Shown here in pieces: positions 1-60,600 of a DNA stretch of 60,600 bases. Position 1 is the first letter of the stretch; every line of letters starts with the position of its first letter. The translations under genes and the position numbers were made by a program. The DNA comes from Bacteroidota bacterium (GTDB lineage Bacteria; Bacteroidota; Bacteroidia; Flavobacteriales_F; PHOS-HE28): contig JAFDZF010000140.1 in the NCBI GenBank assembly GCA_018267055.1, forward strand, positions 1 through 60,600, in the 5' to 3' direction. The notes under the pieces were generated by a model. That model was not told where the DNA came from, ran no database searches, and was given only the letters and a program-made list of their open reading frames with translations.

Positions 1-1
1 C

Positions 2-232
2 ACGCTGAACAACCCCGCCGATCCGCGCACGCAGGACCGGGTGGCGCTGGTGCTGCACACCGGCGTGAAGGCGAAGGGCCTTGTGCTGCAAGGCCGCATC
101 GCCGATCCGGAGGGCCTGCTGCAATGGGTCGCCAAGGACCGTTGCCTGGTGACCTTCCGGGACGTCCGGGAGATCACCGCGAAGCGTTCCGCCCTGCAAC
201 ACATCATCCGCGCGTGGATCGCGCACCTGTAG
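2..232 (+). CDS. DUF1801 domain protein, 5'-truncated by window edge
   Basis: The reading frame is open from base 2 with no start inside the window, so only the last 76 residues are visible. The pattern, a hydrophobic strand (VALVLHTGVKAKG), then D-P-E-G-L-L-Q-W, then a strand and a final A-W-I helix, matches the C-terminal half of DUF1801 (YdhG-like) proteins. It resembles the complete DUF1801 gene at 1972-2400, which also ends in a KAW/RAWI helix. DUF1801 is a small fold of unsettled function, often found beside AHSA1 and DUF1428 genes as here. It is the first visible gene of a ten-gene same-strand run. The GTG at 41 lies inside the fold and is not a plausible start. Confidence 0.72.
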   Translation, partial: TLNNPADPRTQDRVALVLHTGVKAKGLVLQGRIADPEGLLQWVAKDRCLVTFRDVREITAKRSALQHIIRAWIAHL

Positions 233-251
233 AACCCCATATCCCCGTACC

Positions 252-716
252 ATGAACTCCGCACCTGAGATCCTGCATACCACCGCCCGTCCCACGGCAG
301 TGATCCACCTCACCATCCCGCACGCCGAGATGATGCAAGCCTTCGGCCCGGCGATCCATGAGCTGATGAGCGTGCTCTCCGCCCAGGGCCTCACACCCGC
401 CGGCCCGGTGTACGCCTACCACTTCAAGATGCGCCCCGGGATCTTCGACTTCGAGGTGGGCGTGCCGGTGGAAGGCACCGTGAAGCCCGCCGGTCGCGTG
501 AAGCCGAGCCGGCTGCCCGCCCGCAAAGTGGCGCGCTCGGTATACACCGGTCCTTACGAGGGCCTGCCCGACGCCTGGGGCGCGTTCGACCGCTGGATGA
601 AGGCCGAAGGCCTGAGCCAGGCCGAGGACCTGTGGGAATGCTATGTCCACGGCCCGGAGTCGGATCCCGACCCGAAGACCTGGCGCACCGAGATGAACCG
701 CCCACTCATCGGGTGA
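252..716 (+). CDS. GyrI-like / AraC effector-binding domain protein
   Basis: 154 residues, begun by an ATG 19 nt after the preceding stop. It has the GyrI-like small-molecule-binding layout: an N-terminal strand (AVIHLTIPH), a helix, the hydrophobic Y-A-Y-H-F strand, an F-D-F-E-V-G-V-P-V segment, then a strand with Y-T-G-P-Y-E-G-L followed by a W-x-x-F helix. It ends with the typical E-C-Y-V-x-G-P-E-x-D-P-D-P-x-x-W-x-T-E. Such free-standing domains bind hydrophobic or cationic drugs, and some hydrolyse reactive small molecules. No DNA-binding domain is fused, so it is a sensor or scavenger and not a regulator by itself. It sits 10 nt before an AlkD-type glycosylase. Confidence 0.83.
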   Translation: MNSAPEILHTTARPTAVIHLTIPHAEMMQAFGPAIHELMSVLSAQGLTPAGPVYAYHFKMRPGIFDFEVGVPVEGTVKPAGRVKPSRLPARKVARSVYTGPYEGLPDAWGAFDRWMKAEGLSQAEDLWECYVHGPESDPDPKTWRTEMNRPLIG

Positions 717-726
717 CCGGAGGACC

Positions 727-1443
727 ATGGCCGCTCCTGCACGAACGAAGCGCGCGCCGGCGAAGCGTCCGGCCGCTGCGATGGACGTGGCGGCCGTGCT
801 GGCCTGGTTGGAGGCGCATGCCTCGCGGAAGGTGCGCGACGAGATGGGGCCCCGCTACGGCATCCACACGGACAAGGCGTACGGCGTGGCCATGGGCGAT
901 ATGCTGAAGCTGGCCAGGACGATCGGTCGCGACCATGCCCTGGCCGCGGCCCTGTGGGACACCGGCTGGTACGAAGCGCGCATGGTGGCCGCGATGGTGG
1001 AGGAGCCCGCGCAGATGACGGCTGCGCAGATGGACCGCTGGTGCAGGGATTTCGACAACTGGGGCATCGTGGACACGGTCTGCTTCAAGCTGTTCGACCG
1101 CCTGCCTCCGGCGTTCACCAAGGTGCGGCAGTGGGCGAAGCGCCGGAACGAGTTCGAGAAACGCGCGGGCTTCGTGCTGCTGGCGTGCCTCGCCCTGCAC
1201 GACGGGGCAGCGGAGGAGGAGGACTTCCTCGTCTGCCTGCCATTGGTGGAGGAAGCCGCACAGGACGACCGCAACTTCGTGCGGAAAGGCGTGAGCTGGG
1301 CCATGCGCGCCATGGCCGGCCGGGGCCCGCGGGTGCACCGCGCGGTGCAGGCATCGGCCGAGCGCCTGGCCGCTTCCCCCGATCCCGCCCGCCGCTGGCT
1401 CGGCAAGGACGTGCTCCGACAGATCAAGCGCTCCCGCAAGTGA
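727..1443 (+). CDS. DNA alkylation repair protein, AlkD-like HEAT-repeat glycosylase
   Basis: 238 residues, the usual AlkD length. These HEAT-like-repeat DNA glycosylases excise N3- and N7-alkylated purines, including bulky genotoxin adducts, without flipping the base. The motif NWGIVDTVC places W112 and D116 in the W-x3-D spacing of the catalytic Trp/Asp pair of Bacillus cereus AlkD. Further support is the GDMLKLAR and YEARMVAAM helices and the terminal RRWLGKDVLRQIK helix. A 16-residue Ala/Arg/Lys-rich N-terminus precedes the fold. Its place among AHSA1, VOC and GyrI-like genes resembles self-protection loci against alkylating agents; that link is inference. Confidence 0.88.
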   Translation: MAAPARTKRAPAKRPAAAMDVAAVLAWLEAHASRKVRDEMGPRYGIHTDKAYGVAMGDMLKLARTIGRDHALAAALWDTGWYEARMVAAMVEEPAQMTAAQMDRWCRDFDNWGIVDTVCFKLFDRLPPAFTKVRQWAKRRNEFEKRAGFVLLACLALHDGAAEEEDFLVCLPLVEEAAQDDRNFVRKGVSWAMRAMAGRGPRVHRAVQASAERLAASPDPARRWLGKDVLRQIKRSRK

Positions 1444-1501
1444 GAACGGACCGCATGCCCCCCATGGCGTCCTCCACAGGATGCCCCGGAACGACCCCGC
1501 T

Positions 1502-1960
1502 ATGAGCACCATCATCCCCACCGACCAGCGCACCCTGGTGATCACGCGGACCTTCCATGCGCCCGCACGCCTGGTCTTCACTGCATGGACCAGGCCCGAG
1601 CACCTGGTGCACTGGTTCGGCCCCACCGGCTTCACCCTGCCCACCTGCGAACAGGACTTCCGCGAGGGCGGACGCTACCGCTTCTGCATGCACGCCCCCG
1701 ATGGCAGCGACCATTGGGTATGGGGCGAGTACCGGGAGATCCGCGCGTACGACCGGCTGGTGTTCACCTGGGAGCGCGAGGACGCGGACGGTGCGCCGTG
1801 GGTGGACACCGTGGTGACGCTCACCTTCGAGGAAGAGGACGGCCGCACCCGGTTCACCCTGCACCAAGCGCTCTTCGCCACGGGGAGCGACCGCGACGAG
1901 CACAACGGGGGATGGAGCGAGTGCCTGGATCGCCTGGCCCTGTTCGTGCATACCGCCTGA
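1502..1960 (+). CDS. AHSA1/SRPBCC domain protein (paralog 1)
   Basis: 152 residues if begun at the ATG at 1502. An in-frame ATG at 1481 is possible but adds an unconserved MPRNDPA leader. The START-like Bet v 1 helix-grip fold is clear: TRTFHAPARLVFTAWTRPE, then H-W-F-G-P-T-G-F, then the D-F-R-E-G-G-x-Y-R-F-C-M-H hairpin, and a C-terminal helix N-G-G-W-S-E-C-L-D-R-L. Bacterial AHSA1 proteins have a hydrophobic cavity and mostly unknown ligands. It is one of four paralogs in the cluster and lies 58 nt after the AlkD-like gene. Confidence 0.88.
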   Translation: MSTIIPTDQRTLVITRTFHAPARLVFTAWTRPEHLVHWFGPTGFTLPTCEQDFREGGRYRFCMHAPDGSDHWVWGEYREIRAYDRLVFTWEREDADGAPWVDTVVTLTFEEEDGRTRFTLHQALFATGSDRDEHNGGWSECLDRLALFVHTA

Positions 1961-1971
1961 TCATCGCCGCC

Positions 1972-2400
1972 ATGCGCCTGCCCCCATCACCCGCCGCACC
2001 GGACCGCCGCGCCTCCCGCGGGGGCTCCGAAGTGGACGCCTACGTGGCGGCGCTCGCGCACCCGCAGCAGGAGGTGATCGAGGCGGTGCGTGCCATCGTC
2101 CGCAAGGCCGACCAGCGGATCGGGGAGCGCATGAAGCGGGGCGAGCCGAGCTTCTACTTCACGCCGGCCACTGCACCGGCACGGGCGGTGGACATGGCCG
2201 CCTTCCACACGCGGGCGCGCGGCCCCGTGCAGCTCATCTTCGTCTTCCCCCAGGGGCTGGTGCGCGACGGCACCGGCCTGCTGCAGGGCGACTGGCCCGA
2301 CCGCCGCGACGCGCGGTTCATCGACCTGCGGGACGTGCATGCCAAACGGATCCCCTTGACCCGCGCGGTGAAGGCCTGGATCGAACGCCTGGAAGGATGA
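1972..2400 (+). CDS. DUF1801 domain protein
   Basis: 142 residues from the ATG at 1972, 11 nt after the preceding stop. The core reads E-V-D-A-Y-V-A-A-L-A-H-P then a helix E-V-I-E-A-V-R-A-I-V-R-K-A, the hallmark opening of DUF1801 in which two helices precede a beta sheet. It continues through G-E-P-S-F-Y-F and a conserved H-A-K-R-I-P-L-T-R-A-V-K-A-W-I-E end. The function of DUF1801 is not established. Its C-terminus parallels the truncated DUF1801 gene at the left edge, so the cluster carries two copies. Confidence 0.85.
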   Translation: MRLPPSPAAPDRRASRGGSEVDAYVAALAHPQQEVIEAVRAIVRKADQRIGERMKRGEPSFYFTPATAPARAVDMAAFHTRARGPVQLIFVFPQGLVRDGTGLLQGDWPDRRDARFIDLRDVHAKRIPLTRAVKAWIERLEG

Positions 2401-2467
2401 GGGACGATGTCCGGATCGGCCCCATGGATCGTCACGATCACACCCCCTGCACGGCCCGCGACGCCGG

Positions 2468-2475
2468 TAGGTTCG
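2468..2475 (+). promoter_or_regulatory. Putative -7 element TAGGTTCG
   Basis: Matches the Bacteroidota -7 consensus TAnnTTTG with one change. It lies 10 nt before the ATG of the second AHSA1 gene, so the transcript would be leaderless or nearly so. It suggests a separate promoter inside the cluster, in the 85-nt gap after the DUF1801 gene. Confidence 0.5.
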
Positions 2476-2485
2476 CACCCCGACA

Positions 2486-2941
2486 ATGACCACTTCCGCC
2501 CCCCACGCCCCATCGCCCGCCGATCGCGAGATCGTGAACGAGCGCCTCATCCAGGCGCCGCGCGAGCGGGTCTTCCAGGCCTTCACCAACCCGCACGTGC
2601 TCGCCCGCTGGTGGGGGCCGAAGGGCTTCACCAACACCTTCGAGGAGTGCGACGTGCGCCCCGGCGGCTCCTGGCGCTTCACCATGCACGGCCCGCAAGG
2701 CATGGACCTGCGCAACCACAATGTCTTCCTGGAGGTGCAGGCGCCCGAGCGCATCGTGATCCAGCACCTCCAGCCCGTGCACGACTTCACGCTCACCGTC
2801 ACCCTGGCGGAGCAGGGCAAGGCCACGCGGCTCACTTGGCGGATGCGCTTCGCCACCGCGGAGGAGCACGAGCGGATGAAGGACTTCATCCACGGAGCGA
2901 ACGAACAGAACCTGGACCGCCTCGAAGCCCAACTGATCTGA
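2486..2941 (+). CDS. AHSA1/SRPBCC domain protein (paralog 2)
   Basis: 151 residues. Typical AHSA1 signature: D-R-E-I-V-N-E-R-L-I-Q-A-P, F-Q-A-F-T-N-P, L-A-R-W-W-G-P-K-G-F-T-N, then R-P-G-G-S-W-R-F-T-M-H-G-P, and a final helix N-E-Q-N-L-D-R-L-E. This W-W-G-P-x-G-F subtype includes glutathione S-transferase-neighbour and ArsR-linked proteins of unknown ligand. It is closest in motif spelling to paralog 4 (4373-4867). A TAGGTTCG promoter-like element lies just upstream. Confidence 0.9.
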   Translation: MTTSAPHAPSPADREIVNERLIQAPRERVFQAFTNPHVLARWWGPKGFTNTFEECDVRPGGSWRFTMHGPQGMDLRNHNVFLEVQAPERIVIQHLQPVHDFTLTVTLAEQGKATRLTWRMRFATAEEHERMKDFIHGANEQNLDRLEAQLI

Positions 2942-2952
2942 AGCCAACGGCC

Positions 2953-3495
2953 ATGCTGCACCTCGGACAGCCCTCCCTGCCCATCGCCCCGGTGATGGGC
3001 ATCGACCGTGACCTGGTGATGAAGCGCGTGTTCTGCGCCCCGGTGGACCAGGTCTGGACGGCCTGGACGGAGGCGGCCTGCCTGGCCCGGTGGTGGGGGC
3101 CGGACGAGTGCGTGAACACGGTGCGCGCGCTCGACCTGCGGCCGGGCGGGGCCTGGCACATCGACATGCGGCTGGCGAACGGGCTCACCTACCCGCTGAA
3201 GAGCGTCCTTCGTGAGGTGGTACCGGGCGAGCGGCTGGTGCTGCTGATGGACGTGAGCAGCCATCCGGCCTCGTGGCACGCGCGGCTCGACGGGTTCCGG
3301 GGGCGCCCCGCCACGGGCCCGGACCGGATCATCCGCACGGCCGTGACCATGGACGGATCGGACGGGGCCACCGCGCTCACCATCCACCAACGGTTCTCCA
3401 CCATCGAGGAGCGCGACGCCTACGTGCAGATGGGCGCCCGCAACGGCTGGGGGCAGAGCCTGGACCGGCTGGAGGAGCTCCTGATCCACCCTTGA
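2953..3495 (+). CDS. AHSA1/SRPBCC domain protein (paralog 3)
   Basis: 180 residues from the ATG at 2953, 11 nt after the previous stop. A later ATG at 2995 (MGIDRDLVMKRVF) would begin exactly at the fold and cannot be excluded. Signature: R-V-F-C-A-P-V-D-Q-V-W-T-A-W-T, L-A-R-W-W-G-P-D-E-C, D-L-R-P-G-G-A-W-H-I-D-M, and W-G-Q-S-L-D-R-L. It differs from its neighbours in a longer central segment (about residues 95-125) with an H-x-R-L-D-G-F-R-G insertion, so its ligand cavity may differ. Confidence 0.87.
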   Translation: MLHLGQPSLPIAPVMGIDRDLVMKRVFCAPVDQVWTAWTEAACLARWWGPDECVNTVRALDLRPGGAWHIDMRLANGLTYPLKSVLREVVPGERLVLLMDVSSHPASWHARLDGFRGRPATGPDRIIRTAVTMDGSDGATALTIHQRFSTIEERDAYVQMGARNGWGQSLDRLEELLIHP

Positions 3496-3509
3496 TCGCA
3501 CCGCTTCCC

Positions 3510-3914
3510 ATGGCACGCTACATCGACGGCTTCGTCATCCCCGTTCCCCGGAGGAACCTCGCCCGGTACAAGCGCATGGCCGCCCTGGCCGGGCGGGTGT
3601 GGCTGGAGCATGGCGCCCTGGAGTACTACGAAGCGGTGGGCGAGGACCTCTCGCCCGAAGGCGTCGCCGTGCCCTTTCCCCGGCTGACGAAGGCGCGGGC
3701 GGGCGAGACGGTGGTCTTCTCCTGGATCGTGTACAAGAGCCGCAAGCACCGCGACCAGGTGAACAAGAAGGTGATGGCCGATCCGCGCCTGCAGCCGATG
3801 ATGCCGGAGCGCCTGAAGGACCCGCCCATGGACCTACAGCGCATGACCTTCGGCGGCTTCGACATGCTGGTGGACATGCCGCCGGCGGCAAGGAAGAAGA
3901 GCGCCCGGCGCTGA
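3510..3914 (+). CDS. DUF1428 (YbaA-like) family protein
   Basis: 134 residues from the ATG at 3510, 14 nt after the preceding stop. It opens with Y-I-D-G-F-V-I-P-V-P and a helix, then L-E-Y-Y-E-A-V-G-E-D, E-T-V-V-F-S-W-I-V-Y-K-S-R-K-H-R-D, M-A-D-P-R-L and F-G-G-F-D-M-L-V, which are the conserved blocks of DUF1428 (E. coli YbaA). The fold is a dimeric alpha-beta barrel (ferredoxin-like). No enzymatic role is proven. The last ten residues are a basic tail. It co-occurs with AHSA1 and DUF1801 in many Bacteroidota and Proteobacteria. Confidence 0.9.
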   Translation: MARYIDGFVIPVPRRNLARYKRMAALAGRVWLEHGALEYYEAVGEDLSPEGVAVPFPRLTKARAGETVVFSWIVYKSRKHRDQVNKKVMADPRLQPMMPERLKDPPMDLQRMTFGGFDMLVDMPPAARKKSARR

Positions 3915-3968
3915 ACGCGGCGGGAACGACATACCGACAACAACAACGACACCCCCTGACCAACGACC

Positions 3969-4376
3969 ATGGCAACGATGATCTTCGTGAACCTGCCTGT
4001 GCGCGACGTGAAGCGCTCGCGGGCCTTCTTCGCCCGGCTGGGCTACACCTTCAACGAGCAGTTCAGCAATGAGAACACCCTGTGCATGGTGATCAGCGAC
4101 ACCATCTTCGCGATGCTGCTCGAGCACGACCGCTTCCAGGAGTTCACGCCGAAGGCCATCGCCGATGCCACGCGCACCACGGAGGCGATGCTGGCCCTCT
4201 CGTGCCCGAGCAAGGAGGAAGTGGTCCGCCTGGCGGACCTGGCCCTGGCGGCCGGCGGCACGGAGACGCGCCCCCCGCAGGACCACGGCTTCATGTACGG
4301 CCGCAGCTTCAACGACCTGGACGGCCACATCTGGGAGCTGATCTGGATGGACCCGAAAGCCGTCGCCGGACAATGA
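3969..4376 (+). CDS. VOC-superfamily (glyoxalase/bleomycin-resistance-like) protein
   Basis: 135 residues. It opens with I-F-V-N-L-P-V-R-D-V-K-R-S-R-A-F-F-A-R-L-G-Y-T-F-N, the first beta-alpha-beta-beta-beta module. The second ends Y-G-R-S-F-N-D-L-D-G-H-I-W-E-L-I-W-M-D, the classic end of VOC proteins with a metal-site Glu. This subgroup (often annotated PhnB- or lactoylglutathione lyase-like) covers drug-binding and glyoxalase-type members, so substrate is open. The stop overlaps the start of the next AHSA1 gene as ATGA (4373-4376), which implies translational coupling. Confidence 0.88.
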   Translation: MATMIFVNLPVRDVKRSRAFFARLGYTFNEQFSNENTLCMVISDTIFAMLLEHDRFQEFTPKAIADATRTTEAMLALSCPSKEEVVRLADLALAAGGTETRPPQDHGFMYGRSFNDLDGHIWELIWMDPKAVAGQ

Positions 4377-4867
4377 GCCACGCCGCCATGACCGCCCGGA
4401 CGAACGATGGTCCCACCGCCGATCGCGAGATCGTGATCACCCGCACGTTCGACGCCCCGCGCACGCTCGTGTTCAAGGCCTTCACCGATCCGCGGCACGT
4501 GGACCGGTGGTGGGGGCCGACGGGGTTCCGCAACACCACGCTGGCGATGGACTTCCGTCCGGGCGGCCGATGGCGCTACATCATGCACGGCCCCGATGGC
4601 CGCGACTACCCGAACCACGTGCACTACACCGTGATCGATGAGCCGGAGCTGCTCGAATACGAGCACGGCAGCGATCCCGATGCCCCGCCGCATTTCCACG
4701 TGACGGTGACGTTCGTGGAGGAGAACGGCCGCACCACGCTCACCATGCGCTCGCTCTTCCCCTCGGCCGCGGCCCGCGACCACGTGGTGCGCGAGTTCGG
4801 CGCGATCGAAGGCGGCCATCAGACGCTGGAGCGGCTGGCGGCCTACCTGCCCACGATGGAGCGATAG
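4373..4867 (+). CDS. AHSA1/SRPBCC domain protein (paralog 4)
   Basis: 164 residues. The start ATG overlaps the VOC stop by 4 nt; a second in-frame ATG lies at 4388. Motifs: A-D-R-E-I-V-I-T-R-T-F-D-A-P, D-R-W-W-G-P-T-G-F-R-N, F-R-P-G-G-R-W-R-Y-I-M-H-G-P and the final helix E-G-G-H-Q-T-L-E-R-L. This is the last gene of the tandem cluster. Coupling to the VOC gene suggests the two act together, for example on one ligand; that is inference. Confidence 0.89.
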   Translation: MSHAAMTARTNDGPTADREIVITRTFDAPRTLVFKAFTDPRHVDRWWGPTGFRNTTLAMDFRPGGRWRYIMHGPDGRDYPNHVHYTVIDEPELLEYEHGSDPDAPPHFHVTVTFVEENGRTTLTMRSLFPSAAARDHVVREFGAIEGGHQTLERLAAYLPTMER

Positions 4868-4896
4868 GGAAGGGCTCCCTTCCAGCCCGAGGGGTC

Positions 4897-4904
4897 TACC
4901 TTCG
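4897..4904 (+). promoter_or_regulatory. Putative -7 element TACCTTCG
   Basis: Sits 4 nt before the ATG at 4909. It fits TAnnTTTG with T to C at position 7. The distance implies a leaderless transcript for the hydrolase-Kazal lipoprotein. Confidence 0.5.
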
Positions 4905-4908
4905 GGCC

Positions 4909-5997
4909 ATGCGCCTCCTTTCCACCGTACTGCCCATCGCCGGGATCCTGGTGCTGGCCTCGTGCAACGTCACGAAGCACCTGGACAAGCAGAACACCAA
5001 GGCCTTCCGGAAGAGCGGCCTCCGCGAGCACGTCTTCACCGACGCCCGGGGCGGGCATCACGTCTGGGCGAGCCCGGCCAGCGGCAAGCCGAAGCTGCTG
5101 CTGGTGCACGGCATCACCAGCTCCAGCGCGATGTGGGCGGTGAACCTGCCGGCGCTGGGGAAGGACCACGACCTGATCGTGCCGGACCTGATCGGCCATG
5201 GGCGCACCACCGCCACCTGGAGCGGCAACAGCGTGGACGCGCAGGTGGCGCACCTGCTGCTGATGCTGGACAGCCTGGGCGTGCGCGAGCCGGTGGACCT
5301 GGTGGGCAACTCCTACGGCGGCGCCGTGGCAGCCAACTTCGCCGAGCAGCATCCGGAGCGGGTGAGGACCCTGGTGATCTGCGACGGTCCCGCCAGCGAC
5401 TACACGGCGGCCATGGCGGACAGCGTGGCACGGTCGGTGGGGGCGAAGGACATCACCGACCTCTTCACGCCGAAGAACGCGGACGAGCAGTACCGGCTGC
5501 TGGCCATCGCCTTCCACGACCCGCCCAAGGTGCCGCGCTTCGCGCTGAAGCAGATGCAGGCGAACATGGCGGCCCAGCGCCAGGCGCACCTGGCCCTGCT
5601 GAAGGACCTCCTGCAGCGCGAACGCGATTACGCCACCAAGACCTACGTCTGGCCGATGCCGGCCTATGTGATCTGGGGCGATGGCGACCGCTTGATCCCC
5701 TTGCGCACCGGCCAGGGCATCGCACGGCGGAATAGCCTGGGGGCGGACCACCTGATCGTGATCCCCGGATCCGGGCACGCGGTGAACATCGAAACGCCGA
5801 AGCCCTTCGAGGAGCAGTTGCTGCGGATCCTGGGGGACGGGCCGTGCCCCGATCCTGAACTGCGGGCGAAGTACCACGACGGTCCCTGCACCATGGAGTA
5901 CATGCCGGTATGCGGCTGCGATGGGAAGACCTACCCGAACGCCTGCGCGGCGCAGCGGGAAGGGGTGCGCGTGGTGACGAACGGGGCCTGCAAGTGA
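4909..5997 (+). CDS. Lipoprotein: alpha/beta hydrolase fused to a C-terminal Kazal domain
   Basis: 362 residues. The first 19 form a lipoprotein signal ending L-A-S-C, so the mature protein is lipid-anchored at Cys19. Residues about 60-300 are an alpha/beta hydrolase: L-L-L-V-H-G-I-T oxyanion region, G-N-S-Y-G-G nucleophile elbow (Ser near 135), W-G-D-G-D-R acid and G-S-G-H-A-V histidine, so the triad is complete. Residues 313-362 form a Kazal module with six cysteines (313, 327, 335, 337, 346, 361) and the core P-V-C-G-C-D-G-K-T-Y. Kazal modules usually inhibit serine proteases. Substrate is unknown. It could protect the hydrolase from host or self proteases. Confidence 0.88.
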   Translation: MRLLSTVLPIAGILVLASCNVTKHLDKQNTKAFRKSGLREHVFTDARGGHHVWASPASGKPKLLLVHGITSSSAMWAVNLPALGKDHDLIVPDLIGHGRTTATWSGNSVDAQVAHLLLMLDSLGVREPVDLVGNSYGGAVAANFAEQHPERVRTLVICDGPASDYTAAMADSVARSVGAKDITDLFTPKNADEQYRLLAIAFHDPPKVPRFALKQMQANMAAQRQAHLALLKDLLQRERDYATKTYVWPMPAYVIWGDGDRLIPLRTGQGIARRNSLGADHLIVIPGSGHAVNIETPKPFEEQLLRILGDGPCPDPELRAKYHDGPCTMEYMPVCGCDGKTYPNACAAQREGVRVVTNGACK

Positions 5998-6056
5998 CCA
6001 AGGATCCGGTCCATCATTCGTCATGCTGGATCCACATGGAGGTGATGCGACGGCCA

Positions 6057-6064
6057 TAGCTTTG
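6057..6064 (+). promoter_or_regulatory. Putative -7 element TAGCTTTG
   Basis: Exact match to the TAnnTTTG consensus, 40 nt before the ATG at 6105. No clear TTG -33 box is visible at the usual spacing. Confidence 0.55.
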
Positions 6065-6104
6065 AGGGACGACCCATTCCCCTAACCCCAAACCCTGTAC
6101 GATC

Positions 6105-6509
6105 ATGAGCACAGCGACCGCCGTGAGGACCACGCAGCAAGTGGCCGATCGCCTGGTGGCCCTTTGCCGCCAAGGCAAGTTCGTGGATGCCATCCAGGAG
6201 CTCTACGCGCCGAACGTCACCAGCACCGAGCCCGAAGGAGGCCCGGGCCCCGCTTTCGTCAAGGGCTTCGACGCCGTATTGGACAAGAGCGTCCAGTTCG
6301 GCAACGGCATCGAGGAGGTGTTCAGCAACACCATCAGCGACCCGGTGGTCGCGGAGAACTTCTTCAGCGTGGCCATGTCCATGGACCTTTCCATGAAAGG
6401 CATGGGCCGCCTCAAGATGGAGGAGATCGCCGTGTACCAGGTGCGCGATGGCAAGATCATCAGCGACCATTTCTTCTACACCCCGATGCCGGCCCCCGGC
6501 AAGAACTGA
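6105..6509 (+). CDS. SnoaL-like / NTF2-fold protein
   Basis: 134 residues. An N-terminal helix (VADRLVALCRQGKFVDAI) is followed by E-L-Y-A-P-N-V-T-S-T-E-P, which is the typical opening of SnoaL-like NTF2 folds. It ends E-I-A-V-Y-Q-V-R-D-G-K-I-I-S-D-H-F-F-Y, the standard last strands. There is no signal peptide, so it is cytoplasmic. Family members range from polyketide cyclases to ligand-binding proteins, and no catalytic assignment can be made. It has its own promoter-like element and is followed directly by a decayed cytochrome c gene. Confidence 0.85.
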   Translation: MSTATAVRTTQQVADRLVALCRQGKFVDAIQELYAPNVTSTEPEGGPGPAFVKGFDAVLDKSVQFGNGIEEVFSNTISDPVVAENFFSVAMSMDLSMKGMGRLKMEEIAVYQVRDGKIISDHFFYTPMPAPGKN

Positions 6510-6549
6510 GGGTGCCCGACGCACAGGAAGGCCTTCCGCGTTCCTGGCG

Positions 6550-6696
6550 GTGCGCGGCCAGGAGGTCTTCGTCCGGAACTGCAAGCGCTGCCACGGTCCT
6601 GATGGCGCCAAAGGGTTCCTCGGCGCGAAGGATCTCCGTACCAGCCGCCTCGCCGCCGACTCCATCCTGCTGTACGTGAAGAGCCTCCGGCATTGA
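6550..6696 (+). pseudogene. Cytochrome c remnant (signal peptide and Met-ligand region missing)
   Basis: The frame encodes G-Q-E-V-F-V-R-N-C-K-R-C-H-G-P-D-G, a canonical C-x-x-C-H haem site with the usual G-P-D-G after it, then G-A-K-D-L and a terminal Y-V-K-S-L-R-H. In full-length small cytochromes c about 25-30 residues with the methionine ligand separate the L-x-x-x-x-I helix from the Y-V-K-S-L-R helix. Here they are joined directly (A-A-D-S-I-L-L-Y-V-K-S-L-R). No signal peptide is present, because the frame upstream runs into the NTF2-like gene. The first usable start is a GTG at 6550. This looks like a gene broken by a 5' loss and an internal deletion. Confidence 0.68.
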
Positions 6697-6705
6697 TTGC
6701 GGAGC

Positions 6706-6754
6706 CCTGAACGCGAAGCGCCGTCCTACACCAGGACGGCGCTTCGCGTTCAGG
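6706..6754. terminator. Bidirectional hairpin, 22-bp perfect stem
   Basis: Arms 6706-6727 and 6733-6754 are exact reverse complements around a 5-nt loop (ACACC). It lies between the convergent cytochrome remnant and the T9SS gene ending at 6765. No long T-tract follows on either strand, so it is either an intrinsic terminator of atypical form or an RNA 3'-end stabiliser. Confidence 0.8.
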
Positions 6755-6764
6755 AGCGGACCGC

Positions 6765-8951
6765 TCAGCGGCCCGTGATCACCAGACCCAGGGCGCGGTC
6801 ACCCCGGACGGTCCGCACGTGGAGCGTATAGATGCCCGCGGCCAGGCCGCTGGCCATGTCCACCGTGCCGTTCGTGACCGTCGGCCAGCGGGCGGACCGG
6901 ACGATGGCGCCCGAAGCGTCCACCAGCACCACCTCCACGGGGCCTTCCACATCGCCGATGCGCAGGCGGAAGGTGCCGTTGTTCGGGTTGGGGAAGATGC
7001 TCATGGGCATGTCCGCGCCGGCATCATCCACCCCTGTGGAGAAGTCCACCGTACCGGACGCATCCACGGAACAGCCGTACTGGTCCATCACGGTTACGGT
7101 GTGGTCGCCGGGCGCCACGCCGGGCACGCTGTCGGTGGCGTCGGTGGTGTCCCACAGGTAGGAGAGGCCGCCGTTGTCACCGGTCACCTCCACCCACATG
7201 CTGCCGTCGGGGCACATGGCGCACGAGGCGTCGAGCGTATACACCGTGGCGGCGATCGCGCCGCAGGTGTCGAAGGCCACCACCACGTCCAGGGAAGCCA
7301 TGCAGCCCAAGGCGTCCGTGGCGGTCACCGTGTACACCCCGTGCGGCAGATCCGTGATCGCGGGACCATTGCCGCCCTGCGGGGTCCAGGTGTAGCCCAC
7401 CGCGCCATTGCCGCCGGTCACGCTCGCCGTGGCCGAGCCATCGGCGCAGGCGGCGCACGTGGCCGGCAAGGCGGACGCCTCCAGGGCGAAGCCTGTACAG
7501 GGGTGACCGAAGTCGGGGCGGATCACGTACGACTTCGCGAAGGCCGTGCCGAAGTCCTCGTTATGGCCCCAGCCGGGCAGCGGCGAGGAGGGCCAGTCCA
7601 CCCAGGTGGTCGCATCGGTGAAGATGCCCGAGGTCTGGCCCACGGCCAGCGTGCTGTCGAACTCGATCGCCGTCACCACATAATGGCCTGCGTCCAGCAC
7701 CTGGGCGCCACCGTGGATGCGGATGGTGTAGAAGCGCGCGGAATCGTCGGGATAGATGATGGTGTCGGTGCCCGCCACGATCGCGTTGGGCGCGCCGCCC
7801 ACCATGTCCCACACCACGAGGCCGGCGCGGCGGCCGGTATAGCCGCGGGTGAAGAAGACGCCGATCGAGGTGAGGGTGTCCGCGTCGACCACCTCGAACG
7901 ACTGGCCGAGGTAGCCGCCGTCGCCGGCGCCGATGCCCAGGGAGCCGGTCACGTCGCCGTTATCGCGGGCGTACACCGAGTCGGTCACGACGAAGGACTG
8001 GAAGAGGGTGTCGTTGGACGTGACCTGGTCGGCGCCGGAGGTCTGCTGCACCACGTAGCGCACGGTGTGGGCGCCGATGGCATCCGGCACATAGCCGGGA
8101 ACGGTCCAGTCCATGGAAGCGCCGGAAGCGAGGGCGGCTTGTGGCGTGGAGGCCTGGCTGAACACCGGGACCCCATCGCGCAGCACGTCCACTTGTCCGC
8201 TCACGTTGGTCAGGGCCTGCGTGCCGTTGTTGCGGATGGTGCCATGCAGGGTCAAGGGGGCGGCTTGGGAGAGCGGCGTGAGGGTGTACCGCGTGGGGAG
8301 ATCGACGCTCAGCATCTGGGCATCGACCTGCAGCTGGCGCTCCACCACGATGTCGTCGATCAGCAGGAGGAACCGGTCGTTGGACGTGTTGCGGAACGCG
8401 ATGCGCACGGTCTGGCCCGCATAGGCGGCGAGGCTCACCGTATGGGTGGTCCACGCCGAGCTTTCGGCCGTGGTACTGAAGAGCTGGGTGGAGGCGCTCA
8501 CCTGGTTGCCCAGCACGCCCGTTCCGCCGGTGGGCACATCGGGCATCGCCATCAGGCGCACTTCATAGCCGTCGCGGAAGTCGGGATCGTACGCCACTCC
8601 CCTCCAGTGGAGCACGTTGTTGTCGCTCAGGGCGATCGGCGGGGTCCACATCCAGTCATCGGCGGCGCCCACGGGGTTGTACCACGACGTGCTGAAGGCC
8701 ACGGAGTCGGCGACATTGAAGGAGAAGTCCTCCCGGCGTTCCCAAGCCTCGTTCACATAGGCCACGGCGGCGTTCGGCGTGCGGTTGTCCACGTTGCGGA
8801 GCAGCCAGCCCGAAGGGAACGCGTACGTGCCGGGACCACCGGCCGTGGGGCCCGGGATGCCGTTGAAGTCCTCCTGGAAGATGATCTGGGCGGAGAGAGG
8901 TAGGGTGGGAGCGAGCAGCAGGAAGGTCGATCGGAAGAGTGTTCTGCGCAT
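6765..8951 (-). CDS. T9SS cargo: choice-of-anchor J-like adhesin with SprB repeats
   Basis: 728 residues from the ATG at 8951, whose signal peptide (MRRTLFRSTFLLL...LSAQ) is typical. An upstream ATG at 8999 would bury the signal. The N-terminal 180 residues (I-I-F-Q-E-D-F-N-G, P-S-G-W, W-M-W-T-P-P-I, I-D-D-I-V-V-E) are a cleaved-adhesin or choice-of-anchor J jelly roll. A CARDB-like domain follows, then two SprB repeats (A-D-G-S-A-T-A-S-V-T-G-G-N-G and P-D-G-S-M-W-V-E-V-T-G-D-N-G). The C-terminus (I-F-P-N-P-N-N-G-T-F ... A-G-I-Y-T-L-H-V) is a type A T9SS sorting domain. It is predicted to be surface-exposed or secreted; the binding target is unknown. Confidence 0.88.
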   Translation of the reverse strand: MRRTLFRSTFLLLAPTLPLSAQIIFQEDFNGIPGPTAGGPGTYAFPSGWLLRNVDNRTPNAAVAYVNEAWERREDFSFNVADSVAFSTSWYNPVGAADDWMWTPPIALSDNNVLHWRGVAYDPDFRDGYEVRLMAMPDVPTGGTGVLGNQVSASTQLFSTTAESSAWTTHTVSLAAYAGQTVRIAFRNTSNDRFLLLIDDIVVERQLQVDAQMLSVDLPTRYTLTPLSQAAPLTLHGTIRNNGTQALTNVSGQVDVLRDGVPVFSQASTPQAALASGASMDWTVPGYVPDAIGAHTVRYVVQQTSGADQVTSNDTLFQSFVVTDSVYARDNGDVTGSLGIGAGDGGYLGQSFEVVDADTLTSIGVFFTRGYTGRRAGLVVWDMVGGAPNAIVAGTDTIIYPDDSARFYTIRIHGGAQVLDAGHYVVTAIEFDSTLAVGQTSGIFTDATTWVDWPSSPLPGWGHNEDFGTAFAKSYVIRPDFGHPCTGFALEASALPATCAACADGSATASVTGGNGAVGYTWTPQGGNGPAITDLPHGVYTVTATDALGCMASLDVVVAFDTCGAIAATVYTLDASCAMCPDGSMWVEVTGDNGGLSYLWDTTDATDSVPGVAPGDHTVTVMDQYGCSVDASGTVDFSTGVDDAGADMPMSIFPNPNNGTFRLRIGDVEGPVEVVLVDASGAIVRSARWPTVTNGTVDMASGLAAGIYTLHVRTVRGDRALGLVITGR

Positions 8952-9135
8952 GGAGAGGGTGTTGGTCGGTGAATGTTGAACGCCCCCGAAATAGCGCATG
9001 TTCCGGTCCTCGCGAGGACCGCCAGCGGACCGACGATCAAGGATCCGATGTTCTTAACGCGATCATGGGAAGCTCGTTCTCGGTCGGACGGGCCCGCCAT
9101 GGCAAGCGCTGGAGCGCCGTCCTTTCCATCGTGCC

Positions 9136-9143
9136 TACTTTGG
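9136..9143 (+). promoter_or_regulatory. Putative -7 element TACTTTGG
   Basis: Located 9 nt before the ATG at 9153 and similar to the TACTTTG before 43375. It supports the 9153 start over earlier in-frame ATGs. Confidence 0.45.
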
Positions 9144-9152
9144 GCCGCCGCC

Positions 9153-11555
9153 ATGACGACCATCGACTTCACCAAGTTCAAGAACACGCACTACCGGGAA
9201 CAGCTGACGCGCTCGGCCCCACCGCCGGCGCTGCGCTCCACCGTCACCGTCATCATCGGTGGCACGGGGGCCGTGGGTGGGCAGGTGCTCATCGAGCTGC
9301 TGGGCTCGATGGAGCAGCAGCATTTCCACCACCCCGCATGGGCGGGTGTGGAGCGGCACATCGTGGCCACGGGCCTCGACCGGGAGGAGATCGAGCGGTT
9401 CCGCACGAAGCTGTACCGCCCGTTCGGTGGCGGCACCAGCAAGGGCCACGGCTTCGAGGAGGTGGAGGGCACGGGGGACGTGGTGCTCCGCCGGGCCAGC
9501 GGCATCACGCTCCATTTCAAGATCTTCCGGCTCACCACGTCCATGGACACCCGCGGGCTGGAGGCCCTCCTCAGCGCGCACGCTGCCGAAGGCGTGGACC
9601 GGCTGCTGGAAGCGGTGGAGCGGGCCGGGATCGAGGTGAAGGGCGACCTTTTCTCGTTCGTGTCGGGCACCGTGGACGGTTTGGGCGGGACCGCGAACAG
9701 CCAGTGCGCGGTGGTCTCCGGCATTCCCATCCCGAGCGTCGCGGCCTACCATTTCCAGGAGGTCGATGCGCTGATGGCGCGGACGGGCACGCAGCGGATC
9801 GACGCGGACAAGGCCGTGGAGCGGGCGATCAAGACGCGGGTGATGCGTTCGCTGGCCTCCCAGTTCGGGGCCATGCGGACGTCCCTGGGCGCCGAGGTCG
9901 TCATCGCGCACACCACGGCCGTGGGCGGCATGTACGCCATCGAGAACGGCACGCCGCGGATCCGCCTGGGCTATGCGCACAGCGCGCAGGACGGGCAGTT
10001 GCTGGAGAAGCAGTTCTACGCGAACCTGCTCACCGAAGCCTATTCGGCGCAGGGGCTGAAGACCTTGATCACCGCGGCGGCCATCGGGGTGGACGGCATC
10101 TTCCCCAACGGCCCGCTGCCGATCGACAAAACGATCAACGGCAAGCTGCAGGAGGCCATCGCCGCCGGCACCCTGCCGTTCCCCGCGGCCCTGCTGGCGG
10201 GGCAGCAGAACCTCGTCTTCCCCGCGGTGGAAGTATCGCCGGCGTTCCCCCTCGCCGACGCGCAGGGGGCACCGGTGCCGACAGCCTCGCTGCGGTTCGC
10301 GGAGGAAGGGCACAACCCGCCGCCGAAGCTGCGGGTGGACCTCGCCCTGCGCAGCGGGGAGAACGGCCTCTTCTCCGTGGACAATGCCTATGCGCTCTAC
10401 CTCAACATGAAGGTGGCCACGCAGGAGGAGCTGGCGCACATCATCGCCTACAACGTGCTCTTCGGCGACGACGCGCAGCGGCCCTGGTTCGATGCCGATG
10501 GCGTGTGCTACCAGACCGAGACCGAGAACGCCTCGCTCGTCTTCGCCCTGCTGAACAACCGGGCGGAGTTCCGGCGGTACCAGCTGTCGGCCTTCACGCC
10601 CAAGGCCTTCCAAGCGCTGGGCTCGTCCAAGCACCAGGGCGAACTGCACACCTGGGGCCTGTACATGCTGCGGCACCGGCTGAAGCACGTGGACCTGAAC
10701 GGCATCGCCGAACGCGTCACCTCCAAGTACACCGAGCCCGAGGTGATGGAGTTCATCGACCGCAATTCCACGCCGCTCACCATCGAGGACCTGCTGGTGA
10801 TCGACCCGCAACGCTTCGCCGCGGAGTTCGCCGAGCTGCTGGACGTGCGGAGCGCCGAGGACATGGCGCGGTTCATGGGTTTCCAGGGCAACCTCGACGC
10901 GCGCTTCATCCGCGTCTTCTTCCAGCACCTGGCCGGCGCGGTGCGCCGCGTGGTGGACACCATCGTGTCGCTCGGCACGCCCATCCTCTTCCAGCGCGAC
11001 GGGCGTGAACGCCTGCTCACCGGCCCGTACGCGGCGCCGATCACCTGCGTCATCCACGGCAACGACACCTTCGCCGACCACGTGAAGAAGGAGGCCGCGC
11101 GCGCCAAGGCCCGCGGGGAGAACGTGCTGGATTGGCTCGTGGCCAACAACGGCATCGTGGACCTGCGGCCCACGGCGGTGGTCACCACGGCCCGCTCGCA
11201 CCTGGCCGGCCTGGACCCGCGCATCTGGCGCTGCACCACGGAGGAGGCCTTCATCGAGCGCGTACGCATCCTGCAACAGGAGCAGCGGCGCGGCGGCGAG
11301 GTGGACCACATGACCTCGAGCGGCATCATCGCGGTGAGCGCGCGCATGAAAGGGCTCTATGCGGAGCTGCGCCGGTTCGATCTCTCGCTGGGCAGCCTCA
11401 ACACCTGGCGCGCCCTGTTCCCCACGGACAACAATGGGCGCCACCTCGTGCTGCCCGGCCTCTTCGAGGCGATGCGGATGTACACCGAGGGCCTGGGGAA
11501 GATCACCGGCTTCGAGGTGCTCTATCCGGGTTTCGGGTACTTCCAGGAACACTAG
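9153..11555 (+). CDS. Unrecognised 800-aa protein with an N-terminal Rossmann-like motif
   Basis: 800 residues from the ATG at 9153. Residues about 31-45 read V-T-V-I-I-G-G-T-G-A-V-G-G-Q-V, a G-x-x-G-x-x-G dinucleotide-binding loop after a hydrophobic strand. Further landmarks are V-S-G-T-V-D-G-L-G-G-T-A-N-S, I-A-H-T-T-A-V-G-G-M-Y and a C-terminal G-L-G-K-I-T-G-F-E-V-L-Y-P-G-F-G-Y-F. There is no signal peptide or membrane segment, so it is cytoplasmic. The motif suggests NAD(P) binding, and the remaining 600 residues match nothing I recognise. It lies 36 nt before an amine oxidase on the same strand, so a two-gene redox operon is possible. Confidence 0.8.
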   Translation: MTTIDFTKFKNTHYREQLTRSAPPPALRSTVTVIIGGTGAVGGQVLIELLGSMEQQHFHHPAWAGVERHIVATGLDREEIERFRTKLYRPFGGGTSKGHGFEEVEGTGDVVLRRASGITLHFKIFRLTTSMDTRGLEALLSAHAAEGVDRLLEAVERAGIEVKGDLFSFVSGTVDGLGGTANSQCAVVSGIPIPSVAAYHFQEVDALMARTGTQRIDADKAVERAIKTRVMRSLASQFGAMRTSLGAEVVIAHTTAVGGMYAIENGTPRIRLGYAHSAQDGQLLEKQFYANLLTEAYSAQGLKTLITAAAIGVDGIFPNGPLPIDKTINGKLQEAIAAGTLPFPAALLAGQQNLVFPAVEVSPAFPLADAQGAPVPTASLRFAEEGHNPPPKLRVDLALRSGENGLFSVDNAYALYLNMKVATQEELAHIIAYNVLFGDDAQRPWFDADGVCYQTETENASLVFALLNNRAEFRRYQLSAFTPKAFQALGSSKHQGELHTWGLYMLRHRLKHVDLNGIAERVTSKYTEPEVMEFIDRNSTPLTIEDLLVIDPQRFAAEFAELLDVRSAEDMARFMGFQGNLDARFIRVFFQHLAGAVRRVVDTIVSLGTPILFQRDGRERLLTGPYAAPITCVIHGNDTFADHVKKEAARAKARGENVLDWLVANNGIVDLRPTAVVTTARSHLAGLDPRIWRCTTEEAFIERVRILQQEQRRGGEVDHMTSSGIIAVSARMKGLYAELRRFDLSLGSLNTWRALFPTDNNGRHLVLPGLFEAMRMYTEGLGKITGFEVLYPGFGYFQEH

Positions 11556-11591
11556 CGTCGTCCGGCATGCCGCTTGCGCGCGGCCGGGCAT

Positions 11592-12896
11592 ATGCGAGCC
11601 GATACGATCATCATCGGCGCCGGCCTGGCCGGGCTCGCTGCCGCGGAGCGGCTGACGCAGGCCGGGCAACAGGTGCTCCTGTTGGAGGCACGGGACCGCG
11701 TGGGCGGTCGGGTGCTGACGCAGCGCATCCCGGGTACGGACCTCCCCATCGAGCTGGGGCCGGAGTGGTTCGATACGCACGGGGAACTGCGCCAGGCGCT
11801 CGAGGACGATGGTTGCCGCCTGCGCATCGCCCGCGGCCGCTTCCTGCTCCGTACGGAGGAGGGCTGGGCCCCCATCGACCAGGAGGACGACAATGACGAT
11901 CCGCTGGACCACCTGCGCCGGCTGGAAGGGCCCGATCGCCCGCTAGCGGAGGCGCTCCGGCAAGCCCGCTCCGCCGGCCTGGATCCCGCCGATGAACGCG
12001 CGCTGCTCCGGTACGTGGAGGGCTTCCACGCGGCCGACCCCGCGCGCTTGAGCAGCCGGTGGCTGCTGGAGGTGGAGAAGGACCGGTCGGCCGCCGCATC
12101 GCAGGTGCGCTCCGTACAGGGCGTGGACCGGGCGGTGATGCATTTCCAGCGGCGATTGGGCGATCGGTGCATGCTGCGCACCGGATGCGTGGTGCAGACC
12201 ATCGAGTGGTCGCCGGGACAGGTGCGCGTGCAGGCGAAGGAGGCGGCGGACTTCACGGCCTACGAGGCCGTGCGGGCCGTGGTCACCCTGCCGCTGCCCA
12301 TCCTGCAGCATCCGGAGGCGGTGGACGGTGTGCGCTTCGATCCCCCGCTGGCGGGCAAGCGCGAGGCGCTCGGGCAACTGGCGATGGGCCATGTGGTGAA
12401 GCCGGTGTTCCTCTTCCGGGAGGCGTTCTGGGAAGCGGAGCCGGCCCTGCGTGATGCGCTGTTCATGCAGGACCCGCGCCAGCCGGTGCCCACGTGGTGG
12501 ACGCAGCGACCGGAGGAAGCGCCGCTGTTGTGCGGCTGGGCCGGAGGCCCCGTGGCCGATCGGCTGACAGGCCGGTCGGGCGAAGCCCTGTTCGATGCCG
12601 CGATCGGCTCGCTAGCAGGCATGCTCGGCCGTTCCCGTGCGTTCCTGGAAAGCCAGGTGGTGGGCTGGCGCGTCCAGGACTGGGCCGGTGATCCCTTCGC
12701 GCGCGGCGCATACAGCTATGTGCTGGCCGGAGGGATCCACGCCCATGCCTCCCTGGCCGCGCCGCTGGAGCGCACGCTCTATTTCGCGGGCGAGGCGACC
12801 TGCGGCGGCGGGTACAACGCCACCATGGAAGGGGCCGTTCGTTCAGGCCGGCGCGCGGCGCAGGCACTGCTGGACGAGCTGGCCCGCCATCCCTAG
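11592..12896 (+). CDS. Flavin-containing amine oxidase
   Basis: 434 residues, typical of the monoamine oxidase/phytoene-desaturase-like flavoproteins. The FAD dinucleotide loop I-I-G-A-G-L-A-G-L-A-A-A-E is at residues 6-18, then L-E-A-R-D-R-V-G-G-R, then the conserved R-V-L-T and E-L-G-P-E-W-F. The C-terminal FAD motif L-Y-F-A-G-E-A-T-C-G-G-G-Y-N-A-T-M-E-G-A is intact. The start is taken at 11592 and not at the in-frame ATG at 11574, since the fold begins at once. Its substrate is unknown. It shares a CTAG stop overlap with the convergent DUF1772 gene. Confidence 0.9.
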   Translation: MRADTIIIGAGLAGLAAAERLTQAGQQVLLLEARDRVGGRVLTQRIPGTDLPIELGPEWFDTHGELRQALEDDGCRLRIARGRFLLRTEEGWAPIDQEDDNDDPLDHLRRLEGPDRPLAEALRQARSAGLDPADERALLRYVEGFHAADPARLSSRWLLEVEKDRSAAASQVRSVQGVDRAVMHFQRRLGDRCMLRTGCVVQTIEWSPGQVRVQAKEAADFTAYEAVRAVVTLPLPILQHPEAVDGVRFDPPLAGKREALGQLAMGHVVKPVFLFREAFWEAEPALRDALFMQDPRQPVPTWWTQRPEEAPLLCGWAGGPVADRLTGRSGEALFDAAIGSLAGMLGRSRAFLESQVVGWRVQDWAGDPFARGAYSYVLAGGIHAHASLAAPLERTLYFAGEATCGGGYNATMEGAVRSGRRAAQALLDELARHP

Positions 12897-13381
12897 GCCG
12901 CCTTCGGCGCGACCGGCCTGCCGGCATCGAGCACGCTCCAGAGGTACGTGACGAACGCCGCGACGGCCGTGGCGGTGCGCAGGGCATGGAACTGCTTCCA
13001 GACCAGGCGCTGCTCCTGCCAGCCTTCGGGGATAGTGCTCACGGTCCAGTCGCGGATCAGGTTGTCGATGGGCACTTCCACCAGCAGGGTGATCAGCAGG
13101 GTCGCCACCATCAGCGCGAAGGCCGCGACCAGCCATCCGAAGCTGCGCGAGCGCCGGTCGGGGTGCACGGCCATCGACCACACCATGGACAGCAGCGTGA
13201 GCGGCATCAGCACCCGCATGGGCCACGCGATGTTGGCGATGATCGTCCGCCCGATCTGCAGGAAGGCCGGTGCCTCGAAGGTGTCCAGCGAGCGGGTGAG
13301 GGTGGCCCAAGTGCCCCAGAACACGCCCATCACGAGCGCGGTGAGCGACAGGCCGATGAAGCCGGCGGTGCGGTATGCCAT
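12893..13381 (-). CDS. DUF1772-like four-helix membrane protein
   Basis: 162 residues with four predicted membrane helices (about 5-27, 50-70, 84-104, 135-152). The segment V-E-V-P-I-D-N-L-I-R-D-W and the later W-K-Q-F-H-A-L-R-T-A-T-A-V-A-A-F match the DUF1772 pattern (V-P-x-N-x-x-I ... W-x-x-x-H-x-x-R), also seen in anthrone-oxygenase-like proteins. Whether it is an enzyme or a structural protein is not known. The stop codon shares CTAG with the stop of the convergent amine oxidase, leaving no room for a terminator. Confidence 0.8.
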   Translation of the reverse strand: MAYRTAGFIGLSLTALVMGVFWGTWATLTRSLDTFEAPAFLQIGRTIIANIAWPMRVLMPLTLLSMVWSMAVHPDRRSRSFGWLVAAFALMVATLLITLLVEVPIDNLIRDWTVSTIPEGWQEQRLVWKQFHALRTATAVAAFVTYLWSVLDAGRPVAPKAA

Positions 13382-13450
13382 GACGGACAGGGCTGCACAG
13401 GGAGGACGTTCGGGGCCTGGTGATCCCTCTACGCCTGTAGGAACGAAAAA

Positions 13451-13470
13451 GGGCCGCCCGGAGGCGGCCC
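13451..13470 (-). terminator. Rho-independent terminator
   Basis: An 8-bp G+C-only stem (13451-13458 with 13463-13470, loop CGGA) is followed on the minus strand by TTTTT (13450-13446). It lies 23 nt downstream of the T9SS gene whose stop is at 13493. Confidence 0.88.
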
Positions 13471-13492
13471 TTCACGAAAGCAGGGAGGGGCC

Positions 13493-14353
13493 TTACTGCT
13501 TGATGAACGGGCGGGCCGTCAGGCGGCCATCGGTGAAGCGCACGCGCGCCACATAGGTCCCGGCGGGCAGCGCGGCCACGTCCAGCACGGCGGGCAGCCC
13601 GTTGGTGGCGATGGTGCGCACTTCGCGGCCGCTCATGTCCATCACGCTGACGCCAGCGATCCCTTCCGTGGAGGTCACGCGCAGCACGTCGGTGGCGGGC
13701 GAGGGGGCGAGGCTGAAGGTGCCGCCCTTCACCGTGCGCACGCCGGTGGAAGCGCCGAAGGCGAGGTCGTCCACCGAGAGGGTGCTGCCGGCCGAGGCCG
13801 CGTTGGTGCTGGAGATCATGTAGATGGTGGCCGTGTCGGGATCCAGCGCACTGGTGTACTCGATGTCCATGCTGAACGGTACCCACGTGGCCTGGGTGCC
13901 CATGGCCATGGCCGCACCGGAGCCGACGTCCTCGCGCTGCTGGGTCTCGGGGTTCCAGCGGGTGAGCGTCAGGGTCACCACGCCCATGTCACCGCCGACG
14001 ACATCGAACATCCACTGGCCGGTGAGCGTGGACGAACGCTCGGTGTGGGGGAAGCCCTCGGCCGCATCCGCCGAGGCGGCCGTGAACATCAGGCCGGGGA
14101 CGACGCCCACGCCATCGATGTTCCGGGTGGTCAGGTGCACGTAGGTATCGCCCTGCGGTGCCGGGGCGCCCTCTTCGCAGCACAGCACGCCGCCCAGCAT
14201 GAAGGTGAGGGAATTGAAAGTGACCCAGCCGTCGGGCTCGTTGTAGTCACCGGCGCTGGTCCAGTCCTCGAAGCCGCCATTGGGCACTTGCGCCAGGGCG
14301 GTGGTGCCGATCAGGACGGTGGAGGCGATGGAAGGAAGTAGTCGTTTCATCAT
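13493..14353 (-). CDS. T9SS cargo with PCMD-like N-terminal domain
   Basis: 286 residues from the first of two adjacent ATGs (14353; 14350 is equally possible). The signal peptide MMKRLLPSIASTVLIG ends at A-L-A-Q. The mature start V-P-N-G-G-F-E-D-W and the later S-T-L-S-V-D-D-L-A-F-G are marks of a carbohydrate-metabolism-like (PCMD) jelly-roll domain found on Bacteroidota surface proteins. The C-terminal 70 residues (F-S-L-A-P-S-P-A-T-D-V-L-R-V ... A-G-T-Y-V-A-R-V-R-F ... F-I-K-Q) are a type A sorting domain. A clean intrinsic terminator follows, so it is a monocistron. The ligand is unknown. Confidence 0.86.
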   Translation of the reverse strand: MMKRLLPSIASTVLIGTTALAQVPNGGFEDWTSAGDYNEPDGWVTFNSLTFMLGGVLCCEEGAPAPQGDTYVHLTTRNIDGVGVVPGLMFTAASADAAEGFPHTERSSTLTGQWMFDVVGGDMGVVTLTLTRWNPETQQREDVGSGAAMAMGTQATWVPFSMDIEYTSALDPDTATIYMISSTNAASAGSTLSVDDLAFGASTGVRTVKGGTFSLAPSPATDVLRVTSTEGIAGVSVMDMSGREVRTIATNGLPAVLDVAALPAGTYVARVRFTDGRLTARPFIKQ

Positions 14354-14480
14354 GGAGAACGTGTTTTGGATGCCCAAAGGTCGTTTTCCGGAGCTCCCGA
14401 CGATGACCTTTTATCGAACGATCGCTACCGCGACCCGGTGGCACCGCATGCGGACGAGGGATAACTTTCGCCTCATCCCG

Positions 14481-14861
14481 ATGAAGCGTCCGCACGTCCT
14501 CTTCCTGTTGACGGCCGTCCTGGCCACCGCCTGCGCCAAGGAAGAGCCCCTGCTCAATGCCACGTTCCACGCGAAGTGCCGCGATTGCGTGGTGAGCTAT
14601 GCCGGCGGCGTGAACGGTTCGCGCCGGGACACGCTGCGCGGCGTTCCGGACGGCGCCGGTGACACGGTCGCGGAAGAGGGGACCTGGCGGGTCGAGGTGA
14701 AGGACGGCGACAACCTCTTCCTGCGCGCCTGCCGCATCCACACCGACACGGCCTTCGGTGCCATCGAGCTGTGGATCGATGGCGACGTGCGGCCGATCTC
14801 CACCGCGGTGGACACGGCGGCCGACTGCGCGGAGATCAACGCCCCGGCGCACGCGCGCTGA
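14481..14861 (+). CDS. Small predicted lipoprotein, unknown function
   Basis: 126 residues from the ATG at 14481. The signal M-K-R-P-H-V-L-F-L-L ends in a lipobox L-A-T-A-C at residues 15-19. The mature part has a C-x-x-C pair (A-K-C-R-D-C-V-V-S-Y), a G-T-W-R-V-E-V-K-D-G-D strand and two further cysteines, which suggests a small disulfide-stabilised beta fold such as a C2-like or carbohydrate-binding unit. I do not recognise a family. It is divergent from the T9SS gene at 13493-14353 and convergent with the haem-binding gene, 13 nt away. Confidence 0.78.
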   Translation: MKRPHVLFLLTAVLATACAKEEPLLNATFHAKCRDCVVSYAGGVNGSRRDTLRGVPDGAGDTVAEEGTWRVEVKDGDNLFLRACRIHTDTAFGAIELWIDGDVRPISTAVDTAADCAEINAPAHAR

Positions 14862-14874
14862 GACCGGTCAAGCC

Positions 14875-15315
14875 TCAACGGACACCGCCGGTGTGGGCAT
14901 CGAACCAGGCGACCAGCTCCGCCCGCTGCGCTTCCGTGAGCCGCGCGGAGGGGTGCAGCCAGGTGTAACTGGACAGGGGCATCTCGCCTTCCGCGACGTG
15001 CTCGCCGCTTTCCGAGGCCTCGTGCGTTCCAGCGAACAGGTCCCACCGCGAGAAGTTGAGCTCCTCGCGTGCCTCCTCCACGTGGTGCTGCACCCAGAAG
15101 TTCACCGGGGTGATGTAGGTCCAGAAGGGGTAGACGGTGTGATCGCTGTGGCAATCGTAGCAGGCATCGGTGACCAGGGTGCGGATGTGCTCCGGCGCCT
15201 GCGTCATCACCAGCAGGTCCCGCGCGGGATCCGGCGGCGGCGTCCGGCGGTCAGGCTGGATGAACTGCGCCAGGAGGAAGAGGCCGAGCAGGATGAGGAG
15301 GACGCGCTGGATCAT
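14875..15315 (-). CDS. Haem-binding domain protein (Haem_bd family)
   Basis: 146 residues. One N-terminal membrane or signal helix (I-Q-R-V-L-L-I-L-L-G-L-F-L-L-A-Q-F) is followed by F-I-Q-P-D-R-R, then A-C-Y-D-C-H-S-D-H-T-V-Y-P-F-W. This C-x-x-C-H context plus the late M-P-L-S-S-Y-T-W-L-H-P-S-A-R-L-T segment is typical of the periplasmic haem-binding family seen in Bacteroidota. It is probably membrane-tethered and covalently binds haem. The electron-transfer partner is unknown. Confidence 0.9.
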   Translation of the reverse strand: MIQRVLLILLGLFLLAQFIQPDRRTPPPDPARDLLVMTQAPEHIRTLVTDACYDCHSDHTVYPFWTYITPVNFWVQHHVEEAREELNFSRWDLFAGTHEASESGEHVAEGEMPLSSYTWLHPSARLTEAQRAELVAWFDAHTGGVR

Positions 15316-15431
15316 GCGGATGAAGATCGGAAAGCGCGGCCAAGCTGCGCGCCCGGCATTGTCCGGGTATCAACAACGCATGTCCGGCATGTAATGGCGC
15401 TTCATGCCACGGAACCGGACAGGGCGGTCGC

Positions 15432-16169
15432 TCAGCGGACGAGCACCAGCCAGTGCACCTGGCGCTCCGAACCGCCGCGGGCTTCGATCCACGCCACCGT
15501 GGTGCCTTGGGGCAGCAGGTGCTGGTCCAGCGGCAGGAGGCGGTCCTCGCCGGCGGACAGGTCCGCGTCCAGCAGCAGGTACAGGGCCCGGCCCATGGCG
15601 TCCACCACGCGCACCCGCACGCGCTGGTCCACGGCGCTGTGCACCCGCACCGTGGCCGCTTCGTCCACCGGGTTCGGCGTGACGTTCACCTCCAGGTCGC
15701 CCGTGGCCGTGCTATCGGCCGGCGGTGGTGCGCAGGCGCCCAGGTGGCAGCCGTGCGCGAGGTGGGCGGGCACCCCGTTCGCGCTGATGCAGATCGTGTG
15801 GGCGTTGGCAGGGTTGCCGGGCGGAACGTGGCACACCAGCACCTTGTTGCCGTTGTTGCCGCAGCGTACGTCCACCACGTTCACGAACACGCTGTCCGAA
15901 GCCGTGCAGGCGGTATCGTCGGTGAGGGTCACCTGGTACCAGGCACTTGCAGTGTCGCACACCTGGATGGACGGGCCGGTGAGGCCGTTGCTCCACACCA
16001 GCGTGGCCGGGTCGGCACCGTTCACCACAGGGGCCAGGGTCGTGCAGGCCAGCGGGTCATAGCCCCGGTATAGCGTGACGGTATCCGCAGGCAGGTCGAT
16101 GGTGCACTGGGCGCCCGCGGTGAGCGCGGTGAGGAGCAGGACGGTGGATGCGTAGGAGCGTGGCTTCAT
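15432..16169 (-). CDS. Secreted T9SS-type protein with CHxPPGN motif
   Basis: 245 residues. The signal peptide ends T-A-G-A-Q. A gliding-type Ig-like segment (T-L-Y-R-G-Y-D-P, V-W-S-N-G-L-T-G, W-Y-Q-V-T-L-T-D) is followed by the motif L-V-C-H-V-P-P-G-N-P-A-N-A-H-T-I-C-I-S ... H-L-A-H-G-C-H-L-G, a Cys/His module common on Bacteroidota surface proteins. The usual H-G-D is H-G-C here. The C-terminus (V-T-P-N-P-V-D-E-A-A-T-V) is a type A sorting domain. Function unknown; the module could bind metal. Confidence 0.85.
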   Translation of the reverse strand: MKPRSYASTVLLLTALTAGAQCTIDLPADTVTLYRGYDPLACTTLAPVVNGADPATLVWSNGLTGPSIQVCDTASAWYQVTLTDDTACTASDSVFVNVVDVRCGNNGNKVLVCHVPPGNPANAHTICISANGVPAHLAHGCHLGACAPPPADSTATGDLEVNVTPNPVDEAATVRVHSAVDQRVRVRVVDAMGRALYLLLDADLSAGEDRLLPLDQHLLPQGTTVAWIEARGGSERQVHWLVLVR

Positions 16170-16174
16170 GTCGG

Positions 16175-16183
16175 CGAAAATTA
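16175..16183 (-). promoter_or_regulatory. Putative -7 element TAATTTTCG
   Basis: On the minus strand this TA-rich element lies 5 nt before the ATG at 16169. It is one base longer than the strict TAnnTTTG form. Confidence 0.4.
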
Positions 16184-16291
16184 GACGGATGCCATCCGGT
16201 AGGTCAAATGGAAGGCCAGCCCAGGCCTGAGCGTCAGAGGTTTGGAACGAAGGGGCATCCTGGGGCGGATGTACCAGCGGAACGGGAGCGG

Positions 16292-16299
16292 TAGGTTCG
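16292..16299 (+). promoter_or_regulatory. Putative -7 element TAGGTTCG
   Basis: Seven nt before the ATG at 16307 and identical to the element at 2468-2475. Confidence 0.5.
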
Positions 16300-16306
16300 C
16301 ACCACC

Positions 16307-17215
16307 ATGCGCCCGCCGCTTTCCGCCGACGAGGAGCGCCTGCTCACCGAGCTGGCCGCGCGCTCGCCGAGCGACCGGGTACCGCTGTTCCTGGAGCTGG
16401 CCCGCCGGCAGAGCGCCCGCCGCCGACCGGCCGACCTGCTGATGCAGTTCGAGCGGGACGCCTTCGTGCGGGCATCCGATGCGGACCAGCGTACCGTGGT
16501 GCGGTTCGATGCAGCGGCCTTGGAGGCGGCCGAGGGTTTCGAAGCCGTGCTGCTTTCGCCGCTGGCCCCATTGGGCACCTGCTCCGTGGTCTCGCCCACC
16601 ACCCAGGACCGCTCCATCACCACCACGCGCAACACCGAAGTGGTATCGGATCCCACGAACGTGCTCGCCCTGGCCTGCGCGCGTCGTCTGCTCGCCGGTG
16701 AGCGGCACGTGCGCTTGTGCACCGTGCACCAGGTGGTGCGCCCGCAGCGCTTCCCTGCGAAGGCGGGCTGGTCGCAGCATTTCCGGCTGTTCGCGATGGT
16801 CGAGGCCGGTCCCTCCCGTGCATCGCACGGCTTCGAGGTGGAGGCCGTGGTGGGGCATGCGGCCGTCCTCGTGCGCTTCTTCCGGGCGTGCGAGCAGCTC
16901 GGTTGCCGGTTCCCCGGCCTGCGCGCGGTCCTCCACGTGGCGCCGGATGCGGAGGTGCTCGGCGGACGTATCCGCGAACGGCTGACAGCGGAGCTGCCGG
17001 TGCTGCCCGTGGCGGTGGAGACCTTGCGCTCCGGCTACTACCAGGGGATCCGCCTGCTGATCGGTGCGGAACGGCCCACGGCCGAGGGTACCTACTGTGA
17101 GCTGGCCGACGTGGGCGTATTCGACTGGGCCAGCACGCTCACGTCGGACCGGCGCATGCGCTTCGTGGCCTCCGGCCTGGGCATCCAGTTGGTGCCGTTG
17201 CTGTTCCGCGTGTGA
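16307..17215 (+). CDS. Unrecognised 302-aa cytoplasmic protein
   Basis: 302 residues, no signal peptide or membrane helix. Conserved-looking blocks are L-L-S-P-L-A-P-L-G-T-C-S-V-V-S-P-T-T-Q-D-R, S-Q-H-F-R-L-F-A-M-V-E-A-G, G-Y-Y-Q-G-I-R-L and a glycine-rich end G-L-G-I-Q-L-V-P-L. The F-R-x-F-x-x-x-E-x-G block followed by Y-Y-x-G recalls class II aminoacyl-tRNA synthetase-like cores such as HisRS or HisZ paralogs; this is a weak resemblance by eye. Its neighbours are surface proteins and give no clue. It has its own promoter-like element. Confidence 0.72.
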   Translation: MRPPLSADEERLLTELAARSPSDRVPLFLELARRQSARRRPADLLMQFERDAFVRASDADQRTVVRFDAAALEAAEGFEAVLLSPLAPLGTCSVVSPTTQDRSITTTRNTEVVSDPTNVLALACARRLLAGERHVRLCTVHQVVRPQRFPAKAGWSQHFRLFAMVEAGPSRASHGFEVEAVVGHAAVLVRFFRACEQLGCRFPGLRAVLHVAPDAEVLGGRIRERLTAELPVLPVAVETLRSGYYQGIRLLIGAERPTAEGTYCELADVGVFDWASTLTSDRRMRFVASGLGIQLVPLLFRV

Positions 17216-17315
17216 CTGTTCACCCGGCGCCTTGCAGCACTCCATACCGCAGCAGGTGCGGTGGCCGGGAAGAGCGATCGCCGCATCATGGCGGGGCGAA
17301 GGTCTACGCCCAGGG

Positions 17316-20300
17316 CTACTTCACCAGGGTCACCGCTCCCTTCAGATCTTCCGGCTCCTGGTAGGGAAGACGGTAGCCGATGCGGTAGGCGTAGACACCC
17401 GGCGGCGATGGCTCGCCTTTGCAGGTCCCGTCCCAGGGCGCCCGTGGATTGTCCGAAGTGAAGACCACCGTGCCCCAGCGGTCGAACACCTGGAGAGAGA
17501 AGTCCTTCGGCTCGCAGGGCCCATACCAACCCCAGGTATCGTTCAAGCCGTCATCATCGGGGGTGAAGGCCGAGGGCATCCAGGCGTTGCACCGGTCCGC
17601 GCAGTCCTCCACGTCGAGGGTGTGCCGCACTTCCACCACGCCGCAACCGAGCGTGGCCTGCAAGGTGACCTCCACGGTGCCATCATGCGCGAACCGCACG
17701 TCCGGATCGATGGCCGCCGATGCGGGTGCGGCATCGCCGAAGGTCCAGTGCGCGGCCAGCACCGCGGAATCCGCCAGCAGCGTGAACCGGGTATCCTCCT
17801 GCATGCAATGCAGATCGATGCTGAAGTCCGCCGCGCACAGGCATTCCCGGTTGCTGATCTCGACCAGGGCTTCATCGGTGCACCCGTTCGCGTTCGTCAC
17901 CATCACGGTATAGGTGCCGGGGGCGGAGATGGCTGCGGGATCGCTCACCGGCTGGCCCGCCCACCCGTACGAAGCGGACAGGCCGACGGTCGAGAACACC
18001 GCACCCAGGTCCACGGTCTGCCAGGGACACAGGGAGAAGGAGAGGTCAGCGCCCAACGCAGGTCCGGGGTCGATCGTGAGGGCGACGATCGCTGTATCCG
18101 TGCAACCCGCGCTGTTGATGGCGACCACCTGGTAGGTCCCGCCGGCGTTGACGGAAGTGGGAGCGGGCACGGACGATCCGTCGAGGGTCCACGCACTGCC
18201 CGGACCGGCATCGGCATACAGCGCGGTGAGGTCATAGGTGGAACCTGCGCAGATCGTGATCGATCGGTCCGCGCCCAAGGTGGGTACGGGTGCCAGGTCC
18301 AGCGTGACCGTGGTCGTGGCCGAGCACCCCGAGCTGTTGGTGATCGTGAGGAGATAGGTCCCACCGACGCCGGCGGCGGAAGGGATCGCGACGGGGACGC
18401 CGTTCAGGGTCCAGGCCGTCGCATCGGCACCAGTGGCATACAATGCGGTCAGGTCCACCGTTGCGCCGGTGCAGAGGGTCAGTGAGGTCGCCGGGCCCGG
18501 AACGGGTGCAGGCGCGAGGGTCAGCTCCACCTCAGCGGTATCCCGGCAGCCGGATGGATCCATTGCCACCAAGGTGTACACGCCCGGGAGGCCCACCGAG
18601 GACACATCGGCCACGGTGATGCCGTTCAGGGTCCAGGCGGTGCTCAGCCCGGCCGTAGGGTAGAGCGCCGCCAGGTCGAACGCGCCCCCAGGACAGATCG
18701 CAGCCGATCCATCGGCACCCAAGGCCGGAAGCGCCAACAGGTCCAAGGTCACGGCGGCCACGGCGGAACACCCCTGCGCGTTGGTGACGGTAAGAACGTA
18801 TGCACCACCGATACCGACAGCGGTCGGGTCCGCCACCGGCACCCCATTGCTCGTCCATGCCGTGGCATCCGCACCGGTGGCATAGAGCACGGTCAGGTCC
18901 ACGGTCGTGCCGGCGCAGGTGGTGATCGCGGCATCGGGCCCCAGGAAGGGAGCGGGGAGAAGGGTGAGGCCCACCTGCGCGGTATCGCGGCAGCCGGCGC
19001 CGTCGGTGGCGATCAATGTGTATGCACCGGCGGTGCTCACCGCCGAAGCATCGACCACGGAGGAGCCGGAAAAGGTCCATGCGGTGCTCGATCCGGTAGT
19101 GGCGTAAAGCGTGGTCAGGTCATAGGTGGAGCCTGCGCACATGGAGACCGACAGGTCCGGCCCAAGCGTCGGTGCCGGCGCAACGTTCAGTGTGACGGTG
19201 GCCGTGGCCGAGCAACCGGAGGCGTTCGTGGCGGTGAGGGTATGGACGCCACCGGTCGTGACGGTCGTTGGGTCCACCACGGGCGCCCCGTTCAGCGTCC
19301 ATGCCGTGGCATCCGCACCGGTGGCATAGAGCGCGGTCAGGTCCACGGTCGTGCCGGCGCAGATGGTGATCGTTGCATCCGCACCCAGGACGGGAACGGG
19401 AACAAGGGCCAGGGCCACCTGCGCGGTATCGCGGCAACCGGCGATGTCCGCAGCGACCAGGGTATAGATGCCGGCGGCGTTCACCGCTGCCGCATCCGGC
19501 ACGGAGGAACCGGCCAGGGTCCACGTAGTGTTCAGGCCCGAAGTGGCGTACAGCGCGGTCAGATCGAAGGAGGAGCCCGCGCAGAGCGTGGCCGCCTGAT
19601 CCGGGCCCAACGCCGGCGCCGGTCCGATGTTCAAGGTGACGACGGCCGTGGCCGAGCAGCCGGATGCGTTCGTTACCGCAAGGACATAGGCGCCGCTGGT
19701 CGTGACGGCGGTCGGATCGATCACCGGTGCGCCGTTCAAGGTCCACGTCGTGGCATCCGCGCCGGTGGTGTAGAGCGTGGTCAGGTCCACGGCCGCGCCG
19801 GCACAGGCGGTCACCGCTTGGTCGGGGCCGGGCACGGGGTCCGGCAGAATGTTGAGCGTGACCAGGGCCGTGTCGTTGCATCCGCCCGGGTTCTGCCCGA
19901 TCAAACGGTAGGTCCCCGGAGCGGTGGCCGCGGTGGCCGTGGCCGTGGTGATCGGCGTGCCGTCCAGCGACCACATGGGCGTGGATCCGGCCAAGGGGAA
20001 CAAGGTGGTCAGGTCCATGGCGCCGGCCCCGCTGCATCGGTCCACCACCTGGTCCGGGCCGAACGATACCGGCGTGGATACGATCACTTCGAAGCTGGCC
20101 CAATACCCGCAGCCGCTCCACGGTTCGAACGCGTCGATGTAGTAGATGCCCGGCTGGGTCACGGCGGTGGGATCGGCCACCCATCCACCACCGGCATACG
20201 AGACGTTGTAGGAATAGCCGGGAGCGGAGGTCTCATAGAAGCCGAGGATGTCCACCGTTCCGCCCGTGCAGATCGCGGCCGAGCCATCGGGGATCCAGCC

Positions 20301-20876
20301 CCAGCACGGCGGAGGGCCATTGAAGCCGAAGGTGAACCCGCCGTTGGCCGTCGATCCGTTGAACCACCCCGGCGTCCAGGTGCCGCCGGGCCCGATGCCG
20401 CCATTGGCGCAGGCGGTATCGATCACGGTGATGGTCCAGATGCCGTCCGCGAACTCGCCGTCGAAGACGCTGAGGCCGCCGCCTTGGGCGTTCCATAGGC
20501 CGGTGAACGGCGCCGATCCCATGGTGATGGACGGGGACCAATCGTACGCGAAGATGGTCCCGGTATAGTTCTGCCCGCCGGCCCCGTTGAACGCCGAGAG
20601 CAGCAGCTCGGTGCCTTGCGGCGAGGTCAGCAGGATGCGGAGGGTCTGCGGGTGATCGGTGGTGATATCGATCGCGAGCTGCCCCAGCGTGGTCGACCAG
20701 AACGTGCCCGGCGGGGCCAGCCAGCCCATGCCCACCACGTTGGCCGTGAACGTGCTGGTGTCGCACAGCGGGATGGGGCCGCTGCTGAAGGGCACTGGTT
20801 GCGCGCTCGCCGGTGTGCACAGCCCCCAGGCGAGCGCGGCGATCACATGACCTCGGAACGATGGAAGACCTGCCAT
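17316..20876 (-). CDS. Giant T9SS type B cargo with ten Ig-like repeats
   Basis: 1186 residues from the ATG at 20876; an upstream ATG at 20996 would add a 40-residue leader before the signal peptide (ends P-A-S-A-Q). The N-terminal 170 residues (L-L-T-S-P-Q-G-T-E, A-P-F-T-G-L-W-N, F-A-D-G-I-W-T-I-T-V-I-D) resemble a proprotein-convertase P domain. Ten repeats of about 74 residues follow, each with L/P-G-x-D ... C-x-G ... D-L-T-x-L-Y ... W-T-L-x-G ... G-C. A PKD-like domain comes next, then the type B sorting domain (M-P-S-A-F-T-P-D-D-D-G-L-N-D ... F-D-R-W-G-T-V-V-F). It is probably a surface adhesin or a stalk. Confidence 0.92.
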   Translation of the reverse strand: MAGLPSFRGHVIAALAWGLCTPASAQPVPFSSGPIPLCDTSTFTANVVGMGWLAPPGTFWSTTLGQLAIDITTDHPQTLRILLTSPQGTELLLSAFNGAGGQNYTGTIFAYDWSPSITMGSAPFTGLWNAQGGGLSVFDGEFADGIWTITVIDTACANGGIGPGGTWTPGWFNGSTANGGFTFGFNGPPPCWGWIPDGSAAICTGGTVDILGFYETSAPGYSYNVSYAGGGWVADPTAVTQPGIYYIDAFEPWSGCGYWASFEVIVSTPVSFGPDQVVDRCSGAGAMDLTTLFPLAGSTPMWSLDGTPITTATATAATAPGTYRLIGQNPGGCNDTALVTLNILPDPVPGPDQAVTACAGAAVDLTTLYTTGADATTWTLNGAPVIDPTAVTTSGAYVLAVTNASGCSATAVVTLNIGPAPALGPDQAATLCAGSSFDLTALYATSGLNTTWTLAGSSVPDAAAVNAAGIYTLVAADIAGCRDTAQVALALVPVPVLGADATITICAGTTVDLTALYATGADATAWTLNGAPVVDPTTVTTGGVHTLTATNASGCSATATVTLNVAPAPTLGPDLSVSMCAGSTYDLTTLYATTGSSTAWTFSGSSVVDASAVSTAGAYTLIATDGAGCRDTAQVGLTLLPAPFLGPDAAITTCAGTTVDLTVLYATGADATAWTSNGVPVADPTAVGIGGAYVLTVTNAQGCSAVAAVTLDLLALPALGADGSAAICPGGAFDLAALYPTAGLSTAWTLNGITVADVSSVGLPGVYTLVAMDPSGCRDTAEVELTLAPAPVPGPATSLTLCTGATVDLTALYATGADATAWTLNGVPVAIPSAAGVGGTYLLTITNSSGCSATTTVTLDLAPVPTLGADRSITICAGSTYDLTALYADAGPGSAWTLDGSSVPAPTSVNAGGTYQVVAINSAGCTDTAIVALTIDPGPALGADLSFSLCPWQTVDLGAVFSTVGLSASYGWAGQPVSDPAAISAPGTYTVMVTNANGCTDEALVEISNRECLCAADFSIDLHCMQEDTRFTLLADSAVLAAHWTFGDAAPASAAIDPDVRFAHDGTVEVTLQATLGCGVVEVRHTLDVEDCADRCNAWMPSAFTPDDDGLNDTWGWYGPCEPKDFSLQVFDRWGTVVFTSDNPRAPWDGTCKGEPSPPGVYAYRIGYRLPYQEPEDLKGAVTLVK
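17835..20063 (-). repeat. Ten tandem repeat units, about 222 bp each, in an alternating pattern
   Basis: Unit starts on the minus strand are at 20063 (a 231-bp unit), 19832, 19610, 19388, 19166, 18944, 18722, 18500, 18278 and 18056, all 222 bp apart after the first. Units 2, 4, 6 and 8 share G-A-D-A-T-x-W-T-x-N-G and a G-C-S-A-x/T start to the last strand. Units 3, 5 and 7 share a G-C-R-D-T-A-x-V end, and unit 9 has G-C-T-D-T-A-I-V. A 444-bp two-unit block has thus been multiplied. Confidence 0.93.
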
Positions 20877-20987
20877 CACCGGTGCAGCATCAGGCTGCTG
20901 ATCGGTTGACGGGCGCGGAGCGGACGGGTTGCTTGCGGGGGATAGTGATATAATCCGCAGCCGCGGGGGACGGGCCCTTTCCGTCCG

Positions 20988-20995
20988 TACTTTCA
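20988..20995 (+). promoter_or_regulatory. Putative -7 element TACTTTCA
   Basis: Six nt before the ATG at 21002, directly upstream of the cbpA-cbpM pair. It is a near match to TAnnTTTG. Confidence 0.4.
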
Positions 20996-21001
20996 TCCCG
21001 C

Positions 21002-21916
21002 ATGGCCATGGACTATTACCAGGTGCTCGGCGTGGAGCGCAACGCCACCGTGGACGCCATCAAGGCGGCCTATCGCAAGCTCGCACGCAAGTACCACCCC
21101 GACCTGAACCCCAACGACAAGGAGGCCAAGCGGAAGTTCCAGGAGATCAACGAGGCCAACGAGGTGCTCAGCGATCCCGAGAGCCGCAAGAAATACGACA
21201 AGTACGGCGAGCACTGGAAGCACGCCGACCAGTTCGAGGCGGCCGAAAAGGAGCGTGGCGGCCGGCAGGGAAGAGCGGGTGGGACCGGTGGTCAGCCCTT
21301 CGAGGGCTTCGGTGGCGGCAACATGAACGAGGAGGACCTCAACGACCTCTTCGGCTCCATGTTCGGCGGAAGCGGTGGCGGGCGCCGCGAGGTGAAGTTC
21401 CGCGGCCAGGACTACCAGGCCGAGTCGCACCTGGACCTGCTCGACGCGCGCACCACCCACAAGCAGACGCTGAGCGTGAACGGCAAGCAGCTGCGCATCA
21501 CCGTGCCGGCGGGCGTGGAGGATGGACAGACCATCCGCATCCCCGGCCAGGGCGGCCCCGGCGTGAACGGCGGCCCGGCGGGCGACCTCTACATCACCTT
21601 CGTGGTGAAGGACCATCCGCGCTTCAAGCGCACGGGCGCCGACCTGCACACCACCCTGGACATCAACCTGAGCACCGCGGTGCTGGGCGGCGAGGCCGTG
21701 CTGGAGACCCTGGACGGCAAGGTGAAACTGAAGGTGGCGCCGCACACGCAAAGCGGCACCCGCGCGAAGCTCAAGGGCAAGGGGTTCCCCGTGTACAAGC
21801 ACGAGGGCCATCACGGCGACCTCTACGTCACTTATCAGGTGAAGCTGCCCACCACCTTGACCGACGAGCAGCGCGCCTTGTTCGAGCAGCTCGCCAAGAC
21901 CGAACCCCAGCCATGA
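21002..21916 (+). CDS. cbpA: CbpA-type J-domain co-chaperone
   Basis: 304 residues. The J domain spans about residues 4-70 with the H-P-D tripeptide at 32-34, which stimulates DnaK ATP hydrolysis. A Gly-rich linker (about 80-125, [12 protein letters not shown] and G-G-S-G-G-G) leads to the DnaJ C-terminal substrate-binding domains. The C-x-x-C-x-G-x-G zinc repeats of true DnaJ are absent, which marks the CbpA (curved-DNA-binding) class. A second ATG at 21008 is possible. The stop overlaps the next gene, cbpM, as ATGA. Confidence 0.93.
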
Positions 21917-22209
21917 GCACGGAACCGCTGATCCCCATGGACCTGTACTGCCGGCACGAGGAGCTGGACATCACCTTCGTGCAAGCGCTCACCGAACGCG
22001 GGCTCATCCACGTGGTGATGCAGGAGGAACGGTCCTACATCGCTTCCGACCAGCTGGCGCGCCTGGAGCAGCTGGCGCGGATGCACTTCGACCTGGACAT
22101 CAACCTGGAGGGCATCGAGGCCATCAGCCACATGCTGGAACGCGTGGACCGCATGCAGCAGGAGATGCGGGCGCTGCAGGAACGGTTGCGGGTGTATGAG
22201 CGGGAATAG
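21913..22209 (+). CDS. cbpM: CbpM-like chaperone modulator
   Basis: 98 residues. The start overlaps the cbpA stop by 4 nt. It has the MerR-type winged-helix-like layout of CbpM ([14 protein letters not shown], then [12 protein letters not shown], then [20 protein letters not shown]), with a C-terminal coiled-coil of heptads rich in Met and Gln. In E. coli CbpM binds the J domain of CbpA and blocks its co-chaperone and DNA-binding activity. Gene order and overlap support the same pairing here. Confidence 0.88.
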
Positions 22210-22237
22210 GAGGGTCCGTCCGTTCACTTCATCCTCG

Positions 22238-22507
22238 TCAGGATCGACATGACGACCGAACAAGACCGATCACGATGACCGCCCAGTGGATGCCGATCGC
22301 GACCATCAAATAGATCAGCCAACCCAAAGCGGTGCCCTCCGTACTGCGGAAATGAAGTGCGTACAGAAGCGGCAGGCTATACGCAAGGAGGATACCGATG
22401 TGGATCCCGATCGTACGGCTTCGGTCCGGACGCTTCAGTACCGAGGCGGTCATCGTGATCCCGAGGAGCACGTAACAGAGCAGTAGGTAGATCGTATCCT
22501 CGGTCAT
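22238..22507 (-). CDS. Small predicted membrane protein
   Basis: 89 residues with three hydrophobic helices (about 4-19, 33-52, 60-82) and a basic loop K-R-P-D-R-S-R between the first two. No family is recognised. The base composition is less G+C-rich than neighbours. The following lipoprotein gene on the same strand starts upstream of paaZ's end, so the three minus-strand genes 25031 to 22238 could form one transcript. Confidence 0.6.
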   Translation of the reverse strand: MTEDTIYLLLCYVLLGITMTASVLKRPDRSRTIGIHIGILLAYSLPLLYALHFRSTEGTALGWLIYLMVAIGIHWAVIVIGLVRSSCRS

Positions 22508-22578
22508 TCCGGTCGCGGTCCCATCCGTACGTATCGAGTTCCTTCGATCGCCATGAAGGATCCGCGAGGGAACTTCAC

Positions 22579-22989
22579 TCAGGAGATCGGGCGTAGGACC
22601 AAGCTATCAGGAATGCCCAGCTCAGCTCGCAGCTCTGAACAACGCCTCCTTGACCGGGTGCTTTTCCAAACAGCCTTGCCATCAGGCTGTCTCGCGGTCA
22701 GCAAGTATTTGCCCCTGCTGTTCTGAACGACCAGGAACGTGTCATCGAACGCAATGGCGACCGGATGGAGCATGACGGAATACCAGGTCGTATCGCGGTG
22801 GGGGGATCCCTCCCCATCATCCCAATGGATATATGCAGGGAACCAAAGGCCATAAGTGCCATGGGGGCCGGTACCAAGCGACCACTTTCCTACTTGCTGC
22901 CTTGGGGGGCTCAGGTCATCCGAGAGCGTAGCACATGAAGTTGCAAGCACCGCGACCGATATGGCCCAAGCGGTCCGCAGTAGTTTCAA
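22579..22989 (-). CDS. Small lipoprotein with a TTG start, coupled to paaZ
   Basis: 136 residues. The best start is TTG at 22989-22987, which gives K-L-L-R-T-A-W-A-I-S-V-A-V-L-A-T-S-C, a good lipoprotein signal with Cys at residue 19. That TTG overlaps the paaZ stop as TTGA. No ATG gives a signal. The mature region contains W-F-P-A-Y-I-H-W-D-D-G-E-G and a strand-rich C-terminal half (F-L-V-V-Q-N-S-R-G-K-Y-L-L). I recognise no family. The base composition is lower in G+C than the surrounding genes, as is that of the next gene. Confidence 0.72.
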   Translation of the reverse strand: MKLLRTAWAISVAVLATSCATLSDDLSPPRQQVGKWSLGTGPHGTYGLWFPAYIHWDDGEGSPHRDTTWYSVMLHPVAIAFDDTFLVVQNSRGKYLLTARQPDGKAVWKSTRSRRRCSELRAELGIPDSLVLRPIS

Positions 22990-25031
22990 GCCTGGTCCAG
23001 CTTCTTCACCATGGTGAGGATGGCCGCGATGGCCACCGTCTCCCCGGTCTCGTCGTACACGTCCACCAGGAACTTCACGATCCCCTTCGCTACATCCTCC
23101 GGCGACTTCTTCTCCTGGTCGATCTTCTCCTTCACGGTGAAGCGCACGCCGATGGTCATGCCCGGATACACCGGCTTTACGAACCGGCATTCGTCCAGAC
23201 CGTAGTTCAGCAGTACGGGCCCTTTCTTCGGATCCACGAAGAGGCCGGCGGCCTTCGATAGCACGAAGTAGCCGTGGGCCACGCGTCCGGTGAAGATGGT
23301 GCCCTCCAGGCTGGTGGCGTCCATGTGGGCGTAGAAGTTGTCGCCCGAGACGTTCGCGAAGTTGTGGATGTCCGCCTCGGTCACCGTGTGCTTGGCGGTG
23401 ACCACCGTGTCGCCCACCTGCAGCTCCTCGAAGTGCATGCGGAAGGTGTGGCGCTCCGTTTCGGTGTAGCGCGCGCCCTGCTGGTACTGTTGTGTGAGCG
23501 CGGTGATGGTGGTGGGGCTGCCCTGGATGGCGGTGCGTTGCAGGTAGTGCAGCACGCCGCGCTTGCCGCCCATCTCTTCGCCGCCGCCCGCGCGGCCGGG
23601 CCCGCCGTGCACCAGCGTGGCCAGCGGACTGCCGTGGCCGGTGTTCTCCTTGGCCATGTCGCGGTTGAGCACCAGCATGCGGCCGTGGTGGCTGGCGGCG
23701 CCCCAGACGAACTGCTGGGCGTACGCGTCGTTGTAGGTGGCGATGGTGGCCACCAGCGAGCCCTTGCCCAGCTTGCTCAGCGCCACGGCGTCGTCCAGGT
23801 CGCGGTAGGGCATCAGCGTGCTCACGGGCCCGAAGGCCTCCACGTTGTGGCTCACCTGGTTCTTCCAGGGATCGGGGTTGTGGAGCAGGATGGGGCTCAT
23901 GAAGGCCCCCTTGGCGGCGTCGGCGCCGGTGAGGGCGACCTGCTCGGGATCGCCGAACACGATCTGCGAGCCCTGCATCAGCTCCTTCAAGGCGCGGCGC
24001 ACCTCTTCGCGCTGGGTCTTGCCGGCGAGGGCGCCCATGCGCACGCCCTCGGCACGCGGATCGCCGATCACGGTGCTGCCCAGGCGCTTGCCCAGGGCGA
24101 TCCGCACGTCCTCGAGCACGTTCTCCGGTACCAGGATGCGGCGGGCACCGGTGCAGCGCTGGCCGCATTTGAGGGTGATCTCCCGGCCGACCTCCTTGAT
24201 GAAGAGGTCGTACTCCTCGGTGCCGGGCACGGCGTCGGGGCCGAGCACGATGGCGTTGAGGCTGTCGGCCTCCATGTTGAACGGCACGCTCTCCTCGATG
24301 AGGCGCGGGTGGGCCTTCAGCTTCCGGCCGGTGCCGGCGCTGCCGGTGAAGGTCACCACGTCCTGTTGTTCCACATGGTCGAGCAGGCCTTCGGCGCTGC
24401 CGCAGATCAGCTGGATGGCGCCTTCCGGCACGATGCCGCTGGCCACGATGTCCTGCACCATGGCGGCGGTGAGGTAGCTGGTGACGGTGGCGGGCTTCAC
24501 GATCGCGGGCACGCCGGCCATCCAGTTCACGGCCACCTTCTCCAGCATGCCCCAGATGGGGAAGTTGAAGGCATTGATGTGGATGGCCGCGCCCTCCTTG
24601 GGCACCATGATGTGGTGGCCGATGAAGGTGCCGCCCTTGCTGGTCTTGATGGGGTCGCCGTCCACATAGAAGGGCATGTTGCCCAGGGTGCGGCGCAGGC
24701 TGGCGTTGGCGAAGAGGTTGCCGATGCCGCCCTCGATGTCCACCCAGCTGTCGGCCTTGGTGGCGCCGGTGCGGTAGCTCAGCTGGTAATAGCTCTCCTT
24801 GCGCTCCATCAGGTACAGCGCCAGGGCCTTCAGCATGCGGCCCCGCTCGGGGAAGGTCATCCGGCGCAGGGGTGGTCCGCCCACGGTGCGCGCATAGCGC
24901 AGCATGTCGCCGAAGTCCAATCCGCCGGAGGACGTGGTGGCGATCAGCTCACCGGTGCTGGCATCGACGAGTTCAGCTTGCTTGCCGCTGCCCTTGACCC
25001 ACTGGCCTTGGGCGTAGTTCTCTAATTGCAT
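22986..25031 (-). CDS. paaZ: Bifunctional phenylacetate-degradation protein PaaZ
   Basis: 681 residues. The N-terminal aldehyde dehydrogenase part has N-M-E-A-D (Glu254) and G-Q-R-C-T (Cys293), matching the catalytic Glu256 and Cys295 of E. coli PaaZ. The C-terminal MaoC-like hydratase has D-I-H-N-F-A-N-V-S-G-D-N-F-Y-A-H-M-D, carrying the Asp and His that open the oxepin-CoA ring. PaaZ converts oxepin-CoA to 3-oxo-5,6-dehydrosuberyl-CoA. Both active sites are intact. No paaABCDE genes lie in this window. The gene has a TACCTTCG element just before it and is coupled to a lipoprotein after it. Confidence 0.95.
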   Translation of the reverse strand: MQLENYAQGQWVKGSGKQAELVDASTGELIATTSSGGLDFGDMLRYARTVGGPPLRRMTFPERGRMLKALALYLMERKESYYQLSYRTGATKADSWVDIEGGIGNLFANASLRRTLGNMPFYVDGDPIKTSKGGTFIGHHIMVPKEGAAIHINAFNFPIWGMLEKVAVNWMAGVPAIVKPATVTSYLTAAMVQDIVASGIVPEGAIQLICGSAEGLLDHVEQQDVVTFTGSAGTGRKLKAHPRLIEESVPFNMEADSLNAIVLGPDAVPGTEEYDLFIKEVGREITLKCGQRCTGARRILVPENVLEDVRIALGKRLGSTVIGDPRAEGVRMGALAGKTQREEVRRALKELMQGSQIVFGDPEQVALTGADAAKGAFMSPILLHNPDPWKNQVSHNVEAFGPVSTLMPYRDLDDAVALSKLGKGSLVATIATYNDAYAQQFVWGAASHHGRMLVLNRDMAKENTGHGSPLATLVHGGPGRAGGGEEMGGKRGVLHYLQRTAIQGSPTTITALTQQYQQGARYTETERHTFRMHFEELQVGDTVVTAKHTVTEADIHNFANVSGDNFYAHMDATSLEGTIFTGRVAHGYFVLSKAAGLFVDPKKGPVLLNYGLDECRFVKPVYPGMTIGVRFTVKEKIDQEKKSPEDVAKGIVKFLVDVYDETGETVAIAAILTMVKKLDQA

Positions 25032-25036
25032 GGTGG

Positions 25037-25044
25037 CGAAGGTA
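25037..25044 (-). promoter_or_regulatory. Putative -7 element TACCTTCG
   Basis: Minus strand, 5 nt before the paaZ ATG (25031). It is identical to the elements at 4897 and 32364. Confidence 0.5.
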
Positions 25045-25122
25045 CCGCCCGCGTAACGTCACGCCGGAGACCGGGCGATCGAAGAGCGCGGGGCCCGGTC
25101 CATCGCCCCTGCGCCTCCTGCC

Positions 25123-25130
25123 CATCTTTG
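25123..25130 (+). promoter_or_regulatory. Putative -7 element CATCTTTG
   Basis: Six nt before the ATG at 25137. It deviates from TAnnTTTG at the first base. Confidence 0.35.
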
Positions 25131-25136
25131 CGGACC

Positions 25137-25763
25137 ATGGGGGCCCGGACATCGACCGACCGCCGCCGGGCCGTATGGGCCTGGGCCACGGGCATCGCCT
25201 GCCTGTTGCTCGCGCAATACGCCGTGCGCAAGTACTACCGGCCGGAGTTCTTCGTGTTCGACCCGCTCTCCATCTTCCTGTTCATCGGCTTGTGCGGGGT
25301 CGTGTATGCCGGCGTGCTCATCACCGCGATCCGGACGTGGGGGCCTGGGACACGGCGGGCCTTGTGGTGGCCGGCGGTGTTCCTCGTGGCGACGATCGGC
25401 ATTCTGCTGTTCTTCTCCTCCCGCTGGCAGGAGCGGTCCTCCGCGCCGGTGTTGTTCGATGCGTATTACGATGGCGACATCAACGGCGTGGGGCTCAGGC
25501 TTCGCAGCGATGGCACTTACGAGGCGGTGGACGGGGCCACGATCGGGGGCGACATCCTTTATGGCGACTATCGGCTGATGGGCGACACGATCATGCTGGG
25601 GCGCGAGCACTTCCGCTTGGGCGATGCGCATTGGCGCTTCGGCAACATACTCCTCATAACCGACACGGGCGTGGTCCAGGCACCCGCCTACCGGGGACAG
25701 GACCGGTACCCCTTCGTCATGCGCATCACGCAGGACGACCGCCCCTTCCTCCCGGTGCGCTGA
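25137..25763 (+). CDS. Predicted membrane protein, unknown function
   Basis: 208 residues from the ATG at 25137. Three membrane helices (about 13-27, 43-63, 78-94) are followed by a soluble domain of about 110 residues with D-A-Y-Y-D-G-D-I-N-G-V-G-L-R-L-R-S-D-G-T-Y, a strand-turn pattern seen in small lipocalin-like or beta-sandwich envelope domains. No family is recognised. The stop is one nucleotide from the stop of the convergent MgtC/DUF4010 gene. Confidence 0.72.
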   Translation: MGARTSTDRRRAVWAWATGIACLLLAQYAVRKYYRPEFFVFDPLSIFLFIGLCGVVYAGVLITAIRTWGPGTRRALWWPAVFLVATIGILLFFSSRWQERSSAPVLFDAYYDGDINGVGLRLRSDGTYEAVDGATIGGDILYGDYRLMGDTIMLGREHFRLGDAHWRFGNILLITDTGVVQAPAYRGQDRYPFVMRITQDDRPFLPVR

Positions 25764-25764
25764 G

Positions 25765-27057
25765 CTAGGCTGGGGTGAGATGCAATACCCCCAACGCCAC
25801 CAATGTGGCCACCGCGATGGCGCCGAAGCCCACGCCCACGTAGCGGCGCAGCGTGCGGTCGCCGAAGAAGAGCACGATGGCGTACTTCATCACCGTGTTG
25901 GACAAAGTGGCCAGCAGGATGGCCGTCACGCCCGTGCGGTAGGCGTCCGGCGCGGTGGACCGGCGGGCGAGCGAAAGGGTAATCGCGTCCATGTCGGTAG
26001 CGCCGAACACCAGGCTGGCGCCGTAGAGGCCTTCGGTGCTGAAGCGCTGGTCGGCCAGGGCCATCAGCCATTGCACGGCCATATAGATCGCGGCGAACTG
26101 CAGCGCCACGCCGAAGTTGAGCGGGTTGGAGAGGGCCATCTTTTCCGCCACCCCGTCCTTGCCACCATCGCGTCGGTGGAGGAACAGGGCCGCTCCGATG
26201 GCGACGGCGGCGATGGCCAGGACGGGCAGCGCCAGTCGGCCGGCGAGCGGACGGTTCACCGCCCACGTCTCCAGCAGGATCCGCGGGTACAGCACGGCGG
26301 ACGCGGCGACGATGGCCACCGCCTCCACCGCCCGCTTGACGCCTGCCTGCCCGCGTGTGCGACGGGAAAGGCCGAGGGTGACGGCGGTGCTCGATACCAG
26401 GCCGCCGACCAGGCCGGTAAGGAGGGTGCCCCGCTCCGTGCCCAGGATCTTGGCCAGCAAGTAGCCGGCCAGGCTGATGCCCGAGACCAGCACCACCATC
26501 GTCCAGATGTCGCGCAGGTCCCACACGCCGCCGGGACCGAACGGCCCCGCCGGCAGCACGGGCAGCACCACCGCCGAGATGATCACGAACTGGACGAAGG
26601 CCCGGATCTCCTTCGGCGTGAGCGTGGCGATGAACCGGTGCAGCGGCAGCTTGAACGACAGCAGGAGGGTGATCGCCACGGTGAGGATGGTGGCGAGCAG
26701 CACGTACCCTTGGAAGACCACGGCGCCCACCAGGAACGTGAGCACGCTCGACAGCTCAGTGGTGATGCCGTAGCTGCCCGACCGCGCCGTCAGCGCATAG
26801 GAGGTGATGACCAGGGCCGCATACAGCACCAGGGCCGCGGTGAACAGGAGCGGGCCGTAGCGCTCCGCCAGGAAGGCGGCCAGGAAGCCGAAGAGCGCCA
26901 CGAGCGTGTAGGTGCGCACACCGGCGAACTGCTCTTCGCGATCGACGACCCGCGCGTATTCCCGCTCCAGGCCCACGAGGAACCCCAGGCCCAGGGCGAT
27001 CAGCGCCCGCACCAGCAGCTCCTGGAGCCCTTCGGTCCATGGGACAAGGTCCTCCAT
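25765..27057 (-). CDS. MgtC/SapB-DUF4010 integral membrane protein
   Basis: 430 residues, highly hydrophobic, about 11-12 membrane helices. The N-terminal third (A-L-G-L-G-F-L-V-G-L-E-R-E-Y, G-V-R-T-Y-T-L-V-A-L-F-G, T-E-L-S-S-V-L-T-F-L-V-G-A) is MgtC/SapB. The remainder carries the DUF4010 signature L-V-G-G-L-V-S-S-T-A-V-T-L-G-L-S-R-R and G-A-T-D-M-D-A-I-T-L-S. MgtC proteins are linked to magnesium limitation and ATP synthase control. The role of the DUF4010 half is not known. No magnesium-related gene or leader is visible nearby. Confidence 0.9.
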   Translation of the reverse strand: MEDLVPWTEGLQELLVRALIALGLGFLVGLEREYARVVDREEQFAGVRTYTLVALFGFLAAFLAERYGPLLFTAALVLYAALVITSYALTARSGSYGITTELSSVLTFLVGAVVFQGYVLLATILTVAITLLLSFKLPLHRFIATLTPKEIRAFVQFVIISAVVLPVLPAGPFGPGGVWDLRDIWTMVVLVSGISLAGYLLAKILGTERGTLLTGLVGGLVSSTAVTLGLSRRTRGQAGVKRAVEAVAIVAASAVLYPRILLETWAVNRPLAGRLALPVLAIAAVAIGAALFLHRRDGGKDGVAEKMALSNPLNFGVALQFAAIYMAVQWLMALADQRFSTEGLYGASLVFGATDMDAITLSLARRSTAPDAYRTGVTAILLATLSNTVMKYAIVLFFGDRTLRRYVGVGFGAIAVATLVALGVLHLTPA

Positions 27058-27111
27058 CCGCGATCCGTCGAAGGTCCAAGTTCGGGTTTTCCGCCCGGCC
27101 CGCTCACCGGC

Positions 27112-28341
27112 TCATGGCACCCACACCTTCCCCGCCCAGTGGGCACCAGTGGGGGTACGCATCGTCCACAGGTAGAGGCCGGCCGGACAGGGGAGGCGGT
27201 CCCGTTCCCCGGAGAGGCGGTGCGTCCGCAATGTGCGGCCTTGGAGGTCCATCAGGGCCAGTTCCGCACCGCGGGTGCCGCCGGCCAGCTCCAGCAGGCC
27301 CGGGCCGGCGGCCGTGAGCAGGGGACGGGCGACTTGCGGGTCTTCGCCCAGGCCGACGGGGAGCACTTCCATGCTCCAGCTCACCGTGTCGCTGTTGCCG
27401 CAGGGATCGGCATAGGCATGCGTGAACGTGTACACGCCGGGGCCGGGGAGGGTGAACGTGGGTTCGGCGTCGGTGGACGACTGCCCGTCGGAGCAGGTCC
27501 ACAGGTGCGTGCCCTGGCCGGGGTGGTGGAAACTGACGGCATAGCCATCCTGGCTGCTGCCCGTGATGGTAGCATCGGTGCCGTTAGGCACGTCCAGGTT
27601 CCAGGTCGCGGCGCTGTCCAGCACGATGCTGCTGGCGATGCCTTGCAGGGTGGCCGCGATGCTCGTGGGCAGCGAGGCGGTGTAGGAAGCGCCTACGGTG
27701 CTTTCGCGGAACAGGGTGCTGTAGAACACGCAGGCCGCCAGGTAGGTGCCGGCCAGGGAGGGATGGCTGCCATCGCCGTTGTACAGGCCGATGCCGGGTT
27801 GCGTCTCACGCACCCGCTTCCAGGCCGCTCCCACGGGCGAGACGTAGGCGTCGTTGTCGACGCCCATCTGCAGGTAGCGCTCGCGCAGGAGCGCCTGCAT
27901 GCCCGCATACGTGCACACCGGCGGCCAGCCGATGCAATTGTCCGCGTCGCCGTTCTCCCGGCCCCAGGTCATGTAGAACACGGGCCAGGTGCATTCGTCG
28001 TTCGCTTCGATCAGGTCCACCAGCTGGGCGGCATAGAACAAGGTCGTGGCCGGGTTCGGGAAGGCCGGCATCTGGCTTTGCTCCTGCAGCACCACATAGT
28101 CCCACGGCTGGGATGCAATGGCGTCGAGCGTGGGCGCGTAGGCCGCATGCTGCGAGAACGAGAAGCCGCCCGGGGCGGACATCGCGATGTCCACCGTATC
28201 GCCCAGCGACAGGGCCAGCTGGCGGAAGGTGTTCGGCAGGTCGTTCACATAGGTGTAGCTGTTGCCGATGAAGAGCACCGACGTACGCTGCGCCTGGAGC
28301 GGGAGGGCGAGCAGGCCGAAGAAGAGGAAGCGGGTCCGCAT
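27112..28341 (-). CDS. T9SS cargo: DUF4886/SGNH-type hydrolase
   Basis: 409 residues from the ATG at 28341, where a signal peptide (MRTRFLFFGLLALPLQAQ) begins. Residues about 20-250 are an SGNH-like hydrolase of the DUF4886 group: V-L-F-I-G-N-S-Y-T-Y with the nucleophile Ser, W-D-Y-V-V-L-Q-E-Q-S, T-W-G-R-E-N-G and D-G-S-H-P-S-L-A-G-T-Y with the Asp/His pair. A PKD-like domain (Y-T-F-T-H-A-Y-A-D-P-C-G-N) precedes a C-terminal type A sorting domain. It is probably a secreted esterase or deacetylase, but the substrate is unknown. Confidence 0.88.
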   Translation of the reverse strand: MRTRFLFFGLLALPLQAQRTSVLFIGNSYTYVNDLPNTFRQLALSLGDTVDIAMSAPGGFSFSQHAAYAPTLDAIASQPWDYVVLQEQSQMPAFPNPATTLFYAAQLVDLIEANDECTWPVFYMTWGRENGDADNCIGWPPVCTYAGMQALLRERYLQMGVDNDAYVSPVGAAWKRVRETQPGIGLYNGDGSHPSLAGTYLAACVFYSTLFRESTVGASYTASLPTSIAATLQGIASSIVLDSAATWNLDVPNGTDATITGSSQDGYAVSFHHPGQGTHLWTCSDGQSSTDAEPTFTLPGPGVYTFTHAYADPCGNSDTVSWSMEVLPVGLGEDPQVARPLLTAAGPGLLELAGGTRGAELALMDLQGRTLRTHRLSGERDRLPCPAGLYLWTMRTPTGAHWAGKVWVP

Positions 28342-28346
28342 ACGGA

Positions 28347-28353
28347 CAAAATA
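28347..28353 (-). promoter_or_regulatory. Putative -7 element TATTTTG
   Basis: Minus strand, 5 nt before the ATG at 28341. It is one base shorter than TAnnTTTG. A second element faces the other way at 28453-28460. Confidence 0.35.
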
Positions 28354-28452
28354 GGCGTAGGCCCACCACAGGCGCCGGACAGATGACCGGCCGTCGGAGG
28401 GATCCTGACGGGGCCGTGGCCGCAGGGGGATCCTCCGCATGCCTGTCCGCCC

Positions 28453-28460
28453 TATTTTCG
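28453..28460 (+). promoter_or_regulatory. Putative -7 element TATTTTCG
   Basis: Plus strand, 41 nt before the ATG at 28502 of the LamG protein. It is one base off TAnnTTTG. Confidence 0.4.
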
Positions 28461-28501
28461 GAACGGTCCTTATACGACCATACACGCTTATCCATATACC
28501 C

Positions 28502-29446
28502 ATGAAGCATCATGTACTCCTTCTCCTGGCGGCCGCTTCACTACCGGCGGTCGCGCAAGTACCGTCCAATGTGCCCACCAACGGCCTGGTGGCCTGGTAT
28601 TCCCTGGCCGGCAATGCCAACGACGGCAGCGCCAACGGCCTGGGCGGGTCGGGCATCGGCACCACCGGCACCACCGACCGCAACGGCGTGGCGAACGGCG
28701 CGATGGCGTTCGCGTTCTCGTCCTATGTATCGGTACCGACCCACACGCTCTTCAATACCGGCGATGAGCTGACGGTGACCGCGTGGGTGAACCTGAGCGA
28801 CCCTTCGGCCAACCAGAAGATCATCGGGCGCACCGACCTCGGGTTCAACTCGGGCTTCATCCTGGGCGTGGGCAGCGGCGGCATGAACCCGGAGCTGTGG
28901 GACAGCAACGGCATGCCGCACAGCTTCACGGCGGGCGTCATCAATGCCGACGCCTGGACCCACCTGGCCATCACGTGGTCGGCGGGCGGCGGCCTCACCG
29001 CGTACATCAACGGCACGTCCGTGCTCAACGTGGCCGGTGACGGGGCCCCCATGGGCTCGAACAGCGACCCGCTGATCATCGGTGGCTCGCCCTGGAGCCA
29101 GTCCCCGCTCTACTTCCCCGTGAACGGCAGCATCGACGACGTCGGCATCTGGGACCGCGTGCTCTCCGGCAGCGAGATCGATGGACTGGTCGCACCCGCC
29201 ACCGGCATCACGGAGGCGGCCACGGCGACCCGTCCTCTGGTGGCGTACGATGCGGCGCACGAGCTGGTCACCATCACCGGTGGATCGGGGCACTATGCCC
29301 TGGTGGACGCCCTCGGCAATGTGGTCCGTACCGACCGCCTCGTGGACGGGATCACCGTGGTGCCGGTATCCGCGCTGGCCACGGGCATGTACTTCGTCCG
29401 CCTCGAAGGCACGGCCCAGCGCACCCTGCGCTTCGTGAAGCCCTGA
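28502..29446 (+). CDS. T9SS cargo with a LamG/concanavalin-like domain
   Basis: 314 residues from the ATG at 28502. The signal peptide ends at A-V-A-Q. Residues about 28-235 are a LamG-type jelly roll: L-V-A-W-Y-S-L-A-G-N-A-N-D, F-T-V-type strand E-L-T-V-T-A-W-V-N-L, W-T-H-L-A-I-T-W, G-S-I-D-D-V-G-I-W-D-R-V-L-S, all standard. The end (L-V-A-Y-D-A-A-H-E-L-V ... T-G-M-Y-F-V-R-L ... F-V-K-P) is a type A sorting domain. It is probably a carbohydrate- or surface-binding adhesin. It is convergent with the TonB-dependent receptor, 13 nt away. Confidence 0.9.
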   Translation: MKHHVLLLLAAASLPAVAQVPSNVPTNGLVAWYSLAGNANDGSANGLGGSGIGTTGTTDRNGVANGAMAFAFSSYVSVPTHTLFNTGDELTVTAWVNLSDPSANQKIIGRTDLGFNSGFILGVGSGGMNPELWDSNGMPHSFTAGVINADAWTHLAITWSAGGGLTAYINGTSVLNVAGDGAPMGSNSDPLIIGGSPWSQSPLYFPVNGSIDDVGIWDRVLSGSEIDGLVAPATGITEAATATRPLVAYDAAHELVTITGGSGHYALVDALGNVVRTDRLVDGITVVPVSALATGMYFVRLEGTAQRTLRFVKP

Positions 29447-29459
29447 GCGAGCTGCGCGG

Positions 29460-31418
29460 TCAGTGCCACGTCACCGTGGCGCCGCCGCTCAGCCAGCGGC
29501 CGGGCAGCGGCACGTTCGCGCGGTCCATCTGGTCGGCATCGAGCAGGTTGTAGCCGCTGATGAACAGCTGCACCGGTCCATGCTGCCAGCTCAGGCGTGC
29601 ATCGAGCCGCAGGGTCTCCGGATAGCGCACGGTCCGGTTGTCCGGATAGCGGGCGTAGTTGCCTTCGCGCTGCTGCCAGATGGCGTTGATGCGGAGGGTG
29701 AAGGCCCCTGCACGGCGCTGGCCCCAGAGCACCAGCCGGTGCCGCAGCTGGTCCAGCACGTAGAGCGAGGTGAAGTCGAAGGCCTTCCGGTCGCTCCACT
29801 GGTAGGCATAGAGCACGCCCATGGAGCCGAGGGTGTCGCTGCTGGTCCACGCGGCGTCCAGTTCCAGGCCCTGGATGGATACCTCCGTGAGGTTGGCGGC
29901 GTGCACCGTGGTCTCGCCGGGCAGCAGCACCCAGTCGATGAGGTCGTGGCCCTGCCGGGCGAATGCGGCGAAGGTCGCCCGCCAGCGGTGGCCGTGATAC
30001 CGGTGGCCCACTTCCACCTGATCGCCGTGCTCCGGCCGCAGGTCGATGCTGCCCACCGCGCCGCCGCGGTTGTAGTAAAGGTCCGTGTAGGTGGGCAGGC
30101 GGAAGGCCCGCGCGGCCGATACGAACGAGGTGTGCGACGGGGTCCAGGCGAAATGCAGGTCGGCGCCCGGAAGCCATTCCGGCGTGTACGCGCTGTTGAT
30201 GTTCAGCAGCACGCCCGCGTCCACGCCCAGGCGGCCTTTGCTCCAGCGATGGTCCACATGCACCGCCCCATTGGTGCGCGCATCGCTGCGGGTGTATTCC
30301 TCGCGGGAGCCCGCCACCGGCACGGGGTCGGCCAGTGGCTTGCCGAGCACGTTGCTGAAGATGCCTTCCTGGCGCACGTGCACGCCCAAGGCGGTGGTGC
30401 CACCCTTCCAGGTACGGCTCACCTGGGCCTCGGCGCCCCAGACGCGGGTGCGGTGCGCATTGTGGAAGGTATAGAACAAGGTGGGCGCGAACCGCGCCGT
30501 GTCCGCCTCGCCGCGGATGAAGTAGCCGTTGCTGTAGCGGTAGTGGTCCGCATCCTCCCGGAACAGCTCGAAGCGGTCGTTGTGCTGGCGGAAATAGCTG
30601 CGCACCGTCCAGTTCCAGGTGCCGCGGTGCCGCAGCTCCAGCCCTCCGATCATCGTGGTGGTGATCTCCTGCTGGTCGGGGTAGCGGGAAGAATAGAAGT
30701 CCTGCGCCCCGAAGCGCTTGTAGGCCCAGCCGCCCTGCCCGCGCAGCTCGATGCGCTTCCAGGCCTTGCCGATGGCGAGGTGGGCGCCGCTCTGGTCGAA
30801 ATCCGTGTTGGGCCGGAAGCCGTCGCTGTGGCCATGGTGGCCCGAGACCCGGAAGCCCACGCCCTTCGTGGTCCATTCCTGCATGGCCCGCACGCGCCAG
30901 CTGCCGAACTCGCCGCCATCGACGGTGAACGAGCCGCGCGTGCCCTGCGGGCGCCGGGTGATCAGGTTCACCGCTCCGCTGAACGCGCCCGCCCCGAAGG
31001 TGCGCGAGGCCCCCCCGTAGAGCACCTCGATGCGTTCCAGGCCGTCGCCCAGCAGGGGAAGGTCCATCAGGTGGTGGCCGGTCTGCGGGTCGCTCATGGG
31101 GATGCCGTCCACCAGCACCAGCACCTGGTCGAAGGTGCCCCCGCGTATGCCCAGGTCGGTCTGCACGTCGAACGGTCCGCGCTGCCGCACGTCCACCAGG
31201 GTCTGGTCGCGCAGGATCTCGCTCACCTCCGGACGCGGAGCGTCCTTCAGCATGCGTGCATCGACCACTTGCAGGTGGCGGCCCGCCCGTTCCAGGGGGC
31301 CGGGGATGCGCGTGGCCGTCACGCTCACGCTGTTGAGCCGGGTGGTATCGCCTTGCGCGAAGAGGAGGGGACCGGAGAGGAAAGCGAGGAGGAGGGTGGA
31401 GAGGGGGCGGTGGAGCAT
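29460..31418 (-). CDS. TonB-dependent outer-membrane receptor
   Basis: 652 residues. A signal peptide (ends L-L-F-A-Q) leads to a plug domain with V-S-V-T-A-T-R-I-P-G, R-G-P-F-D-V-Q-T-D-L-G-I-R-G-G-T-F-D-Q-V-L-V-L-V-D-G-I-P-M-S and R-I-E-V-L-Y-G-G-A-S-R-T-F-G-A-G-A-F-S-G-A-V-N-L-I-T. The remaining about 500 residues are beta-barrel strands. Length and plug spelling resemble small BtuB-like receptors, and it lacks the N-terminal carboxypeptidase-like domain of SusC proteins. The ligand could be a cobalamin or a siderophore. No partner gene is adjacent. Confidence 0.93.
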   Translation of the reverse strand: MLHRPLSTLLLAFLSGPLLFAQGDTTRLNSVSVTATRIPGPLERAGRHLQVVDARMLKDAPRPEVSEILRDQTLVDVRQRGPFDVQTDLGIRGGTFDQVLVLVDGIPMSDPQTGHHLMDLPLLGDGLERIEVLYGGASRTFGAGAFSGAVNLITRRPQGTRGSFTVDGGEFGSWRVRAMQEWTTKGVGFRVSGHHGHSDGFRPNTDFDQSGAHLAIGKAWKRIELRGQGGWAYKRFGAQDFYSSRYPDQQEITTTMIGGLELRHRGTWNWTVRSYFRQHNDRFELFREDADHYRYSNGYFIRGEADTARFAPTLFYTFHNAHRTRVWGAEAQVSRTWKGGTTALGVHVRQEGIFSNVLGKPLADPVPVAGSREEYTRSDARTNGAVHVDHRWSKGRLGVDAGVLLNINSAYTPEWLPGADLHFAWTPSHTSFVSAARAFRLPTYTDLYYNRGGAVGSIDLRPEHGDQVEVGHRYHGHRWRATFAAFARQGHDLIDWVLLPGETTVHAANLTEVSIQGLELDAAWTSSDTLGSMGVLYAYQWSDRKAFDFTSLYVLDQLRHRLVLWGQRRAGAFTLRINAIWQQREGNYARYPDNRTVRYPETLRLDARLSWQHGPVQLFISGYNLLDADQMDRANVPLPGRWLSGGATVTWH

Positions 31419-31476
31419 GCGGTGGAAAAGGAGGGCGAAGATGCTCAGTCCGCCACGAACCGACGGAGCCGGGCGC

Positions 31477-32277
31477 TCAACCCTTCACCACCCGCTGCGC
31501 CAGCGTGCCTTCCGCATGCACCACCTGGAGCAGGTACAGGCCCGCGGGAACATCGGCCACATCAAGCTCGAGGCGGCCGGTGCGCTGCGAGCCGAAGTCC
31601 CGCACCGTACGGCCCTGGCCGTCCAGCAGGCGGACGGTGAGCGGGCGCAGGTCCGGGAGCAGCGTCACATTGAGCCGGTCGGTCGCCGGGTTGGGCGCCA
31701 CATGCAGCACCGCCAGGCGGCCGGCGTCGCTGATGCCCAAAGGGGCGCTGGCGGCGTTCACCTTCAGCGCATCGAAGAAGCCGTGCGCCTCCGCGGCGGC
31801 GGGATCCATGTTGAGCACCACGCCGAACTCGCTCCCCGGGAAGCCGGGCGCATAGAGCTTGGGCTCCAGGAACACGCCGGTCCAGCTGTGCGAGGCGGTC
31901 TCCGCATTGTCGTAGTAGAAGCTGTAGCCGCCTTCACGATCGAGCCAGCCCAGGCCGATGCGTGCGATGTTGCCGTCCTTGAAGGCCCCTTCCACACGGA
32001 TGAAGGCGCTCACACTGTAGTACAGCGTCGGGTCGTACGCGATGGGGTGGAAGAGGAAGGGCATTCCCCAAGGCTCGGCCAGCGGGGGCGAGCACAGGTC
32101 CTTGCTCTCCTTCGAGATGCACCACGGGCTGTTGTACCCCGGCGCGAACACCGGAGTGTTCCCGGTCCAGAACCAGCCTTGGTCGAGCGTCCCGGATTCG
32201 AAATCCTGGGTGAACGTCTGTGCGTGCGCAGGCATGGCGAGCACCAGGACGGGCATGAGCAGGGCGGCGGTGCGCAT
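31477..32277 (-). CDS. T9SS-type secreted protein, unknown N-terminal domain
   Basis: 266 residues from the ATG at 32277 (signal peptide ends M-P-A-H-A-Q). The first 175 mature residues begin F-T-Q-D-F-E-S-G-T-L-D-Q-G-W-F-W, which is typical of surface jelly-roll domains, but no family is clear. The last 75 residues (V-A-P-N-P-A-T-D-R-L-N-V ... A-G-L-Y-L-L-Q-V-V ... R-V-V-K-G) form a type A sorting domain. The gene is divergent from the neighbour at 32391 and shares the 113-bp spacer with it. Confidence 0.83.
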   Translation of the reverse strand: MRTAALLMPVLVLAMPAHAQTFTQDFESGTLDQGWFWTGNTPVFAPGYNSPWCISKESKDLCSPPLAEPWGMPFLFHPIAYDPTLYYSVSAFIRVEGAFKDGNIARIGLGWLDREGGYSFYYDNAETASHSWTGVFLEPKLYAPGFPGSEFGVVLNMDPAAAEAHGFFDALKVNAASAPLGISDAGRLAVLHVAPNPATDRLNVTLLPDLRPLTVRLLDGQGRTVRDFGSQRTGRLELDVADVPAGLYLLQVVHAEGTLAQRVVKG

Positions 32278-32363
32278 GGGGGCGGAGGCTGGGTCGCAGA
32301 AAAGATACGGCGACATCGCCGCCCGGAGCCTGCTGCGGACAGGTCGTCCCCTCCGGCGGGGGC

Positions 32364-32371
32364 TACCTTCG
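32364..32371 (+). promoter_or_regulatory. Putative -7 element TACCTTCG
   Basis: 19 nt before the ATG at 32391. It is identical to the elements before 4909 and paaZ. Confidence 0.5.
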
Positions 32372-32390
32372 GCACCCGTCCCCCTCGCTC

Positions 32391-33896
32391 ATGGCGCGTG
32401 CATCGCTCTCCCTGCTGCTCGCTGCGCTCACGGTCCCCGTGTTCCCGCAGGTCTTTACCAACCACCACATCACCGCCCCGGTCGTGCGCCGCAACATGGC
32501 CATCGACCTGGGCGCCGGCCACACCTTCTACGCTTGCGAGCGGGCCTTCGGCTATGATTCCAGCCGCGTGGAACTGCTGTGGACCGATGCCGACCAGGTG
32601 GTGACCCACGCGCGCTCGTACCGCCTGCTCTTCCCGCTCACCTTCCTGAACACTGCGGTGCAGCTGGACGACGGGTTCCTCATGGGCGGCATGAACCATG
32701 GCACCAATGCGCCCTGCCTGCTGAAGACCGACGCGGCGGGAGAGGTGGATTGGTGCGTGACCGTGGGCGGGCTGACGGCCCAGGACCAGATCGTCCAGTT
32801 GACCCCCTATGGCGGCATGTTCGCAGCCTACACCTATCCCGGCGGCACCTATGCCGACCGGCTGTACCGCCTCTCCGGAGCGGCGGACGACAGCAGCCTC
32901 CAGGGTGTCCTGATGACGGCCCCAAGCGGCGTCACCTTCCGCATCTATGAAGGAGTGGCCGCCTCGAGCGGTGAGATGGTCTGCGGCGCGGGCATGGATG
33001 TAGCCGACCCCGGCAACATGCGGGCGGTGGTGGCCCATGTGGACGACAACGGGGTGCAGTGGATGAACCACTACGACCTGGGCAGCGGCCCTGCGCAGGT
33101 GGAGGATGCGAACGGGCTGACCCGGCTGTCCGACGGGAACTTCCTCTGCATGGGGCAGACGACGGCCAGCTCGCCTTTCGAGGCCTTCGTGATGAAGCTC
33201 GATGAGGCGGGCAACGTGATCTGGAGCAAGCGGTACACCGATGCCAGCGGCGGGCTGCTGTTCACCTGCGCGCAGGAGCTGGCCGGCGGCGAACTGCTCG
33301 TGGCGGGTGTGAATGCGACCTACACCGGCACCTTGGTGAAGCTGGAGGCCGACGGCGATCCGATCTGGACCAAGCGCTACACCAGCAGCTTCGGCACCGA
33401 CCTGTTCCGCGACTTCTACGTGGACGATGCCGGCGGGCTGCAGCTCATGGGCCGGGTATGCCGCCTGTCGCTCGATGCGAGCGGCGAGGGCTGCGACCTG
33501 AACGAGGTGACGACGGTGACCGCCACGCCGAACACCCCGGTGGTGATCCCCGTGGCCATGACCAACGCGCCGGCCAGCCCCATCATGCAGCAGCTGGCCT
33601 GGTCCACGCGCACGCCCGAGCTGGCTTGGGCGCCCACTTGCACGTGGAGCGGCATCGGCGATGCGACCGATGCAGGCCCGCTGCATGCATTCCCCGTGCC
33701 CACGGCCGGACGGGTGTACCTCGGCGAGGCTGGACAAGTATCGCCGGGCACGCGGGTGCGTGTCCGCGCGCTCACGGGTGGAACGGTGCTGGAGCGGCCG
33801 TACGGCATGGGCATCGATCTGGGCGACCGACCGGCCGGCATATACATGCTGGAACTGCCCGACCTGCAGCGGCGGGTGCGCGTGGTGAAGCAGTGA
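32391..33896 (+). CDS. T9SS cargo with a beta-propeller-like body
   Basis: 501 residues. The signal peptide ends V-F-P-Q. The body has repeating blades of the form G-N-V-I-W-S-K-R-Y-T-D ... L-L-V-A-G-V-N ... L-V-K-L-E-A-D-G-D-P-I-W-T-K-R-Y, which is the delta-60/WD-like propeller pattern of many T9SS proteins. The C-terminus (F-P-V-P-T-A-G-R-V-Y-L ... A-G-I-Y-M-L-E-L ... V-V-K-Q) is a sorting domain. The ligand is unknown. A convergent hairpin follows about 100 bp on. Confidence 0.85.
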   Translation: MARASLSLLLAALTVPVFPQVFTNHHITAPVVRRNMAIDLGAGHTFYACERAFGYDSSRVELLWTDADQVVTHARSYRLLFPLTFLNTAVQLDDGFLMGGMNHGTNAPCLLKTDAAGEVDWCVTVGGLTAQDQIVQLTPYGGMFAAYTYPGGTYADRLYRLSGAADDSSLQGVLMTAPSGVTFRIYEGVAASSGEMVCGAGMDVADPGNMRAVVAHVDDNGVQWMNHYDLGSGPAQVEDANGLTRLSDGNFLCMGQTTASSPFEAFVMKLDEAGNVIWSKRYTDASGGLLFTCAQELAGGELLVAGVNATYTGTLVKLEADGDPIWTKRYTSSFGTDLFRDFYVDDAGGLQLMGRVCRLSLDASGEGCDLNEVTTVTATPNTPVVIPVAMTNAPASPIMQQLAWSTRTPELAWAPTCTWSGIGDATDAGPLHAFPVPTAGRVYLGEAGQVSPGTRVRVRALTGGTVLERPYGMGIDLGDRPAGIYMLELPDLQRRVRVVKQ

Positions 33897-33997
33897 GGGC
33901 CGCTATCGGGCCGGCCCAGGCGATCGGAGCCGATCGCGGTAGCGCTTCGACGAGCCGGCCTGCCCAAGCAGGCTCAGCATGACAGGGATAGGAACAC

Positions 33998-34027
33998 GAA
34001 GCCCCGGTGCGAACGCACCGGGGCTTC
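33998..34027. terminator. Convergent hairpin terminator
   Basis: A 13-bp perfect stem (33998-34010 with 34015-34027, loop GAAC) lies between the T9SS gene at 32391 and the peptidase gene ending at 34049. There is no strong T-tract. Confidence 0.82.
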
Positions 34028-34048
34028 AGCATGCAGCGGACGGGACGC

Positions 34049-36229
<2,181 letters not shown>

Positions 36230-36252
36230 GGGGCTCTTGTGGTGAAGAGCCT

Positions 36253-36260
36253 CAAATGTA
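36253..36260 (-). promoter_or_regulatory. Putative -7 element TACATTTG
   Basis: Minus strand, exact TAnnTTTG, 23 nt upstream of the prolyl oligopeptidase ATG (36229). Confidence 0.58.
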
Positions 36261-36310
36261 GCCGCGCACGGCGGCGCCGCACGGAAGGCCGTGGGACGAA
36301 CGGGTGGGGA

Positions 36311-37615
36311 CTACGCGGTCTTGCGCACCGGGTAGGGCGTCGAGCGCAGCTCGTACATGGTGCCGGGCACCGGCAGCAGGTCCACCGAGGCGTTCAGCTG
36401 GTCGGCCAGGGTGTGGATCAGCTCCATGCCCAGGCTTTGCGGCTTCTCCCAGCGGCGGCGGTCGGGGAGGCCTACGCCGTCATCGCCCACGCGGAGGTTC
36501 AGGCCGCTCTCCGTGCCGCTGAGGTGCACGGTGATGGTGCCCTGCTCGCGTCCCTGGAAGGCGTACTTGAAGCTGTTGCTGATCACTTCATTGATGATCA
36601 GGCCCAGCGGGATCAGCGTGTCCACGCCGAGCGTCTTCACCCGGATGTCCACGTCCATCTTCAGCTTCACGCGGATGTTGTAGGCGCTCACCAGGTCGCG
36701 CACCAGGCTGTCGAGGTAACCGCTCACGCCGATGTTCGCCAGGTCCTTGCTCAGGTAGGTCTGCTCGTGCACCAGGGCCATGGCGCCCACGCGGTTGATG
36801 CATTCGTTGAAGAGCTCGAGCATCTTCGGGTCGCTCACCTTGTCCGTCTGGAAGCGGATGAGGCTGCGGACGATCTGCAGGTTGTTCTTCACGCGGTGGT
36901 GGATCTCCTTGATCATCACCTCCTTCTCCTCCTTGCTGAGCATGGTCTCGCGCAGCTCGCGGTTGGTCTCCTCCAGGTGCCGGCTCGTTTCGCTCAGCAG
37001 GGCGGAGCGCTCGCGGCTTTGCACCAGCAGGCGGCGCGTCATGCCCACCAGCAGGGCGAACACCACGGCGAACATGCAGGCCAGGAAAAGCAGCGTCTGG
37101 GCCTCGTCCCAGTGCCCGCTCAGGATGCTGGTCTGCGCCACGAGGCCCTGCTCGTGCACGGTGCGCACGGCCCCTTCCACGTGGTCGCGGGCGCGTTGCA
37201 GCAGCAGGGCGAAGACGGCTTCGGAACGGTGCGCCGCGCCGGCGTCCACGCTGCCCTTCACCACCTCCTGGTGCAGCGAGTCGCAATGGTGCAGGGTGCC
37301 TTTCAGGCGCTCGTGGAGGCTGCCGATGCTGGGCTCGTTCCCGTAGCGTTCGGTGATGCCGTCCAGGGCGGCGTTGGTGCGCTGGAGCTCCTGCGTCCAG
37401 TTGTGCTGGCCGGTGTTCACGTCCACGCGGTGGGCCAGGCCCAGCTGGTCCACGGCCCCGTGGAGGCGGCTCAGGCGGTCCAGCAGGCCCACCTGCTCAC
37501 CGATGCGGTCCTGCACCTTGCGGGCGCGCGACACCAGGGCGATGTCCCAGGCGATGAAGAGGAGGGCGAGGAAGGCGGCCACGAAGGGCCAGATGCGCCA
37601 GCTGGATGCGTTCAA
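36311..37615 (-). CDS. Membrane sensor histidine kinase, HisKA_2/HWE type
   Basis: 434 residues from a TTG codon at 37615 (MNASSWRIWPF). Two membrane helices (about 8-26 and 160-180) enclose a periplasmic sensor region of about 130 residues, a CHASE3-like four-helix layout. Residues about 215-240 contain E-I-H-H-R-V-K-N-N-L-Q, the HisKA_2 phosphoacceptor, then an ATPase domain with N-E-V-I-S-N-S-F-K-Y-A-F and D-D-G-V-G-L-P. No response regulator is adjacent; the nearest response regulator genes are about 2.4 kb away at 40054-40850 on the same strand. Confidence 0.9.
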   Translation of the reverse strand: MNASSWRIWPFVAAFLALLFIAWDIALVSRARKVQDRIGEQVGLLDRLSRLHGAVDQLGLAHRVDVNTGQHNWTQELQRTNAALDGITERYGNEPSIGSLHERLKGTLHHCDSLHQEVVKGSVDAGAAHRSEAVFALLLQRARDHVEGAVRTVHEQGLVAQTSILSGHWDEAQTLLFLACMFAVVFALLVGMTRRLLVQSRERSALLSETSRHLEETNRELRETMLSKEEKEVMIKEIHHRVKNNLQIVRSLIRFQTDKVSDPKMLELFNECINRVGAMALVHEQTYLSKDLANIGVSGYLDSLVRDLVSAYNIRVKLKMDVDIRVKTLGVDTLIPLGLIINEVISNSFKYAFQGREQGTITVHLSGTESGLNLRVGDDGVGLPDRRRWEKPQSLGMELIHTLADQLNASVDLLPVPGTMYELRSTPYPVRKTA

Positions 37616-37665
37616 GGCAGGGAAAGTTGGCCCCTTGAACGCACGGCCGGCGGGGCAGGGTTACG

Positions 37666-38223
37666 TCAGGGTGCGGCCGCGGCGCGCAGGCGTGCGGCGA
37701 AGGCCTTCATCACCTGGCCGATGCGTTCCGACGACCGGTCGCGCATGTCCGCGTGGAGGCGCTGCGCCAGGCCCAGGCTGATGCCCGGCACGCGCGTCAT
37801 CGGCCGGTCGCCGGCATAGATGGGGCCCAGGTCGATGCCTCCGCCCATGGCGCCGCGGTTGCCGGTGTGCACCAGCTGCGCCACGCGCACGCGGCACTGG
37901 CCGTTGTCGCATTGCACCGTGATGCGGTAGGCGATGGTCCCCATGGTCTCCTCGCGCGCGCTGAGGGCGGTGCTGCGGTAGTTGAAGCGGGCCGCTCCCT
38001 CGATCACGCCGTTCTCCTTGTCCTCCCGGTCCAGCCGTGCACCCGGCTCCTGGCCGAAGGTGAAACCCCAGGCGTCCAATGCCGCCGCATAGATGCGCGC
38101 CTTCGACAGCTCCAGTCCGATGGCATCGGTGATCACCAGCGTGCCCGCGGCGTCGGTGGCATCCTGCGCCATCGCACCTGCGCGGACCTGGAGGAGCAAC
38201 AGTGCGAGCAGGCACGTCCGCAT
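37666..38223 (-). CDS. DUF4468-type secreted protein
   Basis: 185 residues from the ATG at 38223 (signal ends A-M-A-Q). The earlier in-frame ATG at 38343 would bury the signal. The pattern L-S-K-A-R-I-Y-A-A-A-L-D-A-W, N-G-V-I-E-G-A-A-R-F-N-Y-R and Y-R-I-T-V-Q-C-D-N-G-Q-C-R-V-R-V fits the DUF4468 (TATA-binding-like fold) group of Bacteroidota periplasmic or outer-membrane-associated proteins. The role is unknown. It lies 50 nt upstream of the kinase gene, so the two could be co-transcribed. Confidence 0.75.
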   Translation of the reverse strand: MRTCLLALLLLQVRAGAMAQDATDAAGTLVITDAIGLELSKARIYAAALDAWGFTFGQEPGARLDREDKENGVIEGAARFNYRSTALSAREETMGTIAYRITVQCDNGQCRVRVAQLVHTGNRGAMGGGIDLGPIYAGDRPMTRVPGISLGLAQRLHADMRDRSSERIGQVMKAFAARLRAAAAP

Positions 38224-38304
38224 GGCCCGCAAGTTAGCGGCGCGCCCGTCCGTGATGCTGTGAAAGTTCCTTAACGGGTCGTCACACGTCGCACCGCACG
38301 CGTG

Positions 38305-38312
38305 TAGATTTG
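38305..38312 (+). promoter_or_regulatory. Putative -7 element TAGATTTG
   Basis: Exact TAnnTTTG, 18 nt before the ATG at 38331 of the NYN-cold-shock protein. Confidence 0.58.
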
Positions 38313-38330
38313 CCGCACTCCCGATCAAGC

Positions 38331-39281
38331 ATGATGGTCCCAAACAAGCAAGCGAACCCCGCCCTGAAGGTCGGTGTGTTCTATGATGGCAGCTACTTCA
38401 CCCACGTCAGCAACTACTACAACTACGTGCATCCCCACCGCCGCCGATTGCACATCGGGGGGCTGCACGATTTCATCAAGCACATGGTGGCGGAGCGCGA
38501 AGGCACCCGGCCGAACCTGTGCCACATCATCGATGCGCACTTCTTCCGCGGCCGCTTCAGCGCCAAGGACGCCAACGAGAAGACCAACCAGCTCTACTAC
38601 GACCGCGTCTTCGACGACGTGCTGATGTACAACGGGGTGCAGACGCACTACCTGCCCGTGAAGGACCTGATGGGCCGCAAGCGCGAGAAGGGCATCGACG
38701 TGCTGATGGCGCTGGAGACCTATGAGCTCTGCATGCTGAAGCGCTACGACGTGGTGGCCCTCATCGCCAGCGACAGCGACCACGTGCCGCTGGTGCGCAA
38801 GATCCACGCGCTGGGCTGCAAGACCATGCTGCTGGGCTGGGACTTCGAGTACGTGGAGGAATCCAGTGGCGAGACGCAGACAACGAAGACGAGCACCGAC
38901 CTCTGGAACTCGGTGACCTACCCGCTGGAGATGGCCGACCTGATCGAGGAAGGCCTGCGCGAGAACGATGAGCCGGTGCGCGACATGTTCGTGCTGAAGG
39001 AGTCCGGTCCCCGCGACCCGGAGGCCGACCGCCCGCTGGTGAGCATCTCCGACTACTCCAGCGAGGAGCGCTACACGGGCGAGATCATGAGCCTGCACAA
39101 CGGCTACGGGTTCATCCGCTTCCCGGACAACAACGTGTTCTTCCTGCACGACGACCTGGTGGACATCGAGTTCAGTTCGCTCGCCGTGGGCGAGGAGCTG
39201 GAGTTCAATGTGACCACGAACAGCCGCGGGCAGCGGGTGGCCAAGCACATCAAGCGCGTGTCCGACCTGGTCAGCCGCTGA
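38331..39281 (+). CDS. NYN-domain protein fused to a C-terminal cold-shock domain
   Basis: 316 residues; a second ATG at 38334 is possible. Residues about 13-190 form a NYN (PIN-like) ribonuclease fold: G-V-F-Y-D-G-S-Y-F with Asp19, K-G-I-D-V-L-M-A-L, then A-S-D-S-D-H-V-P-L-V, the usual acidic active-site set. Residues about 245-310 are a cold-shock domain with Y-G-F-I-R-F (RNP1-like) and N-V-F-F-L-H-D-D-L (RNP2-like). NYN nucleases cut structured or modified RNA; a cold-shock module could supply RNA affinity. It has its own promoter-like element and terminator, so it is a single-gene transcript. Confidence 0.85.
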   Translation: MMVPNKQANPALKVGVFYDGSYFTHVSNYYNYVHPHRRRLHIGGLHDFIKHMVAEREGTRPNLCHIIDAHFFRGRFSAKDANEKTNQLYYDRVFDDVLMYNGVQTHYLPVKDLMGRKREKGIDVLMALETYELCMLKRYDVVALIASDSDHVPLVRKIHALGCKTMLLGWDFEYVEESSGETQTTKTSTDLWNSVTYPLEMADLIEEGLRENDEPVRDMFVLKESGPRDPEADRPLVSISDYSSEERYTGEIMSLHNGYGFIRFPDNNVFFLHDDLVDIEFSSLAVGEELEFNVTTNSRGQRVAKHIKRVSDLVSR

Positions 39282-39300
39282 CCGGCCGATCCCTTTCCCG

Positions 39301-39331
39301 GAACGCCCGCCCTGCGCGGGCGTTCGCTTTT
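39301..39331 (+). terminator. Rho-independent terminator
   Basis: A 10-bp stem (39301-39310 with 39316-39325, loop CCTGC) is followed by GCTTTT. It terminates the NYN-cold-shock gene and lies just before the convergent kinase gene. Confidence 0.88.
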
Positions 39332-39335
39332 CCGG

Positions 39336-40061
39336 TCAGGCGGGGAGGGGCAGCCGTACGGTGAAGGTGGCGCCCTGGCCGGGCCCGGGGCTGGTGGCGT
39401 CCAGCGTGCCGCGGTGCCCCTGGGCCCAGCGGCGGGCGCGGGCCAGTGTGCCGCGGGCCTGCATCTCGCCATCGGTGCTCCGCGAGGAGAGCAGGGCGTA
39501 GCGGACGAACACACGGCCCAGGTCCACGTCGGTGAGGCCCACGCCGGGGTCCTGCACCGCCGCCACGGCGTGGCCCTTGTAGGTGCGCAGCGTCACCCGG
39601 ACGCACGCGCCGCGGGGCGAGAACTTGCTGGCGTTGGAGAGCAGCGCATCGAAGAGCTGCTCGAGCAGGTGGGCGTCGCCCTGGACCGTGAGCGCCTCGG
39701 GCCCCTCGACCTCCACCGTCTGCTGCTTCTTGTCGAACCGGAAGGCGAGGCCCTGCACCGCCTTGGCGATCAAGGCCCTCAGTTCCACGGGGGCCTGCTG
39801 CACCTGGGCGGGATCGCGCGGCACGCGGAAGTCGTCCATCAGCCGCTCCACCTCGGCCTGGCCGTTGAAGAAGTTGCGCTCGGCGAAGGCGAGCACCTCC
39901 TCGCGTTCGGGGCCGTCGGGCAGCTCGCGGACGAGGCGCAGGGCCTCCCACAGGGCGCCCATGCGGTTCTTCAGGTCGTGCGCGAAGGTGTGGAGGCGCT
40001 CGTTGCGGGCCTCGTCGGAGGAAAGCGGGTCGGGGCGGCGCGTGCGGCCGGGCTCATCCAT
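39336..40061 (-). CDS. Soluble histidine kinase-like protein
   Basis: 241 residues from the ATG at 40061, which overlaps the upstream response-regulator gene by 8 nt; the ATG at 40088 lies deeper in that gene. No membrane helix or sensor domain is visible. Residues about 18-30 (E-R-L-H-T-F-A-H-D-L-K-N-R-M-G-A-L) are a phosphoacceptor H-box, followed by an ATPase domain with D-A-L-L-S-N-A-S-K-F-S and G-V-G-L-T-D. The C-terminal G2-type loop is G-P-G-Q-G-A-T-F-T-V. The input must come from a partner, perhaps the coupled response regulator. Confidence 0.87.
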   Translation of the reverse strand: MDEPGRTRRPDPLSSDEARNERLHTFAHDLKNRMGALWEALRLVRELPDGPEREEVLAFAERNFFNGQAEVERLMDDFRVPRDPAQVQQAPVELRALIAKAVQGLAFRFDKKQQTVEVEGPEALTVQGDAHLLEQLFDALLSNASKFSPRGACVRVTLRTYKGHAVAAVQDPGVGLTDVDLGRVFVRYALLSSRSTDGEMQARGTLARARRWAQGHRGTLDATSPGPGQGATFTVRLPLPA

Positions 40062-40422
40062 GGGCCACCAACATGCGGTGCAGCACATTGTTCAAGCTGT
40101 CGGGGTCGATCGGCTTGAGCAGGTAGTGGCAGCCCTTCATGGCACGGATGCCTTCCACGATGTCGGGCTTGGTGCTGGCGGTAAGGAAGACCACGGGGAT
40201 CGGGTCCGTGCGGTGGATCTCTCGCGCGAGCTCGAGGCCGTTCTTATCGCCTTTCAGGTAGACGTCCATGATGATGACGTCGGGCCGGTCCTGCTTCAGG
40301 ATCGCCTCGGCCTCTTCGCTGCTGCGCGCAGTGCCCATCACTTCGAACCCCATCTGCTCCAATTGCAGACGGTAGCCGAACGAGATGATGGCCTCGTCCT
40401 CGATGATCAGGATCTTTTTCAT
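40054..40422 (-). CDS. Single-domain response regulator (CheY-like)
   Basis: 122 residues. Receiver marks: I-I-E-D-E-A acidic pair, D-V-I-I-M-D-V-Y (phosphoacceptor Asp), V-F-L-T-A (Thr switch) and L-L-K-P-I-D (Lys). There is no output domain, so it works by protein-protein contact or phosphotransfer. The end overlaps the kinase start at 40061. A second receiver gene lies 17 nt upstream, forming a receiver-receiver-kinase operon. Confidence 0.92.
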   Translation of the reverse strand: MKKILIIEDEAIISFGYRLQLEQMGFEVMGTARSSEEAEAILKQDRPDVIIMDVYLKGDKNGLELAREIHRTDPIPVVFLTASTKPDIVEGIRAMKGCHYLLKPIDPDSLNNVLHRMLVAHG

Positions 40423-40439
40423 GGGAGAGCCCTGCGAAG

Positions 40440-40850
40440 TTATGCACGCATACGTTGCTCGTGGTCATGTTCGATCCGCTCGAACTCCTCCACGCTGAGC
40501 GCCTTCTCCACATAGCCGTTCACGCTGGCCAGCCGGTGGGCCATGTCCATGTCCAGCGGGCGGTTGCTGCTGGAGCACATGATCACCGTGGTGCCCCTGC
40601 GGGGAAGCAGCCCGTCGCGCTCGCAGCTCTCGAGGAACTCGAAGCCGTTGGTGCCGGGCATGTTGATGTCCACCAGCAGCAGGTCGGGCCGCTCGCTGGT
40701 GCCGTGTAGGTGGCTGAGGGCGTCGTCCGCGCTGAGGAAGGTGGTCAGCCTCCCGGAGAAGCCGGCCTTCTTCAGCATCAGGCGCGTGATCAGGTGATAA
40801 TCGTCCTCGTCATCCACCATCATGATGTGCTCGATGAGTTCCCCCCCCAT
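40440..40850 (-). CDS. Single-domain response regulator
   Basis: 136 residues. Receiver features are M-V-D-D-E-D-D acidic pocket, L-L-L-V-D-I-N-M-P-G phosphoacceptor Asp, V-I-M-C-S-S-S switch region and Y-V-E-K-A-L Lys. The switch residue is Ser, which is allowed. There is no output domain. It lies first in the three-gene signalling operon and 68 nt downstream of the Kef-type antiporter on the same strand. The last 20 residues extend past the fold as a charged tail. Confidence 0.9.
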   Translation of the reverse strand: MGGELIEHIMMVDDEDDYHLITRLMLKKAGFSGRLTTFLSADDALSHLHGTSERPDLLLVDINMPGTNGFEFLESCERDGLLPRRGTTVIMCSSSNRPLDMDMAHRLASVNGYVEKALSVEEFERIEHDHEQRMRA

Positions 40851-40918
40851 GGTCGTGTTCGTGAAATGTGGTCGCTTTTACGCAGGCAGGGGAGGCGCGG
40901 TTATCCCTTGGACCGGAG

Positions 40919-42913
40919 CTAGTTGAGGTCGCGGTCCAGCCGGGCGATGCCCGCGGAGCCCCCCAGCACGTAGAGCACGTCGTTCTGGAGGATGCGCTCG
41001 CCGCCCCCGATGGGCTGCAGCACGCGCCCGGTGCGCCGGATGGCGAGCACGGTGAGGCCGTAGCGCCCGCGCAGGTCCACCTGTTCCAGGGTGCGCCCCA
41101 CGATGCGGCTGCGGCCCAGGTCGATGGGGATGGCGGCGATCTCCGGCGCGTCGAGGTCGGGCCCGGCGGCCTGCATGGGCGCGCGGTCCGGGGCATTGCG
41201 CAGCACGCCGTAATGCTGGCCGCGGATGTGGGCCACCATCTCCTGGATGCTGCGCTCGGGCACCAGGTACTTGCGCAGCACGCGGTAGAAGATCTCGATG
41301 CTGGTCTCGAACTCCTCGGGCACCACCTCGTTGGCGCCGGCCTGCAGGTTGGCCTCGATCTCCTTCACATAGCGGGTGCGCACGATGAGGTAGGCGGTGG
41401 TAAGGGCACGCACGCTGGCCACGATGCGGCGGGTGCTCTGCGCATCGGCGATGGCCACCACCACCACGCGCGCGGCCTCCACGTGGGCCTTCTCCAGGAT
41501 GTGCGCGTTGGTGGCGTCGCCGTGCACCACGTGCATGCCCCGGCGCGTGGCCAGCTCGGCCAGGTCGGGGTCCTCTTCCACCACGGCGCAGCGGATCTTG
41601 GCGCTCTGCGCGGCCAGGCCCACGTTCTGCCCGTTGAGGCCGAAGCCGATGATCACCACGTGGTCCTTCAGCGTGCGGCGCTCGGTGCGCTCCACCTCCT
41701 TGCGCACGCGCATCAGGCCGTCGAGGCGCTCGCCCACCGAGCGGGGCAGGAACACGGAGAAGACCTTCCGCACCAGGTCGTCCACGTTGGCCAGCACGAA
41801 CGGCGTGGCGCCCATGGTGAGGATGGACACCCCGAGGAAGACCTGGTGGTGCGCCGGGGTGAGCAGGCCGGTGGACAGGCCGCTGACGGCGAGCACGAAG
41901 GCGAACTCGCCCACTTGGAACAGGGCCAGCCCGCACTGCAGGGCCGTGCGCACCGGATGGCGCAGCACCCACACGGCCACGAAGGCGGCGAGCGTCTTCA
42001 CCACCATCACCAGCAGGGTGAGGCCGACCACCGTGAACGGGCGCTCGGTGAAGAGCACCGGGTCCACCAGCATGCCCACGCTCACGAAGAAGAAGCTCAT
42101 GAACAGCTCATGGAAGGGCTGCACGATGCCGGTGGCGTGGTAGGCCTGGTCGGTGCCGCTGATGATGAGCCCCGCGAAGAAGGCGCCCAGCGCCAGGGAC
42201 AGGCCGAGGGCGGAAGTGGCCCAGGCGGCGGCGAAGCACAGCACCACGATGGTGATGATGAAGAGCTCGCGGTTGCGCCCCTTCGACACCACGCGCAGCA
42301 GGCGCGGCACGGCGAACCGGCCGCTGACGTACACCGCCACGACCAGCAGCAGCATCTTGCCCAGCAGCCACAGGAGGTCGCCGGCGATGTCACCGCTCTT
42401 GCCGGCGAGCATCGGCGTCACCAGCATCATGGGCACCACCAGGATGTCCTGGAAGATGAGGATGGCCGCGACGATGCGGCCGAAAGGCGCATCCATGCGG
42501 CCCTTCTCCTGCAGGATGCGCAGCACGATGGCCGTGCTGCTGAGGGTGACGAGGAAGCCCACGAACACGGCCGCCGGCAGGGGAAGGCCCAGCAGGCGCC
42601 CCAGGGCGGTGCACAGCCCGATGGTGAGCAGCGCCTGCAGCGAGCCGCCCACCAGCACGGTGACCCCGATGGAGGCCAGCTTCTTCAGGCTGAACTCCAT
42701 GCCGATGACGAAGAGCAGGAAGATGACGCCCAGCTCCGCGAGGAGCTCCACCGTCTCCACCTTGTCCACCCACCCCAGCATATGCGGCCCCGCCAGCATG
42801 CCGGCCAGGATGAAGCCCAGCACCGCGGGCAGCCGCAGGCGGCGGAAGAGCAGGATGATGCCCACGGCCAGTGCCAGCACCACGATCAGCTCCTGGAACA
42901 GCCCGCCCTCCAT
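40919..42913 (-). CDS. Kef-type cation:proton antiporter with RCK domains
   Basis: 664 residues. The N-terminal about 380 residues hold about 12-13 membrane helices of a CPA2 antiporter (R-L-P-A-V-L-G-F-I-L-A-G, G-V-I-F-L-L-F-V-I-G-M-E-F-S, G-F-L-V-T-L-S-S-T-A-I-V). A TrkA-N Rossmann domain follows (H-V-V-I-I-G-F-G-L-N-G-Q-N-V-G, then V-E-E-D-P, then H-G-D-A-T) and a TrkA-C domain ends the protein. It probably exchanges K+ or Na+ for protons under nucleotide control. Three nt separate it from the DUF486 stop, so the two are an operon. Confidence 0.94.
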   Translation of the reverse strand: MEGGLFQELIVVLALAVGIILLFRRLRLPAVLGFILAGMLAGPHMLGWVDKVETVELLAELGVIFLLFVIGMEFSLKKLASIGVTVLVGGSLQALLTIGLCTALGRLLGLPLPAAVFVGFLVTLSSTAIVLRILQEKGRMDAPFGRIVAAILIFQDILVVPMMLVTPMLAGKSGDIAGDLLWLLGKMLLLVVAVYVSGRFAVPRLLRVVSKGRNRELFIITIVVLCFAAAWATSALGLSLALGAFFAGLIISGTDQAYHATGIVQPFHELFMSFFFVSVGMLVDPVLFTERPFTVVGLTLLVMVVKTLAAFVAVWVLRHPVRTALQCGLALFQVGEFAFVLAVSGLSTGLLTPAHHQVFLGVSILTMGATPFVLANVDDLVRKVFSVFLPRSVGERLDGLMRVRKEVERTERRTLKDHVVIIGFGLNGQNVGLAAQSAKIRCAVVEEDPDLAELATRRGMHVVHGDATNAHILEKAHVEAARVVVVAIADAQSTRRIVASVRALTTAYLIVRTRYVKEIEANLQAGANEVVPEEFETSIEIFYRVLRKYLVPERSIQEMVAHIRGQHYGVLRNAPDRAPMQAAGPDLDAPEIAAIPIDLGRSRIVGRTLEQVDLRGRYGLTVLAIRRTGRVLQPIGGGERILQNDVLYVLGGSAGIARLDRDLN

Positions 42914-42916
42914 GCC

Positions 42917-43285
42917 TTACTTCTTGAACACAAGCCACACGGCCGCGATGAGGAACAGGCCGGCCAGCGCATGGTTCCAGCGGAAGGTCTCATGGCGGAA
43001 GGCGATGAGGCTGAACACCACGAAGACCGCGAGCGTGACCACCTCCTGGACCACCTTCAGCTGCACCAGCGAGAAGGGACCGCCGTAATCCACGTGGCCG
43101 ATGCGGTTGGCCGGCACCTGGAGGCAGTACTCGAAGAAGGCGATCCCCCAGCTGATGAGCACCACGGAGAAGAGCCCCAGCTTCGCCAGGGTGGGGTTGT
43201 CCTTGAACTTCAGGTGGCCGTACCACGCCAGGGTCATGAACACATTGCTCGATACGAGCAGGGCGATGCTGGAGAGTCCGCGCAT
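42917..43285 (-). CDS. DUF486 (DMT-like) membrane protein
   Basis: 122 residues with four membrane helices, matching the DMT-superfamily DUF486 layout. Recognition features are L-L-V-S-S-N-V-F-M-T-L-A-W-Y-G-H-L, F-F-E-Y-C-L-Q-V-P-A-N-R-I-G, S-L-V-Q-L-K-V-V-Q-E-V-V-T-L and W-N-H-A-L-A-G-L-F-L. The motif Q-V-P-A-N-R-I-G is the family fingerprint. The transported compound is unknown. It overlaps no gene but is 3 nt upstream of the Kef-type antiporter gene. Confidence 0.92.
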   Translation of the reverse strand: MRGLSSIALLVSSNVFMTLAWYGHLKFKDNPTLAKLGLFSVVLISWGIAFFEYCLQVPANRIGHVDYGGPFSLVQLKVVQEVVTLAVFVVFSLIAFRHETFRWNHALAGLFLIAAVWLVFKK

Positions 43286-43362
43286 GGCGCGAAGGTCCGG
43301 ACCGATGCCGGCGGCGGGGGAGGGCCGGGCGGACGATGGTCAACGCGCGCGTGTTGATCGTC

Positions 43363-43369
43363 TACTTTG
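43363..43369 (+). promoter_or_regulatory. Putative -7 element TACTTTG
   Basis: Five nt before the ATG at 43375; same spelling as the element before 9153. It supports the shorter start. Confidence 0.45.
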
Positions 43370-43374
43370 CGGCC

Positions 43375-43734
43375 ATGTTCGAGCCGATGCATGCGCCGCT
43401 GTCGCGGCGGCAGGTGTATGTGCGGCGCCAACTGCGCTTCGTCCTGGCCGCGGCGGGCTTCATCGCCTTCAGCCTCGCCCTCGGCACGGCGGGCTACATG
43501 GCCCTGGCCCACATGCGCCTGGTGGACGCCTTCCTGAACGCGAGCATGATCCTGGGCGGCATGGGCCCCGTCGGCGACCTGCCCAACGATGCGTCGAAAT
43601 GGTTCGCCTCCTTCTATGCGCTGTACAGCGGGGTGGCGCTGCTCACCATCGTGGCCATCCTGCTGGCGCCCACCGTGCACCGCTTCCTGCACAAGTTCCA
43701 CCTGGACGAGAAGGACGCGCGCAAGTGGAAATGA
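43375..43734 (+). CDS. Two-helix membrane protein, unknown function
   Basis: 119 residues from the ATG at 43375; an ATG at 43336 would add an unlikely leader across the promoter element. Two membrane helices (about 21-46 and 80-100) flank a G-G-M-G-P-V-G-D-L-P-N-D loop, then S-K-W-F-A-S-F-Y-A-L-Y-S-G, as in truncated two-helix channel-like proteins. The basic end H-R-F-L-H-K-F-H-L-D-E-K-D-A-R-K-W-K is cytoplasmic. No family is assigned. Confidence 0.72.
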   Translation: MFEPMHAPLSRRQVYVRRQLRFVLAAAGFIAFSLALGTAGYMALAHMRLVDAFLNASMILGGMGPVGDLPNDASKWFASFYALYSGVALLTIVAILLAPTVHRFLHKFHLDEKDARKWK

Positions 43735-43755
43735 CCGCGGGCGGCCCGGCATCGG

Positions 43756-44352
43756 CTATCCCTCCCGCGTCTCGTTCCACGTCCGGTAGCGCGCGGTGAT
43801 GGGCGGGCGATCGGCCGGCACTTCGCGCAATGGCTCCACGGGCTTCAATGTGGCGTGCAGCTCGGCGGGGAGCTGCTGGTACAGCCGGGTGCCTTCCGTC
43901 TTCCAGGCCAGCATCCCATCGCTCACGTCCTTCACGGCCCTGGCCGGATTGCCGATGATGACCTTCCGCGCCTCCCAGACCGAATCCGCCGGGAGGAAGG
44001 CGAGGGCGCCCACGATGCAGCCGTCGCCAAGCACCACGCGGTCCATCAGCACGGCGTTCATGCCCACCAGGCAGTTGCGTCCCACGGTGGCGCCATGGAC
44101 GACGGCCCCGTGGCCGATGTGCGCGCCCTCCATCAGCCGCACGGTGACGCCCGGGAACAGGTGGACGGTGCAGTTCTCCTGCACGTTGCAGCCGTCCTCC
44201 ACGATGATCTCGCCCCAGTCCCCGCGCAGCGCGGCCCCGGGCCCGATGTACACGTCGCGGCCGATGATGACGTTGCCCGTGACCGCGGCCTGCGGATGCA
44301 CGAAGGCGGAGGGGTGGACGACCGGCGTGTAGCCGTTGAAGGCGTAGATCAT
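43756..44352 (-). CDS. paaY: Gamma-carbonic-anhydrase-fold protein PaaY
   Basis: 198 residues from the ATG at 44352; the in-frame ATG at 44403 adds an unconserved leader. A left-handed beta helix (V-H-P-S-A-F-V-H-P, V-I-I-G-R-D-V-Y-I-G-P-G-A, H-I-G-H-G-A-V-V-H-G, V-G-M-N-A-V-L-M-D) holds the metal-site histidines. The C-terminus A-W-K-T-E-G-T-R-L-Y-Q and L-K-P-V-E-P-L-R-E-V matches E. coli PaaY, a thioesterase that helps the phenylacetate pathway cope with dead-end CoA compounds. A CaiE-like role is the alternative. It lies about 19 kb from paaZ. Confidence 0.85.
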   Translation of the reverse strand: MIYAFNGYTPVVHPSAFVHPQAAVTGNVIIGRDVYIGPGAALRGDWGEIIVEDGCNVQENCTVHLFPGVTVRLMEGAHIGHGAVVHGATVGRNCLVGMNAVLMDRVVLGDGCIVGALAFLPADSVWEARKVIIGNPARAVKDVSDGMLAWKTEGTRLYQQLPAELHATLKPVEPLREVPADRPPITARYRTWNETREG

Positions 44353-44480
44353 GCCGCGAAGTTCGACCGCTTCTCCTTTCCACGGCCCCTGGCCGGCAGC
44401 CAAGGGCCGGAGGCCGGGCGCGTTCAGGTTAAGTCTCGGTTAAGTATGGATGGGCTGCATGTTGATCCCGGGGACCCCGC

Positions 44481-44488
44481 TACTTTTG
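44481..44488 (+). promoter_or_regulatory. Putative -7 element TACTTTTG
   Basis: Exact TAnnTTTG with a TTG at 44462-44464, 16 nt upstream, near the expected -33 spacing. It is 20 nt before the ATG at 44509 of the DUF47-Pit operon and is the best promoter in the window. Confidence 0.68.
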
Positions 44489-44508
44489 GCCGCGCTTAAC
44501 CGCCCCCC

Positions 44509-45156
44509 ATGCCATTCGGAGCCTTCTTCCGCCTCTTCAAGCCCAAGGACCGCATCTTCTTCTACCACTTCGAAGCCTCGGCGGCCAACGTGCTGAAGAT
44601 GAGCGAAGACCTGATGCTGGTGATGGCCACCGAGCCCGGGGCGCACCGCACGGCCCTGATCCAGCGGCTGGAGCTGCAGGAGCATGCGAACGACGATCTG
44701 ACGCACACCATCTTCACCGAGCTGGCGCGCAACTTCATCACGCCGATCGACCGGGAGGACATCCATTCCCTGGCGAGCAGCCTGGACGACGTGGCGGACT
44801 TCATCCTGGCGAGCGCGAAGAACCTGGAGCTCTTCCACATCGACAAGCCGGACGAGACCTGCCGCGAGCTGGCACGGCTGGTGAACGCGGGGGCCAAGAT
44901 CGTCCAGATGGCCGTGCAGCACCTGCGCGACCTGAACAAGGGCGGTGCGCACCACCAGTTCGTGATCGACGTGAACAGCATGGAGAACGAGGCCGACGAG
45001 GTGTTCGACCGGGCCATCGAGAACCTGTTCGCCAACGAGAAGGACCCCATCCGGCTGATCAAGTACCGCGACACCTACACCACGCTGGAGCTGGCCACCG
45101 ACAAGTGCGAGGACGTGGCCAACGTGATCGAATCCATCATGCTGAAGTACGCCTGA
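44509..45156 (+). CDS. DUF47/PhoU-like Pit accessory protein
   Basis: 215 residues, all-helical. Opening F-F-R-L-F-K-P-K-D and the helix E-H-A-N-D-D-L-T-H-T-I-F-T-E-L match the DUF47 family, PhoU-like proteins that accompany Pit phosphate transporters. The E-x-x-N-D-D-x-T and E-N-E-A-D-E-V segments carry the metal-binding-like residues. It lies 4 nt before the Pit gene, so the two are one operon that couples transport to metal-phosphate handling. Confidence 0.93.
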   Translation: MPFGAFFRLFKPKDRIFFYHFEASAANVLKMSEDLMLVMATEPGAHRTALIQRLELQEHANDDLTHTIFTELARNFITPIDREDIHSLASSLDDVADFILASAKNLELFHIDKPDETCRELARLVNAGAKIVQMAVQHLRDLNKGGAHHQFVIDVNSMENEADEVFDRAIENLFANEKDPIRLIKYRDTYTTLELATDKCEDVANVIESIMLKYA

Positions 45157-45160
45157 GCGC

Positions 45161-46561
45161 ATGAGCCTGCTGGTGGTGATCATCGTGCTCGCGTTGGTGT
45201 TCGACTACATCAACGGGTTCCACGATGCGGCGAACTCGATCGCGACGGTGGTGAGCACCAAGGTGCTTTCGCCCTTGCAGGCGGTGATCTGGGCGGCCCT
45301 GTTCAACTTCGTCGCCTTCTTCATCTTCAAGGACCACGCGGTGGCCAACACCATCAGCAAGACGGTGCACCGCGAGTTCATCACCCTGCCGGTGATCCTC
45401 AGCGGCCTCATCGCGGCCATCATCTGGAACCTGCTCACCTGGTGGTACGGCATCCCCAGCAGCAGCTCGCACACGCTGATCGGCGGCTTCGCCGGCGCGG
45501 CCCTCACGCACGCCCTGGCCACCATGGAGCACGTGTCGCTGGCCGAGGTGGTGGAGAGCGACAAGATCATCAAGACCGTGGCCTTCATCGTGCTGGCACC
45601 CTTGCTGGGCATGATGGTGAGCATGTTCGTCACCCTGGTGACCCTGGTGCGGCACACTTGGTACCGCGTGGGCCTCATCGTGGTCACCTCCATCTTCACC
45701 TGGTTCCTGTTCCTGCACCTGCAGCAGAACAAGCTGGAGGACAACATGGCCAAGGTGCTGAACGTGGGGCCCCTGGGCGAGCTGGCCGCGACGGATCCTG
45801 CGGCCAACGCCGCGTACGAGGAGGCCCGGGCCAAGCTGGAGAAGGCGAGCGACCTGCTGGCCGCCTACCCGGGCACGCCCGCGACGGAGGTGGCGGCGCG
45901 CATCCAGGCCGAAGTGGACCCGTCCATCGACGCGGCGAAGCTGGCCAAGGAGATCGGCAAGGCCGACAACTCGTGGATCCGCTACGGCATCATGGCGGTG
46001 TCGCTCATCTTCATCCTCACCTACCTCTACGTGGAGAAGGTGCGCACCCCGAACGCCCACAGCATGGGGCGGATGTTCAAGCGCCTGCAGCTGGTGAGCT
46101 CGGCGGCCTTCAGCGTGGGCCACGGCGGCAACGACGCCCAGAAGGTGATGGGCATCATCGCGGCGGCCCTGATTGCCAATGGCGACATCAGCGACATCAA
46201 GGAGATGCCCAACTGGGTGCCGCTGGCCTGCTACACCGCCATCGGCCTGGGCACCCTGAGCGGCGGCTGGAAGATCATCAAGACCATGGGCACGCGCATC
46301 ACCAAGGTGACGCCGCTGGAAGGCGTGTGCGCCGAAAGCGCCGGCGCCATGACGCTGTACCTCACCGAGCAGATGGGCATCCCCGTGAGCACCACCCATA
46401 CCATCACCGGCGCCATCATCGGCGTGGGGGCCACCAAGCGCCTGAGCGCGGTACGGTGGGGGGTGACCATCCGCCTGCTCTGGGCCTGGATCATCACCAT
46501 CCCCGTGAGCGCGCTGCTGGCGGCCCTGGCCTACTGGGCCTACCAGCTCATCGCCGGTTAG
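45161..46561 (+). CDS. Pit-family inorganic phosphate transporter
   Basis: 466 residues. The N-terminal signature is G-F-H-D-A-A-N-S-I-A-T and the repeat-half copy is G-H-G-G-N-D-A-Q-K-V-M-G, as expected for the two PF01384 halves. S-T-T-H-T-I-T-G-A-I-I-G-V-G is also diagnostic. A soluble middle segment of about 90 residues separates the halves (about 190-270). It moves phosphate with a cation, probably as a metal-phosphate complex. It follows the DUF47 gene directly. Confidence 0.95.
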   Translation: MSLLVVIIVLALVFDYINGFHDAANSIATVVSTKVLSPLQAVIWAALFNFVAFFIFKDHAVANTISKTVHREFITLPVILSGLIAAIIWNLLTWWYGIPSSSSHTLIGGFAGAALTHALATMEHVSLAEVVESDKIIKTVAFIVLAPLLGMMVSMFVTLVTLVRHTWYRVGLIVVTSIFTWFLFLHLQQNKLEDNMAKVLNVGPLGELAATDPAANAAYEEARAKLEKASDLLAAYPGTPATEVAARIQAEVDPSIDAAKLAKEIGKADNSWIRYGIMAVSLIFILTYLYVEKVRTPNAHSMGRMFKRLQLVSSAAFSVGHGGNDAQKVMGIIAAALIANGDISDIKEMPNWVPLACYTAIGLGTLSGGWKIIKTMGTRITKVTPLEGVCAESAGAMTLYLTEQMGIPVSTTHTITGAIIGVGATKRLSAVRWGVTIRLLWAWIITIPVSALLAALAYWAYQLIAG

Positions 46562-46620
46562 CCGCCCGTCACGGCGACGTTAAAAGTCGTGAAGCCTTGA
46601 AGGGGCTCCCGCCGCCGGTG

Positions 46621-46628
46621 TAAATTCG
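46621..46628 (+). promoter_or_regulatory. Putative -7 element TAAATTCG
   Basis: Four nt before the GTG start at 46633. One base from TAnnTTTG. It supports the small gene downstream. Confidence 0.42.
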
Positions 46629-46632
46629 CGCC

Positions 46633-46956
46633 GTGCAGCAGCAAGTGCCCTTCCGTTCCCCGGCGTTCCTGATGGCCCTGGCCATCCTGTTCGCGGGCTT
46701 GCTGCTGTCCACCACCGTGCTGCCCACCCTGCTGAGCTGCTCCACGCAGACCTGCATGGCCGCTCCCGCCCCCGTGGAGGAGGAGCAGCTGCACAGCCGT
46801 GACGTCCATAAGCTGGGTACGGTCCCCGATCGTTCCTGGTGCTGCTCCACGCTCCTGCTGGGCCAGCGTATGCGTGCCGCCTTCCGCGACCGCGACGTAG
46901 CCCTGCCCAACGGCCCCATCAGCGACGTGCCGTTGCAGCCTCCCAAGGTCGCCTAA
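46633..46956 (+). CDS. Small predicted membrane-anchored protein, GTG start
   Basis: 107 residues from a GTG at 46633, with a TAAATTCG element 4 nt before it. One hydrophobic helix (about 10-33, F-L-M-A-L-A-I-L-F-A-G-L-L) is followed by L-S-C-S-T-Q-T-C, then a Pro/Glu-rich linker and a W-C-C-S-T segment, so four cysteines could lie outside the membrane. No family is recognised. The only sign that it is real is the promoter element, the helix and the lack of any other gene in this 500-bp gap. Confidence 0.55.
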   Translation: MQQQVPFRSPAFLMALAILFAGLLLSTTVLPTLLSCSTQTCMAAPAPVEEEQLHSRDVHKLGTVPDRSWCCSTLLLGQRMRAAFRDRDVALPNGPISDVPLQPPKVA

Positions 46957-47070
46957 GGTCCTGTTGGTGATCGTGCCCCAGGCACGGTCCCGTCCCTTAC
47001 CAGCTGGTGTGCACCGGGATCCGGCACATCAGGTCCTGGCATGCGACCGGGTCCCTTAGCGCAATTTCCC

Positions 47071-48690
47071 ATGAAGAACCTGTTCGGGTCGGTCAAGCGC
47101 GACCTGCCCGCGTCCATCGTCGTCTTCCTCGTGGCCGTGCCCCTCTGCCTCGGTGTGGCCCTGGCCTCCGGCGCACCCCTGATCGCCGGCCTGCTGGCCG
47201 GGGTGATCGGCGGCGTCGTGGTGGGGGCCTTCAGCGGCTCGCAACTGGGGGTCTCGGGCCCTGCGGCGGGCCTGGCGGCCATCGTGCTCACGAGCATCGG
47301 CTCGCTGGGCTCGTTCCAGCTGTTCCTGCTGACCGTGGTGATCGCGGGCGTCCTGCAGATCATCATGGGCTTCGCCCGCGCCGGTGTCATCGGCTACTAC
47401 TTCCCCTCGGGGGTGATCAAGGGCATGCTCGCGGGCATCGGGGTGTTCATCGCCCTCACGCAGTTCCCGCACGCCTTCGGCTACGACAAGGAGCTGGAGA
47501 CCGACTCCCTCACGCCGGACCGCCAAGGCGGGGTCTTCGCGGACCTGGTGCACATGTTCCACGACATCAACTACGGGGCCCTGCTGGTGGCCGTGGTGGC
47601 CATGGGGCTGCTGGTGCTGTGGGAGCGTCCCTTCATCAAGCGCAACAAGGTGCTGGGCATGGTGCCCGGCCCGCTGGTGGCGGTGGTGGCGGGCATCCTG
47701 ATGAGCCGGCTGGGCACCATCGCGCCGCTGCTGGCCCTGGGCGACAACCACTACGTGCGGCTGCCGGACGTGGCGGGCACGCCCTTGCGGGAGATGTTCC
47801 CCGGCCCGGACTGGAGCGGGATCACCAACATGAAGGTGTGGACCACGGCGCTGACGATCGCGCTGGTGGCGAGCCTGGAGACATTGCTCTCGGTGGAGGC
47901 GGCCGACAAGCTGGACCCCGAGAAGCGGATCACGCCGACGGACCAGGAGCTGAAGGCGCAGGGCATCGGCAACCTGGTCGCGGGCCTGGTGGGCGCGCTG
48001 CCCATCACGCAGGTGATCGTGCGGAGCTCGGCCAACATCCAGACGGGTGCGCGCACGAAGCTGTCCACCATGCTGCACGGCACGTTCATCCTGCTGGCGG
48101 TGCTGCTGATCCCCGGGGTGCTGGGGATGATCCCGCTGGCGGCGCTGGCGGCCATCCTCATCCAGGTGGGCTTCAAGCTGGCCAAGCCGAAGCTCTTCCA
48201 GGAGATGTGGGCGGGCGGCTGGACCGTGTTCGTGCCCTTCGTGGCCACCGTGCTGGGCGTGGTCTTCTTCGACCTGCTCAAGGGGGTGTTCGCAGGCATG
48301 GCCCTGGCGGCCTTCGTGATCCTGCGCAACAACTACAAGGTGCCGTTCCGCCTGGCGGAGCGCGACACCGAACCGGGCGAGCCGCTGCGCATCGAGCTGA
48401 GCGAGGACGTGAGCTTCCTGAACAAGGCCAGCATCCAGCGCGCCCTCACCGCCATGCCGCCCGGCTCGCACATCATCATCGACGCCGGCCACACCGTGGC
48501 GCTGGACCCCGACGTGCTGGAGATCCTCCGGGACGAGCAGGTCCGTGCCCTGGAGAAAGGCTCCACCGTGGAGATCGTCGGCCTGCGTGAACATCGCCGC
48601 ACGCGCGTGGCGGCCCGCCTGAGCGAAAGACACGTGCATCGATCCTACCGCGCGGCCGACCACGCGATACCCAACAAGACCGAACAATGA
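47071..48690 (+). CDS. SulP-family anion transporter (probable bicarbonate), with STAS domain
   Basis: 539 residues from the ATG at 47071; an in-frame ATG at 47041 lies upstream. The membrane part opens K-R-D-L-P-A-S-I-V-V-F-L-V-A-V-P-L-C-L-G-V-A-L-A-S-G with the typical G-S-Q-L-G-V-S-G-P-A-A-G core. The last about 90 residues form a short STAS domain (R-I-E-L-S-E-D-V-S-F-L-N-K-A-S). SulP proteins carry sulfate, bicarbonate or other anions. Overlap with a beta-carbonic anhydrase gene (ATGA at 48687-48690) makes bicarbonate the likeliest substrate. Confidence 0.92.
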   Translation: MKNLFGSVKRDLPASIVVFLVAVPLCLGVALASGAPLIAGLLAGVIGGVVVGAFSGSQLGVSGPAAGLAAIVLTSIGSLGSFQLFLLTVVIAGVLQIIMGFARAGVIGYYFPSGVIKGMLAGIGVFIALTQFPHAFGYDKELETDSLTPDRQGGVFADLVHMFHDINYGALLVAVVAMGLLVLWERPFIKRNKVLGMVPGPLVAVVAGILMSRLGTIAPLLALGDNHYVRLPDVAGTPLREMFPGPDWSGITNMKVWTTALTIALVASLETLLSVEAADKLDPEKRITPTDQELKAQGIGNLVAGLVGALPITQVIVRSSANIQTGARTKLSTMLHGTFILLAVLLIPGVLGMIPLAALAAILIQVGFKLAKPKLFQEMWAGGWTVFVPFVATVLGVVFFDLLKGVFAGMALAAFVILRNNYKVPFRLAERDTEPGEPLRIELSEDVSFLNKASIQRALTAMPPGSHIIIDAGHTVALDPDVLEILRDEQVRALEKGSTVEIVGLREHRRTRVAARLSERHVHRSYRAADHAIPNKTEQ

Positions 48691-49346
48691 CCACCCATAA
48701 CAAGGAAAGCCTCCAACGCCTGACGCCCGCCGAGGCGCTCGCCATCCTGGTGAAAGGCAACGAACGTTTCGTCAACAACCTCAAGACCAACCGCAACCTG
48801 CTCCAGCAGATGAACGAGACCAAGGAGGGGCAGCACCCCTTCGCGGTGATCCTCAGCTGCATGGATTCGCGCACCAGCGCCGAGCTGATCTTCGACCAGG
48901 GCCTGGGCGACATCTTCAGCATCCGCATCGCGGGCAACTTCGTGTCCAACAACATCCTCGGCAGCATCGAGTATGCCGCGGGCGTGGCGGGCGTGAAGCT
49001 GATCCTGGTGCTGGGCCACACCGGCTGCGGCGCCATCCAGGGCGCGGTGGACGGCGTGCGGCTGGGGCACCTCACCGACACCCTCCGCAACCTGAAACCC
49101 GCCCTGGACCATACCCCCAGGGAGGACGCGAGCGGACGGCCCTACACGCACCGCGTGGCGGAGACCAATGTGCGCATCGCCATCGAGGACATCCTCCGCA
49201 AGAGCGACGTGGTGCGCGACCTGCTGGGGAAGGGCGACATCGCCATCGCCGGGGGCATGTACGACGTGGGCTCCGGGCTGGTGGACTTCATCCACGCCAG
49301 CGAACAGTTGGAGACCCGGATGGAGGGCGTGGCGTCCACGCGCTGA
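48687..49346 (+). CDS. Beta-carbonic anhydrase
   Basis: 219 residues. Zinc ligands are visible: Cys58 and Asp60 in L-S-C-M-D-S-R, and His111 and Cys114 in G-H-T-G-C-G-A-I. It interconverts CO2 and bicarbonate. The start overlaps the SulP stop by 4 nt, so the two are translated together and probably work together at the inner membrane. The C-terminal G-G-M-Y-D-V-G-S-G-L-V-D-F segment is typical of the class. Confidence 0.96.
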   Translation: MTTHNKESLQRLTPAEALAILVKGNERFVNNLKTNRNLLQQMNETKEGQHPFAVILSCMDSRTSAELIFDQGLGDIFSIRIAGNFVSNNILGSIEYAAGVAGVKLILVLGHTGCGAIQGAVDGVRLGHLTDTLRNLKPALDHTPREDASGRPYTHRVAETNVRIAIEDILRKSDVVRDLLGKGDIAIAGGMYDVGSGLVDFIHASEQLETRMEGVASTR

Positions 49347-49367
49347 CAGCCGACCGGAACGGAACGG

Positions 49368-49393
49368 GGAGGCCTCGGGTGACCGGGGCCTCC
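49368..49393. terminator. Possible weak hairpin after the carbonic anhydrase gene
   Basis: A 7-bp stem (49368-49374 with 49387-49393) encloses a 12-nt loop in the gap after the carbonic anhydrase stop. There is no T-tract. Confidence 0.4.
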
Positions 49394-49469
49394 GCCGTTC
49401 GGGCGGGACGGGCCGTGCTTCGATGCCGTGCCCGCCGAAGCGTGACGCGGAAGGGCGATCTTCGTGCCC

Positions 49470-50663
49470 ATGGCCATCCTGCTTTCCGACGCCGGTCTGC
49501 ACAAGCACCTGCTTCCGCTCACCTTCACGCGGCCGCTGGGGGCGATGCGTCCGGGCATCCTCACCATCGCCGACGCCTGGTGGCGCATGACCGAGCTGCC
49601 GGTGGGCTACCGCACCGAGCCGTACCTCCGCAGCAAGTTCCCCGAGATCACCGGCGAGGTGGTGCGCGAGGTGCACGGCGGCCTGCTGCCCACGCCCGAA
49701 CTGGTGAGCGCCGTGCTCGACCTGGCGCCCGGGCAGGTGCTGGTGCACGAGGGACGCGCCCTGGCCTTCTGCGAGACCGGCATGGGCAAGGCCTCCGAGG
49801 TGGACTGGGAGCAGCCGCCGCTCTTCCTTACGCAGAAGCCCTTCACCGGGGAAGTGGTGCGGTTCGTGCAGCCCGGCCACCTCTTCCAGCATTGCGGAAA
49901 GGCCATCGTGAACGACTTCGCCCTGCTCACCGACGGACGCCGCAGCGCCCCGTTGAGCGCGCTCAACACCGTGATCGGCGACCCGCACCTGATCTTCCTC
50001 GAGGAGGGCGCAGTGGTGGAGGCCAGTGTGCTGAACACCACGAACGGTCCCATCTACATCGGCAAGGGTGCGGAGGTGATGGAGGGCTGCCTGGTGCGCG
50101 GCCCCTTCGCCCTGGGCGACCATGCGCAGCTGAAGATGGGGGCCAAGATCTACGGGCCCTCGGCCTTCGGGCCGGAATGCCGCGTGGGCGGGGAGGTGAA
50201 CAACAGCGTGCTCTTCGGCTGGAGCAACAAGGGCCACGACGGGTTCCTGGGCAACAGCGTGCTGGGCGAGTGGTGCAACCTGGGCGCCGACACCAACAGC
50301 AGCAACCTGAAGAACACCTACGGCGAGGTGAAGGCCTGGAGCTACGTGCACGAGGCCTTCGTGGGTACCGGCCTGCAGTTCTGCGGCCTGATCATGGGCG
50401 ACCACGGCAAGAGCGGCATCAACACCATGTTCAACACCGGCACGGTGGTGGGCGTGGCCGCCAACGTCTTCGGTGCGGGCTTCCCGCCCAAGCACGTGCC
50501 CAGCTTCGCCTGGGGCGGGGAGGACGGCTTCGACACGCACGAGCTGGACAAGGCCTTCGCCACGGCCCGCCGCATGATGGAGCGCCGCCACGTGCCGCTC
50601 ACCCTGAACGACGAGGAGATCCTCCGCCACGTCTTCCACGCCACCGCCGACCAGCGAAGCTGA
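49470..50663 (+). CDS. NTP_transf_4-like sugar nucleotidyltransferase-like protein with a beta-helix
   Basis: 397 residues from the ATG at 49470; a GTG at 49464 in frame is possible. The N-terminal block L-T-F-T-R-P-L-G-A-M-R-P-G matches the degenerate nucleotidyltransferase (GlmU-N-like, NTP_transf_4) common in Bacteroidota. The C-terminal half is a left-handed beta helix (Y-I-G-K-G-A-E-V-M-E-G-C-L-V-R-G, then G-A-K-I-Y-G, G-G-E-V-N-N-S-V). G-L-I-M-G-D-H-G-K-S-G-I-N is conserved in GlmU-like acyltransferase helices. A role in sugar nucleotide supply is likely; the exact reaction is uncertain. Confidence 0.85.
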   Translation: MAILLSDAGLHKHLLPLTFTRPLGAMRPGILTIADAWWRMTELPVGYRTEPYLRSKFPEITGEVVREVHGGLLPTPELVSAVLDLAPGQVLVHEGRALAFCETGMGKASEVDWEQPPLFLTQKPFTGEVVRFVQPGHLFQHCGKAIVNDFALLTDGRRSAPLSALNTVIGDPHLIFLEEGAVVEASVLNTTNGPIYIGKGAEVMEGCLVRGPFALGDHAQLKMGAKIYGPSAFGPECRVGGEVNNSVLFGWSNKGHDGFLGNSVLGEWCNLGADTNSSNLKNTYGEVKAWSYVHEAFVGTGLQFCGLIMGDHGKSGINTMFNTGTVVGVAANVFGAGFPPKHVPSFAWGGEDGFDTHELDKAFATARRMMERRHVPLTLNDEEILRHVFHATADQRS

Positions 50664-50735
50664 CAGGATCGCAGGCCCGGATCCCCGGCACGGGGATTGG
50701 AACCTTCCGCCGCCTGCGTGCGTTCGCACGCCCCG

Positions 50736-50743
50736 TACCTTTA
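50736..50743 (+). promoter_or_regulatory. Putative -7 element TACCTTTA
   Basis: Seven of eight bases fit TAnnTTTG. It is 26 nt before the ATG at 50770 of lon. No heat-shock-type inverted repeat is visible. Confidence 0.45.
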
Positions 50744-50769
50744 GAACGCCACTTTGGCATTGATCCGTG

Positions 50770-53220
50770 ATGAACGATAAGCTGCCGCTCGAACACGCCC
50801 TGTTCTCCTCCGAGGCCCTCGACAACGAGACCGAACTGATCCCGTTGATCACGGCCGAGGACGAGGAGCAGATGAACGCCGAGTCCACCCCGCCGGAGCT
50901 GCCCATCCTGCCCCTGCGCAACACGGTGCTCTTCCCCGGCGTGGTCATCCCCATCACCGTGGGGCGCGACCGCAGCATCCGCCTGATCCAGGAGGTGTAC
51001 CGCGGCAACCGCACCCTCGGGGTGGTGAGCCAGAAGGACAGCACCATCGAGGAGCCGCACCCGGAGGACCTGAACAAGGTGGGCACCATCGCCACCATCA
51101 TCCGCATGCTGCGCATGCCGGACGGCAGCACCACGGCCATCATCCAGGGCAAGAAGCGCTTCGAGATGATCGAGGTGATCAGGACCGAGCCCTACTTCAC
51201 CGCGAGCGTGAAGGAGTTCACCGAGCAGCGCCCGGCGAAGGGCGAGAAGGAGTTCGAGGCGCTGGTGAGCTCGCTGAAGGACCTGGCGATCAACATCATC
51301 AAGGCCAGCCCCCACATCCCCACCGAGGCGGGCTTCGCCATCAAGAACATCGACAGCCCCTCGTTCCTGGTGAACTTCATCAGCAGCAACATGAACGCGG
51401 AGGTGGCCGAGAAGCAGCGCATGCTGGAGGTGGCCGACCTGCGCGAGCGGGCCAAGCTGCTGCTGGCGCACCTCACGCGCGAGCTACAGATGCTGGAGAT
51501 GAAGAACGAGATCCAGAGCAAGGTGCGCACCGAGGTGGACAAGCAGCAGCGCGAGTACTTCCTGCACCAGCAGATGAAGACCATCCAGGACGAACTGGGC
51601 GGCAACCCCATCGAGCAGGAGATCGAGGAGATGCGCCAGAAGGCGGCCAAGAAGAAGTGGGGCGAGAAGGTGGGCGAGACCTTCGAGAAGGAGCTGACCA
51701 AGCTGCAGCGCATGAACCCGGCCGGCGCGGAGTTCAGCGTGCAGTACAACTACGTGCAGCTGCTGCTGGAGCTGCCGTGGGGCGAATACACCGTGGACAA
51801 GTTCGACCTGAAGCACGCCCAGAAGATCCTCGACCGGGACCACTTCGGCATGGAGAAGGTGAAGGAGCGCATCATCGAGCACCTGGCCGTGCTGAAGCTG
51901 AAGGGCGACATGAAGGCGCCGATCGTCTGCCTCTACGGCCCGCCGGGCGTGGGGAAGACCAGCCTGGGCAAAAGCATGGCCGAGGCGCTCGGGCGCAAGT
52001 ACGTGCGCATGAGCCTGGGCGGCCTCCACGACGAGGCCGAGATCCGCGGGCACCGCAAGACCTACATCGGCGCCATGCCCGGCCGCCTCATCCAGAACAT
52101 CAAGAAGGCCGGCACCAGCAATCCGCTGTTCGTGCTGGACGAGATCGACAAGGTGGGCAAGGACTTCCACGGTGACCCCGCCAGCGCGCTGCTGGAGGTG
52201 CTGGACCCCGAGCAGAACCACGCGTTCTACGACAACTACGTGGAGCTGGAGTACGACCTGAGCAACGTGATGTTCGTGGCCACGGCCAACTCGCTCAGCA
52301 CCATCCACCCGGCCCTGCGCGACCGCATGGAGATCATCGAGGTGAACGGCTACACGCAGGAGGAGAAGCTGGAGATCGCCAAGCGCCATTTGCTGCCCAA
52401 GCAGATGCGCGAGACCGGCATCAAGCCCAAGCAGATCAAGTTGGGCGCCGGCCTGCTGGAGGCCATCATCGACGAGTACACCGATGAGAGCGGGGTGCGC
52501 ACCCTGGAGAAGCGCATCGCCAAGCTGGTGCGCTACCGCGCCAAGCAGATCGCCCTGCGCGAGAAGCACGGCCTCACCATCACCACCGACGACCTAGTGA
52601 AGATCTTCGGGCCCAGCCACGCCCGCGACAAGTACCAGGGCAACGACGTGGCCGGCGTGGTCACCGGCCTGGCCTGGACCCCCACGGGCGGCGACATCCT
52701 CTTCCTGGAGACCAGCATCACCAAGGGCGACGGCAAGCTCACCCTCACCGGCAACCTGGGCGACGTGATGAAGGAGAGCGCCATGATCGCCCTTGAATAC
52801 CTCAAGGCCCACAGCGACATCCTCGGGCTGGACCAGGAGGTGTTCAAGCGCTGGAACACGCACATCCACGTGCCCGAAGGCGCCACGCCGAAGGACGGCC
52901 CCTCCGCGGGCATCGCCATGCTCACCAGCCTCGCCAGCGCCTTCACCCAGCAGAAGGTGCGCAAGTTCATCGCGATGACGGGCGAGATCACCCTGCGCGG
53001 CAAGGTGCTGCCGGTGGGCGGCATCAAGGAGAAGATCCTCGCCGCCAAGCGGGCCGGCATCAAGGAGATCATCCTCAGCACCGACAACCGCAAGGACATC
53101 GAGCAGATCGATGCGCGCTACCTCAAGGGCCTCCGCTTCCACTACGTCACCGAGATGATCGATGTGGTGCGGCACGCCCTGCTGAAGGAGAAGGTGGAGC
53201 ACGCGCTGCAGGTGGCGTGA
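50770..53220 (+). CDS. lon: ATP-dependent Lon protease
   Basis: 816 residues from the ATG at 50770; a GTG three bases earlier is possible. The N-terminal LON domain opens [15 protein letters not shown]. The AAA+ module has G-P-P-G-V-G-K-T-S near residue 390 and V-L-D-E-I-D-K-V-G. The protease domain has the Ser of P-K-D-G-P-S-A-G near 711 and the Lys of G-G-I-K-E-K near 752, the catalytic dyad. It degrades damaged and regulatory proteins. The length matches bacterial LonA. Confidence 0.97.
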
Positions 53221-53246
53221 ATCCCGACATCCCTGCTCCGAGCGGT

Positions 53247-53297
53247 CAGCCCCGAGCCACGAGCTTGATACCGGATCAAGCGCGCAGCTCGGGGCTG
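53247..53297. terminator. Nested hairpin downstream of lon
   Basis: An outer 11-bp stem (53247-53257 with 53287-53297) encloses an inner 7-bp stem (53263-53269 with 53275-53281, loop ACCGG). It is in the 142-nt gap before the subtilase gene. It may be a terminator or an RNA 3'-end structure. Confidence 0.55.
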
Positions 53298-53362
53298 GTG
53301 GCTCAAGGCCGGCGTGGGCCCGTGTGCGGGGATCCGTTAATTAGAGGGAAAGACCGCTTCCC

Positions 53363-55543
53363 ATGTCCCGCCTGTGGTGCCTCTGTCCCTTCCTGTTCGT
53401 CCATGCCCTGTCCGCCCAGGTGCGCATGCCCGCCACCACCCGGGCCGACCTGGCGCAGCTGAAGGCCCTGGCCGCGCGCCATCCCGGCGCCGCGGAGCTG
53501 ACCGCGTTGACCCAGGGGAAATACCCGACGGCCCTGGTCCATGGCCGGTGCACCGTGGGCTTCCTGGGCCAGGTGGGAGCGGGGTTCGATCCGCAGGCGG
53601 TGGATGCGGACGTGGTGCACGTCGGCGCCCGCATCGGCGATGTCGTCTCCTTCCGCGTGGACGCCGCCCACCTGGACGCCCTGGCGCAGGTCCCCGGGCT
53701 GGCGTATGCGGAGCTGGCCGGCAAGGCGGCGCCGACCCTGGACCGGCTGGTGAAGGCCGCCCGCGTGGACAGCGTGTGGTCCGGCATCGGCCTGCCGCAA
53801 CCCTATACGGGCCGGGACGTGCTGATCGGCATCACCGACTGGGGCTTCGATTACACCCATCCCATGTTCTACGACACGCTGCTCACCGGCACACGGATCC
53901 GCGCGGCGTGGGACCAGTACCGGCAGGCGGGACCGGCACCGGCGGCCTACGGCTATGGCACGGAGCTGTTCTCCTCGGAGGACCTCCTGGCCGCCCAGGC
54001 CGACACGGCCAACATCTACGGCCATGCGCTGCACGGCTCGCACGTGGCCGGCATCGCGGGCGGGAGCGGGGCCGGGACGCCCTACCGCGGGGTGGCCTTC
54101 GAGGCGGGCTACCTCTTCTGCACCTTCCTGGTGGACGCCGCCGCCGTGCTCGATGCCTTCGCCTGGATGCGGGACATCGCCGAACAGGACCAGAAGCGGC
54201 TGGTGGTCAACATGAGCTGGGGGCTGTACTACATCGGCACGCTGGACGGCCATTCCCTCCTCAGCCAGGCCATCGGCCAGCTTTCGGAGGAAGGCGTGGT
54301 CTTCGTCAACTCCGCCGGCAACAATGGCGACGTGGACTTCCACATCCGGCGGGACTTCGCCGGCGACACCCTCCATACGCGCATCGCTTTCGACACGCAG
54401 ACCGGCAACCCGAACGGCTGGGGCGAGAGCATCACCCTCTGGGGCCTGCCGGGTGGATCGTTCTCCGCCCGCCTTGCGATCACCGACAACAGCAACGCCA
54501 CCGTGGAGGAAAGCCCGTGGTACGCCACCGCCACGCAGCCCGCCTACCTCGATTCCTTCCTGGTGGCCGGCAGCGACACCATCCATTTCGACCTCACCGC
54601 CGAAGCGGCGCATCCGCAGAACGGGCGCCCGCACGTCCGCCTGCGCGTGCAGAAGCCCACGGGCATCTGGAAGGCCGCCCTGCACCTCACCGCGGCGGAG
54701 GGCACCGTGCACGCCTGGAACGTGGTGGAGCTGACCAACGGCGTGGGCAACTGGGGCGAGCCCTTCTCCGCACCGGCCGCCGGATGGACCGCGGGCGATG
54801 ACCAGTACGGCATCAGCGAGCCCGCCTGCACCGAACCCCTGGTGACGGTGGCCGCCTACAAGTCGGAGTACATGCTGGCGCAGTCGCCGCAGGGCGGACA
54901 GATCACCACGTTCTCGTCCTTCGGGCCCACGCTCGACGAACGCATCAAGCCCGACATCACCGCGCCGGGGTACAACGTGATCTCCTCCATCAATGCGTTC
55001 ACCGACAACGCCTACACCCCGGTGACCACGGTGGACTTCAACAGCCACAGCTATCCCTTCGCGCGCCTCTCCGGCACCAGCATGGCGGCCCCGGCGGTGA
55101 CAGGCATCGTGGCCCTGATGCTGGAGGCCGACCCCACGCTCACCCCGGCCGAGGTCCGCGCCCTGATCAAGGCGACGGCACGGACCGACAGCTACACGGG
55201 CGTCATCCCGCCGGGCGGAAGCACGCGCTGGGGCATGGGCAAGGTGAACGCCTACCGCGCCGTGCAATGGGCGCTGGGCCTGACCGCTGTGCCCGAGATC
55301 GACGGACCGCAGCTGCCCACCTGGCCTGTGCCCGCCACCGCGGAGGTGAACATCGCCTCGCCGTTCACCGGCGGAACGGTACGGATGATGGTGCTGGACG
55401 CCACCGGCCGTGTGGTGCTGGATGCGCTCCGCCCGAACACCGCCGTGCTCACCCTTCGCCTGGACGATCGGCCGGCCGGCCTCTACGCGGTGCGGCTGCT
55501 GCAGGAAGGGCGCTCGGCCACCGGGCGCATCATCAAGCAATAG
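53363..55543 (+). CDS. T9SS cargo: subtilisin-like (S8) serine protease
   Basis: 726 residues. The signal peptide ends L-S-A-Q. The catalytic Asp is in I-T-D-W-G-F-D-Y-T-H-P (near 157), the His in H-G-S-H-V-A-G-I-A-G (near 225), the oxyanion Asn in N-S-A-G-N-N-G, and the Ser in S-G-T-S-M-A-A-P-A-V (near 573). All four are intact. An inserted domain of about 150 residues lies between Asn and Ser. The C-terminus (T-W-P-V-P-A-T-A-E-V ... A-G-L-Y-A-V-R-L ... I-I-K-Q) is a type A sorting domain. It is predicted to be a secreted, surface-bound protease. Confidence 0.92.
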   Translation: MSRLWCLCPFLFVHALSAQVRMPATTRADLAQLKALAARHPGAAELTALTQGKYPTALVHGRCTVGFLGQVGAGFDPQAVDADVVHVGARIGDVVSFRVDAAHLDALAQVPGLAYAELAGKAAPTLDRLVKAARVDSVWSGIGLPQPYTGRDVLIGITDWGFDYTHPMFYDTLLTGTRIRAAWDQYRQAGPAPAAYGYGTELFSSEDLLAAQADTANIYGHALHGSHVAGIAGGSGAGTPYRGVAFEAGYLFCTFLVDAAAVLDAFAWMRDIAEQDQKRLVVNMSWGLYYIGTLDGHSLLSQAIGQLSEEGVVFVNSAGNNGDVDFHIRRDFAGDTLHTRIAFDTQTGNPNGWGESITLWGLPGGSFSARLAITDNSNATVEESPWYATATQPAYLDSFLVAGSDTIHFDLTAEAAHPQNGRPHVRLRVQKPTGIWKAALHLTAAEGTVHAWNVVELTNGVGNWGEPFSAPAAGWTAGDDQYGISEPACTEPLVTVAAYKSEYMLAQSPQGGQITTFSSFGPTLDERIKPDITAPGYNVISSINAFTDNAYTPVTTVDFNSHSYPFARLSGTSMAAPAVTGIVALMLEADPTLTPAEVRALIKATARTDSYTGVIPPGGSTRWGMGKVNAYRAVQWALGLTAVPEIDGPQLPTWPVPATAEVNIASPFTGGTVRMMVLDATGRVVLDALRPNTAVLTLRLDDRPAGLYAVRLLQEGRSATGRIIKQ

Positions 55544-55644
55544 CAGGCCCGGGTGCAGGGGCCATGTTATCCCTGTGTAAAGGTGACTTAACGATCACAT
55601 CAGGATCAGGACATCTTTTCGCGACCGCTTCTTAACACGAGCGC

Positions 55645-56838
55645 ATGCGGTCCCTCTTCTCGATCGGTATGCTGGCCGTCGTGCCGGCCTTCTCCCAGGC
55701 GCCTGCCACCACGGTGCGGTTCAGCCCCGACAAGGGCGTGGTGGTGAAGAGCGACTCCACCTTCCAGATGACGGTGCGCTTCCGCATGCAGGAGCGGATG
55801 GCGTTCTTCTCCGAAGGCGGCGATGACCTGTCCATCACGGGAAGCGAGCTGCGCACCCGCCGGGCACGGCTGCGGTTCGACGGCTTCATCCTGACGCCGC
55901 GCCTACAGTACAAGCTCCAGTTCGGCTTTTCCAAGGCCGACATGGACATCCAGGACGGCTCGGAGGACCAGCATCCGCTCCGCGACGCCACGCTGACCTA
56001 TGCGCTCACGCGGGACTGGAGCATCGGCTTCGGCCAGGGCAAGCTTCCCGGCAACCGGCAGCGCGTCATCTCCTCGAACCAGCTGGAGCTTCCGGACCGC
56101 TCGATCGTGAACGGGGCCTTCACGCTGGACCGCGACTTCGGCCTCTTTATCACCTGGCAGCGGGCACTGGGCCACCAGGTGGTGCGCGCCAAGGGCGCCC
56201 TGAGCGGCGGGGAAGGCCGCGACGCCGATCCGGGCGATGCCGGCCTCTGCTATACCGGCCGCGTGGAATGGCTGCCGTTCGGCGCGTTCACCAACGAGGG
56301 CGACTACTTCGAGGGCGACCTGGAGCGCGAGCGCACGGTGAAGCTGTCCCTGGCCGGCACCTACAGCACCAACCAGCGCGCGCGGCGGACCAACGGCCAG
56401 CTGGGCGAAGGCTTCGCCCTGGGCCAGCACCGCACCATCAACACGGCCTTCGTGGACGCGATGGCCAAGTACAACGGCTGGTCGCTGCTGGCCGAGTACG
56501 CCGACCGCCGGGCGGAAGGATCGCCCATCGTGACCGACCCGCTCACTGCCGGTGCCACCTATGTGCACGAGGGCTGGGGCCTCAACCTGCAAGTGGGGCG
56601 GATGGTCGGGAAGCGCTCGGAGATCGCTGCGCGCTACAGCGCCGTGATGCCGGGCAGCCGCGTGGAAAGCGTGATGCGGCAGCGGGAGGAGTCCTGGCTG
56701 GGCTATACCTACTACGTGAACCAGCACCGCATCAAGCTGCAGAGCGCCCTGAGCTATGCCTGGCGTGACGGGACGGCCGCGCTGGACCATGCCGGCAACG
56801 GCTGGGGCCTCTGGTTCCAGGTGGAGCTGGGGCTCTGA
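55645..56838 (+). CDS. OprP/OprO-type phosphate-selective porin
   Basis: 397 residues. The signal ends A-F-S-Q. The body is beta-strand-rich, with the family opening (F-R-M-Q-E-R-M-A-F), T-R-R-A-R-L-R-F-D-G-F-I, Y-K-L-Q-F-G-F-S-K-A and I-G-F-G-Q-G-K-L-P, and a terminal G-W-G-L-W-F-Q-V-E-L-G-L that closes the barrel. It admits phosphate or polyphosphate-type anions through the outer membrane. The upstream 100 nt contain two C-T-T-A-A-C copies about 42 nt apart, which are not a recognised Pho box. Confidence 0.88.
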   Translation: MRSLFSIGMLAVVPAFSQAPATTVRFSPDKGVVVKSDSTFQMTVRFRMQERMAFFSEGGDDLSITGSELRTRRARLRFDGFILTPRLQYKLQFGFSKADMDIQDGSEDQHPLRDATLTYALTRDWSIGFGQGKLPGNRQRVISSNQLELPDRSIVNGAFTLDRDFGLFITWQRALGHQVVRAKGALSGGEGRDADPGDAGLCYTGRVEWLPFGAFTNEGDYFEGDLERERTVKLSLAGTYSTNQRARRTNGQLGEGFALGQHRTINTAFVDAMAKYNGWSLLAEYADRRAEGSPIVTDPLTAGATYVHEGWGLNLQVGRMVGKRSEIAARYSAVMPGSRVESVMRQREESWLGYTYYVNQHRIKLQSALSYAWRDGTAALDHAGNGWGLWFQVELGL

Positions 56839-56888
56839 GCGGGCCGCACGCCCGATCTTCGCGCCCGCTCGCCGCCGCCGAGCTGCCC

Positions 56889-58103
56889 ATGGACCCGCGC
56901 CAGCTCCGCATCGCCGACCTCACCTACGACCTGCCGGAAGCGCGCATCGCCCAGCGCCCCCTGGCCGAACGGGACGCCACGAAGCTGCTGGTGTACGAGC
57001 GCGGCATCATCCGCGACCGCACCTTCCGCGACCTGGCGGAAGAGCTGCCCGCCGACACCCTGCTCGTGCTGAACGACACCCGGGTGGTGCAGGCCCGCCT
57101 CACGTTCCAGCGGGCCACGGGCGCCGTGATCGAATGCATGGTGCTGGCGCCGGCGGATGGAAGGCCCATCGAGCTGGCACTGCTGGACCGGGGCACATCG
57201 CGCTGGTCCTGCCTGGTGGGCAATGCCAAGCGCTGGAAGGGGGAGGCCCTGGAAGCGCGGAAGGACGGGCACGCCCTGCGCATGGAGCGCGTCGGCGGAC
57301 AGGAAGGGGAGCATGTGATCGAGTTCCGCTGGGCGGACGACGGACCGTTCCTGGCCGTGCTGGAGCGCTTCGGCGCGGTGCCGCTGCCGCCCTACATGCG
57401 CCGCGCGGCCGACCAGGCGGACGAGGCCCGGTACAACACCGTCTTCGCGGAGCGGCCGGGATCGGTGGCCGCCCCCACGGCGAGCCTGCATTTCACACCC
57501 GCGGGGATGGACGCGCTCGCCCGCAAGGGCGTTCGGCAGGCGCGCGTCACCCTGCACGTGGGCGCGGGCACCTTCCTGCCGGTGAAGAGCGGCACGATGG
57601 CCGGGCACCGCATGCACGCGGAGCAGGTACGGATCGGCCGCGCCGCGGTGGAAACCCTGCGGGCGCAGCGGGGGCGGGGACCGATCGTGCCCGTGGGCAC
57701 CACCGCCCTGCGCACCATCGAGAGCCTCTACTGGCATGGCGCCGACCTCCTTGCCGGGAAAACGCCGACGGCCCTGGACGTGGACCAGTGGCGCCCGTAC
57801 GAAGGCAACGACGGACCGTCCGTGGAGGAAGCGCTGGACGCCGTGCTCGACCACATGGACCGCCTTGGAACGGACCAGGTCATCGGCACCACGCGCCTGC
57901 TGATCGCACCCGGCTACCGGCCCCGCCTGGCCGATGGGCTCATCACCAACTTCCACCAGCCGGGCAGCACGCTGCTGCTGCTCGTGGCGGCGCTGGTGGG
58001 ACCGTCCGCATGGCGCACGATCTATGCGCACGCGCTGGCGCACGGCTACCGCTTCCTCAGCTACGGCGACGGCTCCCTGCTATGGGTGGAAGGCCGTCCG
58101 TGA
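56889..58103 (+). CDS. queA: S-adenosylmethionine:tRNA ribosyltransferase-isomerase QueA
   Basis: 404 residues. Conserved blocks are present: D-L-T-Y-D-L-P-E-A-R-I-A-Q-R-P, L-N-D-T-R-V-V-Q-A-R, P-T-A-S-L-H-F, V-T-L-H-V-G-A-G-T-F, H-R-M-H-A-E, G-T-T-A-L-R-T-I-E-S and T-N-F-H-Q-P-G-S-T-L-L. It makes epoxyqueuosine on tRNA from the preQ1 base. No other queuosine gene is visible here. The length is above the about 350 of E. coli owing to a mid-protein insert, which is common in Bacteroidota. Confidence 0.95.
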   Translation: MDPRQLRIADLTYDLPEARIAQRPLAERDATKLLVYERGIIRDRTFRDLAEELPADTLLVLNDTRVVQARLTFQRATGAVIECMVLAPADGRPIELALLDRGTSRWSCLVGNAKRWKGEALEARKDGHALRMERVGGQEGEHVIEFRWADDGPFLAVLERFGAVPLPPYMRRAADQADEARYNTVFAERPGSVAAPTASLHFTPAGMDALARKGVRQARVTLHVGAGTFLPVKSGTMAGHRMHAEQVRIGRAAVETLRAQRGRGPIVPVGTTALRTIESLYWHGADLLAGKTPTALDVDQWRPYEGNDGPSVEEALDAVLDHMDRLGTDQVIGTTRLLIAPGYRPRLADGLITNFHQPGSTLLLLVAALVGPSAWRTIYAHALAHGYRFLSYGDGSLLWVEGRP

Positions 58104-58155
58104 GCGGATACTAGCCGCGGCTATCTTGCGTTCCCATCGCGACAGGCGACCCCTT

Positions 58156-59205
58156 ATGCAGCGACCACGACGCGCCCTTTTCCTCCTTCCGGCCCTGCTC
58201 CTGGTATCCGCCGTCCCCGCACAGCTGGGCGGCAAGGCGGTGTTCCGCGTGCTGGACATCCCAAGCTCGGCGCGCATCTCGGCGCTGGGCGGCTCGCCGG
58301 TGGCGGTGTACGACAACGACCTCAACCTGGGCCTCTTCAACCCCGCGCTGCTGAACGCGGACATGGCCAGGCAGGCGGCCTTGAGCTACATGCCGTACGT
58401 GGACAAGATCAACATCGGCTACGCCTCGTACGCGCACCAGTTCGACAGCGTGGGCGTCACCATGAGCGGATCGGTGCAGTACGTGGACTACGGCACCTTC
58501 ACGCGGCGCGACGAGACCGGCCAGGACCAGGGCACCTTCAGCGCGGGCGAGTACGTGATCCAGGTGGGTGCCGGCCATGCGGTGGACAGCGTGTTCAGCG
58601 TGGGCGCCAACCTCAAGTTCATCACCTCCAACCTGGACTCCTACAAGGCCAACGGCTTCGCGGTGGACATCGGCGGCGTCTTCGTGAAGCGCGCCCTGGG
58701 CCTCACGGTGGCGGCCACCCTGCGCAACATCGGCGTGGTGACCAGCGGCTACACGGAAACCAAGGAGAAGCTGCCGTTCCAGGCCCAGCTGGCGGCCACG
58801 TACAAGTTCCGCCATGCGCCGTTCCGCCTGGGGCTGTCCATCGACAACCTGCAGGAATGGGACCTGACCTACGAGGACCCGAACAAGAAGGCGCAGATCG
58901 ACCCCACCACGGGCGAGCCCATCGTGGACAAGGTGACCACGGCCGACCGCGCCCTGCTGCACATCGTGCCCAACGCCGAGATCCTCTTCGGCAAGAACTT
59001 CATGCTGCGCTTCGGCTACAACTACCGCCGCCGCCAGGAGCTGCGGGTGGACGCCAAGCCGGGCCTGTCGGGCTTCAGCCTGGGCATCGGCCTGAAGGTG
59101 AGCCGCCTGCACCTGAGCTACAGCTATGCGCAGTTCAACCCCGCCGGGGCCAGCAACACCATCAGCATCGCGGTGCGGTTCGCCGAGTGGAAGAAGGCTT
59201 CGTAG
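58156..59205 (+). CDS. porQ: Type IX secretion component PorQ
   Basis: 349 residues from the ATG at 58156 (signal ends V-P-A-Q). It is a PorV-related outer-membrane beta-barrel: V-F-R-V-L-D-I-P-S-S-A-R-I-S-A-L-G-G, N-L-G-L-F-N-P-A-L-L-N and Y-V-D-Y-G-T-F-T. PorQ anchors part of the T9SS machinery in the outer membrane. It sits upstream of cmk, an arrangement I recall from other Bacteroidota. It gives the machinery context for the nine cargo genes in the window. Confidence 0.9.
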   Translation: MQRPRRALFLLPALLLVSAVPAQLGGKAVFRVLDIPSSARISALGGSPVAVYDNDLNLGLFNPALLNADMARQAALSYMPYVDKINIGYASYAHQFDSVGVTMSGSVQYVDYGTFTRRDETGQDQGTFSAGEYVIQVGAGHAVDSVFSVGANLKFITSNLDSYKANGFAVDIGGVFVKRALGLTVAATLRNIGVVTSGYTETKEKLPFQAQLAATYKFRHAPFRLGLSIDNLQEWDLTYEDPNKKAQIDPTTGEPIVDKVTTADRALLHIVPNAEILFGKNFMLRFGYNYRRRQELRVDAKPGLSGFSLGIGLKVSRLHLSYSYAQFNPAGASNTISIAVRFAEWKKAS

Positions 59206-59237
59206 CGCATCATCCCGGGCGGCTGGGCGCCAGCCTG

Positions 59238-59245
59238 TACTTTAG
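59238..59245 (+). promoter_or_regulatory. Putative -7 element TACTTTAG
   Basis: Seven of eight bases fit TAnnTTTG. It is 19 nt before the ATG at 59265 of cmk, in the 59-nt gap after porQ. Confidence 0.4.
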
Positions 59246-59264
59246 CGCGCGGTCCACGCCGCCC

Positions 59265-59966
59265 ATGCGCCGCATCAACATCGCCATCGACGGGTTCAGC
59301 TCCTGCGGCAAGAGCACCCTGGCGAAGCAGCTGGCGCACCACCTGCACTACACCTACATCGACAGCGGGGCCATGTACCGCGCCATCGCGCTGTACGTGA
59401 TCGAGAACGGCCTGGTGGTCGACGGGAAGCTGGACAAGCCCAACCTGCTGCGCGTGCTCGACCGCATCCACATCGGCTTCCGGCACGACGACGCCACCCA
59501 GCGCAGCGCCACCTGGCTCGACGGCCATAACGTGGAGCACCGCATCCGCGGCATGGAGGTGAGCCGCCACGTGACGCTGGTGAGCCCCGTGCCCGAGGTG
59601 CGGGCCAAGCTGGTCCAGCTGCAGAAGGCCATGGGCCGCGACAAGGGCGTGGTGATGGACGGACGCGACATCGGCACCGTGGTGTTCCCCGACGCGGAGG
59701 TGAAGTTCTACATGACCGCCCGGCCTGAGATCCGCGCCCAGCGCCGGTACCAGGAGCTGAAGGGGAGGGGTGTGGAGATCGACTACGCAAGCGTGCTCGA
59801 GAACATCGAGCGGCGCGACGAAGACGACCTGAAGCGCGAGGCCGACCCGTTGCTCAAGGCCCCCGATGCCATCGAGATCGACAACAGCGACCTCTCCTCG
59901 GAAGAGCAGTTCAACATCGCCCTCGGCCACGTGGTGAGCGTGATCGGCGAGGTGACCGAAGCCTGA
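59265..59966 (+). CDS. cmk: Cytidylate kinase
   Basis: 233 residues. P-loop I-A-I-D-G-F-S-S-C-G-K-S-T-L-A (about 6-20), then Y-I-D-S-G-A-M-Y-R-A-I-A, then V-V-M-D-G-R-D-I-G-T-V-V-F-P-D-A, all diagnostic of Cmk. It phosphorylates CMP and dCMP. The start at 59265 follows a TACTTTAG element. It lies between porQ and a TonB-C-domain gene. Confidence 0.96.
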   Translation: MRRINIAIDGFSSCGKSTLAKQLAHHLHYTYIDSGAMYRAIALYVIENGLVVDGKLDKPNLLRVLDRIHIGFRHDDATQRSATWLDGHNVEHRIRGMEVSRHVTLVSPVPEVRAKLVQLQKAMGRDKGVVMDGRDIGTVVFPDAEVKFYMTARPEIRAQRRYQELKGRGVEIDYASVLENIERRDEDDLKREADPLLKAPDAIEIDNSDLSSEEQFNIALGHVVSVIGEVTEA

Positions 59967-59974
59967 TCCGCCCC

Positions 59975-60427
59975 ATGCGCGTCCTCCCCACGCTGCTGCT
60001 TCTCGGGACCGGCCTCCTCGCACAGGCCCAGGACCCGCTCCCCACGCCCTCCGCCGCACCCCGGCCGTTGCCGGACAGCCTGCTCCGTATGGCCCAGGTG
60101 GACCCGGAATACCCCGGAGGCATGGCCGCCCTCCAGGCGTTCGTCCGCGACCACATCCAGTATCCGGAGGACGCCAAGGAGGCCGGCATCACCGGCCGGG
60201 TCAATGTGTACTTCTTCGTCGAGGCGAGCGGCGACGTGGACTCCGTGTGGGTCCCGCGCAGCCTGGACCGCGACCTGGACCAGGAGGCGATGCGCGTGGT
60301 GCAGCTCCTCGACGGCTGGAGCCCCGGACGCGCGAACGACCGGCCGGTCCGCACCCTGCGCGTGCTGCCGGTGATGTTCCACCTGGAAGCGGAAGAGGCG
60401 CCGAAGAAGAAGCGGGGAGCGCGGTAG
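59975..60427 (+). CDS. TonB C-terminal-domain protein
   Basis: 150 residues. The signal ends Q-A-Q. The body has the TonB-C pattern Y-P-G-G-M-A-A-L-Q-A-F-V, Y-P-E-D-A-K-E-A-G-I-T-G-R-V-N-V-Y-F-F-V, then D-G-W-S-P-G-R-A-N-D-R-P-V and L-P-V-M-F-H-L. There is no N-terminal anchor helix beyond the signal, so it is periplasmic and lacks the energy-transducing part of TonB. It lies 8 nt after cmk on the same strand. Confidence 0.88.
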   Translation: MRVLPTLLLLGTGLLAQAQDPLPTPSAAPRPLPDSLLRMAQVDPEYPGGMAALQAFVRDHIQYPEDAKEAGITGRVNVYFFVEASGDVDSVWVPRSLDRDLDQEAMRVVQLLDGWSPGRANDRPVRTLRVLPVMFHLEAEEAPKKKRGAR

Positions 60428-60449
60428 CGCTTCGACGGCTCAGGGCCTG

Positions 60450-60600
60450 TCACCCTTCCAGCAGGCCGCGCCGGTATACATCCTCGAACTTCTCCCGCAG
60501 CAGAGCGATGAGCTCGGGCTGCATGAAGTCGTATACGTCCGGGATGTAGAGGCACACGATGGGCTTGCGGTCGTACCACGCGGGGAACTTGGTGCGGATG
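60450..60600 (-). CDS. Partial gene at the right edge, unknown product
   Basis: The minus strand is open to the edge and ends at a TGA (60452-60450). The last 49 complete codons read I-R-T-K-F-P-A-W-Y-D-R-K-P-I-V-C-L-Y-I-P-D-V, then a helix F-M-Q-P-E-L-I-A-L-L-R-E-K-F-E-D-V-Y and R-R-G-L-L-E-G. The codon use is like that of its neighbours. I do not recognise the family from this end alone. It converges on the TonB-C gene with a 22-nt gap. Confidence 0.72.
   Translation of the reverse strand, partial: IRTKFPAWYDRKPIVCLYIPDVYDFMQPELIALLREKFEDVYRRGLLEG

Follow-up and report, generated by a model that had tools for sequence, protein, structure and literature searches.

The NYN-CSD gene and its flanks

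By 'the window' we mean the whole 60,600-nucleotide stretch of DNA analysed here, positions 1 to 60,600 of contig JAFDZF010000140.1 in the Bacteroidota assembly GCA_018267055.1. On its forward strand, at positions 38331 to 39281, lies a gene for a protein of 316 aa plus stop (ATG at 38331, stop ending at 39281), in which an NYN nuclease domain is joined to a C-terminal cold-shock domain (CSD), and which we call NYN-CSD. Upstream, on the same strand, the element TAGATTTG (38305–38312) fits TAnnTTTG, which we take to be the -7 element of Bacteroidota promoters. Across the window and 26 loci at 69–85% identity (69–100% with the window included), such a motif stands no more than 45 nt from the ATG in 17 of 27 cases, a count in which L084 was taken at a far-upstream start and scored as a miss; 500 Markov simulations gave 0.14 such cases on average and 2 at most. 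Scanning the region upstream of the gene for a sigma-70 consensus returned no site. Beyond the stop codon, an inverted repeat read directly from the forward strand, GAACGCCCGC-N5-GCGGGCGTTC (39301–39325), makes a GC-rich hairpin followed by the T-rich tail GCTTTTCC; a terminator scan placed a terminator-like core at 39308–39322, and as judged from its sequence the repeat is probably an intrinsic terminator. A first, sequence-only reading of this DNA had credited the gene with a promoter-like element and a terminator of its own, and both hold up, the first as a motif of Bacteroidota type that recurs among relatives and the second as a hairpin with a T-rich tail.

By Pfam, the neighbouring genes encode a HisKA_2 histidine kinase (36311–37615), a DUF4468 protein, a HATPase protein (39336–40088), two response regulators (40054–40850) and a Na/H exchanger. 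The kinase, HATPase and response-regulator genes are all on the strand opposite to NYN-CSD, and an operon with these two-component genes was rejected on the grounds of strand and of the gene's own promoter motif and terminator.

Two domains joined in one protein

The NYN nuclease domain core occupies residues 13–170 (38367–38840, forward strand) and matches PF01936 in a Pfam scan with an E-value of 1.2e-12 and 49 bits, against a curated cut-off of 24.2. Its predicted catalytic residues are D19, D123, D148 and D150, and it carries the motif HFFRGR at residues 70–75. The CSD follows at residues 251–302 by Pfam match (39081–39236, forward strand), or about 241–313 by structural match, and scores below the curated cut-off of 27 for PF00313 (E 5.4e-5, 23.4 bits). 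Between the two domains runs a variable interdomain linker of about residues 227–243 (39009–39059, forward strand), which is gap-rich in alignments and predicted with low confidence (pLDDT < 50 at residues 227–229 and 233–238).

Homologous proteins were aligned with the window protein in three sets: A1 (20 loci and the window), A2 (the window and 44 of 80 loci, which represent 80 of 368 confirmed relatives) and A3 (35 loci and the window). Scanned one by one, all 45 members of A2, the window protein included, matched both families at E <= 0.01, with a best CSD E-value of 1.5e-12 among them; because every member matches NYN and CSD alike, the fusion appears to be real and common to the family. 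An AlphaFold model built from A2 reached a mean pLDDT of 87.8 and a pTM of 0.69, and its stretches with pLDDT < 50 were the linker and the C-terminal end. The NYN part of the model matched VPA0982 (PDB 2qip) with Z 17.5 over 160 residues (rmsd 2.9) and the NYN domain of MARF1 with Z 15, while residues of about 241–313 matched solved CSDs with Z of 8.4–12.0 among the matches listed. Taking family alignment and predicted fold together, we regard the CSD of the window protein as genuine despite its sub-cut-off Pfam score. The claim of the sequence-only reading that NYN and CSD sit together in one 316-residue protein is thus borne out by model matches to solved structures, and the search for this architecture across genomes that it had suggested recovered both domains in 45 of 45 aligned members.

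Other assignments gave little. The Pfam scan of the window protein at E <= 10 listed NYN and CSD alone and found no OST-HTH/LOTUS domain; the YacP/Rae1-type profile NYN_YacP likewise gave no match up to E 10, a range in which the HMMER filters drop most matches above about 0.1. NCBIfam returned below-cut-off matches only.

Solved or described proteins resemble NYN-CSD in part. VPA0982 shares the NYN fold, but its aspartates are spaced 78/23 (D14, D92 and D115 in the accessible part of PMC11346440, where the protein is described as uncharacterised), and the 162 residues of its solved chain include no CSD. MARF1, or Limkain b1 (PDB 6fdl, 5yaa), also has the NYN fold and likewise joins it to RNA-binding domains; it differs in being eukaryotic, in carrying RRM and LOTUS (OST-HTH) domains, not a CSD, and in an Asp spacing of 68/26 (D358, D426, D452). 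A survey of OST-HTH proteins (Anantharaman, Zhang and Aravind 2010, PMC2848206) states, in its accessible part, that some bacterial OST-HTH/DUF88 (LK-nuclease) proteins carry further S1/cold-shock-type OB folds. The NYN-CSD architecture may therefore have been seen before in that survey, where the single sentence concerned is ambiguous as to the architecture meant, and where OST-HTH proteins are the subject, a domain for which the window protein gave no match. The sequence-only reading had allowed that its case would weaken if this were a wide and fully characterised family: wide it is, but we found no paper in the open-licence PMC literature that characterises the function of an NYN-CSD protein.

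Residues kept across the family

The acidic residues noticed at first sight are conserved, and the aspartate then placed near residue 19 is D19 exactly. In A2, D19 and D148 never vary (45/45), positions 123 and 150 each hold Asp in 43 of the 45 members, and 41 members have Asp at all four; the replacements, once by Glu and once by Asn at each of the two positions, fall in L116 and L127 (D123) and in L120 and L137 (D150). The loss of acidic residues in homologs that would have spoken against a nuclease was not seen in this alignment. Spacing between the three main aspartates is 104/25 in 39 rows of A2 and 105/25 in the other six, and the signature H[FYW]F[RK]GR occurs in all 45 rows and in all 12 rows of alignment A4. 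Seven basic residues are also invariant in the 45 members (H34, R39, H46, H70, R75, R92 and H106), of which H70, R75, R92 and H106 stay invariant when CRISPR-type and other diverged NYN rows are added, whereas H34, R39 and H46 do not.

In the CSD, the RNP1-like and RNP2-like segments of the sequence-only reading were located at residues 257–262 (NGYGFI) and 269–274 (VFFLHD), and their key Gly and Phe positions were found to be fixed: G258, G260, F261, N268, F270 and F271 do not vary in any of the 45 members. Within RNP2, residue 272 is His in 35 of 45 members and Leu in the window protein, so RNA binding by the window CSD may differ from that of its relatives.

A core gene of the genus, patchy across the phylum

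Of the 45 genomes of the genus, 41 carry NYN-CSD, the window's own among them, as do 28 of the 30 that are of good quality, and the other copies are 70–84% identical to it; the genus sample is also the entire sample of its family and order. Across Bacteroidota, near-full-length matches to a whole-protein profile (E <= 1e-80) were found in 22 of 395 genomes. At E <= 0.001 the number of genomes with a match rises to 173 of 395, and the weaker matches among those listed are confined to the CSD part or to a small piece of the NYN, some of them with stops. The gene is patchy across the phylum and not a phylum-wide core gene. Named records among these 80 of the 368 relatives include Bacteroidales, Saprospiraceae, Spirosoma, Siphonobacter, Kapaibacteria and Ignavibacteria. 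Four loci 46–75% identical to the window protein are labelled Phycisphaerales (L079), Chryseobacterium gleum (L080), Bacillota (L087) and Rikenella microfusus (L095), and may be mislabelled or mis-binned MAGs.

Within the genus the surroundings are kept. Conservation was scored over 29 genus loci, the window's own excluded, taken from the best 30 of the 41 genomes with a match, and over six local genes, the Na/H exchanger being left aside. Each of the five neighbours is present in 26–28 of these 29 loci, some of which are cut by contig ends. Twenty-five loci have five or all six of these genes (L011, L014, L021 and L027 have fewer and are not counted), and in 24 of them, L029 being the exception, no gene is better conserved than NYN-CSD; its median identity is 76%, against 42–71% for the five neighbours. 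Within its genus the gene is chromosomal, syntenic and slow to evolve.

Elsewhere the gene keeps other company: hisB-like genes in Spirosomataceae, hemC/hemD-like genes in relatives of Lewinella (by eye), and in one Bacteroidales clade a hisS-like gene (by eye) and RtcB. A universal genomic partner was rejected on this account, neighbours being clade-specific only across loci L087–L140, and these loci yielded no neighbour common to the clades that points to a substrate. In five members of the Bacteroidales clade (L094, L098, L107, L115 and L134), a convergent RtcB-like RNA ligase gene adjoins NYN-CSD, Pfam-confirmed for L115 only.

Searches of phage and plasmid record collections gave no NYN-CSD match. 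One IMG/VR contig (L141, 4974–5912) encodes a 41% identical NYN-CSD whose neighbours are a phage integrase and an EcoRI-type methylase, possibly a mobile copy. With one such contig and no match in phage or plasmid records, the idea of a phage or plasmid gene was rejected.

A CRISPR branch of the same NYN subfamily

Used alone as a query in a class-wide search, the NYN part matched 59 of 395 genomes. At locus L172 of one of the genomes studied (G603), a 205-aa NYN protein is encoded ahead of CorA, Cas6, Cas10/Cmr2 and Cmr3 (Pfam or NCBIfam). A 252-aa gene between NYN and CorA matches no profile and shows a DHH-like motif by eye, as expected of the published NrN; a CRISPR array and RT-Cas1-like and Cas2-like genes (the latter two named by eye) lie downstream. 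This type III-B operon spans L172 (7394–15575) and L177, with a gene in the NrN position and an NYN of the window protein's subfamily. Its content agrees with that described for the type III-B system of B. fragilis in the accessible part of PMC11346440, where nyn lies beside cas6, corA and nrn. Residues D13, D118 and D143 of the L172 NYN are exactly those named there, and they align under D19, D123 and D148 of the window protein. From these residue numbers and the gene content we infer that the L172 NYN is the counterpart of the B. fragilis NYN.

The L172 and window NYN domains are 36% identical. As far as sequence can place it, the window NYN belongs to a Bacteroidota subfamily, marked by the HxFRGR signature and an Asp spacing of 104–105/25, that also holds the type III-B CRISPR NYN. 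The window protein and the CRISPR NYN of Bacteroides type III-B are alike in subfamily, in HxFRGR and in the positions of the triad, with an Asp spacing of 105/25 in the CRISPR protein and 104/25 in the window. In contrast, the CRISPR NYN has 205 aa and no CSD, sits in Cmr operons and is rare, whereas the window protein has 316 aa and a C-terminal CSD, and its gene belongs to the core set of the genus. This kinship, and the contrast between core gene and CRISPR gene, come from this analysis.

An NYN of this kind occurs in 5 of 201 sampled genomes of G603's family. It lies among clear Cmr genes at L172, L186 and L187, and near a weak Cas10-like match (E 2.9e-4) and repeats at L189, while L188 has no Cmr-type genes within 18 kb of it. 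The CRISPR branch is without a CSD and mostly found in Cmr operons. No GYGFI-type CSD motif was found in ORFs of at least 60 aa at L172, L177, L186–L189, L173 and L174, a search that recovered the motif at 80 of 80 NYN-CSD loci as a control and that a diverged CSD could escape. In the tree, the four CRISPR NYN rows form one clade (100/100) with L188 and L173, the latter an NYN without a CSD and without the type III-B cas genes within 16 kb; the root, and with it the direction of change (CSD lost or gained), is unsettled, two outgroups on very long branches giving a long-branch warning.

Unlike the CRISPR NYN, the window gene is not encoded in a type III CRISPR operon, as judged from the 80 loci, the window and its own genome. 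Relatives of 11 cas and accessory genes of one type III-B system, NYN itself aside, were found neither near the 80 loci nor in the window, and a simple exact-repeat scan found no CRISPR arrays there. The Cas10/Cmr2 profiles Cmr2_N and TIGR02577 had no match in the window genome at E <= 0.001, of which Cmr2_N is weak for such Cas10: on the L172 Cas10 it scored 22.6 bits and TIGR02577 scored 114.

A diverged relative at L175 (6989–8002; 338 aa) has a C-terminal extension without a CSD match at E <= 0.01; a CSD match is present at L176 and L180. When the NYN-CSD profile was compared with PDB sequences, one of the best matches was chain H of 9arw (E 1.5e-8), a 'CSD domain-containing protein Cmr6' whose CSD is N-terminal. 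Type III-B systems may bring NYN and CSD together once more, each on its own protein; a literature search on the CSD in Cmr6 found no usable paper.

A proposed RNA-cutting enzyme outside CRISPR

We propose, with a probability of about 0.7, that NYN-CSD is a metal-dependent ssRNA endoribonuclease kept as a housekeeping gene. According to the accessible part of PMC11346440 (Chi and White 2024), the CRISPR NYN of B. fragilis is an Mn-dependent, sequence-nonspecific ssRNA endonuclease that loses its activity in D13A; its role in crRNA trimming is proposed there and not demonstrated. The NYN of MARF1 is a demonstrated endoribonuclease (PMC6294520, accessible part). Because both of these relatives cut RNA, we infer by analogy that NYN-CSD would cut ssRNA as the CRISPR NYN does, with the window protein having a similar Mn-dependent activity.

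In such an enzyme, D19, D123 and D148, together with D150, would bind a divalent metal ion, which in turn would activate a water molecule to cut the RNA. The CSD would hold single-stranded RNA on its aromatic RNP surface with little sequence preference, and the flexible linker could let it feed the bound RNA to the NYN active site, giving the protein an RNA clamp of its own, a part for which the CRISPR form would depend on Cas6/Cmr. Invariant basic residues may line the RNA path, some in common with the CRISPR NYN (H70, R75, R92, H106) and others in NYN-CSD only (H34, R39, H46). In the cell, exposed single-stranded RNA would be cut or trimmed, whether in mRNA decay or at RNA ends left bare by RNPs. 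The parts given here to the CSD and the basic residues, like the housekeeping role itself, are presumed from this picture.

Core-gene status in the genus agrees with a housekeeping role; the patchy spread in the phylum agrees with it less well. The window genome encodes RNase E/G and RNase Y (RNase J gave no match in it at E <= 0.001), so the need for another endonuclease is uncertain, and on the same grounds a stand-in for missing housekeeping endonucleases was rejected. Also counting against the housekeeping reading are its nearest characterised kin, which works in CRISPR and not in housekeeping, the presence of NYN-CSD in 22 of 395 genomes, the replacement of D123 and of D150 in 2 of 45 members each, and Leu at position 272.

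That closest characterised NYN found, a type III-B CRISPR protein, suggests instead a defence enzyme, either a stand-alone anti-phage RNase or a dedicated crRNA trimmer, and the IMG/VR copy beside an integrase and a methylase leans the same way, as do weak PADLOC matches of the window protein to CSD_V (E 1e-6, CSD part) and HEC-09 (E 1.3e-4, NYN part). We consider this very unlikely, given a gene held by 41 of 45 genus genomes in a kept neighbourhood, the absence of type III-B relatives and arrays near the 80 loci or in the window (a neighbour search that covered one CRISPR type), a genome in which neither Cmr2_N nor TIGR02577 finds a match at E <= 0.001, and phage and plasmid records without a match. 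The sequence-only reading had offered an RNA-targeting nuclease, perhaps for stress-related RNA decay or defence: the nuclease is well supported by both domains, by the conserved aspartates and by the ssRNA endonuclease activity published for a member of its NYN subfamily (PMC11346440, accessible part); defence, on the grounds just given, is not supported for this gene.

Also very unlikely, in our view, is an RNA-binding regulator, weak as a catalyst, in which the NYN fold serves binding alone. We know of no assayed member of the NYN-CSD family, which counts in favour of such a regulator, as do the Glu and Asn found in place of D123 or D150 in a few members; but D19 and D148 are invariant, 41 of 45 members keep all four aspartates, and published kin with the same triad are active (PMC11346440, accessible part). 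It is likewise very unlikely that the adjoining two-component genes (36311–37615, 39336–40088 and 40054–40850) control NYN-CSD or have it as their output, since for all their constancy in the genus loci these genes lie on the opposite strand from a gene with its own promoter motif and terminator, and give way in other clades to the hisB-like, hemC/hemD-like, hisS-like and RtcB neighbours.

If NYN-CSD is such a housekeeping endoribonuclease, it would be a widely kept RNA-processing enzyme of Bacteroidota with concrete residues to test, and through it a CRISPR accessory nuclease is linked to a family of chromosomal proteins; the kinship makes the origin of the CRISPR NYN directly testable. One tentative scenario, possible though on balance doubtful, is that Bacteroidota have an RNA-trimming enzyme whose chromosomal, housekeeping form is NYN-CSD, and that the type III-B CRISPR NYN was recruited from the NYN-CSD family by loss of the CSD, with Cas6/Cmr supplying the RNA-binding platform. 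Were this true, the general task of NYN-CSD would be to trim RNA ends that RNPs leave bare, and CRISPR would have adopted a trimming activity that the host already had.

The genome that holds the window encodes a second NYN protein of another type (L001, contig C132), which matches PF01936 with 127.7 bits and has a C-terminal part that looks OST-HTH-like by eye.
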